From Demequina mangrovi (GTDB lineage Bacteria; Actinomycetota; Actinomycetes; Actinomycetales; Demequinaceae): a stretch of DNA of 64,000 nucleotides. The DNA is taken from positions 1-64,000 of the forward strand of contig NZ_BBLU01000005.1 of the NCBI RefSeq assembly GCF_000759715.1. Direction: 5' to 3'. The notes beneath the pieces are model-generated. The model did no database searches. It was given only the letters and a program-made list of their open reading frames with translations, and was not told where the DNA came from. The translations under genes and the position numbers were made by a program. This document shows, in pieces, positions 1 through 64,000 of this stretch. Each line of letters starts with the position of its first letter. Position 1 is the stretch's first letter.

Positions 1-322
1 CCGGGGCGGAGGCCTGCGGCGCGTCCGCGCGCTGGGACGGGGGCGGCGGCGGGGGCGGAGGAACCGTCCCGGAGGGCTGCGGGGGCGTGGCGGGGGTGGG
101 GGACTGCCCGGTGCCAGGGGTCTCCTGGGGCGCGGCGGCCTCGCCCGGTGTCGCATCGGCCCCGTGCGCGCCGCCCAGGATGAGCGACGCAACGGACGGG
201 GCACCTGCAGCACGGGCGATGGAGACGCGGTCGGTATCGGGCGCAGAGGTGTCTGGGGACACGGTTGTAGCCGCTCGCTTTCTTGGCGCATCAGCGTCGA
301 TGGTGATAAGTGCTCCTATCAT
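1..322 (-). CDS. Hypothetical protein, N-terminal part only (runs off window)
   Basis: A reading frame on the minus strand stays open from an ATG at 322 to the window edge, about 107 codons. The product is rich in Ala, Pro, Ser and Thr and ends in a run of prolines, which suggests a disordered linker. I recognise no domain. The first codons include rare ATA, CTT and AGA, so the real start may be the in-frame GTG at 262. It is divergent from the CNNM operon. The plus strand here is also open, but its product is low in information and I prefer the minus frame. Confidence is modest because no family match is visible and the gene is truncated. Confidence 0.4.
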   Translation of the reverse strand, partial: MIGALITIDADAPRKRAATTVSPDTSAPDTDRVSIARAAGAPSVASLILGGAHGADATPGEAAAPQETPGTGQSPTPATPPQPSGTVPPPPPPPPSQRADAPQASAP

Positions 323-447
323 CGTCGGAACTTCGGGACTGGTGAAACCACCGGGCCGTCATTTGGGCAAACTTTTACGGCACCGACGGAAGACCCTGAC
401 GGTTCCCAGGGAGTACGCAGACTCTCGCCGAGGTCGCGGCGCCGCTG

Positions 448-453
448 TATCCT
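448..453 (+). promoter_or_regulatory. -10 box of the CNNM operon
   Basis: TATCCT lies 9 nt before an ATG at 463. Transcription would start only 2-4 nt before that ATG, so the mRNA is nearly leaderless and would begin with the short ORF described next. No convincing -35 box is seen. Confidence 0.45.
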
Positions 454-462
454 TGCGACACC

Positions 463-492
463 ATGGACCCTGACAGTTCCAGCCCCTCATGA
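463..492 (+). CDS. Nine-residue leader ORF coupled to the CNNM gene
   Basis: ATG at 463 opens the peptide MDPDSSSPS and stops at TGA 490-492. That stop overlaps the ATG (489) of the following CNNM gene as ATGA. The CNNM start has no Shine-Dalgarno sequence. A leaderless mini-ORF delivering ribosomes to the overlapping start would explain this. The overlap and the -10 spacing are seen in the sequence; the translational coupling is inferred. The alternative is that the CNNM gene uses another start and this small frame is chance. Confidence 0.4.
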   Translation: MDPDSSSPS

Positions 493-1784
493 CCGCCTGG
501 ATCCTCGTGGGCGTCGGCGTGCTCCTCACGCTCGGCACCGCGGTGTTCGTCGCCGCAGAGTTCTCCCTCGTCGCTCTCGACCCGTCGCACGTCGACGACG
601 GTCCGCGCGCGAGGCGCGTGCGCTCCGCGCTCCGGCACCTCTCGACGCAGCTCTCCGGCGCGCAGGTCGGCATCACCATCACCACCATCCTGCTCGGCTA
701 CACCGCGCAGCCCGCGCTGGTCGAGCTGCTCTCGGTGCCGCTGTCCTCGAGCGCGCTGTCGCGCGCCGCGGTCGCGGGGCTCGCGGGCACGCTCTCGCTG
801 GTGCTCGTCAACGCGTTCTCGATGATCGTGGGCGAGCTGGTGCCCAAGAACGTCGCGCTCGCGGACGCGATGCGGACCGCGCGGGTCGCCGCGCCCCTCA
901 ACATGGCCTTCACCACGGCGCTGCGCCCGGTCATCGCGACCCTCAACGCCGCCGCGAACGCGATCCTCCGGCTCATGGGGATCGAGCCGAAGGAGGAGCT
1001 CGCCGGCGGGCGCTCGCGCCAGGAGCTCGCGGCGCTGGTGAGCCGCAGCGCCGAGGCGGGCACGCTCGCGCCGGCGACCGCGCTGCTGCTCAAGAACTCC
1101 ATCGAGCTCGACGACCTCGCGGCCATCGACGTCATGACGGACCGCACGCGCCTCCACACGCTCGGGCGCGACGCGACCGCCTGGGACGTCATCGCCGCGT
1201 CGCGCGCCACGGGCCACTCCCGCTTCCCGATCGTGGGCGAGGGCACCGACGACATCGTCGGCATCGTCCACCTCCGCGCGGCGATCGCCGTGCCCGCGCA
1301 CCGCCGCGGCGAGGTGCCCGCGGGCGCGCTCATGGCCGATGCGCCGCGCATCCCGGAGACGATGCAGATGGGTCCGCTCCTCGTCGAGCTGCGCGGGCTC
1401 GGGTACCAGTGCGCGATCGTGGTCGACGAGTACGGCGGCACCGCCGGCTTCGTCACCCTCGAGGACGTGGTCGAGGAGCTCGTCGGCGACGTCGCGGACG
1501 AGCACGACCGTCGCCGCGCCGCGGTCCACCGCGCGCCCGGCGGCGCATGGATCGTGCCGGGCGACCTGCGACCCGACGAGGTCGAGGAGCGCACCGCCCT
1601 CGTCATCCCGGAGTCCCCGGCGTACGAGACCTTGGGAGGCTTCGTCATGGCCCGGCTGGGCCGCGTCGCCGCCGCCGGCGACGAGGTCGAGGCGCCCGGC
1701 GTGCGCGCACGCGTCGAACGCATGGAGGGTCGTCGCATCGACCGCGTCCGCCTCACCCCCGTCGCGACGGAGGAGCACGCATGA
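489..1784 (+). CDS. CNNM/CBS/CorC_HlyC membrane protein (hemolysin C-like, ion transport family)
   Basis: This 431-residue protein has the CNNM layout: three to four membrane helices in roughly the first 140 residues with the family motif VGELVPKN, then a pair of CBS domains (about 210-340), then a C-terminal CorC_HlyC domain (about 350-425) containing the conserved YETLGGFVM segment. CNNM proteins are Mg2+ (and related cation) transporters or regulators in the inner membrane; the label 'hemolysin' is historical. It overlaps the next gene, a second CNNM protein, by ATGA, so the two probably form a complex or work in sequence. The start at 489 has no ribosome binding site but overlaps the stop of a 9-codon leader ORF. 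Confidence 0.9.
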   Translation: MTAWILVGVGVLLTLGTAVFVAAEFSLVALDPSHVDDGPRARRVRSALRHLSTQLSGAQVGITITTILLGYTAQPALVELLSVPLSSSALSRAAVAGLAGTLSLVLVNAFSMIVGELVPKNVALADAMRTARVAAPLNMAFTTALRPVIATLNAAANAILRLMGIEPKEELAGGRSRQELAALVSRSAEAGTLAPATALLLKNSIELDDLAAIDVMTDRTRLHTLGRDATAWDVIAASRATGHSRFPIVGEGTDDIVGIVHLRAAIAVPAHRRGEVPAGALMADAPRIPETMQMGPLLVELRGLGYQCAIVVDEYGGTAGFVTLEDVVEELVGDVADEHDRRRAAVHRAPGGAWIVPGDLRPDEVEERTALVIPESPAYETLGGFVMARLGRVAAAGDEVEAPGVRARVERMEGRRIDRVRLTPVATEEHA

Positions 1785-2821
1785 GCCCCGGCATGACGCT
1801 CGCGATCATCGGGCTGCTGCTCGCCAACGCGTTCTTCGTGGGCGCCGAGTTCGCGATCATCTCCGCGCGCCGCAGCTCGATCGAGCCGCGCGCGGCCGAG
1901 GGGTCGCGCGCCGCCCGCACGGTGCTGTGGGCGATGGAGAACGTGTCGCTCATGCTCGCCACCGCGCAGCTGGGCATCACCGTGTGCTCGGTCGCGCTCG
2001 GCGTGGTCGCCGAGCCGGCGCTCGCGCACGCCCTCGAGCCGGTGCTCCACTCGCTCGGCCTGCCCGAGGGCAGCGCGCACGCGGTCGCCGTCGCGATCGC
2101 GCTGCTCGTGATCGTGGGCCTGCACGTCGTGGTGGGCGAGATGGTGCCCAAGAACGCCGCGGTGTCGAGCCCCGACCGCGCGGCCATGGTCTTCGGGCCC
2201 CCGCTCGTCGCGATCGCCCGCGTCGCCCGCCCCATCATCGGCGCGCTCAACTGGGTCGCCAACGGCATCGTGCGCCTGCTCGGCTTCGAGCCGAAGGACG
2301 AGGTCACCAGCGCGTTCACCGCGGACGAGGTGCAGAGCATCGTCGAGCGCTCCTCCGCCGAGGGGACCATCTCCGACCCGTCGGGGCTGCTCACCACGGC
2401 GATCGAGTTCTCGGAGCGGTCCGTGGGCGAGGTCATGGTGCCCGCCACGGGCGTCACCGCGGTCGAGCTCGGCGTCACGGTCGACGATCTCGAGCGCGTC
2501 GCGACCGACACCGGCTTCTCGCGGTTCCCCGTCACCGACGGGGGCGTCTACGTCGGCTACCTCCACATCAAGGACGGCCTGTTCGCGCGTCCGGGCGAGC
2601 GCGAGGAGCCCATCCAGGCGTGGCGCGTCCGCGACCTGCCGTCGGTCGGCTTCGATGCCGAGGTGGAGACCGCGCTGGCCCTCATGCGTCGCTCGGGCGC
2701 GCACGTGGCCGCGGTGGCGCAGGACGGCGCCACGGTCGGCGTCGTGTTCCTCGAGGACATCCTCGAGGAGCTGGTCGGGGAGGTGCGCGACTCCCTCGCG
2801 CGCCGCCAGCGGCAGCGATAA
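1781..2821 (+). CDS. CNNM/CBS membrane protein, short form without CorC_HlyC domain
   Basis: 346 residues. It shares the CNNM membrane domain of its upstream neighbour (helices in the first 140 residues, motif VVGEMVPKN) and a CBS pair (about 200-335), but ends just after the second CBS domain, so the C-terminal CorC_HlyC domain present in the neighbour is absent. The start ATG at 1781 overlaps the previous stop and has AGGAG 6 nt upstream. Tandem CNNM pairs in which one member lacks the last domain are common in actinobacteria. Likely role: divalent cation homeostasis at the cytoplasmic membrane, probably together with the first protein. Confidence 0.88.
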   Translation: MSPGMTLAIIGLLLANAFFVGAEFAIISARRSSIEPRAAEGSRAARTVLWAMENVSLMLATAQLGITVCSVALGVVAEPALAHALEPVLHSLGLPEGSAHAVAVAIALLVIVGLHVVVGEMVPKNAAVSSPDRAAMVFGPPLVAIARVARPIIGALNWVANGIVRLLGFEPKDEVTSAFTADEVQSIVERSSAEGTISDPSGLLTTAIEFSERSVGEVMVPATGVTAVELGVTVDDLERVATDTGFSRFPVTDGGVYVGYLHIKDGLFARPGEREEPIQAWRVRDLPSVGFDAEVETALALMRRSGAHVAAVAQDGATVGVVFLEDILEELVGEVRDSLARRQRQR

Positions 2822-2839
2822 CGACGTTGTGCGATCGCC

Positions 2840-2857
2840 CATCTACCAGGGTAGATG
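2840..2857 (+). terminator. Small hairpin after the CNNM operon
   Basis: CATCTACC and GGTAGATG form a perfect 8-bp inverted repeat 19 nt after the CNNM stop, with no T-tract. It may end or protect the operon transcript; the evidence is the inverted repeat alone. Confidence 0.35.
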
Positions 2858-2899
2858 CCGCTTGACGTAACGGTGTGATGCACCTCGCAGAAGCGGGGC

Positions 2900-2928
2900 T
2901 TGGAATGACCGTTACCGTTTGGTAATAA
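2900..2928 (+). promoter_or_regulatory. vanY-type peptidase promoter overlapped by an inverted repeat (operator candidate)
   Basis: TTGGAA (2900-2905) and TAATAA (2923-2928) are separated by 17 nt, a good sigma-A spacing. An inverted repeat GTTACC-GTTT-GGTAAT (2911-2926) fills the second half of the spacer and runs into the -10 box. A further GTAACGGT at 2867-2874 is the complement of ACCGTTAC at 2908-2915. Sites built of GTAAC half-sites in front of peptidoglycan hydrolase genes recall MtrA-type response regulators in actinobacteria; the regulator is my inference, the promoter and repeats are seen. Confidence 0.6.
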
Positions 2929-2956
2929 TTGACTCGGCCCCCCGGCTGAGAACGCT

Positions 2957-2994
2957 CTCCCGGGGTGCTGTCCTATCCGACACGACCCCGGGAG
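2957..2994 (+). promoter_or_regulatory. Leader hairpin covering the ribosome binding site of the vanY-type gene
   Basis: CTCCCGGGGT (2957-2966) and ACCCCGGGAG (2985-2994) form a perfect 10-bp stem in the leader. Inside the 18-nt loop TGTC (2969-2972) can pair with GACA (2979-2982). The right arm contains the Shine-Dalgarno GGGAG (2990-2994), 3 nt before the ATG at 2998, so folding should hide the ribosome binding site. This could be a thermosensor, a protein-bound operator or a switch; the ligand is unknown. Confidence 0.65.
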
Positions 2995-2997
2995 CAC

Positions 2998-3792
2998 ATG
3001 GTGAGCATGCGCGGCGCACTCCACGCACCGCGCTCGACGCACCGCTCCCGCAAAGAGCGTCGGATCGAGCGCACGCAGGAGATCCAGGTGCGCACCAGCA
3101 AGCGACGCCAGCGCGTGCTCACGCGCGGCGGCGTGCTCTTCGGCTTCCTCGCCGCGATGGTCGTCTACCCCGTGATGGGCACCATCGCGCCGTACGCGAA
3201 CGCCGCCGAGCAGATCCCCGGCGTGGTCAAGGGCGAGTCGCCCACCACGGCGACGGCGATCCTCGGCGCGGCGCCCCAGTTCGAGTCGTCGGACCTCCCG
3301 CTGCCGTCGGTCGACGAGCAGGCGGGGGCGATCCTCACCTCCGCGGACGTGCCGGTGGCGTCGAACCTGCTGCCGGACTGCGATCCCGACTACGACCCCG
3401 ACATGTCGAACGGGCGCCTCTCGAGCGACCAGCTCTGCGACCTGTGGGTCGCGGGCGAGTCGATGCGTCCCGATGCGGCGCTCGCCCTTGCCGCGCTCAA
3501 CGAGCGCTTCCGCGCTCAGTTCGGCACCGACATCTGCATCGCCGACACCTACCGCGACATCTACAGCCAGTACGCGACCAAGGCCTCGCGCGGGTATCTC
3601 GCGGCGACGCCGGGCACGTCGATGCACGGCCTCGGCCTCGCGGTCGACCTGTGCCGCTCGCACGCCTCGGGCGTCTACTTCTCGTGGCTGTCGATCAACG
3701 CCGGCAACTACGGCTTCATGAACCCCGACTGGGCGAAGACGAGCAAGTACGAGCCCTGGCACTGGGAGTACCAGACGCAGGACCAGTACTGA
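2998..3792 (+). CDS. D-alanyl-D-alanine carboxypeptidase, VanY family (peptidase M15B)
   Basis: 264 residues. A basic N-terminus (about 1-40) is followed by one membrane helix or uncleaved signal (about 42-62), a linker, and an M15B peptidase domain (about 130-264). The zinc motif SMHGLGLAVD and the late motif EPWHWE are both intact, supplying the His, Asp and His ligands. It probably trims the D-Ala from peptidoglycan stem peptides outside the membrane. I chose the ATG at 2998 because GGGAG lies just upstream; an in-frame GTG at 2965 lies inside the leader hairpin and is less likely. The gene stands alone, with its own promoter, an operator-like repeat and a structured leader. Confidence 0.87.
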   Translation: MVSMRGALHAPRSTHRSRKERRIERTQEIQVRTSKRRQRVLTRGGVLFGFLAAMVVYPVMGTIAPYANAAEQIPGVVKGESPTTATAILGAAPQFESSDLPLPSVDEQAGAILTSADVPVASNLLPDCDPDYDPDMSNGRLSSDQLCDLWVAGESMRPDAALALAALNERFRAQFGTDICIADTYRDIYSQYATKASRGYLAATPGTSMHGLGLAVDLCRSHASGVYFSWLSINAGNYGFMNPDWAKTSKYEPWHWEYQTQDQY

Positions 3793-3810
3793 GCCGTCCC
3801 GCTCACGTGA

Positions 3811-3838
3811 ACGCCCGCGCGCTTCCGGCCGCGGGCGT
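3811..3838 (+). terminator. Terminator hairpin after the vanY-type gene
   Basis: ACGCCCGCG and CGCGGGCGT form a perfect 9-bp stem with a 10-nt loop, 18 nt after the stop codon. There is no T-tract beyond the stem, as is usual for terminators in very GC-rich actinobacteria. Confidence 0.55.
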
Positions 3839-3911
3839 CGTCATGTCCGCGGCGGCATCCGCGGTGTAGGACTGGAGGGGACGGAGCCGTCCACCGTCCC
3901 AGGAGGAGCCC

Positions 3912-5000
3912 GTGATCATCGGGGTCCCGGCGGAGACCAAGCCGGGCGAGACGCGCATCGGTCTCGCGCCCGCGGGGGTCCATGCGCTCGTCGCGCGCGG
4001 TCACGCCGTGGCGGTCGAGGCCGGCGCGGGCCGGCGGGCGGGCATCGGGGACGATGCGCTGCGCGAGGCGGGCGCAAGCCTCGTCGATGCGGACGAGGCC
4101 TGGGGCGCGGACCTGGTCGTCAAGGTCAAGGAGCCGCAGTCCGGCGAGCTGCGACGGCTCGGACCCGGCATGCTCTTCACGTTCCTCCACCTCGCCGCCG
4201 ACCCCGCGCTGGCGGACGCGCTGTGCGCGGCCCGCACCACGGCCGTCTCGTACGACACCGTCCGGCTGGACGACGGCACGCTGCCGCTCCTCGCACCGAT
4301 GAGCGAGATCGCCGGGAGGCTGTCGGTCCTCGCGGGCGCGCATCACCTGCTGAGCCCTTACGGCGGTCGCGGGGTGCTGCTCGGCGGCGTTCCCGGGGTG
4401 CCCGGTGCGCGGGTGGTGGTGATCGGGGCAGGGGTCGCGGGCGCGCAGGCGGTCGCGCAGGCCGTGGGGCTGGGCGCGGACGTCACCGTGCTCGACGTCT
4501 CGCTGCCGGCGCTGCGCCGGCTCGACGCGCGTCACGGCGGGCGCATCCGGACCATGACGTCGACCGGCTACGCGGTGGCCGAGGCGGTGGCGGGCGCGGA
4601 CCTCGTCATCGGCGCCGTGCTGGTGCCCGGGCGCGAGGCGCCGCGCGTGGTGACGCGCGCCATGGTGGACTCGATGGCGTCCGGCGGCGTGCTGGTCGAC
4701 ATCGCGATCGACCAGGGCGGGTGCATCGAGGGCTCCGTGCCGACCACGCACGACGACCCGGTGCGCGCGGTCGGCGACGCGCTCGTGTACTCGGTGGCGA
4801 ACATGCCCGCGGCGGTCGGCGTCACGGCCACGCTCGCGCTGACCCAGGCGACGCTGCCGTACGTGCTCCGCCTCGCCGATGCGGGCGCGGCCGCCTTCGA
4901 CGCGGACCCGGCGCTGGCGCACGGCGTGAACGTGCGGGACGGGCGCATCGTCCACCCGGCGGTCGCCCAGGCGCTCGGGGCGGTGCGCGGCGACGCCTAG
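3912..5000 (+). CDS. ald: Alanine dehydrogenase
   Basis: 362 residues, close to the family's usual 370. It converts L-alanine and NAD+ to pyruvate, ammonia and NADH, or the reverse, in the cytoplasm. Visible features are the N-terminal MIIGVPAETKPGE, the substrate-binding Lys in VKVKEP, the catalytic His in FTFLHLA, the Rossmann loop GAGVAGAQAV (about 173-182), and the Asp in IDQGGCIEGS. The GTG start at 3912 has AGGAGG 5 nt upstream. Its TAG stop is part of the -10 box (TAGGCT) of the next gene, so the two transcription units are packed end to end. A role in alanine use or redox balance at low oxygen is known for the family but is not shown by this context. Confidence 0.93.
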   Translation: MIIGVPAETKPGETRIGLAPAGVHALVARGHAVAVEAGAGRRAGIGDDALREAGASLVDADEAWGADLVVKVKEPQSGELRRLGPGMLFTFLHLAADPALADALCAARTTAVSYDTVRLDDGTLPLLAPMSEIAGRLSVLAGAHHLLSPYGGRGVLLGGVPGVPGARVVVIGAGVAGAQAVAQAVGLGADVTVLDVSLPALRRLDARHGGRIRTMTSTGYAVAEAVAGADLVIGAVLVPGREAPRVVTRAMVDSMASGGVLVDIAIDQGGCIEGSVPTTHDDPVRAVGDALVYSVANMPAAVGVTATLALTQATLPYVLRLADAGAAAFDADPALAHGVNVRDGRIVHPAVAQALGAVRGDA

Positions 5001-5003
5001 GCT
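4998..5003 (+). promoter_or_regulatory. -10 box for a leaderless transcript (gene at 5010)
   Basis: TAGGCT sits exactly 6 nt before the ATG at 5010, so transcription should begin at or next to the start codon. Its first three bases are the stop codon of ald. Confidence 0.6.
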
Positions 5004-5009
5004 GAGCCC

Positions 5010-5501
5010 ATGTCCGAGACCCCCGACGGCGAGACCGCGCCGCGCACCTGGCTTCCGCTCGTCGTCGCGCTGAGCATCGCGGCGGTCATGGTGATCGGCG
5101 CGTTCGTGGCGGCGGGCCTGCGGTCGGGCATGAGCGCGGCGAAGGCGGCCGGAGTCGAGGCCTGCGAGGCGGCCTACGCCGCGACCGGGGAGGGCGGGCA
5201 GCCCGCCGCGATCGTGGGCGGCGACGTCTACGGCGCGGGGGAGTGGCGCGACCTGCGGGAGCTGCTGCTCGAGCAGGGCGTGATCGACGACGCCGACGTG
5301 CCCACGGACGATGCCGAGGCGCGCGACGCCGAGGCCGCGTCGCTCGCGTCGGCGGGGACCGATCGCATCACGGTGGTGTGGTGGCTCGACTCGGACGCGC
5401 ACCTCGCGTGCACGGTGGACGTCACGGGCGAGACGGCCGACGTCGAGACCGTGGTGCTGCGGTCGCTCGAGTCGCTCGCCACGCCCGGGTCGCCCGCCTG
5501 A
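5010..5501 (+). CDS. Hypothetical membrane-anchored protein
   Basis: 163 residues with one hydrophobic helix near the N-terminus (about 15-36, PLVVALSIAAVMVIGAFVAA) and an acidic extracytoplasmic part containing two cysteines, one in VEACEAAYA and one in HLACTVDV, that could form a disulfide. I recognise no family. There is no Shine-Dalgarno sequence; a TAGGCT box ends 6 nt before the start, so the mRNA is probably leaderless. It converges on the SDR gene downstream, with only 3 nt between the stop codons. Confidence 0.75.
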   Translation: MSETPDGETAPRTWLPLVVALSIAAVMVIGAFVAAGLRSGMSAAKAAGVEACEAAYAATGEGGQPAAIVGGDVYGAGEWRDLRELLLEQGVIDDADVPTDDAEARDAEAASLASAGTDRITVVWWLDSDAHLACTVDVTGETADVETVVLRSLESLATPGSPA

Positions 5502-5504
5502 GCG

Positions 5505-6173
5505 CTACTCCCGCCCGTCCTCGAGCGGGATGAGCATCGTCCGGAAGGCGCCGGGCGCCGCCTGGATCTCCCAGATCCGCTCCGCGACCTCCTCGAGCGT
5601 GTAGCGGAGCTTCGGGATCGCGCCGGGGATGACCAGCTGGACCACGCGGACGCCCTCTCCCGCGAGCGACTCGTGCAGCATCTCGCCGTAGGCGCTCTCG
5701 GCGGGGAACGCGACCGACGTCCCGGCGAAGCCCGCGCGCGCCTGCGCCGAGGTGCCGCCGTTGATGAGCACGATGCTGCCGTCGCCGGCCTCGCGCATGG
5801 CGGGCAGGACGGCGCGCGCCGCGTGGATCAGCCCGAGCGCGGAGAACCGCAGCGCCTCGAGCGCCAGCTCCGGGGTGAGGTCCAGCACCGGGTGGAGGTA
5901 GTCGCGGGACGGCAGCGGGCTGTACTGGAGCGCGGCCACCGGGCCGAGGTCCGCCGCGGCCCGCGCGAGCGCGGCCTCGAGGCCCGCGCCGTCGCGGACG
6001 TCCGCGGCGTAGCCGCGCGCGGTCAGGCCCTCGCGCTCGAGGTCGGCGGCGAGGGCGTCGAGCCTGGCCTGGTCGCGTGAGATCAGCGCGATCGCGAACC
6101 CCTCGCGGCCGAACCTGCGGGCGACGGCGGCTCCCAGACCGGGACCGGCGCCGACGATGGCGAGAGTGGGCAT
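5505..6173 (-). CDS. SDR-family oxidoreductase with a degenerate active site
   Basis: 222 residues with a Rossmann fold of the short-chain dehydrogenase type: GAGPGLGAAVARRFG at residues 8-22 binds NAD(P), SRD follows strand 2, and AADVRD marks the adenine pocket. The catalytic Ser is plausible in INGGTSA and the Tyr in ESAYGEML, but the Lys expected four residues after that Tyr (YxxxK) is absent. It may therefore be a weak enzyme, an enzyme with altered chemistry, or a binding protein. The ATG at 6173 has AAGGAG 5 nt upstream, and a TAGGGT -10 box lies at 6207-6212 on the same strand. Substrate unknown. Confidence 0.8.
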   Translation of the reverse strand: MPTLAIVGAGPGLGAAVARRFGREGFAIALISRDQARLDALAADLEREGLTARGYAADVRDGAGLEAALARAAADLGPVAALQYSPLPSRDYLHPVLDLTPELALEALRFSALGLIHAARAVLPAMREAGDGSIVLINGGTSAQARAGFAGTSVAFPAESAYGEMLHESLAGEGVRVVQLVIPGAIPKLRYTLEEVAERIWEIQAAPGAFRTMLIPLEDGRE

Positions 6174-6254
6174 GGGCGCTCCTTCGCGTCGATGGGGTCT
6201 CGCCCGACCCTAGCGCGCGCGGCGGCCACGGCGTCGGGCGCCCGGACACGACGA

Positions 6255-6278
6255 AGGCCCGGTGCATGCACCGGGCCT
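6255..6278 (-). terminator. Terminator of tRNA-Arg
   Basis: A perfect 24-nt palindrome (12-bp arms, centre TGCATGCA) lies 12 nt downstream of the tRNA 3' end. On the tRNA strand it is followed by TTCGTC. It separates the tRNA unit from the SDR gene. Confidence 0.7.
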
Positions 6279-6289
6279 CGAACGAGAAG

Positions 6290-6362
6290 CGCCCCCGACA
6301 GGAATCGAACCTGCGACCTACGGTACCGGAAACCGGCGCTCTATCCGCTGAGCTACGGGGGC
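6290..6362 (-). tRNA. tRNA-Arg (anticodon CCG)
   Basis: The minus strand folds into a full cloverleaf: acceptor arm GCCCCCG/CGGGGGC, D-arm GCTC/GAGC, an anticodon loop TTCCGGT with anticodon CCG, a 5-nt variable loop, and a T-arm with TTCGAAT. The discriminator base is G, and CCA is not encoded. The first anticodon-stem pair (27-43) is a C-T mismatch. It reads CGG, a frequent codon in this GC-rich genome. argS, whose product charges this tRNA, lies 0.5 kb away on the other strand. Confidence 0.95.
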
Positions 6363-6474
6363 CCGCCCGGACTGGCCGGGCCGAATGAGGATATCAGCAG
6401 CGCACGCCGCCCTGAACCCAGGCGGGAGCCGCCGCGTCCCTCGGCTTCGAGGCGACCGCGTGGGATGCTGAGGC

Positions 6475-6828
6475 GTGCGCATCGTCTCCGGCCTCGCGAC
6501 GGCCCTCCTCGCCCTGTCCCTGGCGGCGTGCGAGTCCCGCGGCGACGACGTCCGGGAGGCCCGCGAGGCCGATGCGATCGGGACGGTGACCAGCGTCGAG
6601 GGCGACGGCGACACGGTCGCGCTCGGCTTCGCGCCCGACCCCGGCTACGAGTACTTCGAGGGCACGGTCTTCGAGTTCGCCGACCACGGCACGCTCGCGA
6701 CCGCCGACGGCGAGGCGGCGACCGCCGCGGACGTCGCCGTCGGGGACCACCTCGAGGTGTGGGTCGAGATGTGCGCGGAGTCCTTCCCCGTCCAGTGCCC
6801 CGACCCGATCGGGCGGCTGGGCGAGTAG
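6475..6828 (+). CDS. Small putative lipoprotein
   Basis: 117 residues. The N-terminus has a short positive start, a hydrophobic stretch and the lipobox LAAC at about residues 16-19, so the mature protein would be lipid-anchored at Cys19 on the outer face of the membrane. The mature part is small and acidic, with two further cysteines (MCAESFPVQCP) that could form a disulfide. No family is recognised. The GTG start is the one that gives a correct signal sequence; no ribosome binding site is seen, and a weak GATGCT 5 nt upstream hints at leaderless expression. Confidence 0.75.
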   Translation: MRIVSGLATALLALSLAACESRGDDVREAREADAIGTVTSVEGDGDTVALGFAPDPGYEYFEGTVFEFADHGTLATADGEAATAADVAVGDHLEVWVEMCAESFPVQCPDPIGRLGE

Positions 6829-6897
6829 CGGAAGGACGTCGCGCCGCGGTCGCGGGAGGCGGGCCTTCCGCGCGCGTGAAGGGCTCTCGCGCGCGCC

Positions 6898-6903
6898 TAG
6901 AAT
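6898..6903 (+). promoter_or_regulatory. -10 box for leaderless argS
   Basis: TAGAAT lies exactly 6 nt before the GTG start of argS at 6910, and there is no Shine-Dalgarno sequence in between. Confidence 0.65.
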
Positions 6904-6909
6904 GGCCTG

Positions 6910-8583
6910 GTGACCCCCGAAGAGCTCTCCGCGACCATCCGCGCCGCCCTCCTGGCAGGCATCGACGACAGCGACTTCCAGCTGTCCCCGTTCGACGTCC
7001 CGGAGGTGAGGGTCGAGCGACCCCGCCAGCGCGACCACGGCGACTGGGCGACCAACGTCGCGATGCAGCTCGCCAAGAAGGCGGGCACCAACCCGCGCGA
7101 GTTCGCCGAGACGCTGGTCGAGCGCCTCGCCGTGATCGACGGCATCGCGACCGCCGAGGTCGCGGGACCGGGCTTCATCAACATCCGTCTCGACGCCGAT
7201 GCGGCCGGCCTGCTCGCCAAGGGCATCGTCGACTTCGGCGACGGCTACGGCAGCGGCGAGTCGCTCACGGGCCACACCGTCAACCTCGAGTTCGTGTCCG
7301 CGAACCCCACCGGTCCGGTGCACCTGGGCGGCGCCCGCTGGGCCGCCGTCGGCGACTCGCTCGCGCGTCTGCTCGAGTTCCACGGCGCGACCGTGATCCG
7401 CGAGTACTACTTCAACGACCACGGCGTGCAGATCGACAACTTCGCGAAGTCCCTGGTCGCGGCCATCTTGGGCGAGGACACCCCTGAGAACGGCTACGGC
7501 GGCGCCTACATCCAGGAGACCGCCAACCGCGTCCTCATCGAGGCGATGGAGGCCGGCGACAAGGATCCGCTCGAGCTCCCGCGCGAGGAGATGCAGGAGT
7601 TCTTCCGCGCCCGCGGCGTGCACCTCATGTTCGACGAGGTGAAGAGCTCGCTGCACGACTTCGGCGTCGACTTCGACGTGTTCTTCCACGAGGACTCGCT
7701 GCACAAGTCCGGCAAGGTCGAGAAGGCCGTCACCGAGCTCAAGGAGTCGGGCGTCCTGTACGAGGCCGACGGCGCCTGGTGGCTGCGGTCGACCGAGTAC
7801 GGCGACGACAAGGACCGCGTGGTCATCAAGTCGGACGGCAACCCGGCCTACATCGCCGGCGACATCGCCTACATCCGCGACAAGCACGAGCGCGGCGCCG
7901 ACCGCTTCATCTACCTGCTGGGCGCGGACCACCACGGCTACATCGCGCGCCTCAAGGCCGCGGCCGCGGCGCTCGGCTACGACGCCGACTCGGTCGAGGT
8001 CATCATCGGCCAGCTGGTCAACCTGGTGAAGGACGGCGAGCCGGTGCGCATGTCGAAGCGCGCGGGCAACGTCGTGACGATGGCCGACCTGGTCGACGCG
8101 ACCTCCGTCGACGCGGCCCGCTACGCGCTCGCCCGTTCGAGCGCCGACTCGACCATCGACATCGACCTCGACCTGCTCGCCTCCGCGTCGAACGCCAACC
8201 CGGTGTTCTACGTGCAGTACGCGCACGCCCGCACCGCCGGCGTGGCCCGCAACGCCGCCGAGTACGGCATCCGCCGCGAGGACGGCTTCGACCCGTCGCT
8301 GCTCACGCACGAGTCGGAGGCCGCGCTCCTGGGCGTCCTCGGCGAGTTCCCGCGCATCGTCGCCCAGGCGGTCGAGTTCCGCGAGCAGCACCGCATCGCG
8401 CGGTACCTCGAGGACGTCGCCGCCGCCTTCAACCAGTGGTACGACCGCACGCGCGTCACCCCGCAGGGCGACGAGGAGATCACGGACCTCCACCGCACCC
8501 GCCTGTGGGTGAACGATGCGACGGGCCAGGTGCTGCGCAACGGCCTGCGCCTGCTGGGCGTCTCGGCTCCCGAGAGGATGTGA
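6910..8583 (+). CDS. argS: Arginyl-tRNA synthetase
   Basis: 557 residues, the usual length for a class I ArgRS. It joins arginine to tRNA-Arg. The HIGH-type motif appears as VHLGGAR (His at 138), the KMSK-type motif as VRMSKRAGN (about 380), and the N-terminal tRNA D-loop recognition domain ([22 protein letters not shown] region) and the C-terminal anticodon-binding helices (DALRI-type region, [18 protein letters not shown]) are both present. It starts with GTG directly after a TAGAAT box, so it is probably leaderless. lysA follows at once, an arrangement common in actinobacteria, where hom, thrC and thrB often follow, as they do here 1.5 kb on. Confidence 0.96.
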
Positions 8584-8585
8584 CC

Positions 8586-9926
8586 GTGAGCGCAGCCGTC
8601 TTCTCCCGCACCGTCACGCGCGGCGACGACGGCGCGCTCAGCGTCGGCGGCGCCGACGTCCGCGAGCTCGCCGGCGCGCACGGCACGCCGCTGTACGTCA
8701 TCGACGAGGTGGACATGCGGGCCCGCGCCTGCGCGTTCCGCGACGAGTTCACCGCCGCCTTCGGCCGCCACGGGGCGAAGGTGGACGTCTACTACGCGTC
8801 CAAGGCCTTCCTGTCCTCGAAGGTCGCGCGGTGGATGCGGGCCGACGACCTCTGCATGGACGTCGCGAGCGGCGGCGAGCTCGAGCTCGCGCTGCGCGGC
8901 GGGATGCCCGCGGCGCGCATCGGCCTCCACGGCAACAACAAGTCCGACGCGGAGCTGCGCCGCGCGCTCGAGGTGGGCGTGGGGCGCATCATCGTCGACT
9001 CGTTCACCGAGATCGAGACGCTCGACGCGATCGCGCGCGAGCTCGGCGCCGTCGCCCCGGTGCTGGTGCGTGTCACCACGGGCGTTCACGCCGGCGGCCA
9101 CGAGTACATCGCCACCTCGCACGAGGACCAGAAGTTCGGGCTCTCGCTCGCCTCGGGCGCCGCGTTCGAGGCGCTGGTCGCGTGCCAGGACGCCGAGGGC
9201 CTGGACCTGCGCGGCATCCACACCCACATCGGGAGCCAGATCCTCTCGCTCGAGGCCTTCCAGGAGAGCGCCGAGCGCATGCTCGGCCTCCGGGCGGCGT
9301 TCTTCGCGGAGCTCGGCGTCGACCTCCCCGAGGTGGACCTGGGCGGCGGCTACGCGATCCGCTACACGCCGCACGGCGAGGAGCTCACGCCGCGCGATGC
9401 GGCGTACGGGATGGCGGAGGCCGTCGCCGCGGCCCTCGCGAAGGTCGGCGGCACGTGGCCGCACCTCAGCATCGAGCCCGGGCGCGCGATCGCCGGTCCC
9501 GCCGGGATGACGGTGTACCGCGTCGGCGTGGTCAAGCACGTGAACCTCGACGAGGGCGGCGAGCGGCAGTACGTCGCGGTCGACGGCGGCATGAGCGACA
9601 ACATGCGCACGGTCACGTACGGCGCCGAGTACACGGCGACGGTGGCCTCCCGCCTGTCGGACGCCGAGCCCGCGCTCAGCCGCGTGGTGGGCAAGCACTG
9701 CGAGAGCGGAGACATCGTGGTGCGTGACGTGGACCTGCCTCACGACGTCGCGCGCGGGGACCTGCTCGCGGTGCCCGCGACGGGCGCGTACGGCCGGTCG
9801 ATGGCGAACAACTACAACGCCGCGCTCCGTCCGGCGGTGGTCTCGGTGCGCGACGGCGAGGCCTCCGTCCACATCCGCCGCGACACGCTCGAGGACCTCT
9901 TCTCCTGGGACGTCGCGCCCGACTGA
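8586..9926 (+). CDS. lysA: Diaminopimelate decarboxylase
   Basis: 446 residues. A PLP enzyme that makes L-lysine from meso-diaminopimelate, the last step of lysine synthesis. The PLP lysine is K73 in YYASKAFLSS; other family marks are HGNNKS, HTHIGSQ, the glycine loop GGGYAIRYT, EPGRAI, and the dimer-site CESGDI. Two GTG codons are possible starts, 8580 (overlapping the argS stop) and 8586; I chose 8586 because GAGAGG then lies at a normal distance. It is translationally linked to argS. In actinobacteria the substrate is also a cell-wall precursor, so this gene balances wall and protein synthesis. Confidence 0.95.
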   Translation: MSAAVFSRTVTRGDDGALSVGGADVRELAGAHGTPLYVIDEVDMRARACAFRDEFTAAFGRHGAKVDVYYASKAFLSSKVARWMRADDLCMDVASGGELELALRGGMPAARIGLHGNNKSDAELRRALEVGVGRIIVDSFTEIETLDAIARELGAVAPVLVRVTTGVHAGGHEYIATSHEDQKFGLSLASGAAFEALVACQDAEGLDLRGIHTHIGSQILSLEAFQESAERMLGLRAAFFAELGVDLPEVDLGGGYAIRYTPHGEELTPRDAAYGMAEAVAAALAKVGGTWPHLSIEPGRAIAGPAGMTVYRVGVVKHVNLDEGGERQYVAVDGGMSDNMRTVTYGAEYTATVASRLSDAEPALSRVVGKHCESGDIVVRDVDLPHDVARGDLLAVPATGAYGRSMANNYNAALRPAVVSVRDGEASVHIRRDTLEDLFSWDVAPD

Positions 9927-10009
9927 GCCCGGCACCGTCTCTCGCCGCGCGCGAGGTGCCTCGCCGGGGTTGACTGGTGGGGAGCCCCCGGTCAGCGAAG
10001 GGAGTCATC

Positions 10010-10165
10010 ATGGGCGAGGAAGCCGACGGCGCGAAGAAGCGGAGCATCTTCGATCCGTTGCCCGAGGAGCAGTGGGACGAGCCGGACGACGATCCGGGCG
10101 ACGTGATCCCTCCGGTCGCGGTCGACATGGAGATCCTGCACCCGGTCGAGCGCCACTCCGGATGA
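10010..10165 (+). CDS. Very small acidic protein
   Basis: 51 residues starting at an ATG with GAAGGGAG 5 nt upstream, which decides the start. The product is highly charged and acidic (SIFDPLPEEQWDEPDDDP in the middle), with a single Trp and no membrane segment or cysteine. I recognise no family. It sits between lysA and a second tiny acidic gene, both with strong ribosome binding sites. Expression seems likely; function is unknown. Confidence 0.65.
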   Translation: MGEEADGAKKRSIFDPLPEEQWDEPDDDPGDVIPPVAVDMEILHPVERHSG

Positions 10166-10285
10166 TGCGACGACGGTCGAGGTAGGGGGCTCATCCGAGC
10201 GCCGAGGGAACGCCGCGGTCGGCGCACGGCGTTGACAGAGCAGGGCGACCGCGCGGCACGCCGATGAGGACGAGGAGGTCCTGAG

Positions 10286-10492
10286 ATGAGCGACACGTAC
10301 GACGACGGCACCGAGGCGCTCAAGAAGCTCGCCGAGGAGGTCGAGCACGAGCGCGACGAGGGTCGCCCCGAGTTCGACATCGTCGAGGAGGACGAGGCGG
10401 AGGCCGTCGACGACGAGGCCCCCGCGGACGGCCCGTTGGAGCCGCTCGACCCCGATCCGACCGAGGGCGCGCCCGAGACCCGCTACCTCTAG
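10286..10492 (+). CDS. Very small acidic protein
   Basis: 68 residues, ATG at 10286 with GAGGAGG 7 nt upstream. It has an amphipathic start (EALKKLAEEVEHERDE) followed by an acidic, proline-rich tail that looks disordered. No family is recognised. Its TAG stop overlaps the TAG stop of the convergent DUF817 gene through a shared CTAG (10489-10492). Together with the 51-residue gene upstream it forms a pair of acidic micro-proteins between lysine and threonine genes. Confidence 0.65.
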   Translation: MSDTYDDGTEALKKLAEEVEHERDEGRPEFDIVEEDEAEAVDDEAPADGPLEPLDPDPTEGAPETRYL

Positions 10493-11355
10493 CGCCGCTG
10501 ACCTGCGCGACGTGCCGCGCGACGGCGCGTGACCGCGCTCGGCACGTCCTCGGGCAGCCCGTCGAGCACGCCCTCGAGGTGCTTGAGCGCGGCGACGATG
10601 ACGAAGCTCAGCGACACCAGCAGCGCCCACGACCCGACCTTGCCGACATGCACCATCGTCCACGACACCAGCTGGTCGGGGTACCTCCACGCGCCCAGCA
10701 GCGTCGCCGCGTTCTCGGCGCACCACAGCGCGAGCCCGATCGCGACGAACGACAGCGCCAGCGGCATCCGGTAGCGACGGCCCCGCACGCCGAAGTGGAC
10801 GCGCGTGCCCCGGAGCTCGAGGAGGAAGCCCGCCGCGATGAGCCAGCGCAGGTCGGGGATCCAGTGATGGGTGAAGAAGTTGGCGTACGCCGCGAGGGCC
10901 AGGACCGTCATCGGCCACAGACGGAAGCCGGTGGCGCGCAGCTCGAAGCGCCGCCAGGCCTGCACCAGGTACGAGCCGACCGCGGCGTACATGAACCCGG
11001 CGTACAGCGGCACCCCCGCGACCTTCGACCATGCCTCGTCGGGGTAGACCCAGGAGCCGACATGCACCTTGAACAGCTCGAGGGCGAGCCCCGTGACGTG
11101 GAACACGAGGATCACGCCCACCTCGCGCGTCGTCTCCCATCCGGTCGCCCACAGCACCGCGGTGAGCACGAGCGCGAAGAGCAGCAGCGCGTCGTAGCGG
11201 GGGATCGGCAGCTCGATCACGGAGGTGAGCGCGAGCGCCGCGAAGATCGCGAAGGCGAAGACCAGCGACTGCAGCTCGAGCCGGACGAAGCCCACGCCGA
11301 ACCGCCAGAGGCGCCCCCACCGCCAGCGCTCCGGATCGAGCACGTCCCGTTCCAT
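10489..11355 (-). CDS. DUF817 family integral membrane protein
   Basis: 288 residues with about eight membrane helices. I assign it to DUF817 (YoaT-like) from the conserved segments FHVTGLALELFKVHVGSWVYPD and YAGFMYAAVGSYLVQAWR, and the His/Asn-rich ANFFTHHWIPDLRW. The family has no known function. I place the start at the ATG at 11355, with alternatives at 11358 (GTG) and 11367 (ATG), because AGGA lies 8-11 nt upstream. The C-terminus is basic (RRRAARRAGQRR). It is divergent from hom and convergent with the acidic micro-protein gene. Confidence 0.8.
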   Translation of the reverse strand: MERDVLDPERWRWGRLWRFGVGFVRLELQSLVFAFAIFAALALTSVIELPIPRYDALLLFALVLTAVLWATGWETTREVGVILVFHVTGLALELFKVHVGSWVYPDEAWSKVAGVPLYAGFMYAAVGSYLVQAWRRFELRATGFRLWPMTVLALAAYANFFTHHWIPDLRWLIAAGFLLELRGTRVHFGVRGRRYRMPLALSFVAIGLALWCAENAATLLGAWRYPDQLVSWTMVHVGKVGSWALLVSLSFVIVAALKHLEGVLDGLPEDVPSAVTRRRAARRAGQRR

Positions 11356-11406
11356 CACGCGGACCATCCTGCCCGACATGTGGGATCGGGCGGGTGAGCG
11401 CTCGGC

Positions 11407-11412
11407 TAGGCT
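11407..11412 (+). promoter_or_regulatory. -10 box for leaderless hom
   Basis: TAGGCT lies 7 nt before the GTG at 11420. No Shine-Dalgarno sequence is present, so the hom-thrC-thrB mRNA probably starts at the start codon. Confidence 0.55.
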
Positions 11413-11419
11413 GGTGGCC

Positions 11420-12706
11420 GTGTCCACCCCTCTCGCCCCAGTGAAGGTCGCCATCCTCGGCCCTGGAACCGTCGGCTCGGAGGTGGTGCGCCTCCTCACG
11501 CAGGAGGCCGGCGACCTCGCGGCCCGCGTCGGTGCCCCGCTCGAGATCATCGGCGTCTACGTCCGCGACACGTCCAAGGACCGCGGCCCGCACCTGCCCC
11601 CCGCGCTGCTGACCTCGGACGCCTCCGCGCTCGTCGCGCAGGCCGACGTGGTCGTCGAGCTCATGGGCGGCATCGAGCCCGCCCGCACGCTCATCCTCGA
11701 GGCCATCGCCTCGGGCGCGAGCGTGGTGACGGCCAACAAGGCGCTCGTCGCCGCGCACGGCCCCGAGCTCTACGAGGCCGCCGACGCCGCGAACGTCGAC
11801 CTCTACTTCGAGGCCGCGGTCGCCGGCGCGATCCCCCTGGTCCGTCCCGTGCGCGAGTCCCTCGCCGGCGACCACATCACCCGGATCCTGGGCATCGTCA
11901 ACGGCACCACCAACTACATCCTCGACGAGATGACGCGCCGCGGCCTCGACTACGACGTCGCGCTGAAGCAGGCGCAGGAGCTCGGCTACGCGGAGGCGGA
12001 CCCGACCGCCGACGTCGAGGGGCACGATGCGGCGGCCAAGGCCGCGATCCTCGCCTCCCTCGCCTTCCACCAGCGGGTCGCGCTCGACGACGTCTACTGC
12101 GAGGGCATCTCGGCGATCACCGCGGACGACGTCATCGCGGCGCGCGAGACGCGCCAGGTCATCAAGCTGCTCGCCATCGCGGAGCGCACCGGCGGCGGCG
12201 TGACGGTGCGCGTGCACCCCGCGCTCGTGGGCGAGGACCACCCGCTCGCGGGGGTCCACGGCGCGTTCAACGCCGTCTTCATCGAGGCCGAGTCCGCCGG
12301 CGGGCTCATGTTCTACGGCCAGGGGGCGGGCGGCACGCCGACCGCGTCCGCCGTGCTCGGCGACATCGTCTCCGTCGCGCGTCACAAGGCGACCGGCGGC
12401 AAGGGTCCGCTCGAGTCGAACTACGCGGTGCACGAGGTGCTGCCGATCGACGCCGCGCAGACGCGCTACTGCATCCGCATGGCCGTCGAGGACCGCCCGG
12501 GCGTGCTCGCCGCGGTCGCCGCGGTGTTCCAGGAGCACGGCGTGGGCATCGAGATCGTCCGGCAGGTGCCGGGGCAGACCCACGCGGGCCTGATCCTGTC
12601 GACCTACGCGGCGCCCGAGCGCGACCTGCGCGCGACCGTCGAGGGGCTGCGCGCGTCGGACGCCGTGGCCGAGATCAAGTCCGTCCTGAGGATCGAGGGG
12701 GAGTAA
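11420..12706 (+). CDS. hom: Homoserine dehydrogenase
   Basis: 428 residues. It reduces aspartate semialdehyde to homoserine with NAD(P)H, the branch point to threonine and methionine. The Rossmann loop is VAILGPGTVGSEVVRLL, the catalytic region is LKQAQELGYAEADPTADVEGHDAAAK (Asp and Lys residues), and a C-terminal ACT domain (about 348-428, starting CIRMAVEDRPGVLAA) is the likely site of threonine feedback. The GTG at 11420 is chosen from the -10 spacing; another in-frame GTG at 11414 is possible. It is followed without a gap by thrC and then thrB, forming one operon for threonine. Confidence 0.95.
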   Translation: MSTPLAPVKVAILGPGTVGSEVVRLLTQEAGDLAARVGAPLEIIGVYVRDTSKDRGPHLPPALLTSDASALVAQADVVVELMGGIEPARTLILEAIASGASVVTANKALVAAHGPELYEAADAANVDLYFEAAVAGAIPLVRPVRESLAGDHITRILGIVNGTTNYILDEMTRRGLDYDVALKQAQELGYAEADPTADVEGHDAAAKAAILASLAFHQRVALDDVYCEGISAITADDVIAARETRQVIKLLAIAERTGGGVTVRVHPALVGEDHPLAGVHGAFNAVFIEAESAGGLMFYGQGAGGTPTASAVLGDIVSVARHKATGGKGPLESNYAVHEVLPIDAAQTRYCIRMAVEDRPGVLAAVAAVFQEHGVGIEIVRQVPGQTHAGLILSTYAAPERDLRATVEGLRASDAVAEIKSVLRIEGE

Positions 12707-13765
12707 GTGGCGCACGTCTGGCGCGGGATCATCCGCGAGTACCTGGACCGTCTGCCGTTCGACGAGGGCGACCGCATCGTCTCCCTCGGCGAGGGCGGCA
12801 CCCCGCTGGTCCACGCCCCGTCGATCTCCTCCGAGGTCGGCGCCGAGGTCTTCGTCAAGGTCGAGGGCATGAACCCGACCGGCTCGTTCAAGGACCGCGG
12901 CATGACCTCGGCCGTGACCCAGGTGGTGAAGGAGGGCGCCCACACGGTCGTGTGCGCGTCGACCGGCAACACCTCCGCCTCGGCCGCCGCCTACGCGGCC
13001 CACGCGGGCCTCCGCTGCGTCGTCATGATCCCCCAGGGCAAGATCGCCGCGGGGAAGATGGCGCAGGCCATCGTCCACGGCGCCGACCTGGTGCAGGTGG
13101 ACGGCAACTTCGACGAGTGCCTCGACATCGTCCGGGACCTCTCCGAGAAGTACCCGATCGCGCTGGTGAACTCGGTCAACCCGTACCGCCTCCAGGGTCA
13201 GAAGACCGCGGCATTCGAGATCGTCGACCAGCTGGGCGACGCTCCCGACATCCACATGCTCCCGGTGGGCAACGCCGGCAACATCTCCGCGTACTGGATG
13301 GGCTTCACCGAGGCGCTCGAGAGCGGCGCCGCCACCCGCGCGCCGCGCGTCTGGGGCGTCCAGGCCGCGGGTGCCGCGCCCTTCGTGGCCGGCCACCCGA
13401 TCAAGGACCCCGAGACGGTCGCGACCGCGATCCGCATCGGCAAGCCCGCGTCGTGGGACCTCGCGATCGCCGCGCGGGACGAGTCCGGCGGCTGGATCCG
13501 GGCCGTCTCCGACGCGCAGATCCTCAACGCCCAGGCCCGCCTCGCGGCGGACGTCGGCGTGTTCGTCGAGCCCGCCTCCGCGGCGCCGATCGCGGGCCTG
13601 CTCGCGGCGGCCGCCCTCGGCGAGGTGCCGCGCGGCGCGACCATCACCTGCACCGTCACGGGCAACGGTCTCAAGGACACCGCGACGGCGCTCGGCGACC
13701 GCTCGGTCGAGCCGACCGTCATCCCCGTCGACGTCGAGGCCGCCGCCGCGGCGCTCGGGCTCTAG
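12707..13765 (+). CDS. thrC: Threonine synthase
   Basis: 352 residues, the short actinobacterial type. A PLP enzyme that turns O-phosphohomoserine into threonine. The PLP lysine is K62 in [23 protein letters not shown] and the glycine loop [12 protein letters not shown] bind the cofactor phosphate. The GTG start directly follows the hom stop codon, with GGGGGAG just upstream, so the two are translated together. thrB, which supplies its substrate, follows 11 nt later. Confidence 0.95.
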
Positions 13766-13776
13766 CGGGGCCCGCC

Positions 13777-14709
13777 ATGGCGATGCGGCTCGCGGCGGAC
13801 CACGTCCGCGTCTCGGTGCCCGCGACCGCGGGGAACCTCGGTCCGGGCTTCGACTCGCTCGGCATGGCCCTCGGCGTGATCGACGACCTCGAGGTGCGGG
13901 CCGTGGCCTCCGCCTCGGTGAGCGTCGAGATCGAGGGCGAGGGCGCCGCATCGCTGCCGCGCGACGAGTCCCACCTGGTGGTGCAGGCGCTGCGCGCCGC
14001 GCTCGACCACGTGGGCGCGTCCCAGACCGGGCTCGAGATCCGCGCCGTCAACCGCATCCCCCACGGCAGGGGCCTCGGCTCGTCGGCCGCGGCGGTGGTC
14101 GCCGGCATCGTCGCCGCCCGGGCCCTGATCGCCGAGCCCGAGGCGCTCGACGCGGCGCAGACGCTCTACCTCGCCAACGCGTTCGAGGGGCACCCCGACA
14201 ACGCCGCTCCGGCCATCTACGGCGGCGCGACCGTCGCGTGGAAGGACACCGAGGGTGCGCACGCGCGCCCGCTCGTGGTGGCCTCCGAGATCGAGACGGC
14301 CGTGCTGGTGCCCTCCTCGACCCTGCCCACCAAGGAGGCCCGCGCGGTCCTGCCGGCCAAGGTGCCGCACGTCGACGCGGCCTTCAACGTCGGCCGCGCC
14401 GCCCTGCTGGTGAACGCGCTCGCCGGACGCCCCGAGGACCTCTTCGCGGCGACGGAGGACAAGCTCCACCAGGGCTATCGCGCCGACGTGCTCGGCCCCG
14501 CGACGCACATGGTGCGCGAGCTGCGCCGTCGCGGCCTCGCCGCGGTGGTCTCCGGCGCCGGACCGTCGGTGCTGGTGCTCGGCACGGGCCTCGAGGCGGC
14601 AGGCCTCGGCACGGGACGCCTCGCGTGGGCGGACGGCATCGGCGGCGACTCGTGGGCGTGCGTCCACACCGTCGAGCGGGTCCCCGGCGCGACCGGCGTG
14701 AGGCTCTAG
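13777..14709 (+). CDS. thrB: Homoserine kinase
   Basis: 310 residues of the GHMP kinase family. It phosphorylates homoserine with ATP to give the substrate of ThrC. The GHMP signature is GRGLGSSAAAVVAG, the N-terminal motif PATAGNLGPGFDSLGMAL binds substrate, and a late glycine-rich motif SGAGPSVLVL is present. ATG at 13777 is favoured over the second in-frame ATG two codons later. It ends the hom-thrC-thrB operon. In the convergent gap after it (14710-14764) there is only a 12-nt palindrome at 14732-14743. Confidence 0.94.
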   Translation: MAMRLAADHVRVSVPATAGNLGPGFDSLGMALGVIDDLEVRAVASASVSVEIEGEGAASLPRDESHLVVQALRAALDHVGASQTGLEIRAVNRIPHGRGLGSSAAAVVAGIVAARALIAEPEALDAAQTLYLANAFEGHPDNAAPAIYGGATVAWKDTEGAHARPLVVASEIETAVLVPSSTLPTKEARAVLPAKVPHVDAAFNVGRAALLVNALAGRPEDLFAATEDKLHQGYRADVLGPATHMVRELRRRGLAAVVSGAGPSVLVLGTGLEAAGLGTGRLAWADGIGGDSWACVHTVERVPGATGVRL

Positions 14710-14764
14710 CCTCCCTGCCGACTGGCCGGGGCGCGGATCCGCGTGCGCGGCTGCGCGCGCGCCG

Positions 14765-15727
14765 TTACGCCGGCTGCTGCTCCTCGGCCTCGCCGGACTC
14801 CCCGGTCTCCTCGTCCTCGAGCGACGCGATCCACTCCTCGGCCGCCGAGGACGAGCCCAGGCCGGGCGAGTACTCGTCGATGTAGATGGTCTCCGCCTCC
14901 GGCTCGGCCGCCACGGGCTCGTCCTGCGGCGCGAGCGCGGAGATCGACTCGGGATCCTCGGCCAGCGCGGGGACCGCGCCGAGCCCGGAGACCGCCGCCA
15001 GCGCGCCCGTGCCGGGGGCGAGATCGCCGAGGCCCTCGGGGAGGGTGCCCTCCTTGCGGGCCCGCTTGAACGCGGTGCGGACCTTGAGCTCGTAGGCGTG
15101 CTTGCGCGGCTGCGGGACGCGGGTGTGGAACAGCGGCCCGGTCAGGCGCACGCCGATGGTCGCGGCGGTGGCGAGCACGGTGGTGAGGATCGGGTCGACG
15201 AAGGAGATGAGGACGCCGTACGTGATCGCGCCGGCGAGGCCCGAGACCGCGTTCGGCGGGCCGAGGTACATGATCGACGAGGGGCGGCCCTGGAGGATGT
15301 CGGTGAGCATGAGGCCGCCGACCGAGGCGATCATGCCGATCACGACGGCCGGCAGGATCTTCACCCCCGCGAGCAGCGCGGTGTTGACGCCGACGCACGC
15401 GAACAGGCCGATGATGATCGAGTCCAGCCACCACAGGAAGCGGCCCAGCTTGTGGAGGTAGTAGAGGAAGCCCATGCCGATCGCCGCCGCGACGAAGGCC
15501 GCGACGAAGTACAGGGGATCGCGGATCGCGGCCGGCGGGAGGTTGCCGAGCAGCACGTCGCGGATGATGCCGCCGCCGAACCCCATCGCCGCCGCGAGGG
15601 TGAAGACCCCGACGATGTCGGTGTGCTCGTCCTCTCCGGCGCGGATGGTGCCGCCGAGCGCCCCGAAGAACACCGCGAGCAGATTGATGGCGAGGGGGAG
15701 CTCGAGGAGCTCGGGCAGGACCGTCAC
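14765..15727 (-). CDS. TRIC-type channel / UPF0126 family membrane protein
   Basis: 320 residues. The first 205 residues carry two related blocks of three helices with the UPF0126 motif GGGIIRDVLLG and its partner GGLMLTDILQGRP, the layout of bacterial TRIC cation channels. The last 115 residues are an acidic, Ala/Glu-rich cytoplasmic tail (LAEDPESISALAPQDEP) not found in the core family, so this is a longer version. Some members have been proposed to carry glycine. The GTG start at 15727 has a TACCCT box 6 nt upstream, hence a leaderless transcript, back to back with the FUSC-like gene. Confidence 0.83.
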   Translation of the reverse strand: MTVLPELLELPLAINLLAVFFGALGGTIRAGEDEHTDIVGVFTLAAAMGFGGGIIRDVLLGNLPPAAIRDPLYFVAAFVAAAIGMGFLYYLHKLGRFLWWLDSIIIGLFACVGVNTALLAGVKILPAVVIGMIASVGGLMLTDILQGRPSSIMYLGPPNAVSGLAGAITYGVLISFVDPILTTVLATAATIGVRLTGPLFHTRVPQPRKHAYELKVRTAFKRARKEGTLPEGLGDLAPGTGALAAVSGLGAVPALAEDPESISALAPQDEPVAAEPEAETIYIDEYSPGLGSSSAAEEWIASLEDEETGESGEAEEQQPA

Positions 15728-15733
15728 TACACG

Positions 15734-15739
15734 AGGGTA
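15734..15739 (-). promoter_or_regulatory. -10 box for the leaderless TRIC-family gene
   Basis: TACCCT on the minus strand lies 6 nt before the GTG at 15727. Together with TAGGCT at 15752 on the other strand it forms a compact divergent promoter with only 12 bp between the boxes. Confidence 0.5.
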
Positions 15740-15751
15740 CGTCCGTCGCCC

Positions 15752-15757
15752 TAGGCT
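15752..15757 (+). promoter_or_regulatory. -10 box for the leaderless FUSC-like gene
   Basis: TAGGCT lies exactly 6 nt before the ATG at 15764, with no Shine-Dalgarno sequence. Confidence 0.6.
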
Positions 15758-15763
15758 CAGCGC

Positions 15764-16717
15764 ATGACAGCGTCATCGTCCCGCCTGCTCCCGCCCGGAC
15801 CGGCGCTCCGTCTGGCCGCCGTGCTCATCGTGATCCTGCTGGGCGTCGCGGTGACGGTCGGCCTCGTCCTGGGTCTCGGCGCGGGCGTCGGTGCCGCGCT
15901 CGGTGGCCTCATGGTGCTCGTGATGGCGCTCCAGCGCGGTCCGGTGTGGCATCCGGTGGCGTTCGGGCTCGCCGTCGCCGGGCTCGCGGCGGGGGCGACC
16001 ACGCTCGACGACTCGCCGCTCGGGGTCGGCCTGCTCACGGCCGCGGCGGCGCTCGTCTCGGCTCCCGTGGTGCTGCGCTACGGCCCGGTGGTCGGCATCG
16101 CTCCCGTCGTGGTCGCCGCCGCGGGGACGGACGTCGCGACCATCGGTCCAGGCGCGGCGTTCATCGGGGTGGCCGCCGGCGCGGCCGCGCTGCCGGCGAT
16201 CGCCGCCGCGATGGGGCTCGCGAAGCTCGATCCGACGCCTCTCCCGGCGAGGATCGCGTGGCCGTACGTGGCGGCCCTCGCGCTCGGCGGCGGAGCCGCG
16301 ATCGGGGTGGCGCGCGCCCTCGACGTCTCCCATGCGATGTGGGTGGTGATCGCGCTCAGCGCGGTGCTCATCCCCGTGCGCGGCGAGACCTCCGCCCGGG
16401 CCCGCCGGCGCGTCGTCGGCACCGTGATCGGGACGCTCGCGGGCGCGGTGCTCGCGTCGCTCCTGGTGTCCTGGCTCGCGGGGGCGCTGGCGGTGCTCGC
16501 CGCCGTCGTCGGCACCGGTTGGGCGCTCGCGCGCGACGAGGTGCGCGGCGCGGCCTTCACCGCGGCGGCGCTCGTGCTCGTCGCGGGCGTGGCCTCGACG
16601 GCGGGCGCCTGGGACGCGGCGGTCCAGCGCGTCGAACTCACGGTCGTCGGCGTCGCGCTCGCGGTGCTGCTCGCGCTCGGGCTCGCGCGGCTCGAGCGGA
16701 TGGGCGAGCGCCCGTGA
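15764..16717 (+). CDS. FUSC-like integral membrane protein
   Basis: 317 residues, almost entirely hydrophobic, with eight to ten helices in two similar halves. The segment RGETSARARRRVVGTVIGTLAGAVLASLLV after a cytoplasmic turn matches the FUSC/aromatic-acid exporter pattern (R...R..GT..G). Members of this group are thought to export small aromatic or toxic compounds. Its start overlaps a compact divergent promoter with the TRIC gene. Its stop overlaps the start of a GNAT acetyltransferase by GTGA, so the two are co-translated, perhaps linking modification and export of a compound (inference). Confidence 0.75.
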   Translation: MTASSSRLLPPGPALRLAAVLIVILLGVAVTVGLVLGLGAGVGAALGGLMVLVMALQRGPVWHPVAFGLAVAGLAAGATTLDDSPLGVGLLTAAAALVSAPVVLRYGPVVGIAPVVVAAAGTDVATIGPGAAFIGVAAGAAALPAIAAAMGLAKLDPTPLPARIAWPYVAALALGGGAAIGVARALDVSHAMWVVIALSAVLIPVRGETSARARRRVVGTVIGTLAGAVLASLLVSWLAGALAVLAAVVGTGWALARDEVRGAAFTAAALVLVAGVASTAGAWDAAVQRVELTVVGVALAVLLALGLARLERMGERP

Positions 16718-17313
16718 TCCGTCCCGCGACCGCACGGGACCGCGCCGCGATCGCGCGGATCTGCCTCCTCACCGGGGCGCACGGCGCCGACGCGACCGGC
16801 GTCCACGGGGACGATGCGCTCCTCGCCGACGTCTATGCGCTCCCGTACCTCGACGGGCCCGGCGGGTTCGGGCTGGTCTGGGACCAGGGCGACGGTGCGG
16901 TCGGCTACGTCCTCGGCACGTCGGACACCGCGTCCTTCCAGCGGTGGTTCAGCGGCGAGTGGTGGCCGCGCGTCGCGCCCACGCACACACGCGTCAACGA
17001 GACGGGCGCCGCGCTGGCTGAGGAGGCTGCAGATCCGAGGCGGATGCTCGACGCGGATCTCGGCGCCTATCCCGCGCACCTCCACGTCGATCTGCTGCCC
17101 GAGGCGCAGGGCAGGGGAGCCGGGCGCGCGCTGATCGAGGCGGCATGCGCGCTGCTGGCCGAGCGCGGTGTCGCGGGCGTGCACCTGGGCGCCTCGCGCG
17201 CCAACGCGGGCGCGCTGGCGTTCTACCCGCGGGTGGGCTTCGCCGAGGTGGGCGGGGACGAGGCGGGGGTCACCTTCGCGCGTCGTCTCGGAGGCGCTCA
17301 AGTTGCGGAGTGA
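16714..17313 (+). CDS. GNAT family N-acetyltransferase
   Basis: 199 residues. The N-terminal IRPATARDRAAIARICLL is typical of GNAT strand 1 and helix 1. The acetyl-CoA motif A appears as LHVDLLPEAQGRGAGRALI (about 122-140), with V/LGAS..N..A..FY..VGF (motif B) after it. It transfers an acetyl group from acetyl-CoA to an amine; the substrate cannot be told. A roughly 60-residue insert with Trp-rich RWFSGEWWPRV lies before motif A, as in acetyltransferases of the sugar or glycoside type. The GTG start overlaps the stop of the FUSC-like gene. Its stop codon lies within the TetR operator. Confidence 0.85.
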   Translation: MIRPATARDRAAIARICLLTGAHGADATGVHGDDALLADVYALPYLDGPGGFGLVWDQGDGAVGYVLGTSDTASFQRWFSGEWWPRVAPTHTRVNETGAALAEEAADPRRMLDADLGAYPAHLHVDLLPEAQGRGAGRALIEAACALLAERGVAGVHLGASRANAGALAFYPRVGFAEVGGDEAGVTFARRLGGAQVAE

Positions 17314-17332
17314 GTGCTCACTCACTTAGTGT
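17303..17332 (+). promoter_or_regulatory. tetR-exporter promoter with operator in the spacer
   Basis: TTGCGG (17303-17308) and TAGTGT (17327-17332) are 18 nt apart, and the -10 box ends 6 nt before the GTG at 17339. The spacer holds a near-palindrome GAGTGAGTGCTCACTC (17308-17323, centre mismatched), the form seen at many TetR operators. Binding here would block RNA polymerase, so TetR very likely represses itself and the ABC genes behind it. Confidence 0.72.
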
Positions 17333-17338
17333 GAGCCG

Positions 17339-17938
17339 GTGACCACCAAGGCGCGACGCGCGGCCCCGATGCCTGTCGAGGAGCGGCGCGCGCACATCGT
17401 CGACGCCGTGATCCCGCTCATCCTCGAGCGGGGGGTCGAGGTCACCACCCGCGAGATCGCGGAGGCCGCCGGCATCGCCGAGGGCACCGTGTTCCGCGCC
17501 TTCGCCGACAAGGAGGCGCTCATCGACGCCGCCATCGTGAAGGTCATGGACCCGTCCGAGATCCTCGCGTTCCTCGAGGACGTCGACCCCACGCTCAGCC
17601 TCGAGGCCAAGATCGAGCTCATCGTGAGCGTGCTCCACAGCCGCGTCTCGGGCGTCGTGCGCTTCATGACGGCGCTCGGTCCGCGCGATCACGCCCGGCA
17701 TGCGGGACCCGAGGGGCACGGCCATCGCAAGCCGCCGCTCGGCGAGGTCACCGGCGTGGTCGAGCGCCTGCTCGAGCCGGACAAGGACCGGATCCGGGTG
17801 CCCGTCGCGACAGCCGTCGATTACCTGCGCATCCTGGTGTTCGGCACCACGATGCCGTTCCTCACCACCGGTGGTGCCTCGGATCCGTCCGAGCTCGCCG
17901 ACTTCATCCTGCGCGGTATCGCCAAGGAAGGGGACTGA
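17339..17938 (+). CDS. TetR family repressor of the ABC exporter
   Basis: 199 residues. The N-terminal helix-turn-helix (about 15-60) has the family pattern IVDAVIPLILERGVEVTTREIAEAAGIAEGTVFRAFADKEAL. The C-terminal ligand domain (about 75-199) is specific to this subfamily and contains a His-rich turn (RDHARHAGPEGHGHRKP) that could bind metal or simply be a loop. It starts with GTG, leaderless, next to an operator-like palindrome. The ABC exporter genes follow 4 nt later, so the sensed molecule is probably what the exporter removes. Confidence 0.9.
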   Translation: MTTKARRAAPMPVEERRAHIVDAVIPLILERGVEVTTREIAEAAGIAEGTVFRAFADKEALIDAAIVKVMDPSEILAFLEDVDPTLSLEAKIELIVSVLHSRVSGVVRFMTALGPRDHARHAGPEGHGHRKPPLGEVTGVVERLLEPDKDRIRVPVATAVDYLRILVFGTTMPFLTTGGASDPSELADFILRGIAKEGD

Positions 17939-17942
17939 TCCC

Positions 17943-19676
17943 ATGCTCTGGAGGCTGCTCGTCGCCTCGGTCCGGCCGTACTGGAGGCTCCTCGTCGGGG
18001 TGATCGTCTTCCAGTGCGCGCAGGCCATCGTCAACCTGTACCTGCCGACGCTGAACGCCGACATCATCGACAAGGGCGTCGCGACGGGTGACACCGACTA
18101 CATCTGGCGCATGGGCGGCTGGATGCTGCTCCTCTCGCTCGCGGGCATCGTCTGCACCATCACGGCCGTGTACTTCGGCGCCAAGATCGCGATGCGCGTG
18201 GGTGCCGACCTGCGCCGCGACATCTTCGGCAAGGTCGCCTCGTTCTCCGAGGCCGAGGTCCAGCGCTTCGGCGCCCCCTCGCTCATCACCCGCACCAGCA
18301 ACGACGTCCAGCAGGTCCAGATGCTCGTGCTGATGACCTGCACGCTGCTCATGACCACGCCCTTCACCCTCATCGGCGGCGTGATCCTCGCGATCGAGCA
18401 GGATCCGGCCCTCAGCTGGATCATGGCCGTCGCGATCCCGCTGCTGCTCGTCATCGTGCTCCTCATCGTGTGGCGGATGGTGCCGCACTTCCGCCGCATG
18501 CAGGTGCGCATCGACGGCATCAACCGCGTGCTCCGAGAGCAGCTCACCGGCATCCGCGTGGTCCGCGCCTTCGTGCGCGAGCCCGTCGAGGAGGCCCGTT
18601 TCGCGGATGCCAACGCGCTGGTGACCGAGTCCGCGGTGAAGGCGGGCCGGCTCATGGCCGCGATGTTCCCGCTGGTGCTCCTCGTGGTGAACACGGGATC
18701 CGCGGCCGTGATCTGGTTCGGCGGCTACCGCATCGACGCCGGCGACATGCAGGTCGGCGCGCTCACCGCGTTCCTCAGCTACCTCATCCAGATCCTCTTC
18801 TCGGTCCTCATGGCGACCTTCCTCTTCGTGCTCGTGCCGCGCGCCGCCGTCTCGGCGGACCGCATCGGCGCGGTGCTCGACACCGACAGCTCGGTGCGCG
18901 AGGACGATGCGGCGGTCGAGGTGCCCCGCACCGGCGAGGTGGTCTTCGACAAGGTGACCTTCACGTACCCGGGTGCGGAGCAGCCGGTGCTCGCGGACAT
19001 CTCGTTCACCGCGCGTCGCGGCACCACGACCGCGATCATCGGCTCGACGGGCGCGGGCAAGACCACGCTCATCAGCCTCATCCCGCGCCTGCACGACGCG
19101 ACGTCCGGCACGGTCAGCGTGGGCGGCGTCGACGTCCGCGAGGCGCAGCTCGAGTCCCTGTGGGCGCGCATCGGCCTGGTCCCCCAGCGTCCGTACCTGT
19201 TCGCCGGCACCGTCGGCAGCAACCTCCGCTACGGGCGCGAGGAGGCGACCGACGAGGAGCTGTGGGACGCGCTCGCGATCGCGCAGGGCGAGGACTTCGT
19301 GCGCGCGATGCCCGAGACCCTCGACAGCCCCATCGCGCAGGGCGGCACCACCGTGTCGGGCGGTCAGCGCCAGCGTCTCAGCATCGCCCGCGCGCTCGTC
19401 CGCCAGCCGGACGTGCTGATCTTCGACGACTCGTTCTCGGCGCTCGACACCGCGACCGACGCGCGGCTGCGCGCCGCGCTCGACCGTGAGGTGACCGACG
19501 CGACGGTCATCGTCGTCGCGCAGCGCGTCTCGAGCATCGTCGACGCGGACCAGATCCTCGTGATGGAGGACGGGCGCATCGTCGACCGCGGCACGCACAG
19601 CGAGCTGCTGCAGACCTCGCCGACCTACCAGGAGATCGTCAGTACCCAGCTGCGAGCCGAGGAGGTGGCCGGATGA
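17943..19676 (+). CDS. ABC exporter subunit, degenerate catalytic site (heterodimer partner 1)
   Basis: 577 residues: a six-helix exporter membrane domain (about 1-320) fused to an ATPase domain (about 340-577). Walker A is GSTGAGKTT (about 368), the Q-loop is VPQRP, and the signature VSGGQRQR is normal. The Walker B run VLIFDDSFSALD has Asp in place of the catalytic Glu, and the switch motif is VAQRVSSI with Gln in place of His. These two losses mark the non-hydrolysing half of a heterodimeric exporter, as in TM287/288 or BmrCD. It overlaps the next gene, its partner, by ATGA. Substrate unknown; probably a drug or lipid-like compound. Confidence 0.92.
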   Translation: MLWRLLVASVRPYWRLLVGVIVFQCAQAIVNLYLPTLNADIIDKGVATGDTDYIWRMGGWMLLLSLAGIVCTITAVYFGAKIAMRVGADLRRDIFGKVASFSEAEVQRFGAPSLITRTSNDVQQVQMLVLMTCTLLMTTPFTLIGGVILAIEQDPALSWIMAVAIPLLLVIVLLIVWRMVPHFRRMQVRIDGINRVLREQLTGIRVVRAFVREPVEEARFADANALVTESAVKAGRLMAAMFPLVLLVVNTGSAAVIWFGGYRIDAGDMQVGALTAFLSYLIQILFSVLMATFLFVLVPRAAVSADRIGAVLDTDSSVREDDAAVEVPRTGEVVFDKVTFTYPGAEQPVLADISFTARRGTTTAIIGSTGAGKTTLISLIPRLHDATSGTVSVGGVDVREAQLESLWARIGLVPQRPYLFAGTVGSNLRYGREEATDEELWDALAIAQGEDFVRAMPETLDSPIAQGGTTVSGGQRQRLSIARALVRQPDVLIFDDSFSALDTATDARLRAALDREVTDATVIVVAQRVSSIVDADQILVMEDGRIVDRGTHSELLQTSPTYQEIVSTQLRAEEVAG

Positions 19677-21670
19677 GCGACAACGTCACCGAGGAGAAGC
19701 AGGACGCGCCCCGTCCCCCTCAGCAGCGCCAGCACGGCCCGGGCGGCCCCGGCATGGGCGCGCCGACCGAGAAGGCCGGCAACTTCAAGGAGTCGGGCAA
19801 GCGCCTGGTCGGGCTGCTCACGCCCGAGCTCGCGCTCGTCGCCGTGGTCATCGTGCTCGGCATCGGCTCCGTCACCCTGTCGGTGGTGGGCCCCAAGATC
19901 CTGGGCAACGCCACCACCGTGATCTTCGAGGGCTTCCTCGCGGGCGGGGTCGACTTCCCCCGGCTCCACGAGATCCTCCTCCAGGTGGTCCTCATCTACA
20001 TCGGATCGGCGATCCTGGGCCTCCTGCAGGGCTTCATCCTCAACGGGGTGACCCAGCGCACGGTCTACCGGCTGCGCCAGAGCGTCGAGGACAAGATCCA
20101 CCGCCTGCCGCTCAGCTACTTCGACCGCCACCAGCGCGGCGACCTGCTCAGCCGCGTCACCAACGACATCGACAACATCTCGCAGACGCTGCAGCAGACG
20201 CTGAGCCAGATCTTCACGTCCGTGCTCACCGTGATCGGCATCCTCATCATGATGTTCTCGATCTCGTGGGAGCTCGCGCTGGTCGCGCTCGTGTCGATCC
20301 CGCTCACCGCGATCGTGGTCGCTCAGATCGCCAAGCGCTCGCAGCCCAAGTTCGTGGCCCAGTGGAAGCACACGGGCGACCTCAACTCGCAGATCGAGGA
20401 GGGCTACACCGGTCACGCGCTGGTGAAGGTCTTCGGTCGCGGGAAGCAGTCGCGCGAGGAGTTCGCGGCCAAGAACGAGGAGCTCTACGAGGCGAGCTTC
20501 GGCGCGCAGTTCATCTCCGGCATCATCATGCCGTCCGCGATGTTCATCGGGAACCTCGTCTACGTCGCGATCGCCGTGGTCGGCGGGCTGCGCGTCGCGA
20601 GCGGCACCATGACGCTCGGCGACGTCCAGGCCTTCATCCAGTACTCGCGCCAGTTCCAGCAGCCCGTGAGCCAGCTCGGCTCGATGGCCAACCTGCTGCA
20701 GTCGGGCGTGGCCAGCGCCGAGCGTGTGTTCGAGCTGCTCGACGCCGAGGAGCAGGGCGCGGACCCCGAGCCCGCCGAGAGCCCCACGGACGACCATGGG
20801 CGGCTCGTGTTCGAGGACGTGTCCTTCCGGTACGTCGAGGACAAGCCGCTCATCGACAACCTCGACCTCGTGGTCGAGCCGGGCCGCACGGTCGCGATCG
20901 TCGGCCCCACGGGCGCGGGCAAGACCACGCTGGTCAACCTGGTGATGCGCTTCTACGAGCTCAGCGGCGGGCGCATCACGCTCGACGGCACCGACACCGC
21001 GGCCATGACCCGCGCGGACCTGCGGGCGAGGACCGGCATGGTGCTGCAGGACACGTGGCTGTTCGGCGGCACCATCCGCGACAACATCGCGTACGGGCGC
21101 ACCGACGCCACGGAGGAGGAGATCCTCGCCGCCGCGAAGGCCGCGTACGTCGACCGCTTCGTGCACTCGCTGCCCGACGGCTACGACACGGTCCTCGACG
21201 ACGACGCGACCAACCTCTCCGCCGGCGAGCGGCAGCTCGTCACCATCGCCCGCGCGTTCGTCGCGCAGCCGCAGGTGCTCATCCTCGACGAGGCGACCTC
21301 CTCGGTCGACACCCGCACCGAGCTGCTGGTGCAGCGCGCGATGGCCAAGCTCCGCCAGGACCGCACCGCCTTCGTGATCGCCCACCGCCTGTCGACCATC
21401 CGCGACGCGGACCTCATCCTCGTGATGGAGAACGGGTCGATCGTCGAGCAGGGGAACCACGCGCAGCTCCTCGAGGCCAAGGGCGCGTACGCGCGGCTCT
21501 ACGAGGCGCAGTTCGCGGCGCCCCTCGAGGAGGTCGAGCCCCCCATCGACCCGGTGGACCCCGCGACGGGCGAGCTCGCGACGGTCTTCGACGACCCGTC
21601 GGTCCCGCATCCTGGCGCCCCGCCGCACCGCGGCGAGGAGCTGGACGATGCGGAGGTCGACCGGATCTGA
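19673..21670 (+). CDS. ABC exporter subunit, catalytically complete (heterodimer partner 2)
   Basis: 665 residues: a charged cytoplasmic start of about 45 residues (Gln, Pro and Gly-rich), six membrane helices (about 50-350), an ATPase domain (about 380-620), and an acidic tail. Walker A is GPTGAGKTT (about 412), Walker B is VLILDEATSSVD with the catalytic Glu, and the switch is IAHRLSTI with His. Its signature is LSAGERQ rather than LSGGQ, which would pair with the degenerate Walker site of partner 1, as expected for an asymmetric exporter. The TetR gene upstream is the likely regulator. Confidence 0.92.
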   Translation: MSDNVTEEKQDAPRPPQQRQHGPGGPGMGAPTEKAGNFKESGKRLVGLLTPELALVAVVIVLGIGSVTLSVVGPKILGNATTVIFEGFLAGGVDFPRLHEILLQVVLIYIGSAILGLLQGFILNGVTQRTVYRLRQSVEDKIHRLPLSYFDRHQRGDLLSRVTNDIDNISQTLQQTLSQIFTSVLTVIGILIMMFSISWELALVALVSIPLTAIVVAQIAKRSQPKFVAQWKHTGDLNSQIEEGYTGHALVKVFGRGKQSREEFAAKNEELYEASFGAQFISGIIMPSAMFIGNLVYVAIAVVGGLRVASGTMTLGDVQAFIQYSRQFQQPVSQLGSMANLLQSGVASAERVFELLDAEEQGADPEPAESPTDDHGRLVFEDVSFRYVEDKPLIDNLDLVVEPGRTVAIVGPTGAGKTTLVNLVMRFYELSGGRITLDGTDTAAMTRADLRARTGMVLQDTWLFGGTIRDNIAYGRTDATEEEILAAAKAAYVDRFVHSLPDGYDTVLDDDATNLSAGERQLVTIARAFVAQPQVLILDEATSSVDTRTELLVQRAMAKLRQDRTAFVIAHRLSTIRDADLILVMENGSIVEQGNHAQLLEAKGAYARLYEAQFAAPLEEVEPPIDPVDPATGELATVFDDPSVPHPGAPPHRGEELDDAEVDRI

Positions 21671-21748
21671 CGCGCGCCTCCCGCCCCGCCGCCGTACCGT
21701 GGTGGGGCGGGTACGGACCGCCGTGGGCCGCCCGCGAGGGAGGCGATC

Positions 21749-22210
21749 ATGGAGGTCGAGATCGTGGCGGTCGACCCGATGCCGGTGGCATCCGCGACCC
21801 GCCGGACGCCCATGGAGGAGATCGGTCCGGCCATGGCGGAGGGCTTCGGCGCCGTCATGACGGCGATCGACGGCGCGGGGCTCACCCCCGCCGGTCCGCC
21901 GCTCACGTGGTACCCCGAGTCGATGATCGAGGGCGAGCCGCTGCTCATGGTCGTCGCGGTGCCGATCGCGCCGGGGGTGGAGTCCCTCGACGGCGCGGAC
22001 GTGCAGGTGCTGCCGGGCGGACGGGTCGCGACGGGGACCCATATGGGCCCGTACGCGGGTCTGGGCGCGGCCTACTCGCAGCTGATGGCGGCGATCGACG
22101 AGCGCGGTCTCGAGGTGACCGGCGGACCCCGCGAGATCTACCTCGACGACCCCGACACCACCCCCGAGCCGGAGCTGCGCACGCGCATCGAGTTCCCCGT
22201 CGCGGGGTGA
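21749..22210 (+). CDS. GyrI-like small-molecule binding protein
   Basis: 153 residues. It fits the GyrI-like/AraC effector-binding domain: an N-terminal strand, ESMIEGEPLLMVVAVPI, then VLPGGRVATGTHMGPYAGLGAAYSQLMAAIDERGL and EIYLDDPDTTPEPELRTRIEFPV, which is the C-terminal signature of the fold. Such stand-alone domains bind amphipathic cations or drugs and may act as scavengers or hydrolases. The ATG has GAGGGAGG upstream. Lying just after a TetR/ABC exporter unit, it might bind the same compounds, which is an inference. Confidence 0.85.
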   Translation: MEVEIVAVDPMPVASATRRTPMEEIGPAMAEGFGAVMTAIDGAGLTPAGPPLTWYPESMIEGEPLLMVVAVPIAPGVESLDGADVQVLPGGRVATGTHMGPYAGLGAAYSQLMAAIDERGLEVTGGPREIYLDDPDTTPEPELRTRIEFPVAG

Positions 22211-22254
22211 TCAGGGCCGGGACCGCGGGCGCGCGGTCCCGGTCGCGGCGCCCC

Positions 22255-22260
22255 TACGAT
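22255..22260 (+). promoter_or_regulatory. -10 box for the leaderless GH42 gene
   Basis: TACGAT lies exactly 6 nt before the ATG at 22267, without a Shine-Dalgarno sequence. Confidence 0.5.
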
Positions 22261-22266
22261 GCTGGG

Positions 22267-24210
22267 ATGACCGACGACGCTCTCAAGTCCCCCTCCGGCA
22301 TGTCCGCCCTCTGGTACGGCGGCGACTACAACCCCGAGCAGTGGCCGCGCGAGGTCTGGGACGACGACATGCGGCTCATGCGCCGCGCGGGCGTGACGGT
22401 GGCGACGGTCGGCGTGTTCTCGTGGGCGCGGCTCGAGCCGCGCGAGGGCGAGTACGACTTCGCGTGGCTCGACGAGCTCATGGACCTGCTGCACGCCAAC
22501 GGGGTGCGCGCGGACCTCGCGACCGCGACCGCGTCGCCGCCCAAGTGGCTCGTCGACAAGCACCCGGAGATCCTGCCCGTGACGCAGGACGGCACCGTGC
22601 TGAGCTTCGGCGGCCGCCAGCACTACCGGCCGTCCTCGGCCGCGTACCGCACGCACGCGACGCGCCTGGTGCGCGCCATGGCCGAGCGCTACGGCGACCA
22701 CCCCGCACTCGAGGCGTGGCACGTCAACAACGAGTACGGCTGCCACGTCTCGCGCGACTACTCCGACGAGGCGGCCGTGGGCTTCCGCGTCTGGCTGCGC
22801 GAGCGCTACGGTGACATCGACGCGCTCAACGAGGCGTGGGGGACCGCCTTCTGGTCGCAGCGGTACACGGAGTTCGCCCAGGTGGACCCGCCGCGCGTGA
22901 CGCCCGCGGGCACCAACCCGACGCAGACGCTCGACTTCGACCGCTACAGCTCGGACGAGCTCCGCGCATGCCTGCGCGCCGAGATCGCCGTCCTGCGCGA
23001 GGTCACGCCCGGCATCCCGATCACCACCAACTTCATGGGCCTGTTCAAGAACATCGACTACTGGACGTGGGCGGACGACCTCGACTTCATCTCCGACGAC
23101 CTCTACCCCGACCCCGAGGACCCCGACTCGCCCATGACGGCGGCGATGGCGCGCGACCTCATGCGCTCGCTCGGCGGCGGCGCCCCGTGGATGCTGATGG
23201 AGCAGGCGACCAGCGCGGTCAACTGGCGCGAGTTCAACGCGCCCAAGCCCGCGGGCATGCATCGTCTGCTGTCGCTGCAGTGCGTCGCGCGCGGCGCGGA
23301 CGGGATCATGCAGTTCCAGTGGCGCCAGTCCAAGGCGGGCTCGGAGAAGTTCCACGCCGCGATGGTCCCGCACGCGGGCGAGGACTCGCGGATCTACCGC
23401 GACACCGAGGCGCTGGGCGCCGAGCTCGCGTCGCTCGCGGACCTCCGCGGGACGCGATGCGAGGCCCGGGTCGCGATGGTGATGGACTGGCCGTCGTGGT
23501 GGGCGCTCGAGCAGGGGTCGATGCCGTCGACGCTGTCCTACCTCGACCAGCTCACCCGCTGGTACCGCGAGCTGTGGAGCCGCGGCGTGCTCGTGGACTT
23601 CGTGCCGGCCTCCGGGGACCTCGACGGCTACGACGTCGTCATCGCCGCCGGCGCGCTGGCGTTGGACGATGCGGCGCTCGAGAACCTCGCGACGGTGCCC
23701 GAGCGCGGCGGCAGGCTCGTGGTCGGCTACCAGACCGCGGTGCTCGACGAGAGGGCGCACGCGCGCCTCGACGGCTACCTCGGTGCGCTGCAGGGCGCGC
23801 TGGGCGTCCGCGTCGAGGAGCTGTGGCCGCTGCGCGCCGGACGCATCGACGGCCTCGCCGGGGGAGCGGTGACCGAGTGGGGCGAGATCGTGCGCACAGT
23901 CGACGCCGAGGCGCTCGCGACCTTCGTCGGATCCGACGACCTCGACGGGCTGCCCGCGATCACGCGCAAGGCGAGCGGCGACGGCGCGGCGTACTACGTC
24001 GCGACGGCGCCCGCCGCCCTGGGCGACCTCGTCGAGCACGTGCTCGCCGAGGCGGACGTCGACTTCGCGCGGCTGCCCGCGGGCGTCGAGGTGGTGACGC
24101 GCGGCGACCGGACGTTCGTGCTCAACCACGCCACCGCATCGTGCACGGTCGCGGTCGACGGCCGCGCGGTGGAGGTGGGTCCGCGGGACGCGGCGATCCT
24201 GCGCCGCTAG
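22267..24210 (+). CDS. Beta-galactosidase, glycoside hydrolase family 42 (first copy)
   Basis: 647 residues in the GH42 layout: a TIM barrel (about 1-390), a trimerisation domain (about 395-590) and a small C-terminal beta domain. The acid/base is E156 in HVNNEYG and the nucleophile is E312 in LMEQATSAVNW. It has no signal peptide and acts inside the cell on beta-galactosides. The YGGDYNPEQWPRE opening is shared with the second GH42 at 56599, but the two diverge elsewhere, so they probably prefer different substrates. This copy stands alone with its own leaderless promoter. Its TAG stop shares CTAG with the convergent DUF389 gene. Confidence 0.94.
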   Translation: MTDDALKSPSGMSALWYGGDYNPEQWPREVWDDDMRLMRRAGVTVATVGVFSWARLEPREGEYDFAWLDELMDLLHANGVRADLATATASPPKWLVDKHPEILPVTQDGTVLSFGGRQHYRPSSAAYRTHATRLVRAMAERYGDHPALEAWHVNNEYGCHVSRDYSDEAAVGFRVWLRERYGDIDALNEAWGTAFWSQRYTEFAQVDPPRVTPAGTNPTQTLDFDRYSSDELRACLRAEIAVLREVTPGIPITTNFMGLFKNIDYWTWADDLDFISDDLYPDPEDPDSPMTAAMARDLMRSLGGGAPWMLMEQATSAVNWREFNAPKPAGMHRLLSLQCVARGADGIMQFQWRQSKAGSEKFHAAMVPHAGEDSRIYRDTEALGAELASLADLRGTRCEARVAMVMDWPSWWALEQGSMPSTLSYLDQLTRWYRELWSRGVLVDFVPASGDLDGYDVVIAAGALALDDAALENLATVPERGGRLVVGYQTAVLDERAHARLDGYLGALQGALGVRVEELWPLRAGRIDGLAGGAVTEWGEIVRTVDAEALATFVGSDDLDGLPAITRKASGDGAAYYVATAPAALGDLVEHVLAEADVDFARLPAGVEVVTRGDRTFVLNHATASCTVAVDGRAVEVGPRDAAILRR

Positions 24211-25250
24211 CCCGTGGGCGCCTCGAGGTGCTCGGAGTCGAAGCCGTACGCGGGGATGAACTCGAGGTCGATGAGCGAGACGTCCAGCCCGTCGTCCTCC
24301 ATCGCCTGGTAGACCGCGGCGACGTCGGGCAGGGGCGGCTCGCCCTTGACGATCACGAGGATCCGGCTCGACTCGCGCGGGTCGATCGACACGATCTCCC
24401 ACCGGCTGCCCTCGGTCGCGTCCTGGACGAAGGACGTGACCTGCGCCATGCGCACGCGATCGTCGATGGTCTTGAGCGACGAGTAGGTGAGCGGGACCGA
24501 CACGACGAGCAGCAGGATCAGGGTGGTGAGGTACGAGCGGGCGCGCCGGCGGCGCTCGGCCTCCTTGTCCTCCGCCTGCTCGATGCGGAGTCGCGCGTAG
24601 CCGTAGATCGCCATGACGACGGCCCCGGTGGCGAGGATCGCGGCGACGTTGGTGGTGAAGAGCAGCATCGCGCCCGCCGCCTGCGCCCAGTGCCCCGACT
24701 CGAGCGTGAGACCCACCACCGCCAGCGGCGGCACCAGGGAGATCGCGATCGCGACCCCGGGCAGCGCGTCCGAGATGTCGGACCGCAGCAGCGCCACGGA
24801 GCCGACGACGCCGGTGGCGAGGGCCGCGAGCAGATCGACGAACTTCGGGGAGACGCGGCCCGCGATCTGCGCGTTGGTGCTCGCGGACATGTCCTGGATC
24901 AGCACGAGACCGAACAGCAGGCCGATGCCGATCACGGCGGCGACGCCCGCGAGCATGATGAGCACGGACCGGATGAGGTTGCGCCGGTCGCCGAGGACGG
25001 TCGAGAGCATCGTGCCCTGGATGGGCCGCATGAGCGGGGCGACGATCATCGCGCCGATCACCGTCGCCGTGGAGTCCGCGACCACGCCGGCCGTGGCGAT
25101 GATCGAGGCCAGGATCAGCAGCAGCCAGAAGCGGGTGTGCTGCGCACGCACGCGCTCGCCGTCGAAGAGCACGGCCTCCCGCATGTAGTCGACGGTGTTG
25201 AGCTTCGCGCCGTGCCGAGACTCCCGCGGCGCCGACGCCGGGGTGCTCAC
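24207..25250 (-). CDS. DUF389 family membrane protein
   Basis: 347 residues. A cytoplasmic start is followed by six or so helices with the DUF389 marks STATVIGAMIVAPLMRPIQG and ISLVPPLAVVGLTLE, a short charged loop (EQAEDKEAERRRRARS), a last helix and a C-terminal soluble domain. The family (TIGR00341 and relatives) has no established function. The GTG at 25250 overlaps the stop of the SHOCT gene by GTGA, so the two are co-translated. It is the last gene of a three-gene operon that begins with a DUF6325 protein at 26083. Confidence 0.85.
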   Translation of the reverse strand: MSTPASAPRESRHGAKLNTVDYMREAVLFDGERVRAQHTRFWLLLILASIIATAGVVADSTATVIGAMIVAPLMRPIQGTMLSTVLGDRRNLIRSVLIMLAGVAAVIGIGLLFGLVLIQDMSASTNAQIAGRVSPKFVDLLAALATGVVGSVALLRSDISDALPGVAIAISLVPPLAVVGLTLESGHWAQAAGAMLLFTTNVAAILATGAVVMAIYGYARLRIEQAEDKEAERRRRARSYLTTLILLLVVSVPLTYSSLKTIDDRVRMAQVTSFVQDATEGSRWEIVSIDPRESSRILVIVKGEPPLPDVAAVYQAMEDDGLDVSLIDLEFIPAYGFDSEHLEAPTG

Positions 25251-25627
25251 CCGAGCAGCTTCGCCTTGGCCGCCGCGAACTCCGCGTCGGACAGCACCCC
25301 CGCGTCCTTCATCTGCGCGAGCTGGCCCAGCTTCGCCATGAGGTCGTCGCCGCCGGCTGCCGCCGCCGTCACCTGCGGGGCCGGCTGAGCCTGCTGCAGC
25401 TGCGCGAGCTCCGCCTGCATCGCGGCCATCTGCGCCTGCGACTGCTGCTGCTGGTACACCTGCTGCTGCGCCTCGAACTCGGCCGCCTGCGCCTGCTGGT
25501 CCTTCGCCGCCCACTTCCGGTTCTGGCGGCGCGCCATGTTGCCGCCCACCGCCTGCGCGGTGCCGCTGATGACCGCCGTGCGTGCCATCGTCCCGATGAG
25601 ACCCGGCCTGCCTACCCTGCGCACCAT
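25247..25627 (-). CDS. SHOCT domain protein
   Basis: 126 residues. After a short stretch with glycines (VISGTAQAVGGNMARRQNRK) comes a Gln/Ala-rich coiled region (about 40-85) and then a C-terminal SHOCT domain of about 30 residues (MAKLGQLAQMKDAGVLSDAEFAAAKAKLL). SHOCT is a short oligomerisation helix pair. The ATG at 25627 has AAGGAG 6 nt upstream. It lies between DUF6325 and DUF389 genes on the same strand, a set that recurs in actinobacteria. A scaffold or stress role is likely but not shown. Confidence 0.85.
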   Translation of the reverse strand: MVRRVGRPGLIGTMARTAVISGTAQAVGGNMARRQNRKWAAKDQQAQAAEFEAQQQVYQQQQSQAQMAAMQAELAQLQQAQPAPQVTAAAAGGDDLMAKLGQLAQMKDAGVLSDAEFAAAKAKLLG

Positions 25628-25654
25628 CGTGCTCTCCTTCTCGTCAGACCTGCG

Positions 25655-26083
25655 TCAGGCCTCGGCGCCCACGGCGTCGAGGACCTCCTGGACCACCGTG
25701 CCCGGCACGCGGACCGTGTCGAGCAGCTCGCCTCCGTTGGCGGCGATCGCATCGCGCAGCGGCACCACCCACGAGTGCTCGAAGCACAGGATCGCGGCCG
25801 TCCCGCCCGGGGGGAGCGCCTCGACCACGATCTCGGCGTCCTCGTCGCTGAGGAGCCCGTCCATGCGGGCGAGCAGGCCGCTCAGCGCCGTCACGTCGGG
25901 GTCGTCGGTGACCTCTGACAGCTCGATGATCTCGACGTTCTCGTCCGTGTCCTTGCGCACGATCACGGCATCGACGAGCGAGATGGTGCCGGTCTCGACG
26001 AGCCGCGTGAGCTCCGGGAGGATGCTGCCGTCGAACCTGTCCTCGGGGAACGCGATGGTGACGATCTCGACTGGTCCGATCAC
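25655..26083 (-). CDS. DUF6325 / DUF1269-like protein
   Basis: 142 residues, soluble, acidic. The start GPVEIVTIAFPEDRFDGSILPELTRLVETGTISLVDAVIVRKD fits the DUF6325 (formerly DUF1269-like) proteins, with two repeats of a ferredoxin-like fold. GTG at 26083 with AAGGAG 7 nt upstream; a TAGCCT box lies at 26142-26147 on the same strand. It opens the DUF6325/SHOCT/DUF389 operon. In such proteins the pair often goes with envelope or osmotic stress operons, but the function is unknown. Confidence 0.8.
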   Translation of the reverse strand: MIGPVEIVTIAFPEDRFDGSILPELTRLVETGTISLVDAVIVRKDTDENVEIIELSEVTDDPDVTALSGLLARMDGLLSDEDAEIVVEALPPGGTAAILCFEHSWVVPLRDAIAANGGELLDTVRVPGTVVQEVLDAVGAEA

Positions 26084-26203
26084 GGCGCTGCTCCTTGGGT
26101 CGCGGGACGTCCGGAACGCGAGGAATGCGTCCCTTTCGGCAGGCTAGGCCCCAGGGCGGCGCCCGGCAACAGGAGCGGCGACACCCGGGCTCATCAGGGG
26201 TGA

Positions 26204-26233
26204 TTGTGTCGCGAGCAGGCGCGATGGTAGCCT
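26204..26233 (+). promoter_or_regulatory. rho promoter
   Basis: TTGTGT (26204-26209) and TAGCCT (26228-26233) are 18 nt apart. The leader to the rho start is about 140 nt with no strong hairpin I can see; rho genes are commonly self-limited by Rho in such leaders. Confidence 0.5.
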
Positions 26234-26382
26234 GGTCCCGCTTCCACCGGAAGGCGCACGTCGCCCCGGGGAGCGCAATCCACGTTGCAGGCGTCTGACG
26301 ATGATGTCTTGGTCAGCCGTACCCACGTGGATGATCTCGCACTTCTGGAGCCACAGGGGCTCGTGCGACGAAGGGAATTTAC

Positions 26383-28254
26383 GTGACAGACACGACCGTG
26401 GCGCCCGACCAGACCGCCACCCTCACCGCGATGAAGCTTCCCCAGCTCCAGGCGCTCGCCGCCGAGCTCGGAGTCTCGGGAACCGCGCGGATGCGCAAGA
26501 AGGACCTGGTCGAGGCCATCAAGAACGGCGGCGTCGTGCCCGCCAAGGAGAAGCCGGCGAAGGCCGCTCCCCGCACGTCGAAGAGCACCACGGACGCCGA
26601 GGCGGAGGCGCCTCAGCAGGACGCGCCCGCGTCCGAGGCGCCCAAGGCGCAGCGCCCCGCGCGCTCGCGCCGCGCCTCGTCCCCGCAGTCCTCGCCGCAG
26701 TCGGCCGAGACGCGCACCGACGAGCCCGCCGCCGACGAGGACGCGGAGACCCGCGCCCGTCGCGCCAAGGAGGCCGTCGCGCTCGATCTCGCCCGCGGCA
26801 CCGAGCGCGGCGGCGAGCGCCCCGCGCAGCGCGAGGGCGAGGACGACCGCGCCCGCCGCGCGAAGGAGGCCGTGAGCCTCGACCTTCCCCGCGGCGAGCG
26901 CGAGCAGGAGGACGGCGAGCAGCAGGGCGGCGAGCGCCGCCAGCAGGGCCAGCGCCCCCAGCAGCAGGCCCAGGACGACGACGAGCGCGGCGGTCGCCGT
27001 CGCCGCGGTCGCGGTCGCGGTCGTGGCCGCGGTCGCGAGCGCGAGGGCGTCGAGGGCGCGGCCCCGGCTCCGGCCCCGCAGCACGACGAGGACGACATCC
27101 GTGACGACGAGGAGCTGACCCCCGTCGGCGGCATCGTCGACATCCTCGACAACTACGCGTTCATCCGCACCACCGGCTACCTGCCGGGCAAGTCGGACGT
27201 GTACGTGTCGATGAACCAGATCAAGAAGTACGGCCTGCGCAAGGGCGACGCCATCACCGGCACCGTGCGCCCGCCCCGCCCGGGCGAGCGCGGCCAGCGC
27301 CAGAAGTTCAACGCGCTCGCGGACGTCGACAAGGTCAACGGCCTCTCGACCGAGGAGGCGCAGGGCCGCCCCGCCTTCGGCGACCTCACGCCGCTGTACC
27401 CGCAGCAGCGCCTGCACCTCGAGACCGAGCCGCGCAACATGACCAACCGCGTGATCGACCTCGTGGCGCCCATCGGCAAGGGCCAGCGCGGCCTCATCGT
27501 CTCGCCGCCGAAGGCCGGCAAGACCCTGGTGCTGCAGTCGATCGCCAACGCGATCGTCACCAACAACCCCGAGGTCCACCTCATGGTCGTGCTCGTCGAC
27601 GAGCGCCCCGAGGAGGTCACCGACATGCAGCGCACGGTCAAGGGCGAGGTCATCGCCTCGACCTTCGACCGCCCCGCCGACGACCACACGACGGTCGCGG
27701 AGCTCGCGATCGAGCGCGCCAAGCGCCTCGTCGAAATGGGCCACGACGTCGTCGTGCTCCTCGACTCGATCACGCGCCTGGGCCGCGCCTACAACATCTC
27801 CGCGCCGGCCTCGGGCCGCATCCTCTCGGGCGGCGTCGACTCGTCGGCGCTGTACCCGCCCAAGCGCTTCTTCGGCGCCGCGCGCAACATCGAGAACGGC
27901 GGCTCGCTCACCATCCTCGCGACCGCGCTGGTGGAGACCGGCTCGAAGGCCGACGAGGTGATCTTCGAGGAGTTCAAGGGCACCGGCAACATGGAGCTCA
28001 AGCTCTCGCGCACGCTCGCCGACCGCCGCATCTTCCCGGCCGTCGACGTCAACGCGTCGGGCACGCGCCGTGAGGAGATCCTCATGAGCCAGGAGGAGCT
28101 CAAGATCATGTGGAAGCTGCGTCGCGTGCTCACCGCGCTCGAGCAGCAGCAGGCGATCGAGCTGCTCCTGGGCCGCCTCAAGGAGAACAAGACCAACGCC
28201 GAGTTCCTCATGCAGGTCGCCAAGACCACGCCGGGGATGGACGAGGAGAAGTAG
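26383..28254 (+). CDS. rho: Transcription termination factor Rho
   Basis: 623 residues. Domains: Rho N-terminal domain (about 14-52, MKLPQLQALAAELGVSGTARMRKKDLVEAI), a long disordered insert rich in Arg, Glu, Gln and Gly (about 55-235) typical of high-GC actinobacteria, an RNA-binding cold-shock fold (about 245-320) and the RecA-type ATPase. Walker A is SPPKAGKT and Walker B is VVVLLDSITRLGRAYN. It ends transcription of untranslated RNA as a hexameric helicase. GTG start with GAAGGGAA upstream. The insert is made of repeated RR-A-KEAV-LDL and Arg-Gly units and may help bind GC-rich RNA. Confidence 0.96.
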   Translation: MTDTTVAPDQTATLTAMKLPQLQALAAELGVSGTARMRKKDLVEAIKNGGVVPAKEKPAKAAPRTSKSTTDAEAEAPQQDAPASEAPKAQRPARSRRASSPQSSPQSAETRTDEPAADEDAETRARRAKEAVALDLARGTERGGERPAQREGEDDRARRAKEAVSLDLPRGEREQEDGEQQGGERRQQGQRPQQQAQDDDERGGRRRRGRGRGRGRGREREGVEGAAPAPAPQHDEDDIRDDEELTPVGGIVDILDNYAFIRTTGYLPGKSDVYVSMNQIKKYGLRKGDAITGTVRPPRPGERGQRQKFNALADVDKVNGLSTEEAQGRPAFGDLTPLYPQQRLHLETEPRNMTNRVIDLVAPIGKGQRGLIVSPPKAGKTLVLQSIANAIVTNNPEVHLMVVLVDERPEEVTDMQRTVKGEVIASTFDRPADDHTTVAELAIERAKRLVEMGHDVVVLLDSITRLGRAYNISAPASGRILSGGVDSSALYPPKRFFGAARNIENGGSLTILATALVETGSKADEVIFEEFKGTGNMELKLSRTLADRRIFPAVDVNASGTRREEILMSQEELKIMWKLRRVLTALEQQQAIELLLGRLKENKTNAEFLMQVAKTTPGMDEEK

Positions 28255-28277
28255 CCCTTCCGCGTCTCTCCTGCTTC

Positions 28278-28341
28278 CGCTCTGGCAGCCTCTGAGTGCT
28301 GAGATTCTGCCGATTCGCAGCACTCAGAGGCTGCCAGGGCG
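28278..28341. repeat. Long intergenic hairpin (element A)
   Basis: CTGGCAGCCTCTGAGTGCTG (28282-28301) is followed after 16 nt by its exact reverse complement (28318-28337). Three more pairs and one wobble extend the arms to 28278 and 28341. It lies 24 nt after the rho stop. There is no T-tract. It could terminate rho, but the perfect 20-bp arms are longer than needed, and four other hairpins of similar design occur in the window. Confidence 0.85.
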
Positions 28342-28440
28342 CTATCGGGTGCGTCTCCACACCCGATCGGCCCGGCACCTCCATCCACAGCCGTGCCGCC
28401 CAGGGATGCGGCGGGCGCGTGCGGGCGGTCGGATGCGCGC

Positions 28441-29373
28441 ATGCGTCTGCTCGCCGGCATCACCGACCTCGATCGACCTCTGACCAGCTTCCTCGGCGCG
28501 AACGCGCACGCCTTCACCCGAGCCGAGCTGCTCGGTCCCTGGACCCGTCACGCGCTCGACGCCGCGGTGCGTGCCGGGACGGTGGCGCGGGTGCTGCCCG
28601 GCGTGTACTGCGGTGCCGCTCATCGCGACTCGCCGTCGACGAGAGGCGAGGCGCTCAACCTGTGGGCGCCGCGGACGCTCGTCACGGGAGCTCTGGCGCT
28701 CCACCTCTGCACCCCCGCTCTCGCCGCTCCGCGCGTGGCGGACCTCGCCGCTCGCAACGGGGATCGGCTGCACCCGCCAGCATGGGTGCGCGTGCATCAG
28801 GCGGGGGTGCCGCTCGTGTCGTCGTGCCTCGGAGGCGTCAATTGCGTCACCCCCGAGCGCGCGTTGCTCGACGCCTGGAGGTATGCGCCGGAGCACGAGC
28901 GTCGCAACCTCCTGTGGGAGGCGCTGTGGGCGCGAGCGTGCACGTGGCGACAGGTCGAGCGCGAGCTGGAGCGCGCTCCCAGGGTGGCGGGCCGCCGAGA
29001 TCTCGAGCGCGTGCTGGGCTGGTTCGCCGAGGGCGCGACCACGCCGCTCGAGGTCCTTGCGAAGCACGAGGTGTTCACGGGCGCACGCTTCGACGCGTTC
29101 GAGCGGCAGGTCGATCTGGTGCTCCCGTCGCGACGGGCGACCGTCGACATGCTCCACCGGCGCGCGAGGGTGGTCGTGGAGCTGGACGGTGACGCCTACC
29201 ACTCGACCCGGAAGGCGCGTGACGAGGATCGCAACCGGCAGACCGATCTGGTGGCGGCAGGCTACGCGGTGGTGCGGTTCGGCTGGCGGGACGTCGTGGA
29301 CCGGCCCGAATGGTGCCGCGAGCGGCTCCTCACCGTCGTCGCGGGCAGGCTCACGCGCCCTGGCAGTCGATGA
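28441..29373 (+). CDS. DUF559 (VSR-like nuclease fold) protein with AbiEi-type N-terminus
   Basis: 310 residues. The N-terminal part (about 15-80: FTRAELLGPWTRHALDAAVRAGTVARVLPGVYC) looks like the winged-helix start of AbiEi antitoxin-type proteins. The C-terminal part (about 210-300) is a DUF559 domain, a relative of the VSR endonuclease, with VVVELDGDAYHSTRKARDEDRNRQTDLVAAGYAVVRFGWRDV carrying the acidic and basic residues expected. It lies between rho and rpmE, which are usually neighbours, and is flanked by hairpins that share GGCTGCCAG. An ATG 16 codons into a longer GTG frame (28393) is the chosen start. DNA target unknown. Confidence 0.8.
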   Translation: MRLLAGITDLDRPLTSFLGANAHAFTRAELLGPWTRHALDAAVRAGTVARVLPGVYCGAAHRDSPSTRGEALNLWAPRTLVTGALALHLCTPALAAPRVADLAARNGDRLHPPAWVRVHQAGVPLVSSCLGGVNCVTPERALLDAWRYAPEHERRNLLWEALWARACTWRQVERELERAPRVAGRRDLERVLGWFAEGATTPLEVLAKHEVFTGARFDAFERQVDLVLPSRRATVDMLHRRARVVVELDGDAYHSTRKARDEDRNRQTDLVAAGYAVVRFGWRDVVDRPEWCRERLLTVVAGRLTRPGSR

Positions 29374-29415
29374 CAGCCGGGAATCCGTGGAATCCCACCA
29401 CTCCACGGCTGCCAG
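29360..29415. repeat. Intergenic hairpin (element A')
   Basis: CTGGCAG (29360-29366) pairs with CTGCCAG (29409-29415), and inside it CCGTGGA (29385-29391) pairs with TCCACGG (29402-29408); 18 nt bulge out on the left side. Its left arm overlaps the end of the DUF559 gene. The right end GGCTGCCAG matches the right end of element A in the same orientation. Confidence 0.6.
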
Positions 29416-29556
29416 CGCGCGGGAGGGGGAGCGGCCGGGCCCGCTTGACAGGCATGGCAGAATAGTGCGTTGGCCCCGTCTGCTGACGGGACTCATGGTC
29501 GCCGGTTCACCGTCGTGAGATACGCGTCGGACCCGGTGGCGAACCTAAGGGAGATC

Positions 29557-29766
29557 ATGAAGAAGGACATCCACCCCGAGTACGTGGCCACCACTGTCAC
29601 GTGCACCTGCGGTAACACGTTCGAGACCAAGTCCACCGTGAAGTCCGGCGCGATCAGCGTCGAGGTCTGCTCGGCCTGCCACCCGTTCTACACGGGCAAG
29701 CAGAAGATCATGGACACCGGTGGTCGCGTGGCGCGCTTCGAGCGCCGCTACGGCAACAAGAAGTAA
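29557..29766 (+). CDS. rpmE: 50S ribosomal protein L31 (zinc-binding form)
   Basis: 69 residues. This is the zinc-containing (C+) type: the cysteines are in TCTCGNTFE and VCSACHPF. It bridges the two ribosomal subunits and serves as a zinc reserve. ATG at 29557 with AAGGGAG 5 nt upstream. A TTGACA at 29445-29450 suggests a promoter about 100 nt upstream, though no well-spaced -10 is clear. The gene leads into prfA after 22 nt, as in most actinobacteria. Confidence 0.96.
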
Positions 29767-29788
29767 CCCGCTTCACCCGCGCGACGAC

Positions 29789-30871
29789 GTGGCCGAAGCC
29801 TTCGCAGCCGTCCAGCCGATGCTGGACGAGTACGCCGACATCGAGCAGCAGCTCGCCGACCCTGCCGTTCACGCGGACGGTGGTCGCGCACGCACGCTCG
29901 GGCGTCGCTTCGCGGAGCTCGGCCGCGTCGTCGCCGCGCATCGTGCCTGGACCAGCGCCCAGGACGATCTCGAGGCCGCGCGCGAGCTCGCGGACCTCGA
30001 CCCCGAGATGGCCGAGGAGATCCCGGCCCTCGAGACCGCCGCGGAGGACGCGACCGAGCACCTGCGACGCATCCTCATCCCGCGCGACCCCGACGACGCG
30101 CGCGACGTGATCCTCGAGATCAAGTCCGGCGAGGGCGGCGAGGAATCCGCGCTGTTCGCGGGCGACCTGCTGAAGATGTACCTCAAGTTCGCGGAGTCCA
30201 AGGGCTGGAAGGCCGAGGTGCTCGAGGCCGTCCACACCGACATGGGCGGGTACAAGGACGTCTCCGTCGCCGTCAAGGCGCGCGGCTCCGTCGAGCCCGA
30301 GGACGGCGTCTGGGCCCAGCTGAAGTACGAGGGCGGCGTGCACCGCGTTCAGCGCGTGCCGGCCACCGAGTCGCAGGGCCGCATCCACACCTCCGCCGCG
30401 GGCGTGCTGGTCTACCCGGAGGTCGAGGAGGTCTCCGAGGTCGAGATCGACATGAACGAGGTGCGCGTCGACGTGTACCGCTCGTCGGGCCCCGGCGGCC
30501 AGTCGGTCAACACCACGGACTCGGCGGTGCGCCTCACGCACCTGCCCACCGGCATCGTCGTGAGCTGCCAGAACGAGAAGAGCCAGCTCCAGAACAAGGA
30601 GTCCGCGCTGCGCATCCTGCGCGCGCGCCTGCTCGCCGCGCAGAAGGAGGCCGCCGAGGCCGAGGCCCAGGACATGCGCAAGTCGCAGATCCGCACGGTC
30701 GACCGCTCGGAGCGCATCCGCACGTACAACTTCCCGGAGAACCGCATCGCGGATCACCGCACCGGCTACAAGGCCTACAACCTCGACCAGGTGCTCCAGG
30801 GCGACCTGCAGCCGGTCATCCAGTCGGCGATCGACGCGGACGAGGCGGCACGCCTGTCCGCAGCCGACTGA
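29789..30871 (+). CDS. prfA: Peptide chain release factor 1
   Basis: 360 residues, the normal length. It recognises UAA and UAG stop codons and triggers release of the finished protein. The GGQ motif is in [20 protein letters not shown] (about residues 225-245), the stop-codon reading loop lies in the middle domain, and the N-terminal helical domain is complete. The start is GTG with no clear ribosome binding site. PrmC, which methylates the Gln of GGQ, is encoded directly downstream. Confidence 0.96.
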
Positions 30872-30884
30872 GCCCCGGAAGCCG

Positions 30885-30890
30885 TAGACT
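30885..30890 (+). promoter_or_regulatory. -10 box for leaderless prmC
   Basis: TAGACT lies exactly 6 nt before the GTG of prmC at 30897, so prmC can be transcribed apart from prfA. Confidence 0.6.
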
Positions 30891-30896
30891 CCGACC

Positions 30897-31787
30897 GTGC
30901 CCACCGTAGGCGCGCGCCTGCGCGACACCACCCGACGCCTCGCCGATGCCGGCGTCCCCTCGCCCCGCCACGACGCGATCGTGCTCATCGCGCACACGCT
31001 CGGGCTCGAGCCCAGCTACATCCGCACCGCGGCCGCGCGTGACGACGAGTGGCCCGACGGCGCCGACCTCGACCTGCTCGAGGCGCGCGTCACGCGGCGT
31101 GTCGACCGCGAGCCGCTCCAGCACATCACCGGCAAGGCCTACTTCCGCTCGCTCGAGCTCCAGGTCGGGCCGGGCGTGTTCATCCCGCGCCCCGAGACCG
31201 AGGTTGTGGCCGGCGTCGCCATGGCCGCAGCCCGCGAGGCGCTCGAGATGCGCGGCACGGTCCGCGTGACGGACCTGTGCGCGGGCTCCGGCGCGATCGG
31301 CATCTCCATCGCGACGGAGATCCCCGAGGCGCACGTCTCCATGGTCGAGGCCTCCGAGGAGGCGCTCGTCTATCTCCGGCTCAACGCCCGCGCGCAGCCG
31401 GCGGACGTCCGCACCCGGCTGCGCTCCGTCTACGGCGACGCCCGCAACTGCCTGCGGCAGTTCGACGAGTGCGCCGATGTGGTGGTGACCAACCCTCCGT
31501 ATGTGCCCACCGCCGCCGTCCCGCGCGACCCCGAGGTCGCGCAGCACGATCCGCCCCAGGCGCTGTACGGCCTGGGCGACGACGGCCTGGATGTGCCGCG
31601 CGCGATCCTCGACGAGGCGCAGCGCCTGCTGCGCGTCGGCGGCACCGTCGTGATGGAGCACGGCGACGAGCAGGGACCCGCCCTGCGCGCGTACGCGGAG
31701 TCCTCCGAGTGGTGGGGAGACGTCCGCACGCTCACCGATCTCACGGGACGCGACCGCATGCTCGTCGCGACCCGCGTGGGCGTCTGA
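30897..31787 (+). CDS. prmC: Release factor glutamine methyltransferase
   Basis: 296 residues. It transfers a methyl group from S-adenosylmethionine to the GGQ glutamine of release factors. N-terminal helical domain (about 1-85), then a Rossmann-type domain with the SAM loop VTDLCAGSGAIGISIA and the catalytic NPPY in VVTNPPYVPT. It lies between its substrate's gene prfA and tsaC. GTG start directly after a -10 box. Confidence 0.95.
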   Translation: MPTVGARLRDTTRRLADAGVPSPRHDAIVLIAHTLGLEPSYIRTAAARDDEWPDGADLDLLEARVTRRVDREPLQHITGKAYFRSLELQVGPGVFIPRPETEVVAGVAMAAAREALEMRGTVRVTDLCAGSGAIGISIATEIPEAHVSMVEASEEALVYLRLNARAQPADVRTRLRSVYGDARNCLRQFDECADVVVTNPPYVPTAAVPRDPEVAQHDPPQALYGLGDDGLDVPRAILDEAQRLLRVGGTVVMEHGDEQGPALRAYAESSEWWGDVRTLTDLTGRDRMLVATRVGV

Positions 31788-31799
31788 GAGACTGACGGC

Positions 31800-32450
31800 G
31801 TGATCCTGCCCGTCCACGACCCCGCCGCCTGGGGGCCGTCGCTCGACGCCGCCGTCGACGCCGTCAACCGCGGCGCCGTCATCGTCCTGCCCACCGACAC
31901 CGTCTACGGCGTCGGCGCCGACGCCTTCAGCCCGCCCGCCGTCGCCGGCCTGCTCGCGGTCAAGGGCCGCGGACGTCAGATGCCGCCGCCCGTGCTCATC
32001 CCCGACGTGCGCACCGTCGACGGCCTCGCCCGCGAGGTCCCCGACGCCGCGCGCGCCCTCATGGAGGCGTGCTGGCCCGGCGCCCTCACCGTCATCGTCA
32101 ACGCCCAGCTCTCGCTCGCGTGGGACCTCGGCGACACGCACGGGACGGTCGCGCTCCGCGTGCCCGACCACCCCGCCGCCCTCGCGCTGCTGTCGCGCAC
32201 GGGACCGCTCGCGGTCACGAGCGCGAACCGCACCGGGGAGCCCGCCGCCACCACGGCGGCCGATGCGGAGTCGCAGCTGGGCGAGTCAGTCGCCGTCTAC
32301 CTCGACGCGGGGGACAGCCCGCTCGGCGTCGCCTCCACCATCGTCGACGCGACGGGGGAGCACCTGCGCATCGTGCGCCAGGGCGGGATCTCCCGCGCCC
32401 GCATCGTCGAGATCGTGGGGGAGGACGCCGTCGCAGGTGACGACGGGTGA
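31800..32450 (+). CDS. tsaC: L-threonylcarbamoyladenylate synthase (Sua5/TsaC family)
   Basis: 216 residues, a single YrdC domain. It makes threonylcarbamoyl-AMP from threonine, bicarbonate and ATP for the t6A base of tRNAs. Marks are VIVLPTDTVYGVGADAF, the basic KGRGRQMPPPVLI, ACWPGALTVIV, and VTSANRTGEPAA. GTG start 12 nt after prmC. Its stop overlaps the GTG of the next gene (GTGA). The order prmC-tsaC-lipid carrier transferase-atp is typical of actinobacteria. Confidence 0.93.
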   Translation: MILPVHDPAAWGPSLDAAVDAVNRGAVIVLPTDTVYGVGADAFSPPAVAGLLAVKGRGRQMPPPVLIPDVRTVDGLAREVPDAARALMEACWPGALTVIVNAQLSLAWDLGDTHGTVALRVPDHPAALALLSRTGPLAVTSANRTGEPAATTAADAESQLGESVAVYLDAGDSPLGVASTIVDATGEHLRIVRQGGISRARIVEIVGEDAVAGDDG

Positions 32451-33697
32451 AGGTCTACCTGACCCTCATGGCGATCGCGGCCCTGGTCGCCTACGTCGCC
32501 ACCCCCGCGATGCGCCACCTCGCCTTCCGCGTCGGCGCGATCACCGCCGTGCGCGCGCGTGACGTCCACACCACCCCGATCCCGCGCCTCGGAGGCGTCG
32601 CGATCTTCCTCGGGCTCGCGGTCGCGGGCGTCGTGGCATCCGCCGTGCCCTTCCTCTTCCCCGTCTTCGAGGCGGGCCGCGAGGCCTGGGCGGTGCTCGG
32701 CGGCGCCGCCATCGTCTGCGCGCTCGGCATGGTGGACGACATCTGGGACCTCGACTGGATGGCGAAGCTCGCCGGGCAGTTCCTCGCCGGGGTCGTGGTC
32801 GCCTCGGGCGGCGTGCAGCTGGTGACCGTGCCGATCGGCGGCGTCACCATCGGCAGCTCGTACGTCTCTCTCATCGCGACAGTGTTCGTGGTGGTGATCG
32901 CGATGAACGCCGTCAACTTCGTCGACGGGCTCGACGGCCTCGCCGCCGGGATGATCGCGATCGGCGGCATGGCGTTCTTCACGTACACGTATCTGCTCGC
33001 ACGCTCGGCATCCCCGGGCGACTACTCGTCCCTCGCGACCATCGTGGTCGCGCTGCTCGTGGGCGCATGCCTGGGCTTCCTTCCGCACAACGTCCATCCG
33101 GCGCGCATCTTCATGGGCGACTCGGGGTCGATGGTGCTGGGCCTCATGCTCGCCGCCGCCGCGATCATCGTCACCGGGCAGATCGACCCCGCCGTGATCT
33201 CCGAGCGCGAGTCCATCCCGGCGTTCATCCCGATCCTGCTGCCGATCATGGTGCTCGCGGTGCCGCTGGTGGACATGACCGCCGCCGTCATCAGGCGCGG
33301 GCTGCGCGGCTCGTCGCCGTTCTCGCCCGACAAGCACCACCTCCACCACCTGCTGCTGCGCCGCGGGCACTCCCACCGGTGGGCCGTGACCGTCCTCTAC
33401 ATCTGGACCGCGGTGCTGTCCTTCGGCACCGTGTCGGTCGTGTTCCTCAGCCCGGCGGGCGCGATCGCGTTCACGGCCGTCGGCGTCGCCGCGGCCGCCG
33501 CGATCACGTTCTCGCCCAGGCTCGCCCGGTTCTTCTCGCGTCAGTGGCGACGGCTGGGCCACGCGCTCTTCGCGCTCCAGCGCGTCACGCCCGAGGGCCG
33601 CCACCCCGCCTCCGCCCGGCACGATGCCGCGCCCGCGGCCGCGCACGGCCTCACCGGCGCATCGTCCGTCCCCAGCGCTCCCGAGGAGGAGAAGTGA
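32447..33697 (+). CDS. Polyprenyl-phosphate sugar-1-phosphate transferase (WecA/TagO type)
   Basis: 416 residues, eleven helices. It links GlcNAc-1-phosphate (or a similar sugar) from a UDP-sugar to polyprenyl phosphate, the first step of cell-wall polymer or arabinogalactan linker synthesis. Family motifs: MVDDIWDLDWMAK, NAVNFVDGLDGLAAG, ARIFMGDSGSM and the HHLHHLLLRRGHSHR loop. The cytoplasmic C-terminus (last 60 residues) is Arg- and Ala-rich. GTG start overlaps tsaC by GTGA, and its stop overlaps the next gene in the same way. Confidence 0.92.
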   Translation: MKVYLTLMAIAALVAYVATPAMRHLAFRVGAITAVRARDVHTTPIPRLGGVAIFLGLAVAGVVASAVPFLFPVFEAGREAWAVLGGAAIVCALGMVDDIWDLDWMAKLAGQFLAGVVVASGGVQLVTVPIGGVTIGSSYVSLIATVFVVVIAMNAVNFVDGLDGLAAGMIAIGGMAFFTYTYLLARSASPGDYSSLATIVVALLVGACLGFLPHNVHPARIFMGDSGSMVLGLMLAAAAIIVTGQIDPAVISERESIPAFIPILLPIMVLAVPLVDMTAAVIRRGLRGSSPFSPDKHHLHHLLLRRGHSHRWAVTVLYIWTAVLSFGTVSVVFLSPAGAIAFTAVGVAAAAAITFSPRLARFFSRQWRRLGHALFALQRVTPEGRHPASARHDAAPAAAHGLTGASSVPSAPEEEK

Positions 33698-34101
33698 CCC
33701 CAGAGGAAGCCGTCTACCGGCAGGCGATCCGCCTGACGATCGTCGTGCTCGCCGCGATCGCCGTGGTCGGCGCCGCGATCGCGTGGGTGGTCGTGGGCCC
33801 CGCGGGCGCGGTGGCCGCGCTGGTCGGCGCCGTCGTCGCGGCGATCGGCGCGATCCCGACGCAGGTGTCGATGCTCGTCGGTCACCGCAAGCCGCCGCAC
33901 GTGATGGCGGGCATCGTCGCCTTCTCGTGGCTCGGCAAGATGGCGGTCATCATCGTCGCGCTGCTGGTGCTCGGACAGGTCGAATCGTTCCATCGCGCCT
34001 CGTTCGCGGCGACCGCGATGACCGGGATCGTGGCGTCGCTCGTGGTCGATGTGCTGACGCTCCGCAAAGCACGCATTCCGTACGTCGAGCCGGGTCCTTA
34101 G
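33694..34101 (+). CDS. AtpI-like small membrane protein
   Basis: 135 residues with four membrane helices. Position directly before atpB and helix pattern suggest the ATP synthase protein I type (AtpI), an assembly helper for the c-ring, though the sequence is poorly conserved and I rely mostly on position. GTG start overlapping the upstream stop by GTGA. The C-terminal end carries RKARIPYVEPGP. Confidence 0.7.
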   Translation: MTPEEAVYRQAIRLTIVVLAAIAVVGAAIAWVVVGPAGAVAALVGAVVAAIGAIPTQVSMLVGHRKPPHVMAGIVAFSWLGKMAVIIVALLVLGQVESFHRASFAATAMTGIVASLVVDVLTLRKARIPYVEPGP

Positions 34102-34118
34102 TCCCGCTGATCATGGGC

Positions 34119-34124
34119 TAGGCT
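34119..34124 (+). promoter_or_regulatory. -10 box before atpB
   Basis: TAGGCT lies 65 nt before the atpB start, giving a leader of about 58 nt. The atp genes can therefore be transcribed apart from the upstream genes. Confidence 0.5.
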
Positions 34125-34188
34125 TTGGGCCAGTCAACGGCGTCGGACGATGGTCCGCGCCCAAGAAGCCATTCGCACAGGAGACTTC

Positions 34189-35892
<1,704 letters not shown>

Positions 35893-35896
35893 TCGC

Positions 35897-36709
35897 ATGC
35901 GTGGAACGAGCCAGGTGTCGCGTGACGCGGTGCTGCGTGAGCTCGCCCCGATGATGGCGGCGAACCGCAAGGACGGCATCGTCCTCGCGGAGCAGCTCTT
36001 CGCGGCGGTCGACGTGCTCGACGCGTCGGCCTCGCTCCGCCGTGCGCTGACGGACCCGGCGCGGTCGTCCGAGGCGAAGGGCGCGCTCGCGCGTCAGCTC
36101 TTCGGCGCGTACGACCCCCGCGTGGTGGACGCCCTCGCGGCGTTCTGCGGCGCGCGGTGGTCGGACGAGGACGACCTCTCCGACGCGATCGACGATGCGG
36201 GCGAGCGTGCGATCTTCGCGTACGCCCACGATGCGGGCACCCTCGACGACGTCGAGGAGCAGCTGTTCCGCGTGGAGCGGGCGATCGCGGGCGACCGCGA
36301 GCTGCTCACCGCGCTGGGCAACCGCTCCGCGACCAAGGAGGCCCGTCTCGCGCTGCTCGAGGGCGTGCTCGGGGGCAAGCTGCTCCCGACCACCGAGGCG
36401 CTGCTGCGTCGCGTGGTGGGGGTGCCCCGCGGGCACCGCCTGCTGCCGGCGATCGAGCGTCTGCTCGAGGCCGCCGCGGAGCACCGCGACAAGGTCCTCG
36501 CCCACGTCACGGCCGCCGTCGAGCTCAGCGCGGCGCAGCGCACGCGGCTCGCGGCGCTGCTGACCGAGGCGTACGGCCGCGAGGTCACGATCAACGTCGC
36601 CGTGGACCCCGAGGTCCTGGGCGGCATCCGAGTCCAGGTCGGGCACGAGGTGGTGGACGGCACCGTCCTGTCCCGGCTCGACGAAGCACGACGACGACTT
36701 GTCGGTTGA
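35897..36709 (+). CDS. atpH: ATP synthase subunit delta
   Basis: 270 residues, longer than the 177 of E. coli but normal for actinobacteria, whose delta has an N-terminal extension. It clamps the outer stalk to the top of the alpha/beta head. The C-terminal family signature [29 protein letters not shown] is intact. Only 4 nt separate it from atpF. Confidence 0.92.
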
Positions 36710-36756
36710 ACCGACGCACCACCGGCCGCCCCGGCGGCACTGACAGGAGAGATGGC

Positions 36757-38388
<1,632 letters not shown>

Positions 38389-38391
38389 CCG

Positions 38392-40784
<2,393 letters not shown>

Positions 40785-40786
40785 TC

Positions 40787-41074
40787 ATGGCCGGTCCTCT
40801 CACCGTCGACGTCGTCGCCCCCGACCGGGTCCTCTGGTCGGGGTCGGCGGAGCGTCTCGTCGCGCCCACCGTGGAGGGCGAGATCGGCCTCCTCACCGGC
40901 CACGAGCCCGTGCTGTCCGTGCTGCGCGCGGGCACCGTGCGGGTCCGCGGCGGTGCGGACGGCGACGCCGAGTTCCCCATCGCCTCGGGCTTCGTGTCCT
41001 TCGACCGTGACGTGGTCACGGTCGTGGTCGAGCCCGTCGCGCCCGCCGAGGAGAAGGCTCCGGCCGCCTCCTGA
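40787..41074 (+). CDS. atpC: ATP synthase subunit epsilon, short form
   Basis: 95 residues. Contains only the N-terminal beta-sandwich ([39 protein letters not shown]); the C-terminal pair of helices that brakes ATP hydrolysis in E. coli and Bacillus is missing apart from a short charged tail. The stop overlaps the start of nucS by one base. Without those helices, hydrolysis must be restrained by other subunits, as known in some actinobacteria. Confidence 0.93.
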
Positions 41075-41769
41075 TGCGAGTGGTGATCGCGCGCTGCGCG
41101 GCCCGGTACACCGGGCGGCTCTCGGCGCACCTTCCGCTCGCGACCCGCGCCATCATGGTCAAGGCCGATGGCTCGGTCCTGCTGCATTCGGACGGCGGCT
41201 CGTACAAGCCGCTCAACTGGATGAGCCCGCCGTGCACTCTGCGGTCCTCCTCCGTCACGGAGGAGGCCGCGGAGCGCGGCGTCACCGAGGTCTGGGTGGT
41301 CCAGCACGACAAGACCGACGACCGTCTCGAGATCGAGCTCCACGAGGTGCTCTCCGACACGGAGCATGAGCTCGGGGTGGACCCCGGCCTCATCAAGGAC
41401 GGCGTCGAGGCGCACCTCCAGGAGCTCCTCGCCGCGCAGATCACCATCCTCGGCGACGGGCACACGCTGGTCCGCCGCGAGTACATGACCGCGATCGGGC
41501 CCGTCGACATCCTCGCGAAGGATGGCGGCGGCGCGTCGGTCGCCGTGGAGATCAAGCGCCGCGGCGAGATCGACGGCGTCGAGCAGCTCACCCGATACCT
41601 CGAGCTGATGAACCGCGACCCGCTGCTCGCGCCCGTCCAGGGCGTGTTCGCGGCGCAGGAGATCAAGCCCCAGGCACGCGTCCTCGCCGAGGACCGCGGC
41701 ATCCGCTGCGTGCTCCTCGACTACGAGGCCATGAAGGGCGACATCGACCTGAGCGATCGGCTTTTCTGA
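41074..41769 (+). CDS. nucS: Mismatch endonuclease NucS
   Basis: 231 residues. NucS cuts both strands at G-T, G-G and T-T mismatches and replaces MutS/MutL repair in most actinobacteria. The N-terminal DNA-binding domain (about 1-110) and the C-terminal nuclease domain with the PD-(D/E)xK set GPVDILAKD and [12 protein letters not shown] are intact. The protein ends in LSDRLF, matching the C-terminal tail that docks on the sliding clamp. It follows the atp operon directly, as in mycobacteria and relatives. Confidence 0.95.
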
Positions 41770-41797
41770 GCCTGTTCGCTCGCGACATCGCCTCACG

Positions 41798-41847
41798 TGG
41801 GCGCCTGAGCAGTGGGATCGGGCCGAACAGCACTGCTCAAGCGCCCA
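41798..41847. repeat. Long intergenic hairpin (element B)
   Basis: TGGGCGCCTGAGCAGTG (41798-41814) and CACTGCTCAAGCGCCCA (41831-41847) pair over 16 of 17 positions with a 16-nt loop. It lies between nucS and the GH1 gene. The loop matches that of element A at 9 of 16 positions, including GAT and GCCGA, although the arms differ. Confidence 0.8.
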
Positions 41848-41903
41848 GTAGATGATGGCGGTGCGGTCCGAGACCGCGTGACGAGTTGTCGAATCGTTTC
41901 GGA

Positions 41904-41909
41904 TAGGCT
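41904..41909 (+). promoter_or_regulatory. -10 box for the leaderless GH1 gene
   Basis: TAGGCT lies exactly 6 nt before the ATG at 41916; no Shine-Dalgarno sequence. Confidence 0.6.
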
Positions 41910-41915
41910 CGCCGC

Positions 41916-43373
41916 ATGACGACGACGTTCCCTGACGGCTTCCTGCTCGGCGCGGCCACGGCCGCCTACCAGATCGAGGGTGCGGCGACCGAGGGAGGTC
42001 GCGGCCCGTCGATCTGGGACACCTTCTCCCACACGCCGGGAGCCGTCACCGGCGGCGACACCGGCGACGTGGCCTGCGACCACTATCACCGCTGGGAGAG
42101 CGACGTCGACATGATGGTCGACCTGGGACTCCAGGCGTACCGGTTCTCGATCTCGTGGCCCCGCGTGCAGCCCACCGGGTCCGGCGACTTCAACGACGAG
42201 GGCATCGCCTTCTACCAGGCCCTGGTCGCGCGCCTGCGCGAGAAGGGCATCGTCCCCATGGCGACCCTCTACCACTGGGACCTCCCCCAGGCCCTCGAGG
42301 ACGAGGGAGGCTGGCTCAGCCGCGCCACGGTCGACGCCTTCGTGACCTACGCGGTCCGCATGGTCGAGGCGCTCGGCGACGACGTGGTGACGTGGGCGAC
42401 CTTCAACGAGCCCTGGGTGAGCTCCTTCGTGGGGTACGGCGCCGGCGCGCATGCGCCCGGGCACACGGACGATGTCGAGGGCCTCACCGCCGCGCATCAC
42501 CTTCTGCTCGCGCACTCGCGGGCCTACCGCGCGATCAAGGCGGTGCGACCCGAGCTCCAGGTGGGCATCGTCAACAACTCCCACACGCCGCGCCCGTTCG
42601 ACCCGTCCAACCCCGCCGACCGCGCGGCCGCGGAGCACATCGACGCGCTCGCCAACACGATGTTCCACCAGCCGCTGGTGGAGGGCGCCTATCCCGCGAT
42701 CCTCAAGCCCAACACGGCGCACCTCACCGACTGGTCCTTCGTGCACGAGGGCGACCTCGCGGAGATGAAGGACTCCGTCGACTGGTTCGGCGTGAACTAC
42801 TACGCCTCGCACGTGGTGCGCCACAACCCGCGCAAGGCCGCGGCCGTGTCCGAGGTCGCGACCCTGGCCGATGGCCACAAGGCGGGCGGCAACTCGCCGT
42901 GGCCCGGCGACGAGGAGATCGAGTTCATGACCCCGCCGGGACGCCTCACCGCGATGGGCTGGAACATCGACCCCGGTGCCCTGCACGCGCACCTCCTCAA
43001 GGTCCACCGCGAGACCGGCCGCCCCATCTACGTCACCGAGAACGGCGGCGCCTGGGACGACGTGCTGGACGCCGACGGCCGCGTGCGCGACGCCGACCGC
43101 GTCTCCTACCTCCACGATCACCTTGGCGCCGTGCTCGCCGCGATCGACGAGGGCGCGGATGTCCGGGGCTACATGGCCTGGAGCCTCATGGACAACTTCG
43201 AGTGGGCGCAGGGCTACGCCAAGCGCTTCGGGCTCGTGCGGGTGGACTACGCGACGCAGGAGCGCCGCTGGAAGGACTCGGCGTACTGGTACCGGGCGAC
43301 GCTCGCGCGCCGCGCGCCGCTGCCCGTCGAGGACCTCGAGGAGCAGGTCGAGACCCCGGCCCGCACCTACTGA
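41916..43373 (+). CDS. Beta-glucosidase, glycoside hydrolase family 1
   Basis: 485 residues, a single TIM barrel with no signal peptide, so cytoplasmic. The acid/base is E165 in TFNEPW and the nucleophile E375 in YVTENGG. The N-terminal signature FPDGFLLGAATAAYQIEGA is intact. It splits beta-glucosides such as cellobiose, and many GH1 enzymes also act on beta-galactosides, so it may support the galactan or cellulose diet suggested elsewhere. It stands alone between two hairpin elements. Confidence 0.95.
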   Translation: MTTTFPDGFLLGAATAAYQIEGAATEGGRGPSIWDTFSHTPGAVTGGDTGDVACDHYHRWESDVDMMVDLGLQAYRFSISWPRVQPTGSGDFNDEGIAFYQALVARLREKGIVPMATLYHWDLPQALEDEGGWLSRATVDAFVTYAVRMVEALGDDVVTWATFNEPWVSSFVGYGAGAHAPGHTDDVEGLTAAHHLLLAHSRAYRAIKAVRPELQVGIVNNSHTPRPFDPSNPADRAAAEHIDALANTMFHQPLVEGAYPAILKPNTAHLTDWSFVHEGDLAEMKDSVDWFGVNYYASHVVRHNPRKAAAVSEVATLADGHKAGGNSPWPGDEEIEFMTPPGRLTAMGWNIDPGALHAHLLKVHRETGRPIYVTENGGAWDDVLDADGRVRDADRVSYLHDHLGAVLAAIDEGADVRGYMAWSLMDNFEWAQGYAKRFGLVRVDYATQERRWKDSAYWYRATLARRAPLPVEDLEEQVETPARTY

Positions 43374-43381
43374 GACGACTG

Positions 43382-43463
43382 CCAATGACAGATGTGGCAG
43401 ATGTGACAGCCATGGCCGACGGCGCCCGGTGCCGGCGGTCGCACCTGTCACATCTTCCATTGG
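43382..43463. repeat. Intergenic hairpin (element C)
   Basis: CCAATGACAGATGTGGCAG (43382-43400) pairs with CTGTCACATCTTCCATTGG (43445-43463) over 16 of 19 positions, with a 44-nt loop. ATGTGACAG is repeated just inside the left arm. The right side continues GAATCA, and the string CATTGGGAATC also closes element D at 62818-62828. Confidence 0.7.
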
Positions 43464-43474
43464 GAATCACTCCG

Positions 43475-43480
43475 TAGACT
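43475..43480 (+). promoter_or_regulatory. -10 box for the leaderless gene at 43488
   Basis: TAGACT lies 7 nt before the ATG at 43488, just after hairpin element C. Confidence 0.55.
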
Positions 43481-43487
43481 GGTCCGC

Positions 43488-43793
43488 ATGCCCTCCGGTC
43501 GTCGCTCCTCCAAGCGCCCGTACGGCCGGCCCCATGAGGAGCTCGACGTCGGTCGGGTGTGGGGCAACCGCGCCCGCATCGAGCGCGGGCCCCGCGGCGA
43601 GGACTTCTACGTCGCGACCCCGCGGCCGACCGATCGCACCTTCGTGTGCCCGGGCTGCCAGGGCGAGATCTCGGGCGAGCTGCCGCACGTGGTGGCGTGG
43701 CCGGTCGAGAGCATCATGGGCGCCGAGGCGGCCGCGGACTCGCGCCGCCACTGGCACACGGGCTGCTGGCAGAGCTTCGGGCGCGCACGCTGA
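43488..43793 (+). CDS. Small conserved actinobacterial protein with CxxC
   Basis: 101 residues, basic start. FVCPGCQGEI and RRHWHTGCWQSF give two Cys and two His that could bind zinc, in an HNH-like or zinc-ribbon layout. Homologues are often labelled 'ATP/GTP-binding protein' without experimental basis; I see no nucleotide-binding motif. A nucleic-acid-binding role is a guess. Leaderless start. Followed after 10 nt by an alpha/beta hydrolase. Confidence 0.8.
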   Translation: MPSGRRSSKRPYGRPHEELDVGRVWGNRARIERGPRGEDFYVATPRPTDRTFVCPGCQGEISGELPHVVAWPVESIMGAEAAADSRRHWHTGCWQSFGRAR

Positions 43794-43803
43794 GAGAGGA
43801 CCT

Positions 43804-44541
43804 ATGACCGACGACCTGGTCGAGCTGCGCTCGATGACGGTGCTCCCCGCCGACCGCGAGGAGATCGAGCTGCGCACCGAGGACGGGCTCACGCTCGTCG
43901 GCGAGCTCGCTCTGCCCGCCGAGGGACCCGTCACCGGCACGCTCATCACGCTGCACCCGCTGCCGACGCACGGCGGCTTCATGGACTCGCACGTCTACCG
44001 CAAGGCCGCGTGGCGCCTGCCCGCGCTCGCCGGGCTCGCGGTGCTGCGCTTCAACACGCGCGGCACGTCGTCGCCGCGCGGGACCTCCGACGGCGAGTTC
44101 GGCGAGGGGATCGCCGAGGCGGCCGACGTCCGCGCCGCGGTGGACTTCGCGGTGAGCCGCGGCCTCCCGAACCGCTGGCTCGTGGGCTGGAGCTTCGGCA
44201 CCGAGCTCACGCTCATGCACGGCGCCGATCTCGACGTCGAGGGGGCGATACTGCTGTCCCCGCCGCTGCATCGTGCCACCGAGGACGACATGCGCCGCTG
44301 GGCCGCGACCGGGCGCCCCGTGACCGCGCTGGTCCCCGAGCACGACGACTTCCTCAAGCCCGACGAGGCGCGCGAGCGCTTCGCCCCGCTCACGCAGCTC
44401 GAGCTCATCGCGGTCCCCGACGCCAAGCACCTGTGGGTCGGGGAGAGGTACGTGCGCATCGTCCACGACGCGATCGTCGAGCGCGTCGCCCCGGAGCGCG
44501 CGCCGCTGCCGGGCGAGGTGCCCGCGTCCATGGTGGAATGA
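43804..44541 (+). CDS. Alpha/beta hydrolase (dienelactone hydrolase-like)
   Basis: 245 residues. The nucleophile elbow is GWSFGTE (Ser), the oxyanion strand is TLITLHPLPTHGGFMDS, the acid is in VPEHDDFL, and the His is in DAKHLWVGE. No signal peptide, so cytoplasmic. The HPxPxxGG pattern is shared with a group of acetylxylan-esterase/CocE-like hydrolases often found in actinobacteria. It follows the small CxxC gene at 10 nt with AGAGAGGACC upstream. Substrate unknown. Confidence 0.85.
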   Translation: MTDDLVELRSMTVLPADREEIELRTEDGLTLVGELALPAEGPVTGTLITLHPLPTHGGFMDSHVYRKAAWRLPALAGLAVLRFNTRGTSSPRGTSDGEFGEGIAEAADVRAAVDFAVSRGLPNRWLVGWSFGTELTLMHGADLDVEGAILLSPPLHRATEDDMRRWAATGRPVTALVPEHDDFLKPDEARERFAPLTQLELIAVPDAKHLWVGERYVRIVHDAIVERVAPERAPLPGEVPASMVE

Positions 44542-44581
44542 GCGTGGGATAAGACCTGGCACGACGCGAAGGAGTTCCCCC

Positions 44582-45343
44582 GTGAGCCTCGTACCCGACG
44601 GCACGCCCCTGGTCCTGCTCAACGCCTTCCCGGTCGACCGGTCCCAATGGGATCCGCTGCTCGAGGCTCTTCCCGGGATCCCCGGCGACATCATCACCTT
44701 CGACGTGCCCGGCATCGGCGACATGCCGCTGCCCGACGAGGAGCCGTCGCTCGAGCTCATCGCCGATGCCGCGGTGCTCGCGATGCGCGAGGTCACCGGT
44801 CACGACAAGGCCGTCTGGGTCGGCTGCTCGATGGGCGGCTACATCGCGATGGCGGTGGCCGAGCGCCACCCGGGTGCGGTCGCGGGCCTGGGGCTGCTGG
44901 GCACCAAGGCCGAGGCGGACACCGAGGAGGCCAGGGAGGCGCGGCTCGCGCTCGCGGAGAGCGTGGAGGGGGCGGAGGGGCATCCCGACCCCCGCGGCGC
45001 CGCGGAGGGGCTGATCGGCACCACGGGAGAGGCGCGCGAGGCGCTCGTCGCCGCGATCGAGTCCAACATCGCGCGGCACGGGGGCGACGGGATCGCCTGG
45101 GGCCAGCGCGCGATGGCGGCGAGGCCCGATCGTACCGAGGTGCTCGCGGCGCTCGACGTGCCGGCCGTCGTGGCGGTGGGGGAGCACGATGCGATCGCCG
45201 GCGAGGAAGCCGCGCGCGCCATGGCCGCCGCGCTCGGGGTCGAGCCCGTGGTGCTGCCGGGGGTCGGGCACCTGTCCGCGTTCGAGGCGCCGGGCGCCGT
45301 GGCGCCGCTCGTCGCGGGGCTGCTCGACGGCGCGGAGGGCTGA
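44582..45343 (+). CDS. Alpha/beta hydrolase
   Basis: 253 residues. Nucleophile elbow GCSMGGYI (Ser), acid in VAVGEHDAIAG, His in LPGVGHLSAFEAP. The pattern is that of the 3-oxoadipate enol-lactonase or BioH-like group, but nothing around it points to those pathways. GTG at 44582 with AAGGAG upstream. Last gene before a strong bidirectional terminator. Confidence 0.85.
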   Translation: MSLVPDGTPLVLLNAFPVDRSQWDPLLEALPGIPGDIITFDVPGIGDMPLPDEEPSLELIADAAVLAMREVTGHDKAVWVGCSMGGYIAMAVAERHPGAVAGLGLLGTKAEADTEEAREARLALAESVEGAEGHPDPRGAAEGLIGTTGEAREALVAAIESNIARHGGDGIAWGQRAMAARPDRTEVLAALDVPAVVAVGEHDAIAGEEAARAMAAALGVEPVVLPGVGHLSAFEAPGAVAPLVAGLLDGAEG

Positions 45344-45437
45344 CCGGGCGAGGCTCCCGGGACGTCCTGCGTTACCGATATGTGAAATTTGCCCGAAGGG
45401 TGTAGCGCGCGCCGCGACGCCATGCCACCATGCTGGT

Positions 45438-45479
45438 GCGGGGGCACCTCACCACGAGGGGGGCGTGAGGTGCCCCCGC
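45438..45479. terminator. Bidirectional terminator
   Basis: A perfect 15-bp stem (arms 45438-45452 and 45465-45479, starting GCGGGGGCACCTCAC) with a 12-nt loop lies between two convergent genes. No T-tract on either side. Between the hydrolase stop and this stem lies an unusually AT-rich stretch (about 45370-45395). Confidence 0.8.
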
Positions 45480-45526
45480 CATCATGGCCGTGGGATCAGG
45501 GACGATGCTCGCGCGGGGCGCGCGGC

Positions 45527-45937
45527 TCAGCCCCAGGAATCGCCGCCGGCGAGCCGCTTGCGGAGCGCCTCGTCGAGGGGCAGCGACTCGCCGTCGCGGG
45601 CGCCGCGCCCGAGCTCGAGCGGCGGGTCCGCCGGGGAGAGGTGGGCGCCGCGCAGGCGCTCGCGCAGCCCTCCCGGCGTCGACAGCACGTAGAAGCTCCC
45701 GTCGGTCCCGACCCCGACGGACCGGTCCCGCTTGAGGTACCAGCCGGTCACCGAGGTCCGCACGCGCGAGCGCCCGTCGTAGGTCCGCGCCGTGAGGGTC
45801 TCCGGCGCGAGGCCGGCCGCGACCGCGTCGCTCACGAAGGCCTGGATCAGCGCCGAGGCGGCACGCGACTCCGCCTGACGCTGGCGCGCGAGCGCGTCCG
45901 CCATCTCGAGGCGGTCGTCGCGGGCGTCCACGGTCAC
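45527..45937 (-). CDS. Hypothetical protein overlapping the Scy-like gene
   Basis: 136 residues, no membrane segment. The first half looks helical (LEMADALARQRQAESRAASALIQAFVSDAVAAG) and the second contains a strand-rich stretch with TGWYLKRDRSVGVGTDGSFYVLSTPGG, a little like a small beta domain. No family recognised. The GTG start overlaps the stop of the coiled-coil gene by GTGA, so the two are co-translated in a fixed ratio and may interact. This pairing is its main clue to function. Confidence 0.75.
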   Translation of the reverse strand: MTVDARDDRLEMADALARQRQAESRAASALIQAFVSDAVAAGLAPETLTARTYDGRSRVRTSVTGWYLKRDRSVGVGTDGSFYVLSTPGGLRERLRGAHLSPADPPLELGRGARDGESLPLDEALRKRLAGGDSWG

Positions 45938-48912
45938 GCCTCCGAGGGCTCTGCCTTGGCGTCGTGCTCGGCCTGCAGACGCGACGCGCGGGCGAGGTTG
46001 CCCACGGGGTCGGACGAGAGCAGCCCGCGCAGGTCGTCGAGGTACGTGGTGATGGACTCGCGCTGACGGTTGAGCTCGTCGACCTCCCGCGTCGCCATGG
46101 TGCGCTCGCGCTCGGCGTCGCTCACGGCCTCCGAGATGATCGCCTCGGCGTGCTCGCGCGCCTCCGACACGATCTCGTCGGCGTTGTTGCGCGCGTTCGT
46201 GAGCAGGGTCTGCGAGTGGACCTCGGCCTCGCGGCGCACGGCCTCCGCGCGCTCGAGGGTCGCGCTGAGACGGTCCTCCGCCTCGGCGGTGCGGCGCTTC
46301 GCGTCGTCGACCATGGCGGCCGTCTCGGCGGTGGCCTCGTCGTGGCGCTGCGAGAGCTCGCGCTCGGCCTGCTCGCGCTTGGTGGCGACGTCGAGCTCGA
46401 GGTCCTCGCGGGTGCGGCGGGCCTCCTCGTGGGCGGCCTCGGCCTCCGCCTGGGCCTCGTCGCGCAGCTGCGCGGCCTCGGCCTGCGCGGACTGCACGAG
46501 GCGCTGCGCCTCGGCCTGCGCCGCGGCGAGGGCGTCCTTCGACTCGCGCTCCGTGGTGGCGCGGAGGTCGGAGGCCTGCTGCTGCGCGCTGCCCAGCGCC
46601 GCCTCGGCCTCGCGCGTGAGACGCGTGGCGTCCGCGTCCGCGGCGGAGCGGAGCTCGGCGAGCTCGGCGTTGACCGTCGCGCGGAGGTCCGCGGTCTCGG
46701 CGTCGGCGGCCTGACGCAGCTGCAGCGTCTCGGTGGTCGCGGCGGCGCGCAGCGCGCCGATCTCCTCGTCGGCGGCACGGCGCGCGTCCTTCGCGGCGCG
46801 ACGGACGTCCTTGGCGTGGGCCTCGGCGTTCGCGCGCAGGCTCTCGGCCTCGGCCTCGGCGCTCTGGCGGAGCTCGGCGAGCTCGGCCGCGACGGTGTCG
46901 CGCAGCTCCGTGACCTCCTCGTCGGCGGCCTCGCGCTCGCGGGTCGCGTACGCATCGGCGTCGCGGCGCTGCTGGGCGGCGTAGGCGTCGGCCTCGCGGC
47001 GCTGCTGGGCGGCGTAGGCGTCCGCGGCGCGGTGCTGCTCCGCGACGTAGGCCTCGGCGGCCTGGCGCTCCTTGGCGGCGTAGGCGTCCGCCGTGCGGCG
47101 CGCCTCGCCCGCGTAGGCCTCGGCCTCGCGACGCGTGTCGGTGTCGAAGGCCTCGGTCTCCTGGCGCTGAGCCGCGACCCAGGTCGCGACGGCGAGGCGC
47201 TCGGCCGCGAGCTCGTCGGTGGTGGCCTGGCGCAGGTCGACGTCCCACGTCTCGGTGTCGTGGCGCAGGTCCGCGGCCCAGGCCTCGGTGGCCTGGCGCA
47301 GGTCCATGTCCCAGGTCTCGGTCTCCTTGCGCAGGGCCGCGGCGAAGGACTCGGCCTCGTGGCGGACCGTGGCGGCGTAGGCCTCGGCGTCCTGGCGCAG
47401 CGCGGTGGCCGCGGTCTCGGCGTCCTTGCGGACCCCGGCGGCGTAGGACTCGGCGTCGCGGCGCTCCGCCGTCACGGCGGCCTCGGTCTCCTTGCGCAGG
47501 GCCGCGGCGAAGGACTCGGCGTCGCGGCGCTCCGCGGTGGTCTCGGCCTCGGTCTCCTGGCGCAGGTGCGCGACCCACGCCTCGGTCTCCTGGCGGAGCT
47601 CGGCGGCGTAGGCGGCCGCGCTGTCGCGCAGCTCGGTGGACTCGGTCTGGGCCGCGGTCCGCAGCTCGGCCGCCTCGCGGGCGGCCGCGGCACGCAGCTC
47701 GGCGGTGTCCTGGTCGGCCGCGTGGCGCAGCTGCGCGACCTCCTCCTGGGCCGCGTGGCGCAGCTCGGCCACGTAGGCGTCCGCCTCGCGGCGCTGGTGA
47801 CCGGTCTCACGCTCGGCGAGCGCACGCAGCTGAGCGGTCTCCTCGCCGGCGACCCGGCGCATCTCGGCGGCCGCAGCCTCGGCGGCCTCCCTGGCCTCCT
47901 GCGCCTCCTCCGCGGCGCGCGCGAGCGCGGCCTCGGCGTCGTTGCGCATGGTCGAGGCGTCGCTCTCGGCGGAGATGCGCATGTCCGAGGCCTCGGCCTC
48001 GGCCACGGCGCGCAGGTTCGCGGCCTCGCGCTCCGCCTCCGCGATCGAGTGGCCCGCGGCCTGCTCGGCGGCCTTGCGCGTCGCACCGGCCTCGTCCCTC
48101 GCCTCGGCGACGATGCGCGTGGCCTCGGCCTTGAGCGACTCGGTCTCGACGCGGGCGGCCTCGGTCAGCTCGTCGGCCTCCGTGTGGGAGGCGGCGAGGA
48201 ACGCGGCGGCCTCGTCGCGAAGGCGGCTCGACTCCTGGTGGGCGTGCGCGAGCTTCTGCTCGGCGTCGGCGCGCGCGGCGTCGACGAGGTCGGCGGCCTC
48301 GCGCTGGCTGGTGACGCGCAGCTCGGTGGTCTCGCGCTCGACGGTGGCGCGGACGGTGTGCGCCTCGCGCTCGCCTGCCGCGCGGACCTCGGCGGCCTCG
48401 GTCTCGGCGGCGGAGCGGATGCGGTCGGCCTCGCGCTGGGCGCGGTCGACGGCCTCGCCCGACTGGCGCTCCGCGGCCTCGCGGACGCCCGCGGCGAGGT
48501 GCTCGGCCTGCGTCTTGATCTCATCGGCCTCGCGGCGGCTCTGGGCGAGGATCTCCGCGACCTCGTTGTCGGCGCGGGCGCGCAGCTGCTGCGCGGCGAC
48601 GTTCGCACGGGCGACCGTGTCCTGCGCGTGGGTGTTGGCCCGCGCGATCACGTCGGAGGACTGCTCCTCGGCCGAACGCAGGAGCTGCTCGACGCGCGCG
48701 CCGAGCCCCTTGTACGTCGGCTGCTCGGACTCGCGGAGGGCCTTCTGGGCCTCGTCGAGGGAGCCGCGCGCCTGCTGAGCCTCGCGTCGTGCCTGCTCCG
48801 CGGCTGCAGCCTGCTCGCGCGCCGCGTCCTCCAGGCGTGCGATGTGGGCGGCGACCGCCTCCCGGTCGTAGCCGCGCATCGCAAGCGGGAACGGCAGGTT
48901 CTCTTCGGCCAT
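45934..48912 (-). CDS. Scy/FilP-like giant coiled-coil protein with DivIVA-like start
   Basis: 992 residues, almost all helical. The start PFPLAMRGYDREAVAAHIARLED resembles the membrane-targeting N-terminus of DivIVA and of Streptomyces Scy. From about residue 90 to the C-terminus the protein follows an 11-residue (hendecad) rhythm with charged Glu/Arg pairs; in the middle (about 440-690) the third position of each unit is aromatic, as in ETWDVDLRQAT and DAYAAQQRREA. Scy and FilP form scaffolds that organise polar growth in streptomycetes; in a non-branching relative a similar scaffold at pole or septum is likely. ATG at 48912 with GAGGAGAG upstream. Often mislabelled 'cellulose-binding protein'. 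Confidence 0.85.
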   Translation of the reverse strand: MAEENLPFPLAMRGYDREAVAAHIARLEDAAREQAAAAEQARREAQQARGSLDEAQKALRESEQPTYKGLGARVEQLLRSAEEQSSDVIARANTHAQDTVARANVAAQQLRARADNEVAEILAQSRREADEIKTQAEHLAAGVREAAERQSGEAVDRAQREADRIRSAAETEAAEVRAAGEREAHTVRATVERETTELRVTSQREAADLVDAARADAEQKLAHAHQESSRLRDEAAAFLAASHTEADELTEAARVETESLKAEATRIVAEARDEAGATRKAAEQAAGHSIAEAEREAANLRAVAEAEASDMRISAESDASTMRNDAEAALARAAEEAQEAREAAEAAAAEMRRVAGEETAQLRALAERETGHQRREADAYVAELRHAAQEEVAQLRHAADQDTAELRAAAAREAAELRTAAQTESTELRDSAAAYAAELRQETEAWVAHLRQETEAETTAERRDAESFAAALRKETEAAVTAERRDAESYAAGVRKDAETAATALRQDAEAYAATVRHEAESFAAALRKETETWDMDLRQATEAWAADLRHDTETWDVDLRQATTDELAAERLAVATWVAAQRQETEAFDTDTRREAEAYAGEARRTADAYAAKERQAAEAYVAEQHRAADAYAAQQRREADAYAAQQRRDADAYATREREAADEEVTELRDTVAAELAELRQSAEAEAESLRANAEAHAKDVRRAAKDARRAADEEIGALRAAATTETLQLRQAADAETADLRATVNAELAELRSAADADATRLTREAEAALGSAQQQASDLRATTERESKDALAAAQAEAQRLVQSAQAEAAQLRDEAQAEAEAAHEEARRTREDLELDVATKREQAERELSQRHDEATAETAAMVDDAKRRTAEAEDRLSATLERAEAVRREAEVHSQTLLTNARNNADEIVSEAREHAEAIISEAVSDAERERTMATREVDELNRQRESITTYLDDLRGLLSSDPVGNLARASRLQAEHDAKAEPSEA
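46955..47053. repeat. 33-bp tandem repeat inside the coiled-coil gene
   Basis: Three head-to-tail 33-bp units; the first two differ at one base. Each encodes one 11-residue hendecad of the coil. It reflects unit duplication in the coding sequence and is not a CRISPR or satellite. Confidence 0.85.
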
Positions 48913-49059
48913 GACTCTCCTCGATCGCACGGGCTGGTCCGTGCAGGTCTCGCATTCGACCCTCAGGGTAGTGCCGGTGCGGTGCGGGGAACAAAGTCGT
49001 GAGGGGTGATGTTCGCCGCATGTCTCGTAGAGTGAACAGCGAGACGAACGGAGACACAC

Positions 49060-50097
49060 GTGACTTTGCGCACCACCGCGCTGATCGCGGGCGCGCTCGG
49101 GCTGCTCCTCCTCATCGGCGGACTGATCGCCGATGCGATGCGCCCGGCGGCCTTCGGCACCCCTTCCGCCTCGCTTGAGACCCCCGTCCTGGTCATCGAC
49201 CCGGACATGGTCGCGATGGCACCGGGAGGCACCATCACCATCGAGGGATCCGGCACCATCACCGCCTACTCCGGCCGCGTCGACGACGCCGACGAGTGGG
49301 CCGCGTCGCGCGACGTCACCACGCTCACCGGCGTGCCGACGTGGGAGGAGCTGTCGACGGAGACCCAGACGGCGCCCGCCCCCTCGACCGAGCCGAGCGC
49401 GGAGCCCTCCGCATCGGCCTCCGCCTCGACGTCGGCCTCGGAGTCGTCCTCGCCCTCGGCCTCGGCCGAGGCGTCGGCCTCCCCGTCCGCATCCGCGAGC
49501 CCCGCGGCGCAGCAGGAGATCGCCGACATCTGGCGCGACTCGTGGAGCGCCGACGCCGGCACGCTCGAGCTGGAGAACGACGCGCTGCCCGTGGGCCTCG
49601 CGATCGTCGTCGAGTCCGAGGACGGCTCACCGCTGTCCTCGGTGACGATGCGGATCGACCGCGTGGTGAACGACGGCTGGGTCACGCCCCTCAAGTGGTG
49701 GGGCGCGTTCCTCGCCGCGGTCGGGCTCGTGGCGCTGATCTTCGTGTTCATCGATCACCGCGGCGCGGGCTCCAAGGTCGAGACGGCCGTCGCGAGCCGC
49801 CGTCAGGCGCCGCCGGCCACCCCCGGCGGCAGGCGCGAGCGCCGCGAGGCGCTCACCGCGGGTGAGGGCATCCCGGTGGTGGCGTCCGACGACGAGGAGG
49901 ACTCCGAGCAGGGGGCCCCCGAGCACGAGGCCCCCGAGCAGGACTCCGACGAGGCGTCCGAGGAGCCGTTCGAGCCCACGTGGGAGCCGGTCGGGACCGA
50001 GGCCGAGCCCGACAGCGAGCCCGAGGTTCGCGTGGACGGCGCGACGGAGGACGATGCCCCCGTGGGGGACGACGACGAGCGGGAGGATCGCGCATGA
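49060..50097 (+). CDS. Membrane protein with low-complexity outer loop
   Basis: 345 residues, two membrane helices (about 6-25 and 205-226). Between them lies an outside region with a Ser/Ala/Pro-rich block (about 108-150) that looks like a flexible stalk. The cytoplasmic C-terminus (about 230-345) is strongly acidic and disordered. No family found. GTG at 49060 after GGAGACACAC. Its stop overlaps the start of a lipoprotein gene, so the two probably form a unit at the cell surface. Divergent from the Scy-like gene. Confidence 0.8.
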   Translation: MTLRTTALIAGALGLLLLIGGLIADAMRPAAFGTPSASLETPVLVIDPDMVAMAPGGTITIEGSGTITAYSGRVDDADEWAASRDVTTLTGVPTWEELSTETQTAPAPSTEPSAEPSASASASTSASESSSPSASAEASASPSASASPAAQQEIADIWRDSWSADAGTLELENDALPVGLAIVVESEDGSPLSSVTMRIDRVVNDGWVTPLKWWGAFLAAVGLVALIFVFIDHRGAGSKVETAVASRRQAPPATPGGRRERREALTAGEGIPVVASDDEEDSEQGAPEHEAPEQDSDEASEEPFEPTWEPVGTEAEPDSEPEVRVDGATEDDAPVGDDDEREDRA

Positions 50098-51077
50098 GGC
50101 GCCAGGCAGCCATCGCCGGAGCGGTCGCGCTGGGACTCGCCGTGCTCGCGGGCTGCACGCCCGACGTCCCGCCGGCGGTCACCGCGCCGGACGCGCAGGA
50201 GACCTCCGCGATCACCCAGACCCAGATCGACCGCATCGTCCCCGCGACCTTCGCGGAGCTGGCGGCGGCCGACGAGGCCGCGGACGCCGACCTCCTCGGC
50301 GAGCGCGTCGGCGGCATGGTGCCGCGCATCCGTGCGGCCGAGTACGTCAAGGTCGAGGCGGGTGACGACGCTGCTCTCGAGGAGATCCCCGACACGATGC
50401 AGGCGGTCTACGTCTCCGCGGAGGGTGAGTTCCCGCGGATGATGGTCGGCGTCACCGAGGCGCCCGAGGGCAACACCCCGCTGGTGCTGCTGTGGCTCCA
50501 GGACGACATCGACTCGGAGTACCAGCTCCAGAACTGGGCGCACATGATCCCGGGGGCGACGCTCCCGGCCATGCCCGGCATCGCGGTCGGCTCGGACCAG
50601 CTCGCCCTCGACGGCGCCGAGGTGTCGCCGTCGCCCCAGCAGGTGGTTCAGGACTACGTCACGCTTCTGCAGGAGGGCGCCAAGAGCGACCTGGCGGACG
50701 AGTTCGAGGACGACACGTTCCGCGAGCAGCTGTTCGCCGCGCGGAAGGTGCTCAACACCGCGGCGAAGAAGGGCGACGGGAAGTACGTCGACACCATCGA
50801 GCCCGACGAGGACGGCACCTACGCGCTCGCGACGGCCGACGGCGGAGCGCTGGTCTTCGCGCCGCTCCTCGTGAAGTCGTCGCTGCGGGTCGAGGGCGAC
50901 GCGACCGTCTCCATCTCGGACACGGACAAGGCGCTCGTCAAGGGCAAGCTCACGGACCGCGTGACCCACACGTATCGCGACCTCGTGGTGATCCACATCC
51001 CGCCGGCGGACGCGGAGGACGCCAAGCCCGCCGTCGTCGCGGCCGACCACCACCTGGTCAAGGTCGAGGCCAAGTAG
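50094..51077 (+). CDS. Lipoprotein of unknown function
   Basis: 327 residues. Signal sequence with lipobox LAGC (Cys at about 19), then a soluble domain of about 300 residues with mixed helices and strands. Part of it (DRIVPATFAELAAADEAADADLLGERVGGMVPRIRAAEY) is helical; a later part repeats the same style of beta segments, so two related domains are possible. No family recognised. ATG at 50094 overlaps the stop of the upstream membrane-protein gene. A CnoX-like gene follows 25 nt later. Confidence 0.82.
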   Translation: MRRQAAIAGAVALGLAVLAGCTPDVPPAVTAPDAQETSAITQTQIDRIVPATFAELAAADEAADADLLGERVGGMVPRIRAAEYVKVEAGDDAALEEIPDTMQAVYVSAEGEFPRMMVGVTEAPEGNTPLVLLWLQDDIDSEYQLQNWAHMIPGATLPAMPGIAVGSDQLALDGAEVSPSPQQVVQDYVTLLQEGAKSDLADEFEDDTFREQLFAARKVLNTAAKKGDGKYVDTIEPDEDGTYALATADGGALVFAPLLVKSSLRVEGDATVSISDTDKALVKGKLTDRVTHTYRDLVVIHIPPADAEDAKPAVVAADHHLVKVEAK

Positions 51078-51102
51078 CCGGACCGAAGGACAGAGGAGAC
51101 TC

Positions 51103-51984
51103 ATGACTGACATCCCCGGCGCCATGCGCGGCGCCGTCGATCTGGCGGCGCTCGCGGCGCAGTCCCGTCGCGCGGACACCGGCCTCGCGACCATCGACGA
51201 GGAGGCGTTCCAGGAGCTCGCGCAGCAGTCGATGCAGCGCCCCGTGGTGATCGCGTTCGTCTCGAGCGCCTCGCCGCAGAGCGAGGAGCTCGCCCGCACG
51301 GTCGAGGAGGCCGCCGCCGCGCTCGGCGTGACGGCCGCCGCCTGCGACGTCGACGCGCAGCCCGCGATCGCGCAGGCCTTCCAGATCCGCGGCGTGCCCG
51401 CGGCGGTCGCGATCATCGGCGGCCGCCCCGCGCCGCTGTTCCAGGGTGCCGCGACCCGCGAGCAGATCGACGAGGTGCTCGGCCAGGTGGTCGCCGCCGC
51501 CCGTCAGATGGGCGCGGCGGAGGGGCTGACCGAGGGATCGGCCGCCCCCGCGCCCGAGCCCGAGCCGCCGCTCCCGCCGCTCCACCAGGAGGCGTACGAC
51601 GCGATCGAGCGGGGCGACCTCGAGGCCGCCGAGGCGGCGTACGACCGCGCCCTCCGCGAGAACCCCAAGGACGCCGATGCCCGCGCCGGCCGCTCCCAGG
51701 TGCGCCTCATGGCGCGCTCGCGGACCGCGGACCTGGGAGCGGTGCGCAAGGCCGCGGCGGACGCGCCGGACGACGTCGACGCGCAGCTCGCGGTGGCCGA
51801 CATGGACGTGCTGGGCGGGCAGCTGGACGATGCGTTCGGACGCCTGGTCGACCTGGTCCGCGTCACGGTCGGCGACGACCGCGAGAAGGCCCGTGCGCGC
51901 CTGCTCGAGCTCTTCGACGTGGTCGACGCCGCGGATCCGCGGGTGCTCCGCGCCCGCCAGGCGCTCGCCTCCGCGCTCTACTGA
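51103..51984 (+). CDS. CnoX/YbbN-like thioredoxin-fold co-chaperone without CxxC
   Basis: 293 residues. A thioredoxin-like domain (about 30-135) followed by tetratricopeptide-type repeats (about 160-293, HQEAYDAIERGDLEAAEAAYDRALRENPKDADA). The active-site position reads SSASPQSEEL, so the CxxC pair is absent and the protein cannot do disulfide exchange. This matches CnoX/YbbN proteins, which hold unfolded proteins and deliver them to GroEL. ATG with AGAGGAGA upstream. Confidence 0.88.
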   Translation: MTDIPGAMRGAVDLAALAAQSRRADTGLATIDEEAFQELAQQSMQRPVVIAFVSSASPQSEELARTVEEAAAALGVTAAACDVDAQPAIAQAFQIRGVPAAVAIIGGRPAPLFQGAATREQIDEVLGQVVAAARQMGAAEGLTEGSAAPAPEPEPPLPPLHQEAYDAIERGDLEAAEAAYDRALRENPKDADARAGRSQVRLMARSRTADLGAVRKAAADAPDDVDAQLAVADMDVLGGQLDDAFGRLVDLVRVTVGDDREKARARLLELFDVVDAADPRVLRARQALASALY

Positions 51985-51995
51985 CGCTGGACGTC

Positions 51996-52028
51996 ACGAT
52001 GCCCCCGCTCGCCGAGCGGGGGCATCGT
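51996..52028. terminator. Bidirectional terminator
   Basis: A 33-nt inverted repeat with 16-nt arms (left arm beginning ACGATGCCCCCGCTCG) and almost no loop lies between the CnoX gene and the convergent glgB gene. Confidence 0.75.
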
Positions 52029-52038
52029 CGTCCTCGGC

Positions 52039-54204
<2,166 letters not shown>

Positions 54205-54238
54205 CAGCACCGTCCAGTCGGTCGAAGGAGACGAGGGG

Positions 54239-56239
54239 TCATGCGGGCTTCACCACCGCGACGTGGGTGAGCGAGACCGCGGGATCGAGGCGCACGTAGA
54301 AGTCACGGCTCCACGTGTAGGTGCCGCCGCCCACCACGTCGTCGACCACGAGGCGGGCGTCGTCCGCGAGCCCGAGCGCCTCCATGTCGAGCGTCACGAC
54401 GCCGGACTGCACGTGGTGCGGGTCGAAGCTCGCGACCACGATCACGGTGTCCGCCTTGCCGGTGGGGGACTCGGCCGCGGGTACGTGCCGGGTGAAGCAC
54501 AGGATCTCGGGGTTGGTCGTCTCGTGGACGCGCAGCCCGCGCAGGCGTCGCAGCGCGGGGTGCCTGCGCCGCGCCGCGTTGAGCGTGGTGAGCAGCGTCG
54601 CGATCCCGTGGCGGTCCGCATCGGACCAGTCGCGCGGCTTGTACTCGTACTTCTCGTTGTCGATCTGCTCCTCGACGCCGGGCCGCGGCACGTCCTCGAC
54701 GAACTCGTACCCCGTGTAGATGCCGTACGAGGGGGAGCCCGTCGCCGCGAGCACGGCGCGCATGCGCCACAGCGGCGGTCCGCCGTGCTGCATGTCTGGC
54801 GTGAGGATGTCGTGCGTGGTGGGCCAGAAGTTCGGGCGCATGTAGAACGACGAGTCCCCGGCGAGCTCCTCGAGGTACTCGCCCATCTCCTCGGCGTTCT
54901 GCCGCCACGTGAAGTAGGTGTAGCTCTGGTGGAAGCCGATCTTCGCGAGGGTGTGCATCATCGCGGGGCGCGTGAACGCCTCCGACAGGAAGATGACGTC
55001 CGGATGGGCCTCGGCGATCTCGCCGAGCAGCCGCTCCCAGAACATCAGCGCCTTGGTGTGCGGGTTGTCGACGCGGAAGAGCGTGACGCCCGCGTCGATC
55101 CACACCTGCAGCATGTCCCGGATGGCGTGATAGATGCCCTCGGGGTCGTTGTCGAAGTTGAGCGGATAGATGTCCTGGTACTTCTTGGGCGGGTTCTCCG
55201 CGTACGCGATGGTGCCGTCGAGGCGCTGCGTGAACCACTCGGGGTGCTCCGTCACCCACGGGTGGTCGGGGGAGCACTGGAGCGCGACGTCCATCGCGAC
55301 CTCGAGGCCCACGCTCCTGGCCGCCTTGACGAAGGCCCGGAAGCCGCGCATCGTCCCCAGGTCGGGGTGGATCGCGTCGTGGCCGCCCTCGGCCGCGCCG
55401 ATCGCGTACGGGCTGCCGGGGTCGCCGGGCTCCGCCTTGAGCGAGTTGTTGCGCCCCTTGCGGTGGGTGGTGCCGATCGGGTGGATCGGGGTGAGGTAGA
55501 CGACGTCGAAGCCCATGTCCGCGATCGCGGGGAGCCGCTTCGCGGCGGTGGTGAACGTGCCCGAGTGCCACTCGCCGGTGCGCTTGTTGAGGCGCGCGCC
55601 CTCGGAGCGCGGGAAGATCTCGTACCAGGCGGACACGAGCGCCTTCTCGCGCTGCACCAGCAGCGGGTACTCCGGGGAGGTGCTCACCGAGTCGCGCAGC
55701 GGGGCCGCCGTCATGGCCGCCCGCAGCTCGGGGGACGATGCCGGCGCCAGGCGGGCCTCGGGGTCGAGCGAGCCGTCCTCGAGAGAGGCGATCGCCTTCT
55801 CGAGCAGCGCCTTGCGCGCCGGAGTGTGGCGGACCTCGGTGAGCGCACGCGTGAGGACCAGCACGCCCTCGTCGAGCATGAGCTGGACGTCGACGCCGGC
55901 GTGGATCTTCACCTCGGCCGCGTGGAGCCAGGTCGAGAACGGGTCCGACCATGCCTCGACACGGAACGAGTGGAGCCCCTCGTGCTTCGGGATGAACGCC
56001 GCGCGGTAGCGGCTGGTGCCCCAGTCGTCGAGAGGCATGGGCATGCGCTCGTGGCGCCCGTCCGGCTTGGTGATGACGACGGTCGCGCCCTCGGAGTCGT
56101 GCCCCTCGCGGAAGATCGTCGCGGTGATGGGGACCGCCTCGCCCACGACCGCGCGAGCGGGCCACCTGCCCTCCTCGAGCGAGGGTTGGACCCCCACGAT
56201 GGGGATGCGACCGATGGACGTCTCAGGGGAGCGGGCCAT
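54239..56239 (-). CDS. glgE: Alpha-1,4-glucan:maltose-1-phosphate maltosyltransferase
   Basis: 666 residues, GH13_3. It adds maltosyl units from maltose-1-phosphate to alpha-glucan in the cytoplasm. Domains: N-terminal beta domain (about 10-105), helical insert, catalytic barrel from about 200. The nucleophile is D391 in LFRVDNPHTKALMFW and the acid/base Glu is in FLSEAFTRP. Only actinobacteria and a few others use this route. TreS and the maltokinase that make the donor are not in the window. The start is leaderless: TAGGTT lies 6 nt before the ATG. Confidence 0.96.
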   Translation of the reverse strand: MARSPETSIGRIPIVGVQPSLEEGRWPARAVVGEAVPITATIFREGHDSEGATVVITKPDGRHERMPMPLDDWGTSRYRAAFIPKHEGLHSFRVEAWSDPFSTWLHAAEVKIHAGVDVQLMLDEGVLVLTRALTEVRHTPARKALLEKAIASLEDGSLDPEARLAPASSPELRAAMTAAPLRDSVSTSPEYPLLVQREKALVSAWYEIFPRSEGARLNKRTGEWHSGTFTTAAKRLPAIADMGFDVVYLTPIHPIGTTHRKGRNNSLKAEPGDPGSPYAIGAAEGGHDAIHPDLGTMRGFRAFVKAARSVGLEVAMDVALQCSPDHPWVTEHPEWFTQRLDGTIAYAENPPKKYQDIYPLNFDNDPEGIYHAIRDMLQVWIDAGVTLFRVDNPHTKALMFWERLLGEIAEAHPDVIFLSEAFTRPAMMHTLAKIGFHQSYTYFTWRQNAEEMGEYLEELAGDSSFYMRPNFWPTTHDILTPDMQHGGPPLWRMRAVLAATGSPSYGIYTGYEFVEDVPRPGVEEQIDNEKYEYKPRDWSDADRHGIATLLTTLNAARRRHPALRRLRGLRVHETTNPEILCFTRHVPAAESPTGKADTVIVVASFDPHHVQSGVVTLDMEALGLADDARLVVDDVVGGGTYTWSRDFYVRLDPAVSLTHVAVVKPA

Positions 56240-56245
56240 GCCCCG

Positions 56246-56251
56246 AACCTA
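56246..56251 (-). promoter_or_regulatory. -10 box for leaderless glgE
   Basis: TAGGTT on the minus strand lies exactly 6 nt before the glgE ATG at 56239. Confidence 0.6.
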
Positions 56252-56598
56252 CTCGGATTGCGCGGCGATGTGTACCTGAGGCGCGCAGGGCGCGCCGAGG
56301 CGCGTGCCAGCGGCTTCACGCTCCTCGGGCCCCGGGAGCCGAGGTCCGGGACCTCGGTGACTTGCGCTCCCCGCGCGACGATGTAGGGTGTGGGCCACGG
56401 TTGATGTAACCGCTTGCATCCAAAGGAGGTTGTGCGCGGTCACAGTTCGATAACGGAGTGCTTCCGTAAGAGTCACGGAGCGCCTGTCGACTTGCGCGGG
56501 CATCTGCCCGGGGAGTAGAACTGTGAACGGTCCCAGTCGGGGCGGCCGATGATGGCCGCCGCAGCAGCAAGGCTCCTCCGGGGGCCGCGAGGAGTGTC
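56252..56598 (+). other. Long intergenic leader before the galactan locus
   Basis: About 350 nt without a convincing gene. It holds the LacI-type operator at 56405-56418, AAAGGAGG at 56422-56429 with no fitting start codon, and a small hairpin ACGGA-GTGCT-TCCGT near 56453-56467. The strings GCGCGGTCACAG and CGATAACG lie between them; CGGTCACAG recurs before the GH53 gene near 62844. The leader of the GH42 mRNA is probably long, and the exact promoter is not clear. Confidence 0.6.
56405..56418. promoter_or_regulatory. LacI-family operator
   Basis: TGTAACCGCTTGCA follows the LacI-family consensus with its central CG and TGnAA/TTnCA half-sites. It lies 181 nt before the GH42 gene. Sugar release by galactan products would lift repression; the repressor gene is not in the window. 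Confidence 0.65.
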
Positions 56599-58632
56599 AT
56601 GACGGCAGCAGCGAGCTGGCCCAGCGTCGAGGGTCTCGCCTACGGAGGCGACTACAACCCCGAGCAGTGGCCGCGCGAGACGTGGGACGAGGACATGCGT
56701 CTCATGCGCGAGGCGGGTGTGAACCTCGTCTCCGTCGGCATCTTCTCCTGGGCGATGCTCGAGCCCGAGGAGGGCCGCTACGACTTCGCGTGGATGGACG
56801 ACCTGCTCGACCTCCTCCACTCCCACGGCATCGCCGCGGACCTCGGCACCCCCTCGGTCTCGCCGCCGGCATGGTTCTTCCACCGCTACCCGGACGCACG
56901 CGTCACGGACAAGAACGGCACGGTCATGGGCTTCGGCGGCCGCGGCATGGCCTCGCACGCGGCGCCCGAGTACCGGGAGGCGATCGCCCGCATGGCCGGC
57001 GCGCTCGCGGAGCGGTACGGCGAGCACCCGGCCGTGGTGATGTGGCACATCCACAACGAGTACGGCGTGCCGATCGCGGAGGACTTCGGCCCGCGCGCCG
57101 TCGTGTCGTGGCGACGTTGGCTCGAGGAGCGGTACGGCACGCTCGACGGGCTCAACGCGGCATGGGGCACGGCCTTCTGGGGTCAGCGCTACGGCGCCTG
57201 GGAGCACGTGGTCGCGCCGGCCGCGACCGCGACCATCACCAACCCGGCGATGAAGCTCGACTGGGCGCGGTTCACCGACGACCAGCTGCGCGAGTGCTAC
57301 GTGGTGGAGCGCGACGCGATCCGCGCGCACGCCTCGCAGCCCATCACCACCAACTTCATGGCGCACCAGGCATGGAACACGGACCTGTGGAAGTGGGCCG
57401 AGCTGGTCGACGTGGTCTCCGACGACCACTACCTCTGGTCGCCCGACCCGGACGCCCACGTGGGCCTCGCGCTGTCCGCGGACCTCACGCGCTCGGTCGC
57501 CGGCGGCAAGCCGTGGATCCTCATGGAGCACTCGACGTCCGCCGTGAACTGGCAGGGCCGCAACATCGCCAAGCGGCCGGGGGAGATGCGCCGCAACGCG
57601 CTCACCCACCTGGGCCGCGGGGCCGACGCGATCATGTTCTTCCAGTGGCGCGCCTCGCGCTCCGGCGCGGAGAAGTTCCACTCGGCGATGCTGCCGCACG
57701 CAGGCGAGAGCTCCCGCGTGTTCCGCGAGGTCGTCGAGCTGGGCGGTCACCTCAAGGACGCCGCGGAGGTGCGCGGCTCCGAGGTCGAGGCCGAGGTCGC
57801 GGTACTCTACGACTGGGAGTCGCTGTGGGCGCAGGACCTCGAGTGGCGGCCCTCGGACGACGTGCAGTTCCGCGAGCGGATGCGCACGTTCTACGAGCGC
57901 CTGTGGCGCGACGGCGTCACCGTCGACTTCGCGCACCCCGACCAGGACCTGTCGCGCTACAAGCTCGTGGTGGCTCCCGCCTCGTACCTGCTCACCGCAT
58001 CGTCCGCCGCGAACCTCACGCGCTACGTCGAGGGCGGCGGGACGCTGCTGGTCAACTTCTTCTCCGCGATCGTGAACGAGAACGACGCGGTCCACGAGGG
58101 CGGGTTCGTCGCGCCGCTGCGCGACGCCCTGGGCCTCACGGTCGAGGAGTTCCTGCCGATGCGCGAGGGCGACACCGCGGCGGTGCGCTGGACGCGCGGC
58201 GCCGAGGTCGAGCTGCCCTCGGACGTGTGGCAGGACGACATCGTTCTGGCGGGCGCCGAGGTGGTCGCGGAGAACATCTCCGGGCCCGGCGCGGGCAAGC
58301 CCGCGATCACCCGCAACACCCACGGGGAGGGGGTCGGCTGGTACGTCGGCACCAAGCTCTCCGTGGAGGCGCTGAGGACCGTGGTCGACGCGGTCTACGC
58401 CGACGCCGGCATCGAGGTCTCGGGGCTGCCCGAGGACCTCGAGGTCGTGACGCGGCGCGGCGCGGCTGAGGACTTCGTCATCGCCGTCAACCACGGCGAC
58501 GACGCAGCTCGGCTCCCGGTGGCAGGGAAGGACCTGCTCTCGGGTGCCGAGACCGATGGAGAGCTCGAGGTTCCTGGCGGCGGTGTCGCCGTGATCCGGA
58601 CCTCGCGGGGAACCGGAGGTGACGGGGTCTGA
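56599..58632 (+). CDS. Beta-galactosidase, glycoside hydrolase family 42 (galactan locus copy)
   Basis: 677 residues. GH42 barrel with acid/base E154 in HIHNEYG and nucleophile E310 in LMEHSTSAVNW, then the trimerisation and C-terminal beta domains. No signal peptide, so it acts inside the cell, where it would release galactose from imported beta-1,4-galactooligosaccharides, as GanA does in Bacillus. ATG at 56599 with GCGAGGAG upstream. It heads the locus with a solute-binding protein, two permeases and GH53 behind it on the same strand. Confidence 0.95.
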   Translation: MTAAASWPSVEGLAYGGDYNPEQWPRETWDEDMRLMREAGVNLVSVGIFSWAMLEPEEGRYDFAWMDDLLDLLHSHGIAADLGTPSVSPPAWFFHRYPDARVTDKNGTVMGFGGRGMASHAAPEYREAIARMAGALAERYGEHPAVVMWHIHNEYGVPIAEDFGPRAVVSWRRWLEERYGTLDGLNAAWGTAFWGQRYGAWEHVVAPAATATITNPAMKLDWARFTDDQLRECYVVERDAIRAHASQPITTNFMAHQAWNTDLWKWAELVDVVSDDHYLWSPDPDAHVGLALSADLTRSVAGGKPWILMEHSTSAVNWQGRNIAKRPGEMRRNALTHLGRGADAIMFFQWRASRSGAEKFHSAMLPHAGESSRVFREVVELGGHLKDAAEVRGSEVEAEVAVLYDWESLWAQDLEWRPSDDVQFRERMRTFYERLWRDGVTVDFAHPDQDLSRYKLVVAPASYLLTASSAANLTRYVEGGGTLLVNFFSAIVNENDAVHEGGFVAPLRDALGLTVEEFLPMREGDTAAVRWTRGAEVELPSDVWQDDIVLAGAEVVAENISGPGAGKPAITRNTHGEGVGWYVGTKLSVEALRTVVDAVYADAGIEVSGLPEDLEVVTRRGAAEDFVIAVNHGDDAARLPVAGKDLLSGAETDGELEVPGGGVAVIRTSRGTGGDGV

Positions 58633-58794
58633 CCCGTGGGGAGGGGTCGGGCTGCGCCGACCTCGATCCCAGATCCCATGGCAAGGATGAAGACACGGGG
58701 CTCCCGCCCGGGGGCCTCGATCGGATTAACCTGTCGCAGAGACGCGAGCTCACCAGAGGCGCGCAATGTGGCACCACTCTGGAAGGAAAGAAAG

Positions 58795-60069
58795 ATGCGT
58801 AACACGATCGGAAAGGTCGTCATCGCGGCGACGTCGGTCGCACTCCTGGCCGCCTGCTCGTCGGGCACCACCGACGACGAGCCCTCGGACGCGATGTCCG
58901 AGGAGCCCACCCCCGCCGCCTCCGAGACCTCGGACGCCATCGACGCCACGGGCCTCTCGCTGACCATCTGGGTCGACGAGAACCGCGAGCCCGCCGTCGC
59001 GGCTGCGGCCGAGACCTTCATGGAGGAGACCGGCGCCACCGTCGAGCTCGTCCAGAAGAACTTCGAGGACATCCGCGCGGACTTCCTCGCCCAGGTCCCC
59101 ACCGGTGAGGGCCCGGACATCACCATCGGCGCGCACGACTGGCTGGGCGCGCTCATCGAGGGCGGTGTGGTGAACACCGTCGACCTCGGCGAGAACGCCT
59201 CGAGCTTCGCCCAGGTCGCGGTCGACGCGATGACCTACGACGGCCAGCTCTACGGCATGCCGTACTCGACCGAGACCATCGCGCTCATCCAGAACACCGA
59301 CCTCGTCGGCGAGGACGCCCCCGCCACGTGGGACGACATGATCCAGGCCGGCATCGACTCCGGCGCGGACCGTCCGTTCTGCATCAACACCAACGGCGAG
59401 ACCGGCGACGGCTACACCATGTACCCGTTCCAGACCTCGTTCGGCGCCCCGGTGTTCGTCCAGGAGAACGGCTCGTACACCTCCGAGGTCGGCATGGGCG
59501 GCGAGGCCGGCGAGGCCTTCGCGACGTGGCTCGGCGAGAACGGCGAGAAGGGCGAGGGCTACATCTCGACCACCGTCGACTACGACATCAACAACCAGCT
59601 CTTCAACTCCGGCGAGTGCGCGTACACCATCCAGGGCCCGTGGGCGCTGGGCTCGTTCACGGACGTCAACTTCACCGTGAACCCGGTGCCGTCGGCCGGC
59701 GGCGAGACCGCCTCGCCGTTCGTGGGCGTCCAGGGCTTCTACGTCTCGTCGCAGTCGGAGAACGCGCTCCTCGCGAACACGTTCCTCACCAACTACGTCG
59801 CGACGCCCGAGGCGATGCAGGCGCTCTACGACGCCGACCCGCGTCTCCCCGCGTTCGAGGGCGTCGACACCGCGTCGGCCCCGTACCCGGACGCGATCGC
59901 GGGCTTCCAGGCCTCGGCGGAGGGCGGCGTCCCGATGCCGTCGATCCCCGAGATGGGCTCGGTGTGGGACTTCTGGAACGCGGCTGAGTCGGCCATCATC
60001 AAGGGTGCCGACCCGGTCGAGACCTGGAACAAGATGATCACCGACCTCACCGCCTCTCTCGAGGGCTAA
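58795..60069 (+). CDS. Sugar-binding lipoprotein of an ABC importer
   Basis: 424 residues of the maltose-type family (cluster 1). Signal sequence with lipobox LAAC (Cys at about 20), an acidic linker (GTTDDEPSDAMSEEPTPAASE), then two lobes with LTIWVDENREPAVAAAAETF, GEGPDITIGAHDWLGALIEGG and GEATASPFVG-type segments. By position and neighbours it should bind galactooligosaccharides, as GanS does. ATG at 58795 with GGAAGGAAAG upstream. It has its own leader (a possible TAACCT box near 58726) and is followed by a hairpin, which would allow it to be made in excess over the permeases. Confidence 0.93.
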   Translation: MRNTIGKVVIAATSVALLAACSSGTTDDEPSDAMSEEPTPAASETSDAIDATGLSLTIWVDENREPAVAAAAETFMEETGATVELVQKNFEDIRADFLAQVPTGEGPDITIGAHDWLGALIEGGVVNTVDLGENASSFAQVAVDAMTYDGQLYGMPYSTETIALIQNTDLVGEDAPATWDDMIQAGIDSGADRPFCINTNGETGDGYTMYPFQTSFGAPVFVQENGSYTSEVGMGGEAGEAFATWLGENGEKGEGYISTTVDYDINNQLFNSGECAYTIQGPWALGSFTDVNFTVNPVPSAGGETASPFVGVQGFYVSSQSENALLANTFLTNYVATPEAMQALYDADPRLPAFEGVDTASAPYPDAIAGFQASAEGGVPMPSIPEMGSVWDFWNAAESAIIKGADPVETWNKMITDLTASLEG

Positions 60070-60082
60070 GAGGATCCACCCC

Positions 60083-60116
60083 CGTGGGGCGGGGCGCGCG
60101 AGCGTCCCGCCCCACG
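60083..60116 (+). terminator. Intercistronic hairpin after the binding-protein gene
   Basis: CGTGGGGCGGG (60083-60093) and CCCGCCCCACG (60106-60116) form a perfect 11-bp stem with a 12-nt loop, 13 nt after the stop. Such hairpins stop part of the transcripts and protect the upstream mRNA, raising the binding protein over the permeases. Confidence 0.75.
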
Positions 60117-60166
60117 TCGGCGGGTCATCGCCGACATACTGAGAGAACGCGGAACCAGGAGACCAG

Positions 60167-61765
60167 ATGTCCACGGAGACAGCGACACCGGTGACGAGGC
60201 CGGAGGCGCCCGCACGCAGTTGGAGAGGCCTCGGCTGGGGCTTCCTCGTGAAGCTGCTGCTGATGATGATCGTCAACGCCGTCGGGCTGTCGATCATCAT
60301 GTCGGCATGGGCCGTCGAGGCCTGGGCGGTCCTCGCCGCATCGGCCCTGCTGCTCGTCGCCGCGAACTGGGTCTACTTCGCGCGGCGCACCCTGCCGCTC
60401 AAGTACATCTTCCCCGGACTGGTCTTCCTCCTGATCTTCCAGGTGTTCGTCATGGGCTACACGGCCTACGTGGCGACCACCAACTACGGCGCCGGCCACA
60501 ACGTCGACAAGGGCCAGGCGATCGACGCCGCCCTCATCAACGCCGAGCGCCGCGTCGAGGACTCGGCCACCTACCCGCTCACCGTGGTGCGCGACGGGGA
60601 CACCATCGGCTTCGCCGTGACCTCCGCCTCCGGCGCCGTCCAAGTGGGCACGGAGGAGGAGCCCCTTGCCGCCGTCGACGGCGCCACCGCCGACGGCTCC
60701 GGCCGGCCGACAGAGGTGCCCGGCTGGGAGGTCGTCTCCCTCAACGAGCTGCTGTCGGACCAGGCGCTCGCGCAGGAGGTCACGCAGCTCCGCGTGCCGG
60801 TCTCGGACGAGGCCGACGAGGGCTCGCTGCGCACCCGCGAGGGATCCACGGCCGCGGTCTACCGCTCGTCGCTCACGTGGGACGAGGAGGCCGATGCGCT
60901 GGTCGACTCCGACTCGGGCGTGACCTACACCGCGAACGAGTACGGCACGTTCGTGGGCGACGACGGCTCGACCCTGCCGGTCGGCTACCGCGTGGGCATC
61001 GGCGCCGAGAACTTCGTCAAGGCGGTCACCGACCCCGACCTCGCGGCCCCGCTGCTCAAGGTCGCGGCGTGGACGTTCGCGTTCGCGTTCCTCACGGTGG
61101 CCACGAGCTTCCTGCTGGGCCTGTTCTTCGCGCTGATCTACAACGACGACAGGCTCAAGGGCAAGAAGACGCTGCGCACGCTCTTCATCCTCCCGTACGC
61201 GTTCCCGGCCTTCCTCACCGCGCTGCTGTGGCGCGGCATGCTCAACGCCGAGTTCGGCGTCATCAACGACTGGTTCTTCTTCGGGGCCAACATCAACTGG
61301 CTCGGCGACCCGTGGCTCGCGAAGTTCTCGATCCTCTTCGTCAACCTGTGGCTCAGCTACCCGTACTGGTTCCTGGTCTGCACCGGCGCGCTCCAGTCGC
61401 TGCCGTCCGAGACCACCGAGGCGGCCAAGATCGACGGCGCCGGACGCTGGCGCCAGTTCCGGTCCATCACCTTCCCGCTGCTGATGGTGTCGACGGCGCC
61501 CCTCGCGATCGCGTCCTTCGCCTTCAACTTCAACAACTTCACGATCATCTACATGCTGACCAACGGCGGTCCACGCTTCACCGACACGTCCGTGCCGTTG
61601 GGCTCCACCGACATCCTCATCACCGCGATCTATCAGATCTCCGGTGTCGCGGGCGGCCGCGCCGACTACGGTCTCGCCTCCGCGCTGTCGATCGTCGTGT
61701 TCGTGGTCGTCGGCATCGTGTCCGCGATCGCCTTCCGTCAGACCAAGAAGCTGGAGGAGTTCTGA
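60167..61765 (+). CDS. ABC sugar permease, MalF type
   Basis: 532 residues. Three N-terminal helices (about 20-105), a large outside domain (about 105-290) like the P2 domain of MalF, then five or six helices with the EAA loop TTEAAKIDGAGRWRQFRSITFPLL that docks the ATPase. Length and the extra domain match MalF/GanP rather than shorter permeases. ATG with CAGGAGACC upstream. Its stop shares the A of the next start. No ATPase gene lies nearby; a shared MsmK/MsmX-type subunit is likely. Confidence 0.93.
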   Translation: MSTETATPVTRPEAPARSWRGLGWGFLVKLLLMMIVNAVGLSIIMSAWAVEAWAVLAASALLLVAANWVYFARRTLPLKYIFPGLVFLLIFQVFVMGYTAYVATTNYGAGHNVDKGQAIDAALINAERRVEDSATYPLTVVRDGDTIGFAVTSASGAVQVGTEEEPLAAVDGATADGSGRPTEVPGWEVVSLNELLSDQALAQEVTQLRVPVSDEADEGSLRTREGSTAAVYRSSLTWDEEADALVDSDSGVTYTANEYGTFVGDDGSTLPVGYRVGIGAENFVKAVTDPDLAAPLLKVAAWTFAFAFLTVATSFLLGLFFALIYNDDRLKGKKTLRTLFILPYAFPAFLTALLWRGMLNAEFGVINDWFFFGANINWLGDPWLAKFSILFVNLWLSYPYWFLVCTGALQSLPSETTEAAKIDGAGRWRQFRSITFPLLMVSTAPLAIASFAFNFNNFTIIYMLTNGGPRFTDTSVPLGSTDILITAIYQISGVAGGRADYGLASALSIVVFVVVGIVSAIAFRQTKKLEEF

Positions 61766-62661
61766 TGGCCACCACCGCGCCGTCCGCGCCGTCGACGAGC
61801 CGTCGTCAGCCCACCCGCCGCTCCCGCTGGTGGCTCGAGGTCGGGTGGAAGTACCCGCTCGCCGTCCTCATCATCTTCTACGCCGCGTTCCCGCTGGTGT
61901 TCGTCCTCTCCGCGTCGCTCGACGAGGGCGGCAACCTCCGCGGCACGGAGAGCCTGTTCAGCTCGATCAGCTTCGAGAACTACGCGAACCTCAACGACAC
62001 GCTGTTCTGGACGTGGGTGGGCAACACGCTCATCATCGGCGCCGCGGCGGCCGTGGGCGCGGTGCTCATGGGCGCCTGCGCGGCCTACGCCTTCTCGCGG
62101 TTCCGCTTCCAGGGCCGGCGGTTCTCGCTCACCGGTCTGCTCATCCTCCAGATGTTCCCGCAGACGGTCGCGTTCGTCGCGGTGTTCCTGCTGCTGCTCG
62201 CGCTCGGCGAGGTGGTGCCGTCGCTCGGCATCGACTCGAAGATCGCGCTCATCTGCGTCTACTGGGGCACCGCGCTCGGGGCGAACACGTTCCTCATGTA
62301 CGGCTTCTTCAACTCGATCCCGTCGGAGATGGACGAGGCGGCCAAGATCGACGGCGCGACGCACGCGCAGATCTTCTGGAAGCTCATCATGCCGCTCGTG
62401 ACGCCCATCCTCGCGGTGGTCGGGCTGCTCGCCTTCGTCGCGGCGTTCGGCGACTTCATCCTCGCGAAGATCATCCTCGTGTCGAACGACAACTGGACGT
62501 TGGCCATCGGCATGTACGCGTGGGTATCCGACCAGCTGACCGCGCGCTGGGGCATCTTCTCCGCCGGCACCGTGATCGCGGCGCTGCCGGTGCTTGTGCT
62601 GTTCCTCACGCTCCAGCGCTACATCGTGGGAGGCCTCACGTCCGGGTCCGTGAAGGGCTGA
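61765..62661 (+). CDS. ABC sugar permease, MalG type
   Basis: 298 residues, six helices. The EAA loop is MDEAAKIDGATHAQIFWKLIMPLV. Partner of the MalF-type permease, with which it overlaps by one base. It ends with LQRYIVGGLTSGSVKG, a C-terminal segment seen in MalG proteins that reaches into the ATPase groove. Followed by a strong terminator. Confidence 0.94.
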   Translation: MATTAPSAPSTSRRQPTRRSRWWLEVGWKYPLAVLIIFYAAFPLVFVLSASLDEGGNLRGTESLFSSISFENYANLNDTLFWTWVGNTLIIGAAAAVGAVLMGACAAYAFSRFRFQGRRFSLTGLLILQMFPQTVAFVAVFLLLLALGEVVPSLGIDSKIALICVYWGTALGANTFLMYGFFNSIPSEMDEAAKIDGATHAQIFWKLIMPLVTPILAVVGLLAFVAAFGDFILAKIILVSNDNWTLAIGMYAWVSDQLTARWGIFSAGTVIAALPVLVLFLTLQRYIVGGLTSGSVKG

Positions 62662-62683
62662 CAGGCTCTCCTTCCAGAGAGGG

Positions 62684-62709
62684 GCCCGGGGCGGGAGACC
62701 GCCCCGGGC
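62684..62709 (+). terminator. Terminator of the sugar importer genes
   Basis: GCCCGGGGCGG and CCGCCCCGGGC form a perfect 11-bp stem with a GAGA loop, followed by TTCTCT. It lies 22 nt after the MalG-type stop. Confidence 0.85.
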
Positions 62710-62729
62710 TTCTCTGCGTCCCCCCGTCC

Positions 62730-62828
62730 GATTCCCAATGACACATGTGACGCGTGAGGTTCGCGGGGACGATGCGGCGGTCGCCTTCGGAACATCCGCC
62801 CCACGGTGCACGTGTGTCATTGGGAATC
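62730..62828. repeat. Long intergenic hairpin (element D)
   Basis: GATTCCCAATGACACATGTG (62730-62749) and the matching CACGTGTGTCATTGGGAATC (62809-62828) pair over 19 of 20 positions, with a G-U pair at the other, around a 59-nt loop. It lies 21 nt after a complete terminator, so it is not needed for termination. It shares ATTCCCAATG with element C at 43459-43469. The remaining 137 nt to the GH53 start hold no clear promoter. Confidence 0.8.
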
Positions 62829-62962
62829 GCTGGCCGGGACCGGTCACAGAAGTGTCACGATCTTCGCGATTCGCCTCGCGCTCCGCGGCGTCCTGTGCCA
62901 GTCTGAGAGCGGTCCCAGCCACCACGGGCTTCCCGCCCGATCAACGACGATCCGAGGGATGA

Positions 62963-64000
<1,038 letters not shown>

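Follow-up and report, generated by a model that had tools for sequence, protein, structure and literature searches.

In Demequina mangrovi, a gene for a DUF559 nuclease-like protein lies between rho and rpmE, with a hairpin on either side. An earlier reading of the sequence alone took this to be an unusual insertion, possibly of a mobile gene whose ends are the hairpins. What are these hairpins, and how are they related to the gene that they enclose? We considered these questions in the window, by which we mean the whole 64,000-nt stretch at the start of contig NZ_BBLU01000005.1, and in the genomes of the genus and the order.

A nuclease gene between two related hairpins

Comparison identified the neighbouring genes as rho (26383-28254, + strand) and rpmE (29557-29766, + strand). 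The gene between them (28441-29373, + strand) encodes a 310-aa protein that exceeds the Pfam cut-offs for PF18741 (40.9 versus 38.2 bits, E 2e-10) and PF04480 (36.5 versus 20.6 bits, E 4.4e-9), which bears out its description as a DUF559 gene lying between rho and rpmE. Its C-terminal domain belongs to the DUF559/MTES_1575 family of Vsr-like, PD-(D/E)XK nucleases. ATG 28441 appears more likely to be the start codon than GTG 28393, because the resulting 310 aa is the length of most homologues. Based on Pfam and on invariant residues, the nuclease domain spans residues 231-297 (29131-29331, + strand). All 44 homologues share D236, E247, D249, H254, D263, R266 and D284, and these invariant acidic, His and Arg residues suggest nuclease activity. 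Just ahead of rpmE, 29499-29540 may be an L31 (rpmE) leader, although its 24.1 bits fall under the gathering score of 35.

The N-terminus had been called AbiEi-like. A weak AbiEi-like (winged-helix) part is indeed seen at residues 34-149 (28540-28887, + strand; PADLOC AbiEi, E 0.016), but the Pfam family AbiEi_4 scores 16.7 bits on this protein, below its cut-off of 25 (E 0.0082), and hence the claim holds only as a weak similarity. At E<=0.1, AbiEi_4 is matched by 14 of 36 family members, with a best E of 1e-4. Other comparisons added little: matches in defence libraries were confined to weak AbiEi and to partial alignments with large proteins, in their nuclease part; searching solved structures by profile yielded a single weak match (3hrl, 'Endonuclease-Like Protein', E 0.017); and a structure prediction with only three sequences in its input was poor (mean pLDDT 44).

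The hairpins are two 66-nt palindromes, each delimited by a covariance model described below. The upstream one occupies 28277-28342, with a CTGG..CCAG core at 28282-28337, and the downstream one occupies 29355-29420, with its core at 29360-29415. The unit as first given (28278-29415) is therefore slightly short. The downstream palindrome overlaps the last codons and the stop of the gene, and one of its inner arms has decayed. The sequence confirms the shared features that had been pointed out: GGCTGCCAG occurs on the + strand at both 28329-28337 and 29407-29415, and CTGGCAG forms the left arm of both hairpins. By itself, GGCTGCCAG is weak evidence, as the window has four copies, a number also reached in 4 of 100 shuffles. 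Folding is more telling. When the sequences are folded as DNA, the upstream hairpin has a z score of -9.46 and the downstream hairpin one of -4.05, with none of 200 shuffles equalling either. Compared with each other, these 65-nt sequences reach 71% similarity as direct repeats and 75% as inverted repeats.

A discrete palindrome of fixed size

To describe the element, we built a covariance model (R1) from hairpins of the family, 40 of which came through the filter and 25 of which were aligned (A1) as the training set. Both window hairpins belong to these 25, and score 67.6 bits (E 8.3e-14, upstream) and 53.4 bits (downstream). Each aligned hairpin is 65 or 66 nt long, the sole gap column being a single base. 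Strict dyad covariation is extensive, with double changes at 22 of 23 pairs (136 cells, versus 46.5 in shuffles), and one-sided changes of the G-U type are few relative to double changes. This imbalance favours a DNA palindrome over an RNA element. An RNA element was also considered through Rfam, where matches at the hairpins were to animal or plant miRNA or other sRNA models, far under their gathering scores, and was rejected.

The element has the consensus GCGYN-CTGG...CCAG-NRCGC, and its edges are sharp. In 42 dispersed copies (20 from other genomes and 22 from the window's own genome), conservation ends at the first base beyond GCG...CGC. One caveat here is that the outer five positions belong to the search model, which may exaggerate how conserved they are; the fall beyond them is unaffected. 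None of the 42 copies provided a target-site duplication above the null, although old copies would have lost such a duplication.

Palindromes match within a locus and follow the protein

We asked whether other homologues have such flanks, as the sequence-only reading had suggested doing. In the 44 genus homologues of >40% identity, some of whose hairpins had trained the model, R1 matches on both sides in 31, on one side in nine and on neither in four. That reading would have been refuted if all relatives had the gene at this place with no hairpins around it, or if other DUF559 copies had no such flanks; neither is borne out in full, though 13 of the 44 lack a match on at least one side. The modal offset of the downstream element from the stop codon is -18, in 22 homologues with a detected downstream element, the window gene included.

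The two palindromes of a locus resemble each other. When the best hairpin on each side was chosen blindly, independent of R1, similarity between upstream and downstream hairpins averaged 44 within loci versus 17 between loci, a difference reached in 0 of 10,000 permutations (40 of 44 loci; L055, L076, L091 and L096 have no hairpin over threshold on one side). Raw flank sequences gave a similar picture, with 24 of the 44 homologues above the 99th percentile of cross pairs. At a locus orthologous between G020 and G043, the flanks are 86% alike on one side and 75% on the opposite side; neither palindrome is the same in the two species, although each species has a matching pair. Loci below 40% identity were left out of the matching, grouping and correlation analyses and viewed separately. 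Matched pairs of other sequence flank homologues at ~35-48% identity (L130, L131, L134-L137 and, partly, L139 and L140), and mostly no matched pair is seen at 33% or below. Chance or artefact as the origin of the hairpins is ruled out by the folding scores, this within-locus matching, the covariation and the sharp edges.

Of the 40 loci, 34 have a usable rho (G011 was omitted for its odd rho alignment). In these, hairpin similarity correlates with protein similarity once rho is removed (partial r 0.376; 10 of 5000 permutations), and not with rho similarity once the protein is removed (partial r -0.005; 2596 of 5000). Palindromes and protein co-vary: arm sequences are alike at the two ends of a locus but vary from locus to locus, and they go with the protein, not with the species. 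Split by region, residues 32-217 give correlations of 0.25-0.41 and residues 218-310 give 0.12-0.16; the best-correlated parts include residues 32-62 and 125-186.

The stronger hairpin correlation of residues 32-186, compared to the nuclease part, together with the weak AbiEi similarity, raises the idea that the palindromes are operators, through which an AbiEi-like domain controls its own gene and perhaps, by way of the dispersed copies, a regulon, their spread having come about by another route. AbiEi antitoxins do bind inverted repeats at their own promoters, as described in excerpts of one report (PMC7319586). Nevertheless, we think this account quite unlikely. The second palindrome sits at the 3' end of the gene and spans its stop codon; the dispersed copies tend to follow genes, not precede them; and invariant catalytic residues are unexpected in a pure repressor.

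The rho-rpmE junction across the genus

Comparing the junction among relatives was the other check proposed at the outset, and occupancy does vary. Our survey covered all 43 other genomes of the genus, including G042, where an assembly gap hides rho itself. A homologue is present at the junction in 25 and absent in 18. The junction is thus a habitual site of the gene in the genus, and the idea that its presence there is unusual is not supported. Nine of the 18 gene-less junctions have a single family palindrome between rho and rpmE (L046, L051, L059, L060, L061, L062, L063, L068 and L070, with positions placed by hand). In G043, G035 and G017, the lone junction palindrome resembles the flanks of the same genome's gene copy elsewhere.

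What is distinctive in the window is the orientation, which is opposite to that of all 25 junction homologues in relatives. Given this, and given that the flanks form inverted repeats, one might suppose that a vertically inherited gene had simply been inverted between the palindromes on its two sides. We find this extremely unlikely. G006 is 94% identical to the window's genome in the rho region, yet identity between the window gene and the junction gene of these nearest relatives (G006 and G042) is only 62-63%, compared to 72% for copies away from rho in G043 and G020. Its palindromes are also of a type other than that of the G006/G042 junction gene, and the window gene groups with the G020 and G043 copies. 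The higher identity to copies elsewhere fits replacement or re-insertion better than simple inversion.

Several further arrangements were seen. Many junctions have, in addition to the element, a separate G+C-rich hairpin directly behind rho. In G019, one more palindrome of the gene's type (L039, 3821-3885) comes directly after rho, before the downstream palindrome, and occupies the spot where other species have the G+C-rich hairpin. In G006 and G042 (L050 and L047), a P-loop kinase-like gene, identified by reading, lies between the upstream palindrome and rpmE, and its stop codon is covered by a third palindrome, again of that type, as if a second gene had been captured. In G032 (L080), a DUF559 gene of 30% identity is found upstream of rho rather than between rho and rpmE. 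A second palindrome family, with a GATTGGTACCAATC core, is found at intergenic sites of similar kinds (L040, the G010 junction, and L170, in G024).

Dispersed palindromes and their cognate genes

A strict pair pattern is present only at the two window places in the whole of the window's own genome. With R1 at E<=0.01, this genome has 54 strand-matches, or 27 distinct sites by our own count. At the same threshold, matches were obtained in 43 of 44 genus genomes, with 0 to 62 strand-matches each; because R1 was trained on 25 gene-flanking hairpins, its counts may be too low for genomes whose types differ from these. R1 has no match at E<=1 in 135 kb of DNA from other families. Matches are more abundant where a close homologue (E<1e-90) is present, with a mean of 36.2 in these 32 genomes compared to 9.75 in the other 12 (P = 1.5e-5). 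G028 is an exception, with 32 matches and no close homologue. For 20 dispersed copies from five other genomes, hand-picked as high-scoring matches from the genus scan list, the best match is the flank of the own genome's gene in 16 and not in four.

The location of the palindromes would also fit a host function. Considering 22 of the own-genome sites, 15 follow a coding-like stop by no more than 150 nt (19% for random positions), and six lie inside coding-like ORFs (70% for random positions). This distribution, and the long, GC-rich stems, would be natural for bidirectional terminators or 3'-end stabilisers of the host, similar through ordinary recombination and with no involvement of the nuclease. 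We nonetheless hold this explanation to be unlikely: a terminator scan of 27800-29900 found no GC-rich hairpin followed by a T-run, the palindromes have sharp edges and a size fixed at 65-66 nt, many junctions have their separate hairpin right behind rho, and the arms track the nuclease protein and not the species.

The palindromes of the window's own genome fall into several types, named i-iv, and few belong to the resident gene. Only L105, among 23 copies scored, best fits the flanks of the window gene (0.9; L107, 0.75), and palindromes of the resident type are limited to the window pair, L105 and L107. Most dispersed copies are of types whose closest gene flanks sit in other species, and many match the junction gene of G006/G042. 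By their sequences, it is as if a gene of the G006/G042 type had once been present and was then replaced.

Palindromes without a cognate gene in the same genome might instead be non-autonomous elements of another, unseen transposase, with the DUF559 gene as cargo or hitch-hiker, and the P-loop kinase-like gene of G006/G042, which also bears a palindrome at its stop, could be read in this way. This seems to us very unlikely. The transposase family that we looked for, Y1 (RAYT-type, PF01797), is found in 0 of 44 genus genomes, compared to 5 of 14 control genomes; the partner gene is of one family across loci, palindrome sequences and bacterial families; and the palindrome co-varies with the protein.

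Palindrome types turn over at the same intergenic sites. To align orthologous sites, we searched with 5740 of 7920 joined bases, leaving out L111, L113, L115 and part of the L110 right flank, and chose L107 and L106, for which both flanks were found in several genomes. At L107, different palindromes are read from the alignment in the window's genome, G042, G019, G006 and G024, and none in G014. At L106, the palindrome of the window's genome is missing from four relatives. No clean single-event empty site was seen.

Related genes in other families

MTES_1575 domains are common in the order (98 of 119 genomes searched, some of them from the genus), and no homologue at E<=1e-25 was found outside Demequinaceae among 198 genomes of the order. 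We hand-picked 20 roughly single-domain genes from other families, with open frames of ~280-460 aa, and 10 of these have flank similarity above the 99th percentile of cross pairs. The matching flanks are unrelated in sequence to the genus palindromes, and some of the repeats are not clearly palindromic. L237 and L244, of one family, share one repeat: on either side of these DUF559 genes (in G122 and G135) lies a 34-nt GACGAGGTTTGCACTATAACCCCATTTACTGCAG, not obviously a palindrome, whose two copies in L244 are identical. For the palindrome that flanks the gene in G130, a pattern search gives 15 matches (<=2 mismatches), compared to 0 for the reversed control, and several further sites hold these matches as palindromes of similar length.

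Discussion

Mobile genes bounded by terminal inverted repeats, together with short gene-less relatives, are familiar from MITEs and IS elements. Both features are present here, but each end is a full palindrome in itself and there is no target-site duplication above the null. The closer parallel is with REP/RAYT 'REPtrons'. As described in excerpts of two reports (Nunvar et al., PMC2817692; PMC3733652), these have a gene between two cognate palindromes in inverted orientation, co-variation of gene and palindrome, an abundance of the cognate palindrome that goes with the gene, and dispersed, extragenic copies. Similarly, in the genus studied here, the gene is flanked by two palindromes in inverted orientation (by R1 on both sides, in 31 of 44), gene and palindromes co-vary, palindrome abundance goes with the gene, and the cognate palindromes are dispersed and extragenic, although those of the window's own genome are mostly of non-cognate types. 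The components are different. The enzyme combines a PD-(D/E)XK nuclease with an AbiEi-like part and is not an HUH/Y1 transposase, and the element, 65-66 bp with CTGG..CCAG, has a consensus starting GCGYNCTGG and no GT(A/G)G head. Membership in the RAYT family is ruled out by the absence of PF01797 from the 44 genomes and by the PF18741 and PF04480 matches. By analogy, the arrangement appears to work like REP/RAYT without being a member, its enzyme being unrelated.

Other known systems share single parts with the locus. According to excerpts of one survey (PMC3710099), DUF559/MTES_1575 Vsr-like domains occur within giant HEPN/helicase proteins with a presumed role in defence, unlike the 310-aa two-part protein with flanking palindromes described here. 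The inverted-repeat binding of AbiEi type IV antitoxins, as presented in the excerpts cited above (PMC7319586), is a precedent for the weakly similar N-terminus, but no AbiEii (DUF1814) gene is adjacent, as it would be in an AbiE toxin-antitoxin pair; the neighbours are rho and rpmE. In the open-access PMC literature that we searched, no association of DUF559 with palindromes was found.

We propose, with moderate confidence, that the locus represents a two-part repeat-spreading system, similar to REP/RAYT but with a PD-(D/E)XK nuclease in place of the tyrosine transposase. One part would be the discrete 65-66-bp DNA palindrome, with dispersed copies mostly just downstream of genes. The other would be the gene for the AbiEi-like plus PD-(D/E)XK (DUF559/MTES_1575) protein, lying between two cognate palindromes. 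In this proposal, the N-terminal and middle part of the protein would read the arms of its cognate palindrome type. The nuclease part would then cut at the palindrome, probably when this is extruded as a hairpin, and cutting would lead to the palindrome, or sometimes the whole gene unit, being copied, lost or replaced. Of the suggestion that this is a mobile gene with hairpin ends, the paired, gene-specific ends stand; the hairpins are however a dispersed family, and what spreads appears to be the hairpin itself, beyond the 1.1-kb unit.

Some observations count against the two-part system: the non-resident palindrome types in the window's own genome, the four of 20 non-cognate copies elsewhere and G028; the 13 of 44 homologues with an unmatched side; and the location behind stops, which equally fits terminators, alongside the missing target-site duplication. 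The system looks like an undescribed kind of repeat spreading in bacteria. Whether it extends further is an evenly balanced question: actinobacterial DUF559/MTES_1575 proteins may be a second, independently evolved group of REP-type mobilisers, each recognising and spreading its own palindrome type.

If this is true, a function would be provided for DUF559 proteins, a large, common and so far unexplained nuclease family, and these proteins would be the partners of dispersed palindromes in actinobacteria without RAYTs. The REP/RAYT arrangement would have evolved twice, with unrelated enzymes. There would also be enzymes and palindromes in natural pairings that differ in sequence, whose specificity could be tested directly by partner swaps.

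Follow-up and report, generated by a model that had tools for sequence, protein, structure and literature searches.

A predicted FilP orthologue of increased length in Demequina mangrovi and the conserved small protein encoded directly downstream

The stretch of DNA analysed here (the window) comprises 64,000 nucleotides from Demequina mangrovi (GCF_000759715.1, NZ_BBLU01000005.1:1-64000). Its minus strand carries a gene for a coiled-coil protein of 992 residues (45934..48912), with an ATG start and GAGGAGAG upstream, followed by a gene for a protein of 136 residues if translated from its first GTG (45527..45937). On the strength of blastp matches to Streptomyces FilP and of a common gene block, the coil is assigned as the Demequina orthologue of FilP, a known intermediate-filament-like protein of bacteria, and would be a scaffold of the Scy/FilP/DivIVA group. 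We regard it as probable that the coil is a lengthened FilP, and that the small protein has a cytoplasmic role of its own, stands under filP expression and is not an obligate part of the filament.

Assignment of the coil to the FilP family

A preliminary description of the locus had called the coil Scy-like, an identity that did not survive comparison with the two families. In blastp searches, residues 8-148 of the coil aligned with Streptomyces FilP with an E-value of 1e-10 and residues 788-965 with an E-value of 7e-14. The two ends of the coil thus align with the ends of FilP, and the extra length sits in the middle. The C-terminal FilP-like segment (residues 788-965, 46018..46551, minus strand) ends in NRQRESITTYLDDLRGLL. 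Close to the N-terminus, residues 64-88 (48649..48723, minus strand) form the FilP-family signature QPTYKGLGARVEQLLRSAEEQSSDV, which is recognisable up to Streptomyces FilP (EPSYAGLGARVEKILRLAEEE). Residues 13-20 (48853..48876, minus strand) read RGYDREAV, to be compared with the DivIVA-like motif RGYDxxEVD (PMC9858780). The protein therefore has both the motif and the coil, with the last part of the motif diverged from EVD to AVA. The DivIVA-like start in the preliminary description was correct at the level of this motif, but the match to the Pfam DivIVA model (PF05103) was weak (E 0.007, 16.7 bits) and below the cut-off of 28. A Pfam apolipoprotein match on the coil was attributed to coil composition.

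The Scy model (NF041483, an NCBIfam equivalog) scored 19.6 bits on the coil (E 1.4e-4), against a cut-off of 1040. Of 148 sampled genomes of the class, 10 contained a protein scoring above this cut-off; they belong to a single genus out of 82, which we took to be Streptomyces. The N-terminal profile of the Demequinaceae coils matched the 311-residue gene product encoded directly after Streptomyces scy, taken as FilP (E 4e-13), as well as the product of the corresponding gene in two further Streptomyces genomes. Scy itself, in a Streptomyces genome with scy, was not matched by this profile at E 0.01. It is therefore highly improbable that the coil is a Scy orthologue. Its hendecad richness, its similar length (992 versus about 1300 residues) and the weak match to the Scy model would agree with such an identity, but the score is a small part of the required one, the N-terminal profile and both aligned ends point to FilP, and Scy has been described as Streptomyces-only and as a paralogue of FilP (PMC9858780).

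Gene order pointed in the same direction. Counterparts of the window's ATP synthase, NucS, the gene at 43488 and the thioredoxin-domain gene at 51103 surround Streptomyces filP, and several genes located in the window's first half have counterparts farther out; the names of the genes in this block rest on sequence resemblance. As the DivIVA model scored below its cut-off and the libraries used contain no FilP model, the orthology rests on the two ends of the protein and on gene order. The D. mangrovi genome encodes one FilP-type coil, and no Scy gene was found immediately beside filP. The immediate neighbours of the coil gene in the window are the small gene and a divergent membrane-protein-like gene. 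DivIVA is encoded once in the genome, by a separate gene (G000:C28:92167) whose product scores above the Pfam cut-off. At 992 residues, the coil is far from the approximately 300 residues of Streptomyces FilP, but members of the FilP/Scy group range from under 200 to over 1000 residues and length does not define the family (PMC9858780). An epimerase-like and thiolase-like gene context has been reported for Scy and some FilP genes (PMC9858780), in agreement with our observation that some other FilP loci in the order adjoin an epimerase-like and a thiolase-like gene.

The likeness to FilP/AbpS (the SCO5396 family of actinobacterial rod-domain proteins; PMC2680258) thus extends to the N-terminal RGYD and P-[ST]-Y-x-GLGxR[VI]E signature, the C-terminal segment, the common gene block and hendecads with an Ala-rich core. 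The coil differs from FilP/AbpS in having 992 rather than 311 residues, with about 600 extra hendecad residues in the middle, in its aromatic stripe, and in a locus with a small gene downstream and no scy alongside. With Scy it has in common great length, richness in hendecads and a DivIVA-like motif at the start, but it has residues before RGYD, which are reportedly absent in Scy (PMC9858780), and its aromatic residues are in one phase, whereas those of Streptomyces Scy are only scattered. With DivIVA/Wag31 it has the DivIVA-like domain motif in common, but falls below the cut-off and is encoded apart from DivIVA.

Scy and FilP had been introduced as proteins studied in filamentous streptomycetes, and the window as coming from a unicellular relative. 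The second statement was right: the source is a Demequina, and the cells of D. capsici are short rods measuring 0.4-0.5 by 1.1-1.4 micrometres (PMC11233565). The first holds for streptomycetes but not exclusively, because FilP-family proteins of Janibacter and M. bovis, as well as that of S. coelicolor, assemble into filaments in vitro (PMC2680258) and FilP occurs widely among simple actinobacteria (PMC4255298). It has been known since 2008 that unicellular actinobacteria also possess FilP. What is new is the range of coil lengths in the Demequinaceae (approximately 440-1180 residues) and the acquired aromatic stripe.

Hendecad repeat, aromatic stripe and coil length

The 11-residue periodicity claimed for the coil was clearly borne out. 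Residue identity at lag 11 was 0.31 for the whole coil and 0.42 for residues 440-690, whereas shuffled versions of both stretches reached maxima of 0.17-0.23 at any lag; identity at lag 7 was at background level. The repeat unit can be written as [ED]-A-[YWF]-A-A-E-L-R-x-x-[AT], and 33-bp tandem units are visible in the DNA of the coil gene. Residues 378-664 (46921..47781, minus strand) contain 27 units, 18 of them with an aromatic residue at position 3. The run of aromatic residues at this position, described for residues 440-690, was likewise confirmed, since all 17 aromatics in residues 430-700 (located between 435 and 655) fall on one position modulo 11. In a helical-wheel calculation, the core is centred close to Leu (position 7) and Ala/Thr (position 11), with the aromatic position displaced by about 45 degrees to one side. 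Most likely, the aromatic stripe would pack at the margin of the core or between rods that associate side by side.

The stripe was found in nearly all Demequina coils, often with 17 to 33 aromatics in one phase. It is missing from the hendecad coils of D. oxidasica, D. aurantiaca and Demequinaceae Ww84, which are equally long, and it is weak in the Cellulomonadaceae coils examined, suggesting that the expansion is commonly accompanied by the stripe but does not require it. Within the Demequinaceae, coil length varies from 442 (HGW-Actinobacteria-4) and 455 residues to 1181 residues (D. pelophila), while the ends are constant. The middle of FilP has probably been lengthened by repeated amplification of 11-residue units, nearly to the length of Scy. 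Cellulomonadaceae coils have Pro/Gly-rich tails at the end. In the records of D. sediminis and D. litorisediminis, the coil frame is in pieces, which may reflect either frameshift errors in GC-rich repeats or real disruption.

Junction of the two genes and likely end of the transcript

The sequence at the junction of the coil gene and the small gene is GGAGGCGTGACCGTGGAC. The first GTG of the small gene overlaps the stop codon of the coil gene by 4 bases (GTGA), as had been noted in the preliminary description. A second GTG (45931, yielding 134 residues) follows 6 nt past the first, and a GGAGG ribosome-binding site (45939..45943, minus strand), located inside the end of the coil gene, precedes it at a distance of 7 nt. 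In D. iriomotensis, D. gelatinilytica and D. subtropica, the second GTG is the only close start of the small gene. This conservation of the second GTG, together with the position of the GGAGG, suggests that the genes may not overlap but be separated by 2 nt, so that the GTGA is literally present but possibly not the junction used. In D. sediminis, the two genes overlap by ATGA. The arrangement in the window is therefore either a 4-nt overlap or a 2-nt spacing, depending on the choice of start, and is tight either way.

Just 3' of the small gene, between convergent genes, lies a strong hairpin of about 15 bp without a T run (45438..45480, minus strand); the convergent gene beyond it encodes a hydrolase. 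A consensus scan for sigma-70 promoters and for terminators with a required T run gave no promoter or terminator match at the locus. The hairpin is a likely end of a two-gene transcript; in this genome, filP and the small gene probably share an mRNA, with coupled translation. On the other side of the coil gene, the divergent membrane-protein-like gene (49060-50097, plus strand) is followed by a lipoprotein-like gene from about 50094 (plus strand, in a stretch to 51077). The lipoprotein-like gene is a member of a group conserved at this position in many linked loci.

A conserved small protein family

The small protein had been described as unknown, and this assessment was upheld. The family has about 136 residues, which comprise a long helix and a small alpha/beta domain with conserved GWY and GxG[AG]RDGES motifs. 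Invariant positions in 49 members include F34, T61, GWY (65-67), Y83, G110, G112 and RDGES (114-118; RDGES/RDGDS-type). An AlphaFold model based on 49 sequences (pLDDT 89.8, pTM 0.79) predicts a 38-residue N-terminal helix (residues 3-40), four strands, a short helix and a C-terminal helix.

No NCBIfam family was matched by any of the 49 members, and the Pfam search gave one weak match in one member (DUF2849, E 0.005). For the small protein itself, Pfam, NCBIfam, PADLOC, PHROGs and the PDB, the last searched by both sequence and fold, yielded no match above threshold, and a Foldseek search of the model against the PDB and a viral library returned nothing at E 0.001. We dismissed as chance the Foldseek matches at E 0.16 and above (TM-scores up to about 0.4), the GSDH and DUF7232 matches (E 0.1-0.2), the PDB sequence matches (E 0.37 and above) and the PHROG matches (E 0.11 and above). 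As judged by these searches, the small protein represents an undescribed, conserved actinobacterial family without a Pfam or NCBIfam model or a PDB fold match.

Distribution and linkage of the pair

The small protein was found in 40 of 41 Demequina genomes, 45 of 47 Demequinaceae genomes, 118 of 248 genomes of the order and 37 of 297 genomes of the class; the profile search located the coil N-terminus in 167 of the 248 order genomes. Nearly every Demequinaceae genome has both genes. In 58 of the 118 genomes that gave the strongest coil matches (out of the 167 coil-positive ones), the small gene lay downstream of the coil gene, on the same strand and within 6 kb. Linkage was found in the Demequinaceae (19/19), family f53 (18/18), the Cellulomonadaceae (f9, 12/18), f48 (8/18) and f52 (1/1). 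In f54, f55, f57, f58 and f5, the small gene was apart from the coil gene or not found. Conservation of the pair, suggested earlier as a check, is thus essentially universal in the Demequinaceae and extends to the Cellulomonadaceae and parts of three other families, but linkage was shown for only 58 of the 167 coil-positive genomes of the order.

Linked genera with names include Cellulomonas, Cellulosimicrobium, Oerskovia, Sanguibacter, Actinotalea, Timonella, Paraoerskovia and Pengzhenrongella. In the named genomes, the coil gene preceded the small gene at all Demequinaceae and Cellulomonadaceae loci with enough upstream DNA, the broken frames of D. sediminis and D. litorisediminis being set aside. 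It did not do so in Actinoplanes, Catellatospora, Micromonospora, Jiangella, Phytoactinopolyspora and a Nocardioidaceae MAG. Gaps in the Cellulomonadaceae ranged from -4 to 37 nt, with one outlier due to a start-choice error and some other values also affected by start choice, and 4-nt overlaps (ATGA or GTGA) were present in several separate genera. The linkage has been kept while the proteins diverged to about 50% identity.

On a weakly resolved tree of the small protein (133 columns), the linked state required 3 changes, compared with 22 in shuffles. Tree and distribution fit a single origin of the linkage with occasional loss, for example in the f9 genus g16, in which the small gene lies away from filP. 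A MAG labelled Cellulomonas has a small protein that groups with the Demequinaceae on this tree, and its label may be wrong. A record titled Sphaerisporangium cinnabarinum ATCC 31213 closely resembles Cellulosimicrobium funkei in its coil and junction and is probably mislabelled.

The small protein did not occur only with FilP. All 17 f8 genomes that carry it (99-100% complete) lacked a FilP detectable with a broad profile, which does find FilP in f4, f50 and Streptomyces. Conversely, the small protein was not found in ten Streptomyces genomes, in a search that had no positive control, although closely related profiles readily find the family elsewhere. In 8 of 18 linked f53 genomes and 3 of 8 linked f48 genomes (11 in total), an opposite-strand GNAT acetyltransferase-like gene separates the coil gene from the small gene, so that the pair cannot form a simple operon in these genomes. 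Where the gap was about 600 nt, no tRNA was found in it, but often the GNAT-like gene instead.

These results bear on the proposal that the small protein is a dedicated partner of FilP, such as a cap, an adaptor or a regulator of assembly, in a ratio fixed by one transcript. The tight linkage in the Demequinaceae and Cellulomonadaceae can indeed be read as a real functional pair: pairing is near-universal in the former and found in most of the latter, 4-nt overlaps or short gaps occur in many genera, the linkage survives considerable divergence, and the long N-terminal helix of the small protein could join a coil. Nevertheless, the f8 genomes without detectable FilP, the Streptomyces genomes with FilP that yielded no small protein, the separation of the genes in g16 and the intervening GNAT-like gene weaken the proposal, and even for the linked clade we consider it unlikely. 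More doubtful still is that in the Demequinaceae and Cellulomonadaceae the small protein was recruited as a stoichiometric FilP partner binding a new long, straight, aromatic-edged hendecad filament in short rods. The evidence supports co-expression of the pair in one clade, but not a dedicated filament cap.

The flanking block of a thioredoxin-domain gene, a lipoprotein gene and an alpha/beta hydrolase gene is itself conserved in the same linked genomes, which makes neighbourhood inertia a serious alternative. The small gene would then have lost its own promoter as the intergenic DNA, including the GNAT-like gene, shrank, and the two proteins would have no process in common. That the GNAT-like gene lies between the pair in two different families suggests that at some stage the pair was not arranged as an operon. 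Moreover, the contexts of the small gene outside the linked clade are unrelated and its neighbours there have no function in common; named from sequence resemblance, they include rpsF/ssb-like genes in Jiangella and RecO/UppS-like genes in one family. On the other side, coupling by 4-nt overlaps in several separate genera is more than drift alone need give. We consider inertia possible, but would not favour it. In f8, the small gene is part of a conserved cluster, in which a YgfZ-like and a fatty-acid-binding-protein-like gene precede it on the same strand; this arrangement may hint at its function.

Discussion

In the reading that we prefer, a lengthened FilP beside a small protein with a role of its own, the coil would dimerise through its N-terminal DivIVA-like domain and form a nearly straight hendecad rod, which would then assemble into intermediate-filament-like structures, both by analogy with studied FilP proteins. 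By the same analogy, it may work with the cell's single DivIVA to stiffen or organise the short rod. The family of the small protein, broadly distributed and independent of FilP, would have come to lie beside filP in the ancestor of a single clade. Its cytoplasmic function would thereby have been brought under filP expression, and it may serve the same envelope or growth process.

The main part of the finding is a lengthened member of a known family, and for the small protein both linkage in one clade and independence elsewhere are documented. The analysis puts on the map a conserved actinobacterial family without a Pfam or NCBIfam model or a PDB fold match. Binding of FilP by the small protein, if it occurs, would give FilP a partner not included in the DivIVA/Scy set of the cited papers. 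FilP appears to have reached Scy-like length separately in small unicellular rods, by amplification of repeats with an aromatic pattern, and the Demequinaceae coils (442-1181 residues within one family) may serve as a natural length series for the effects of rod length in intermediate-filament-like proteins.
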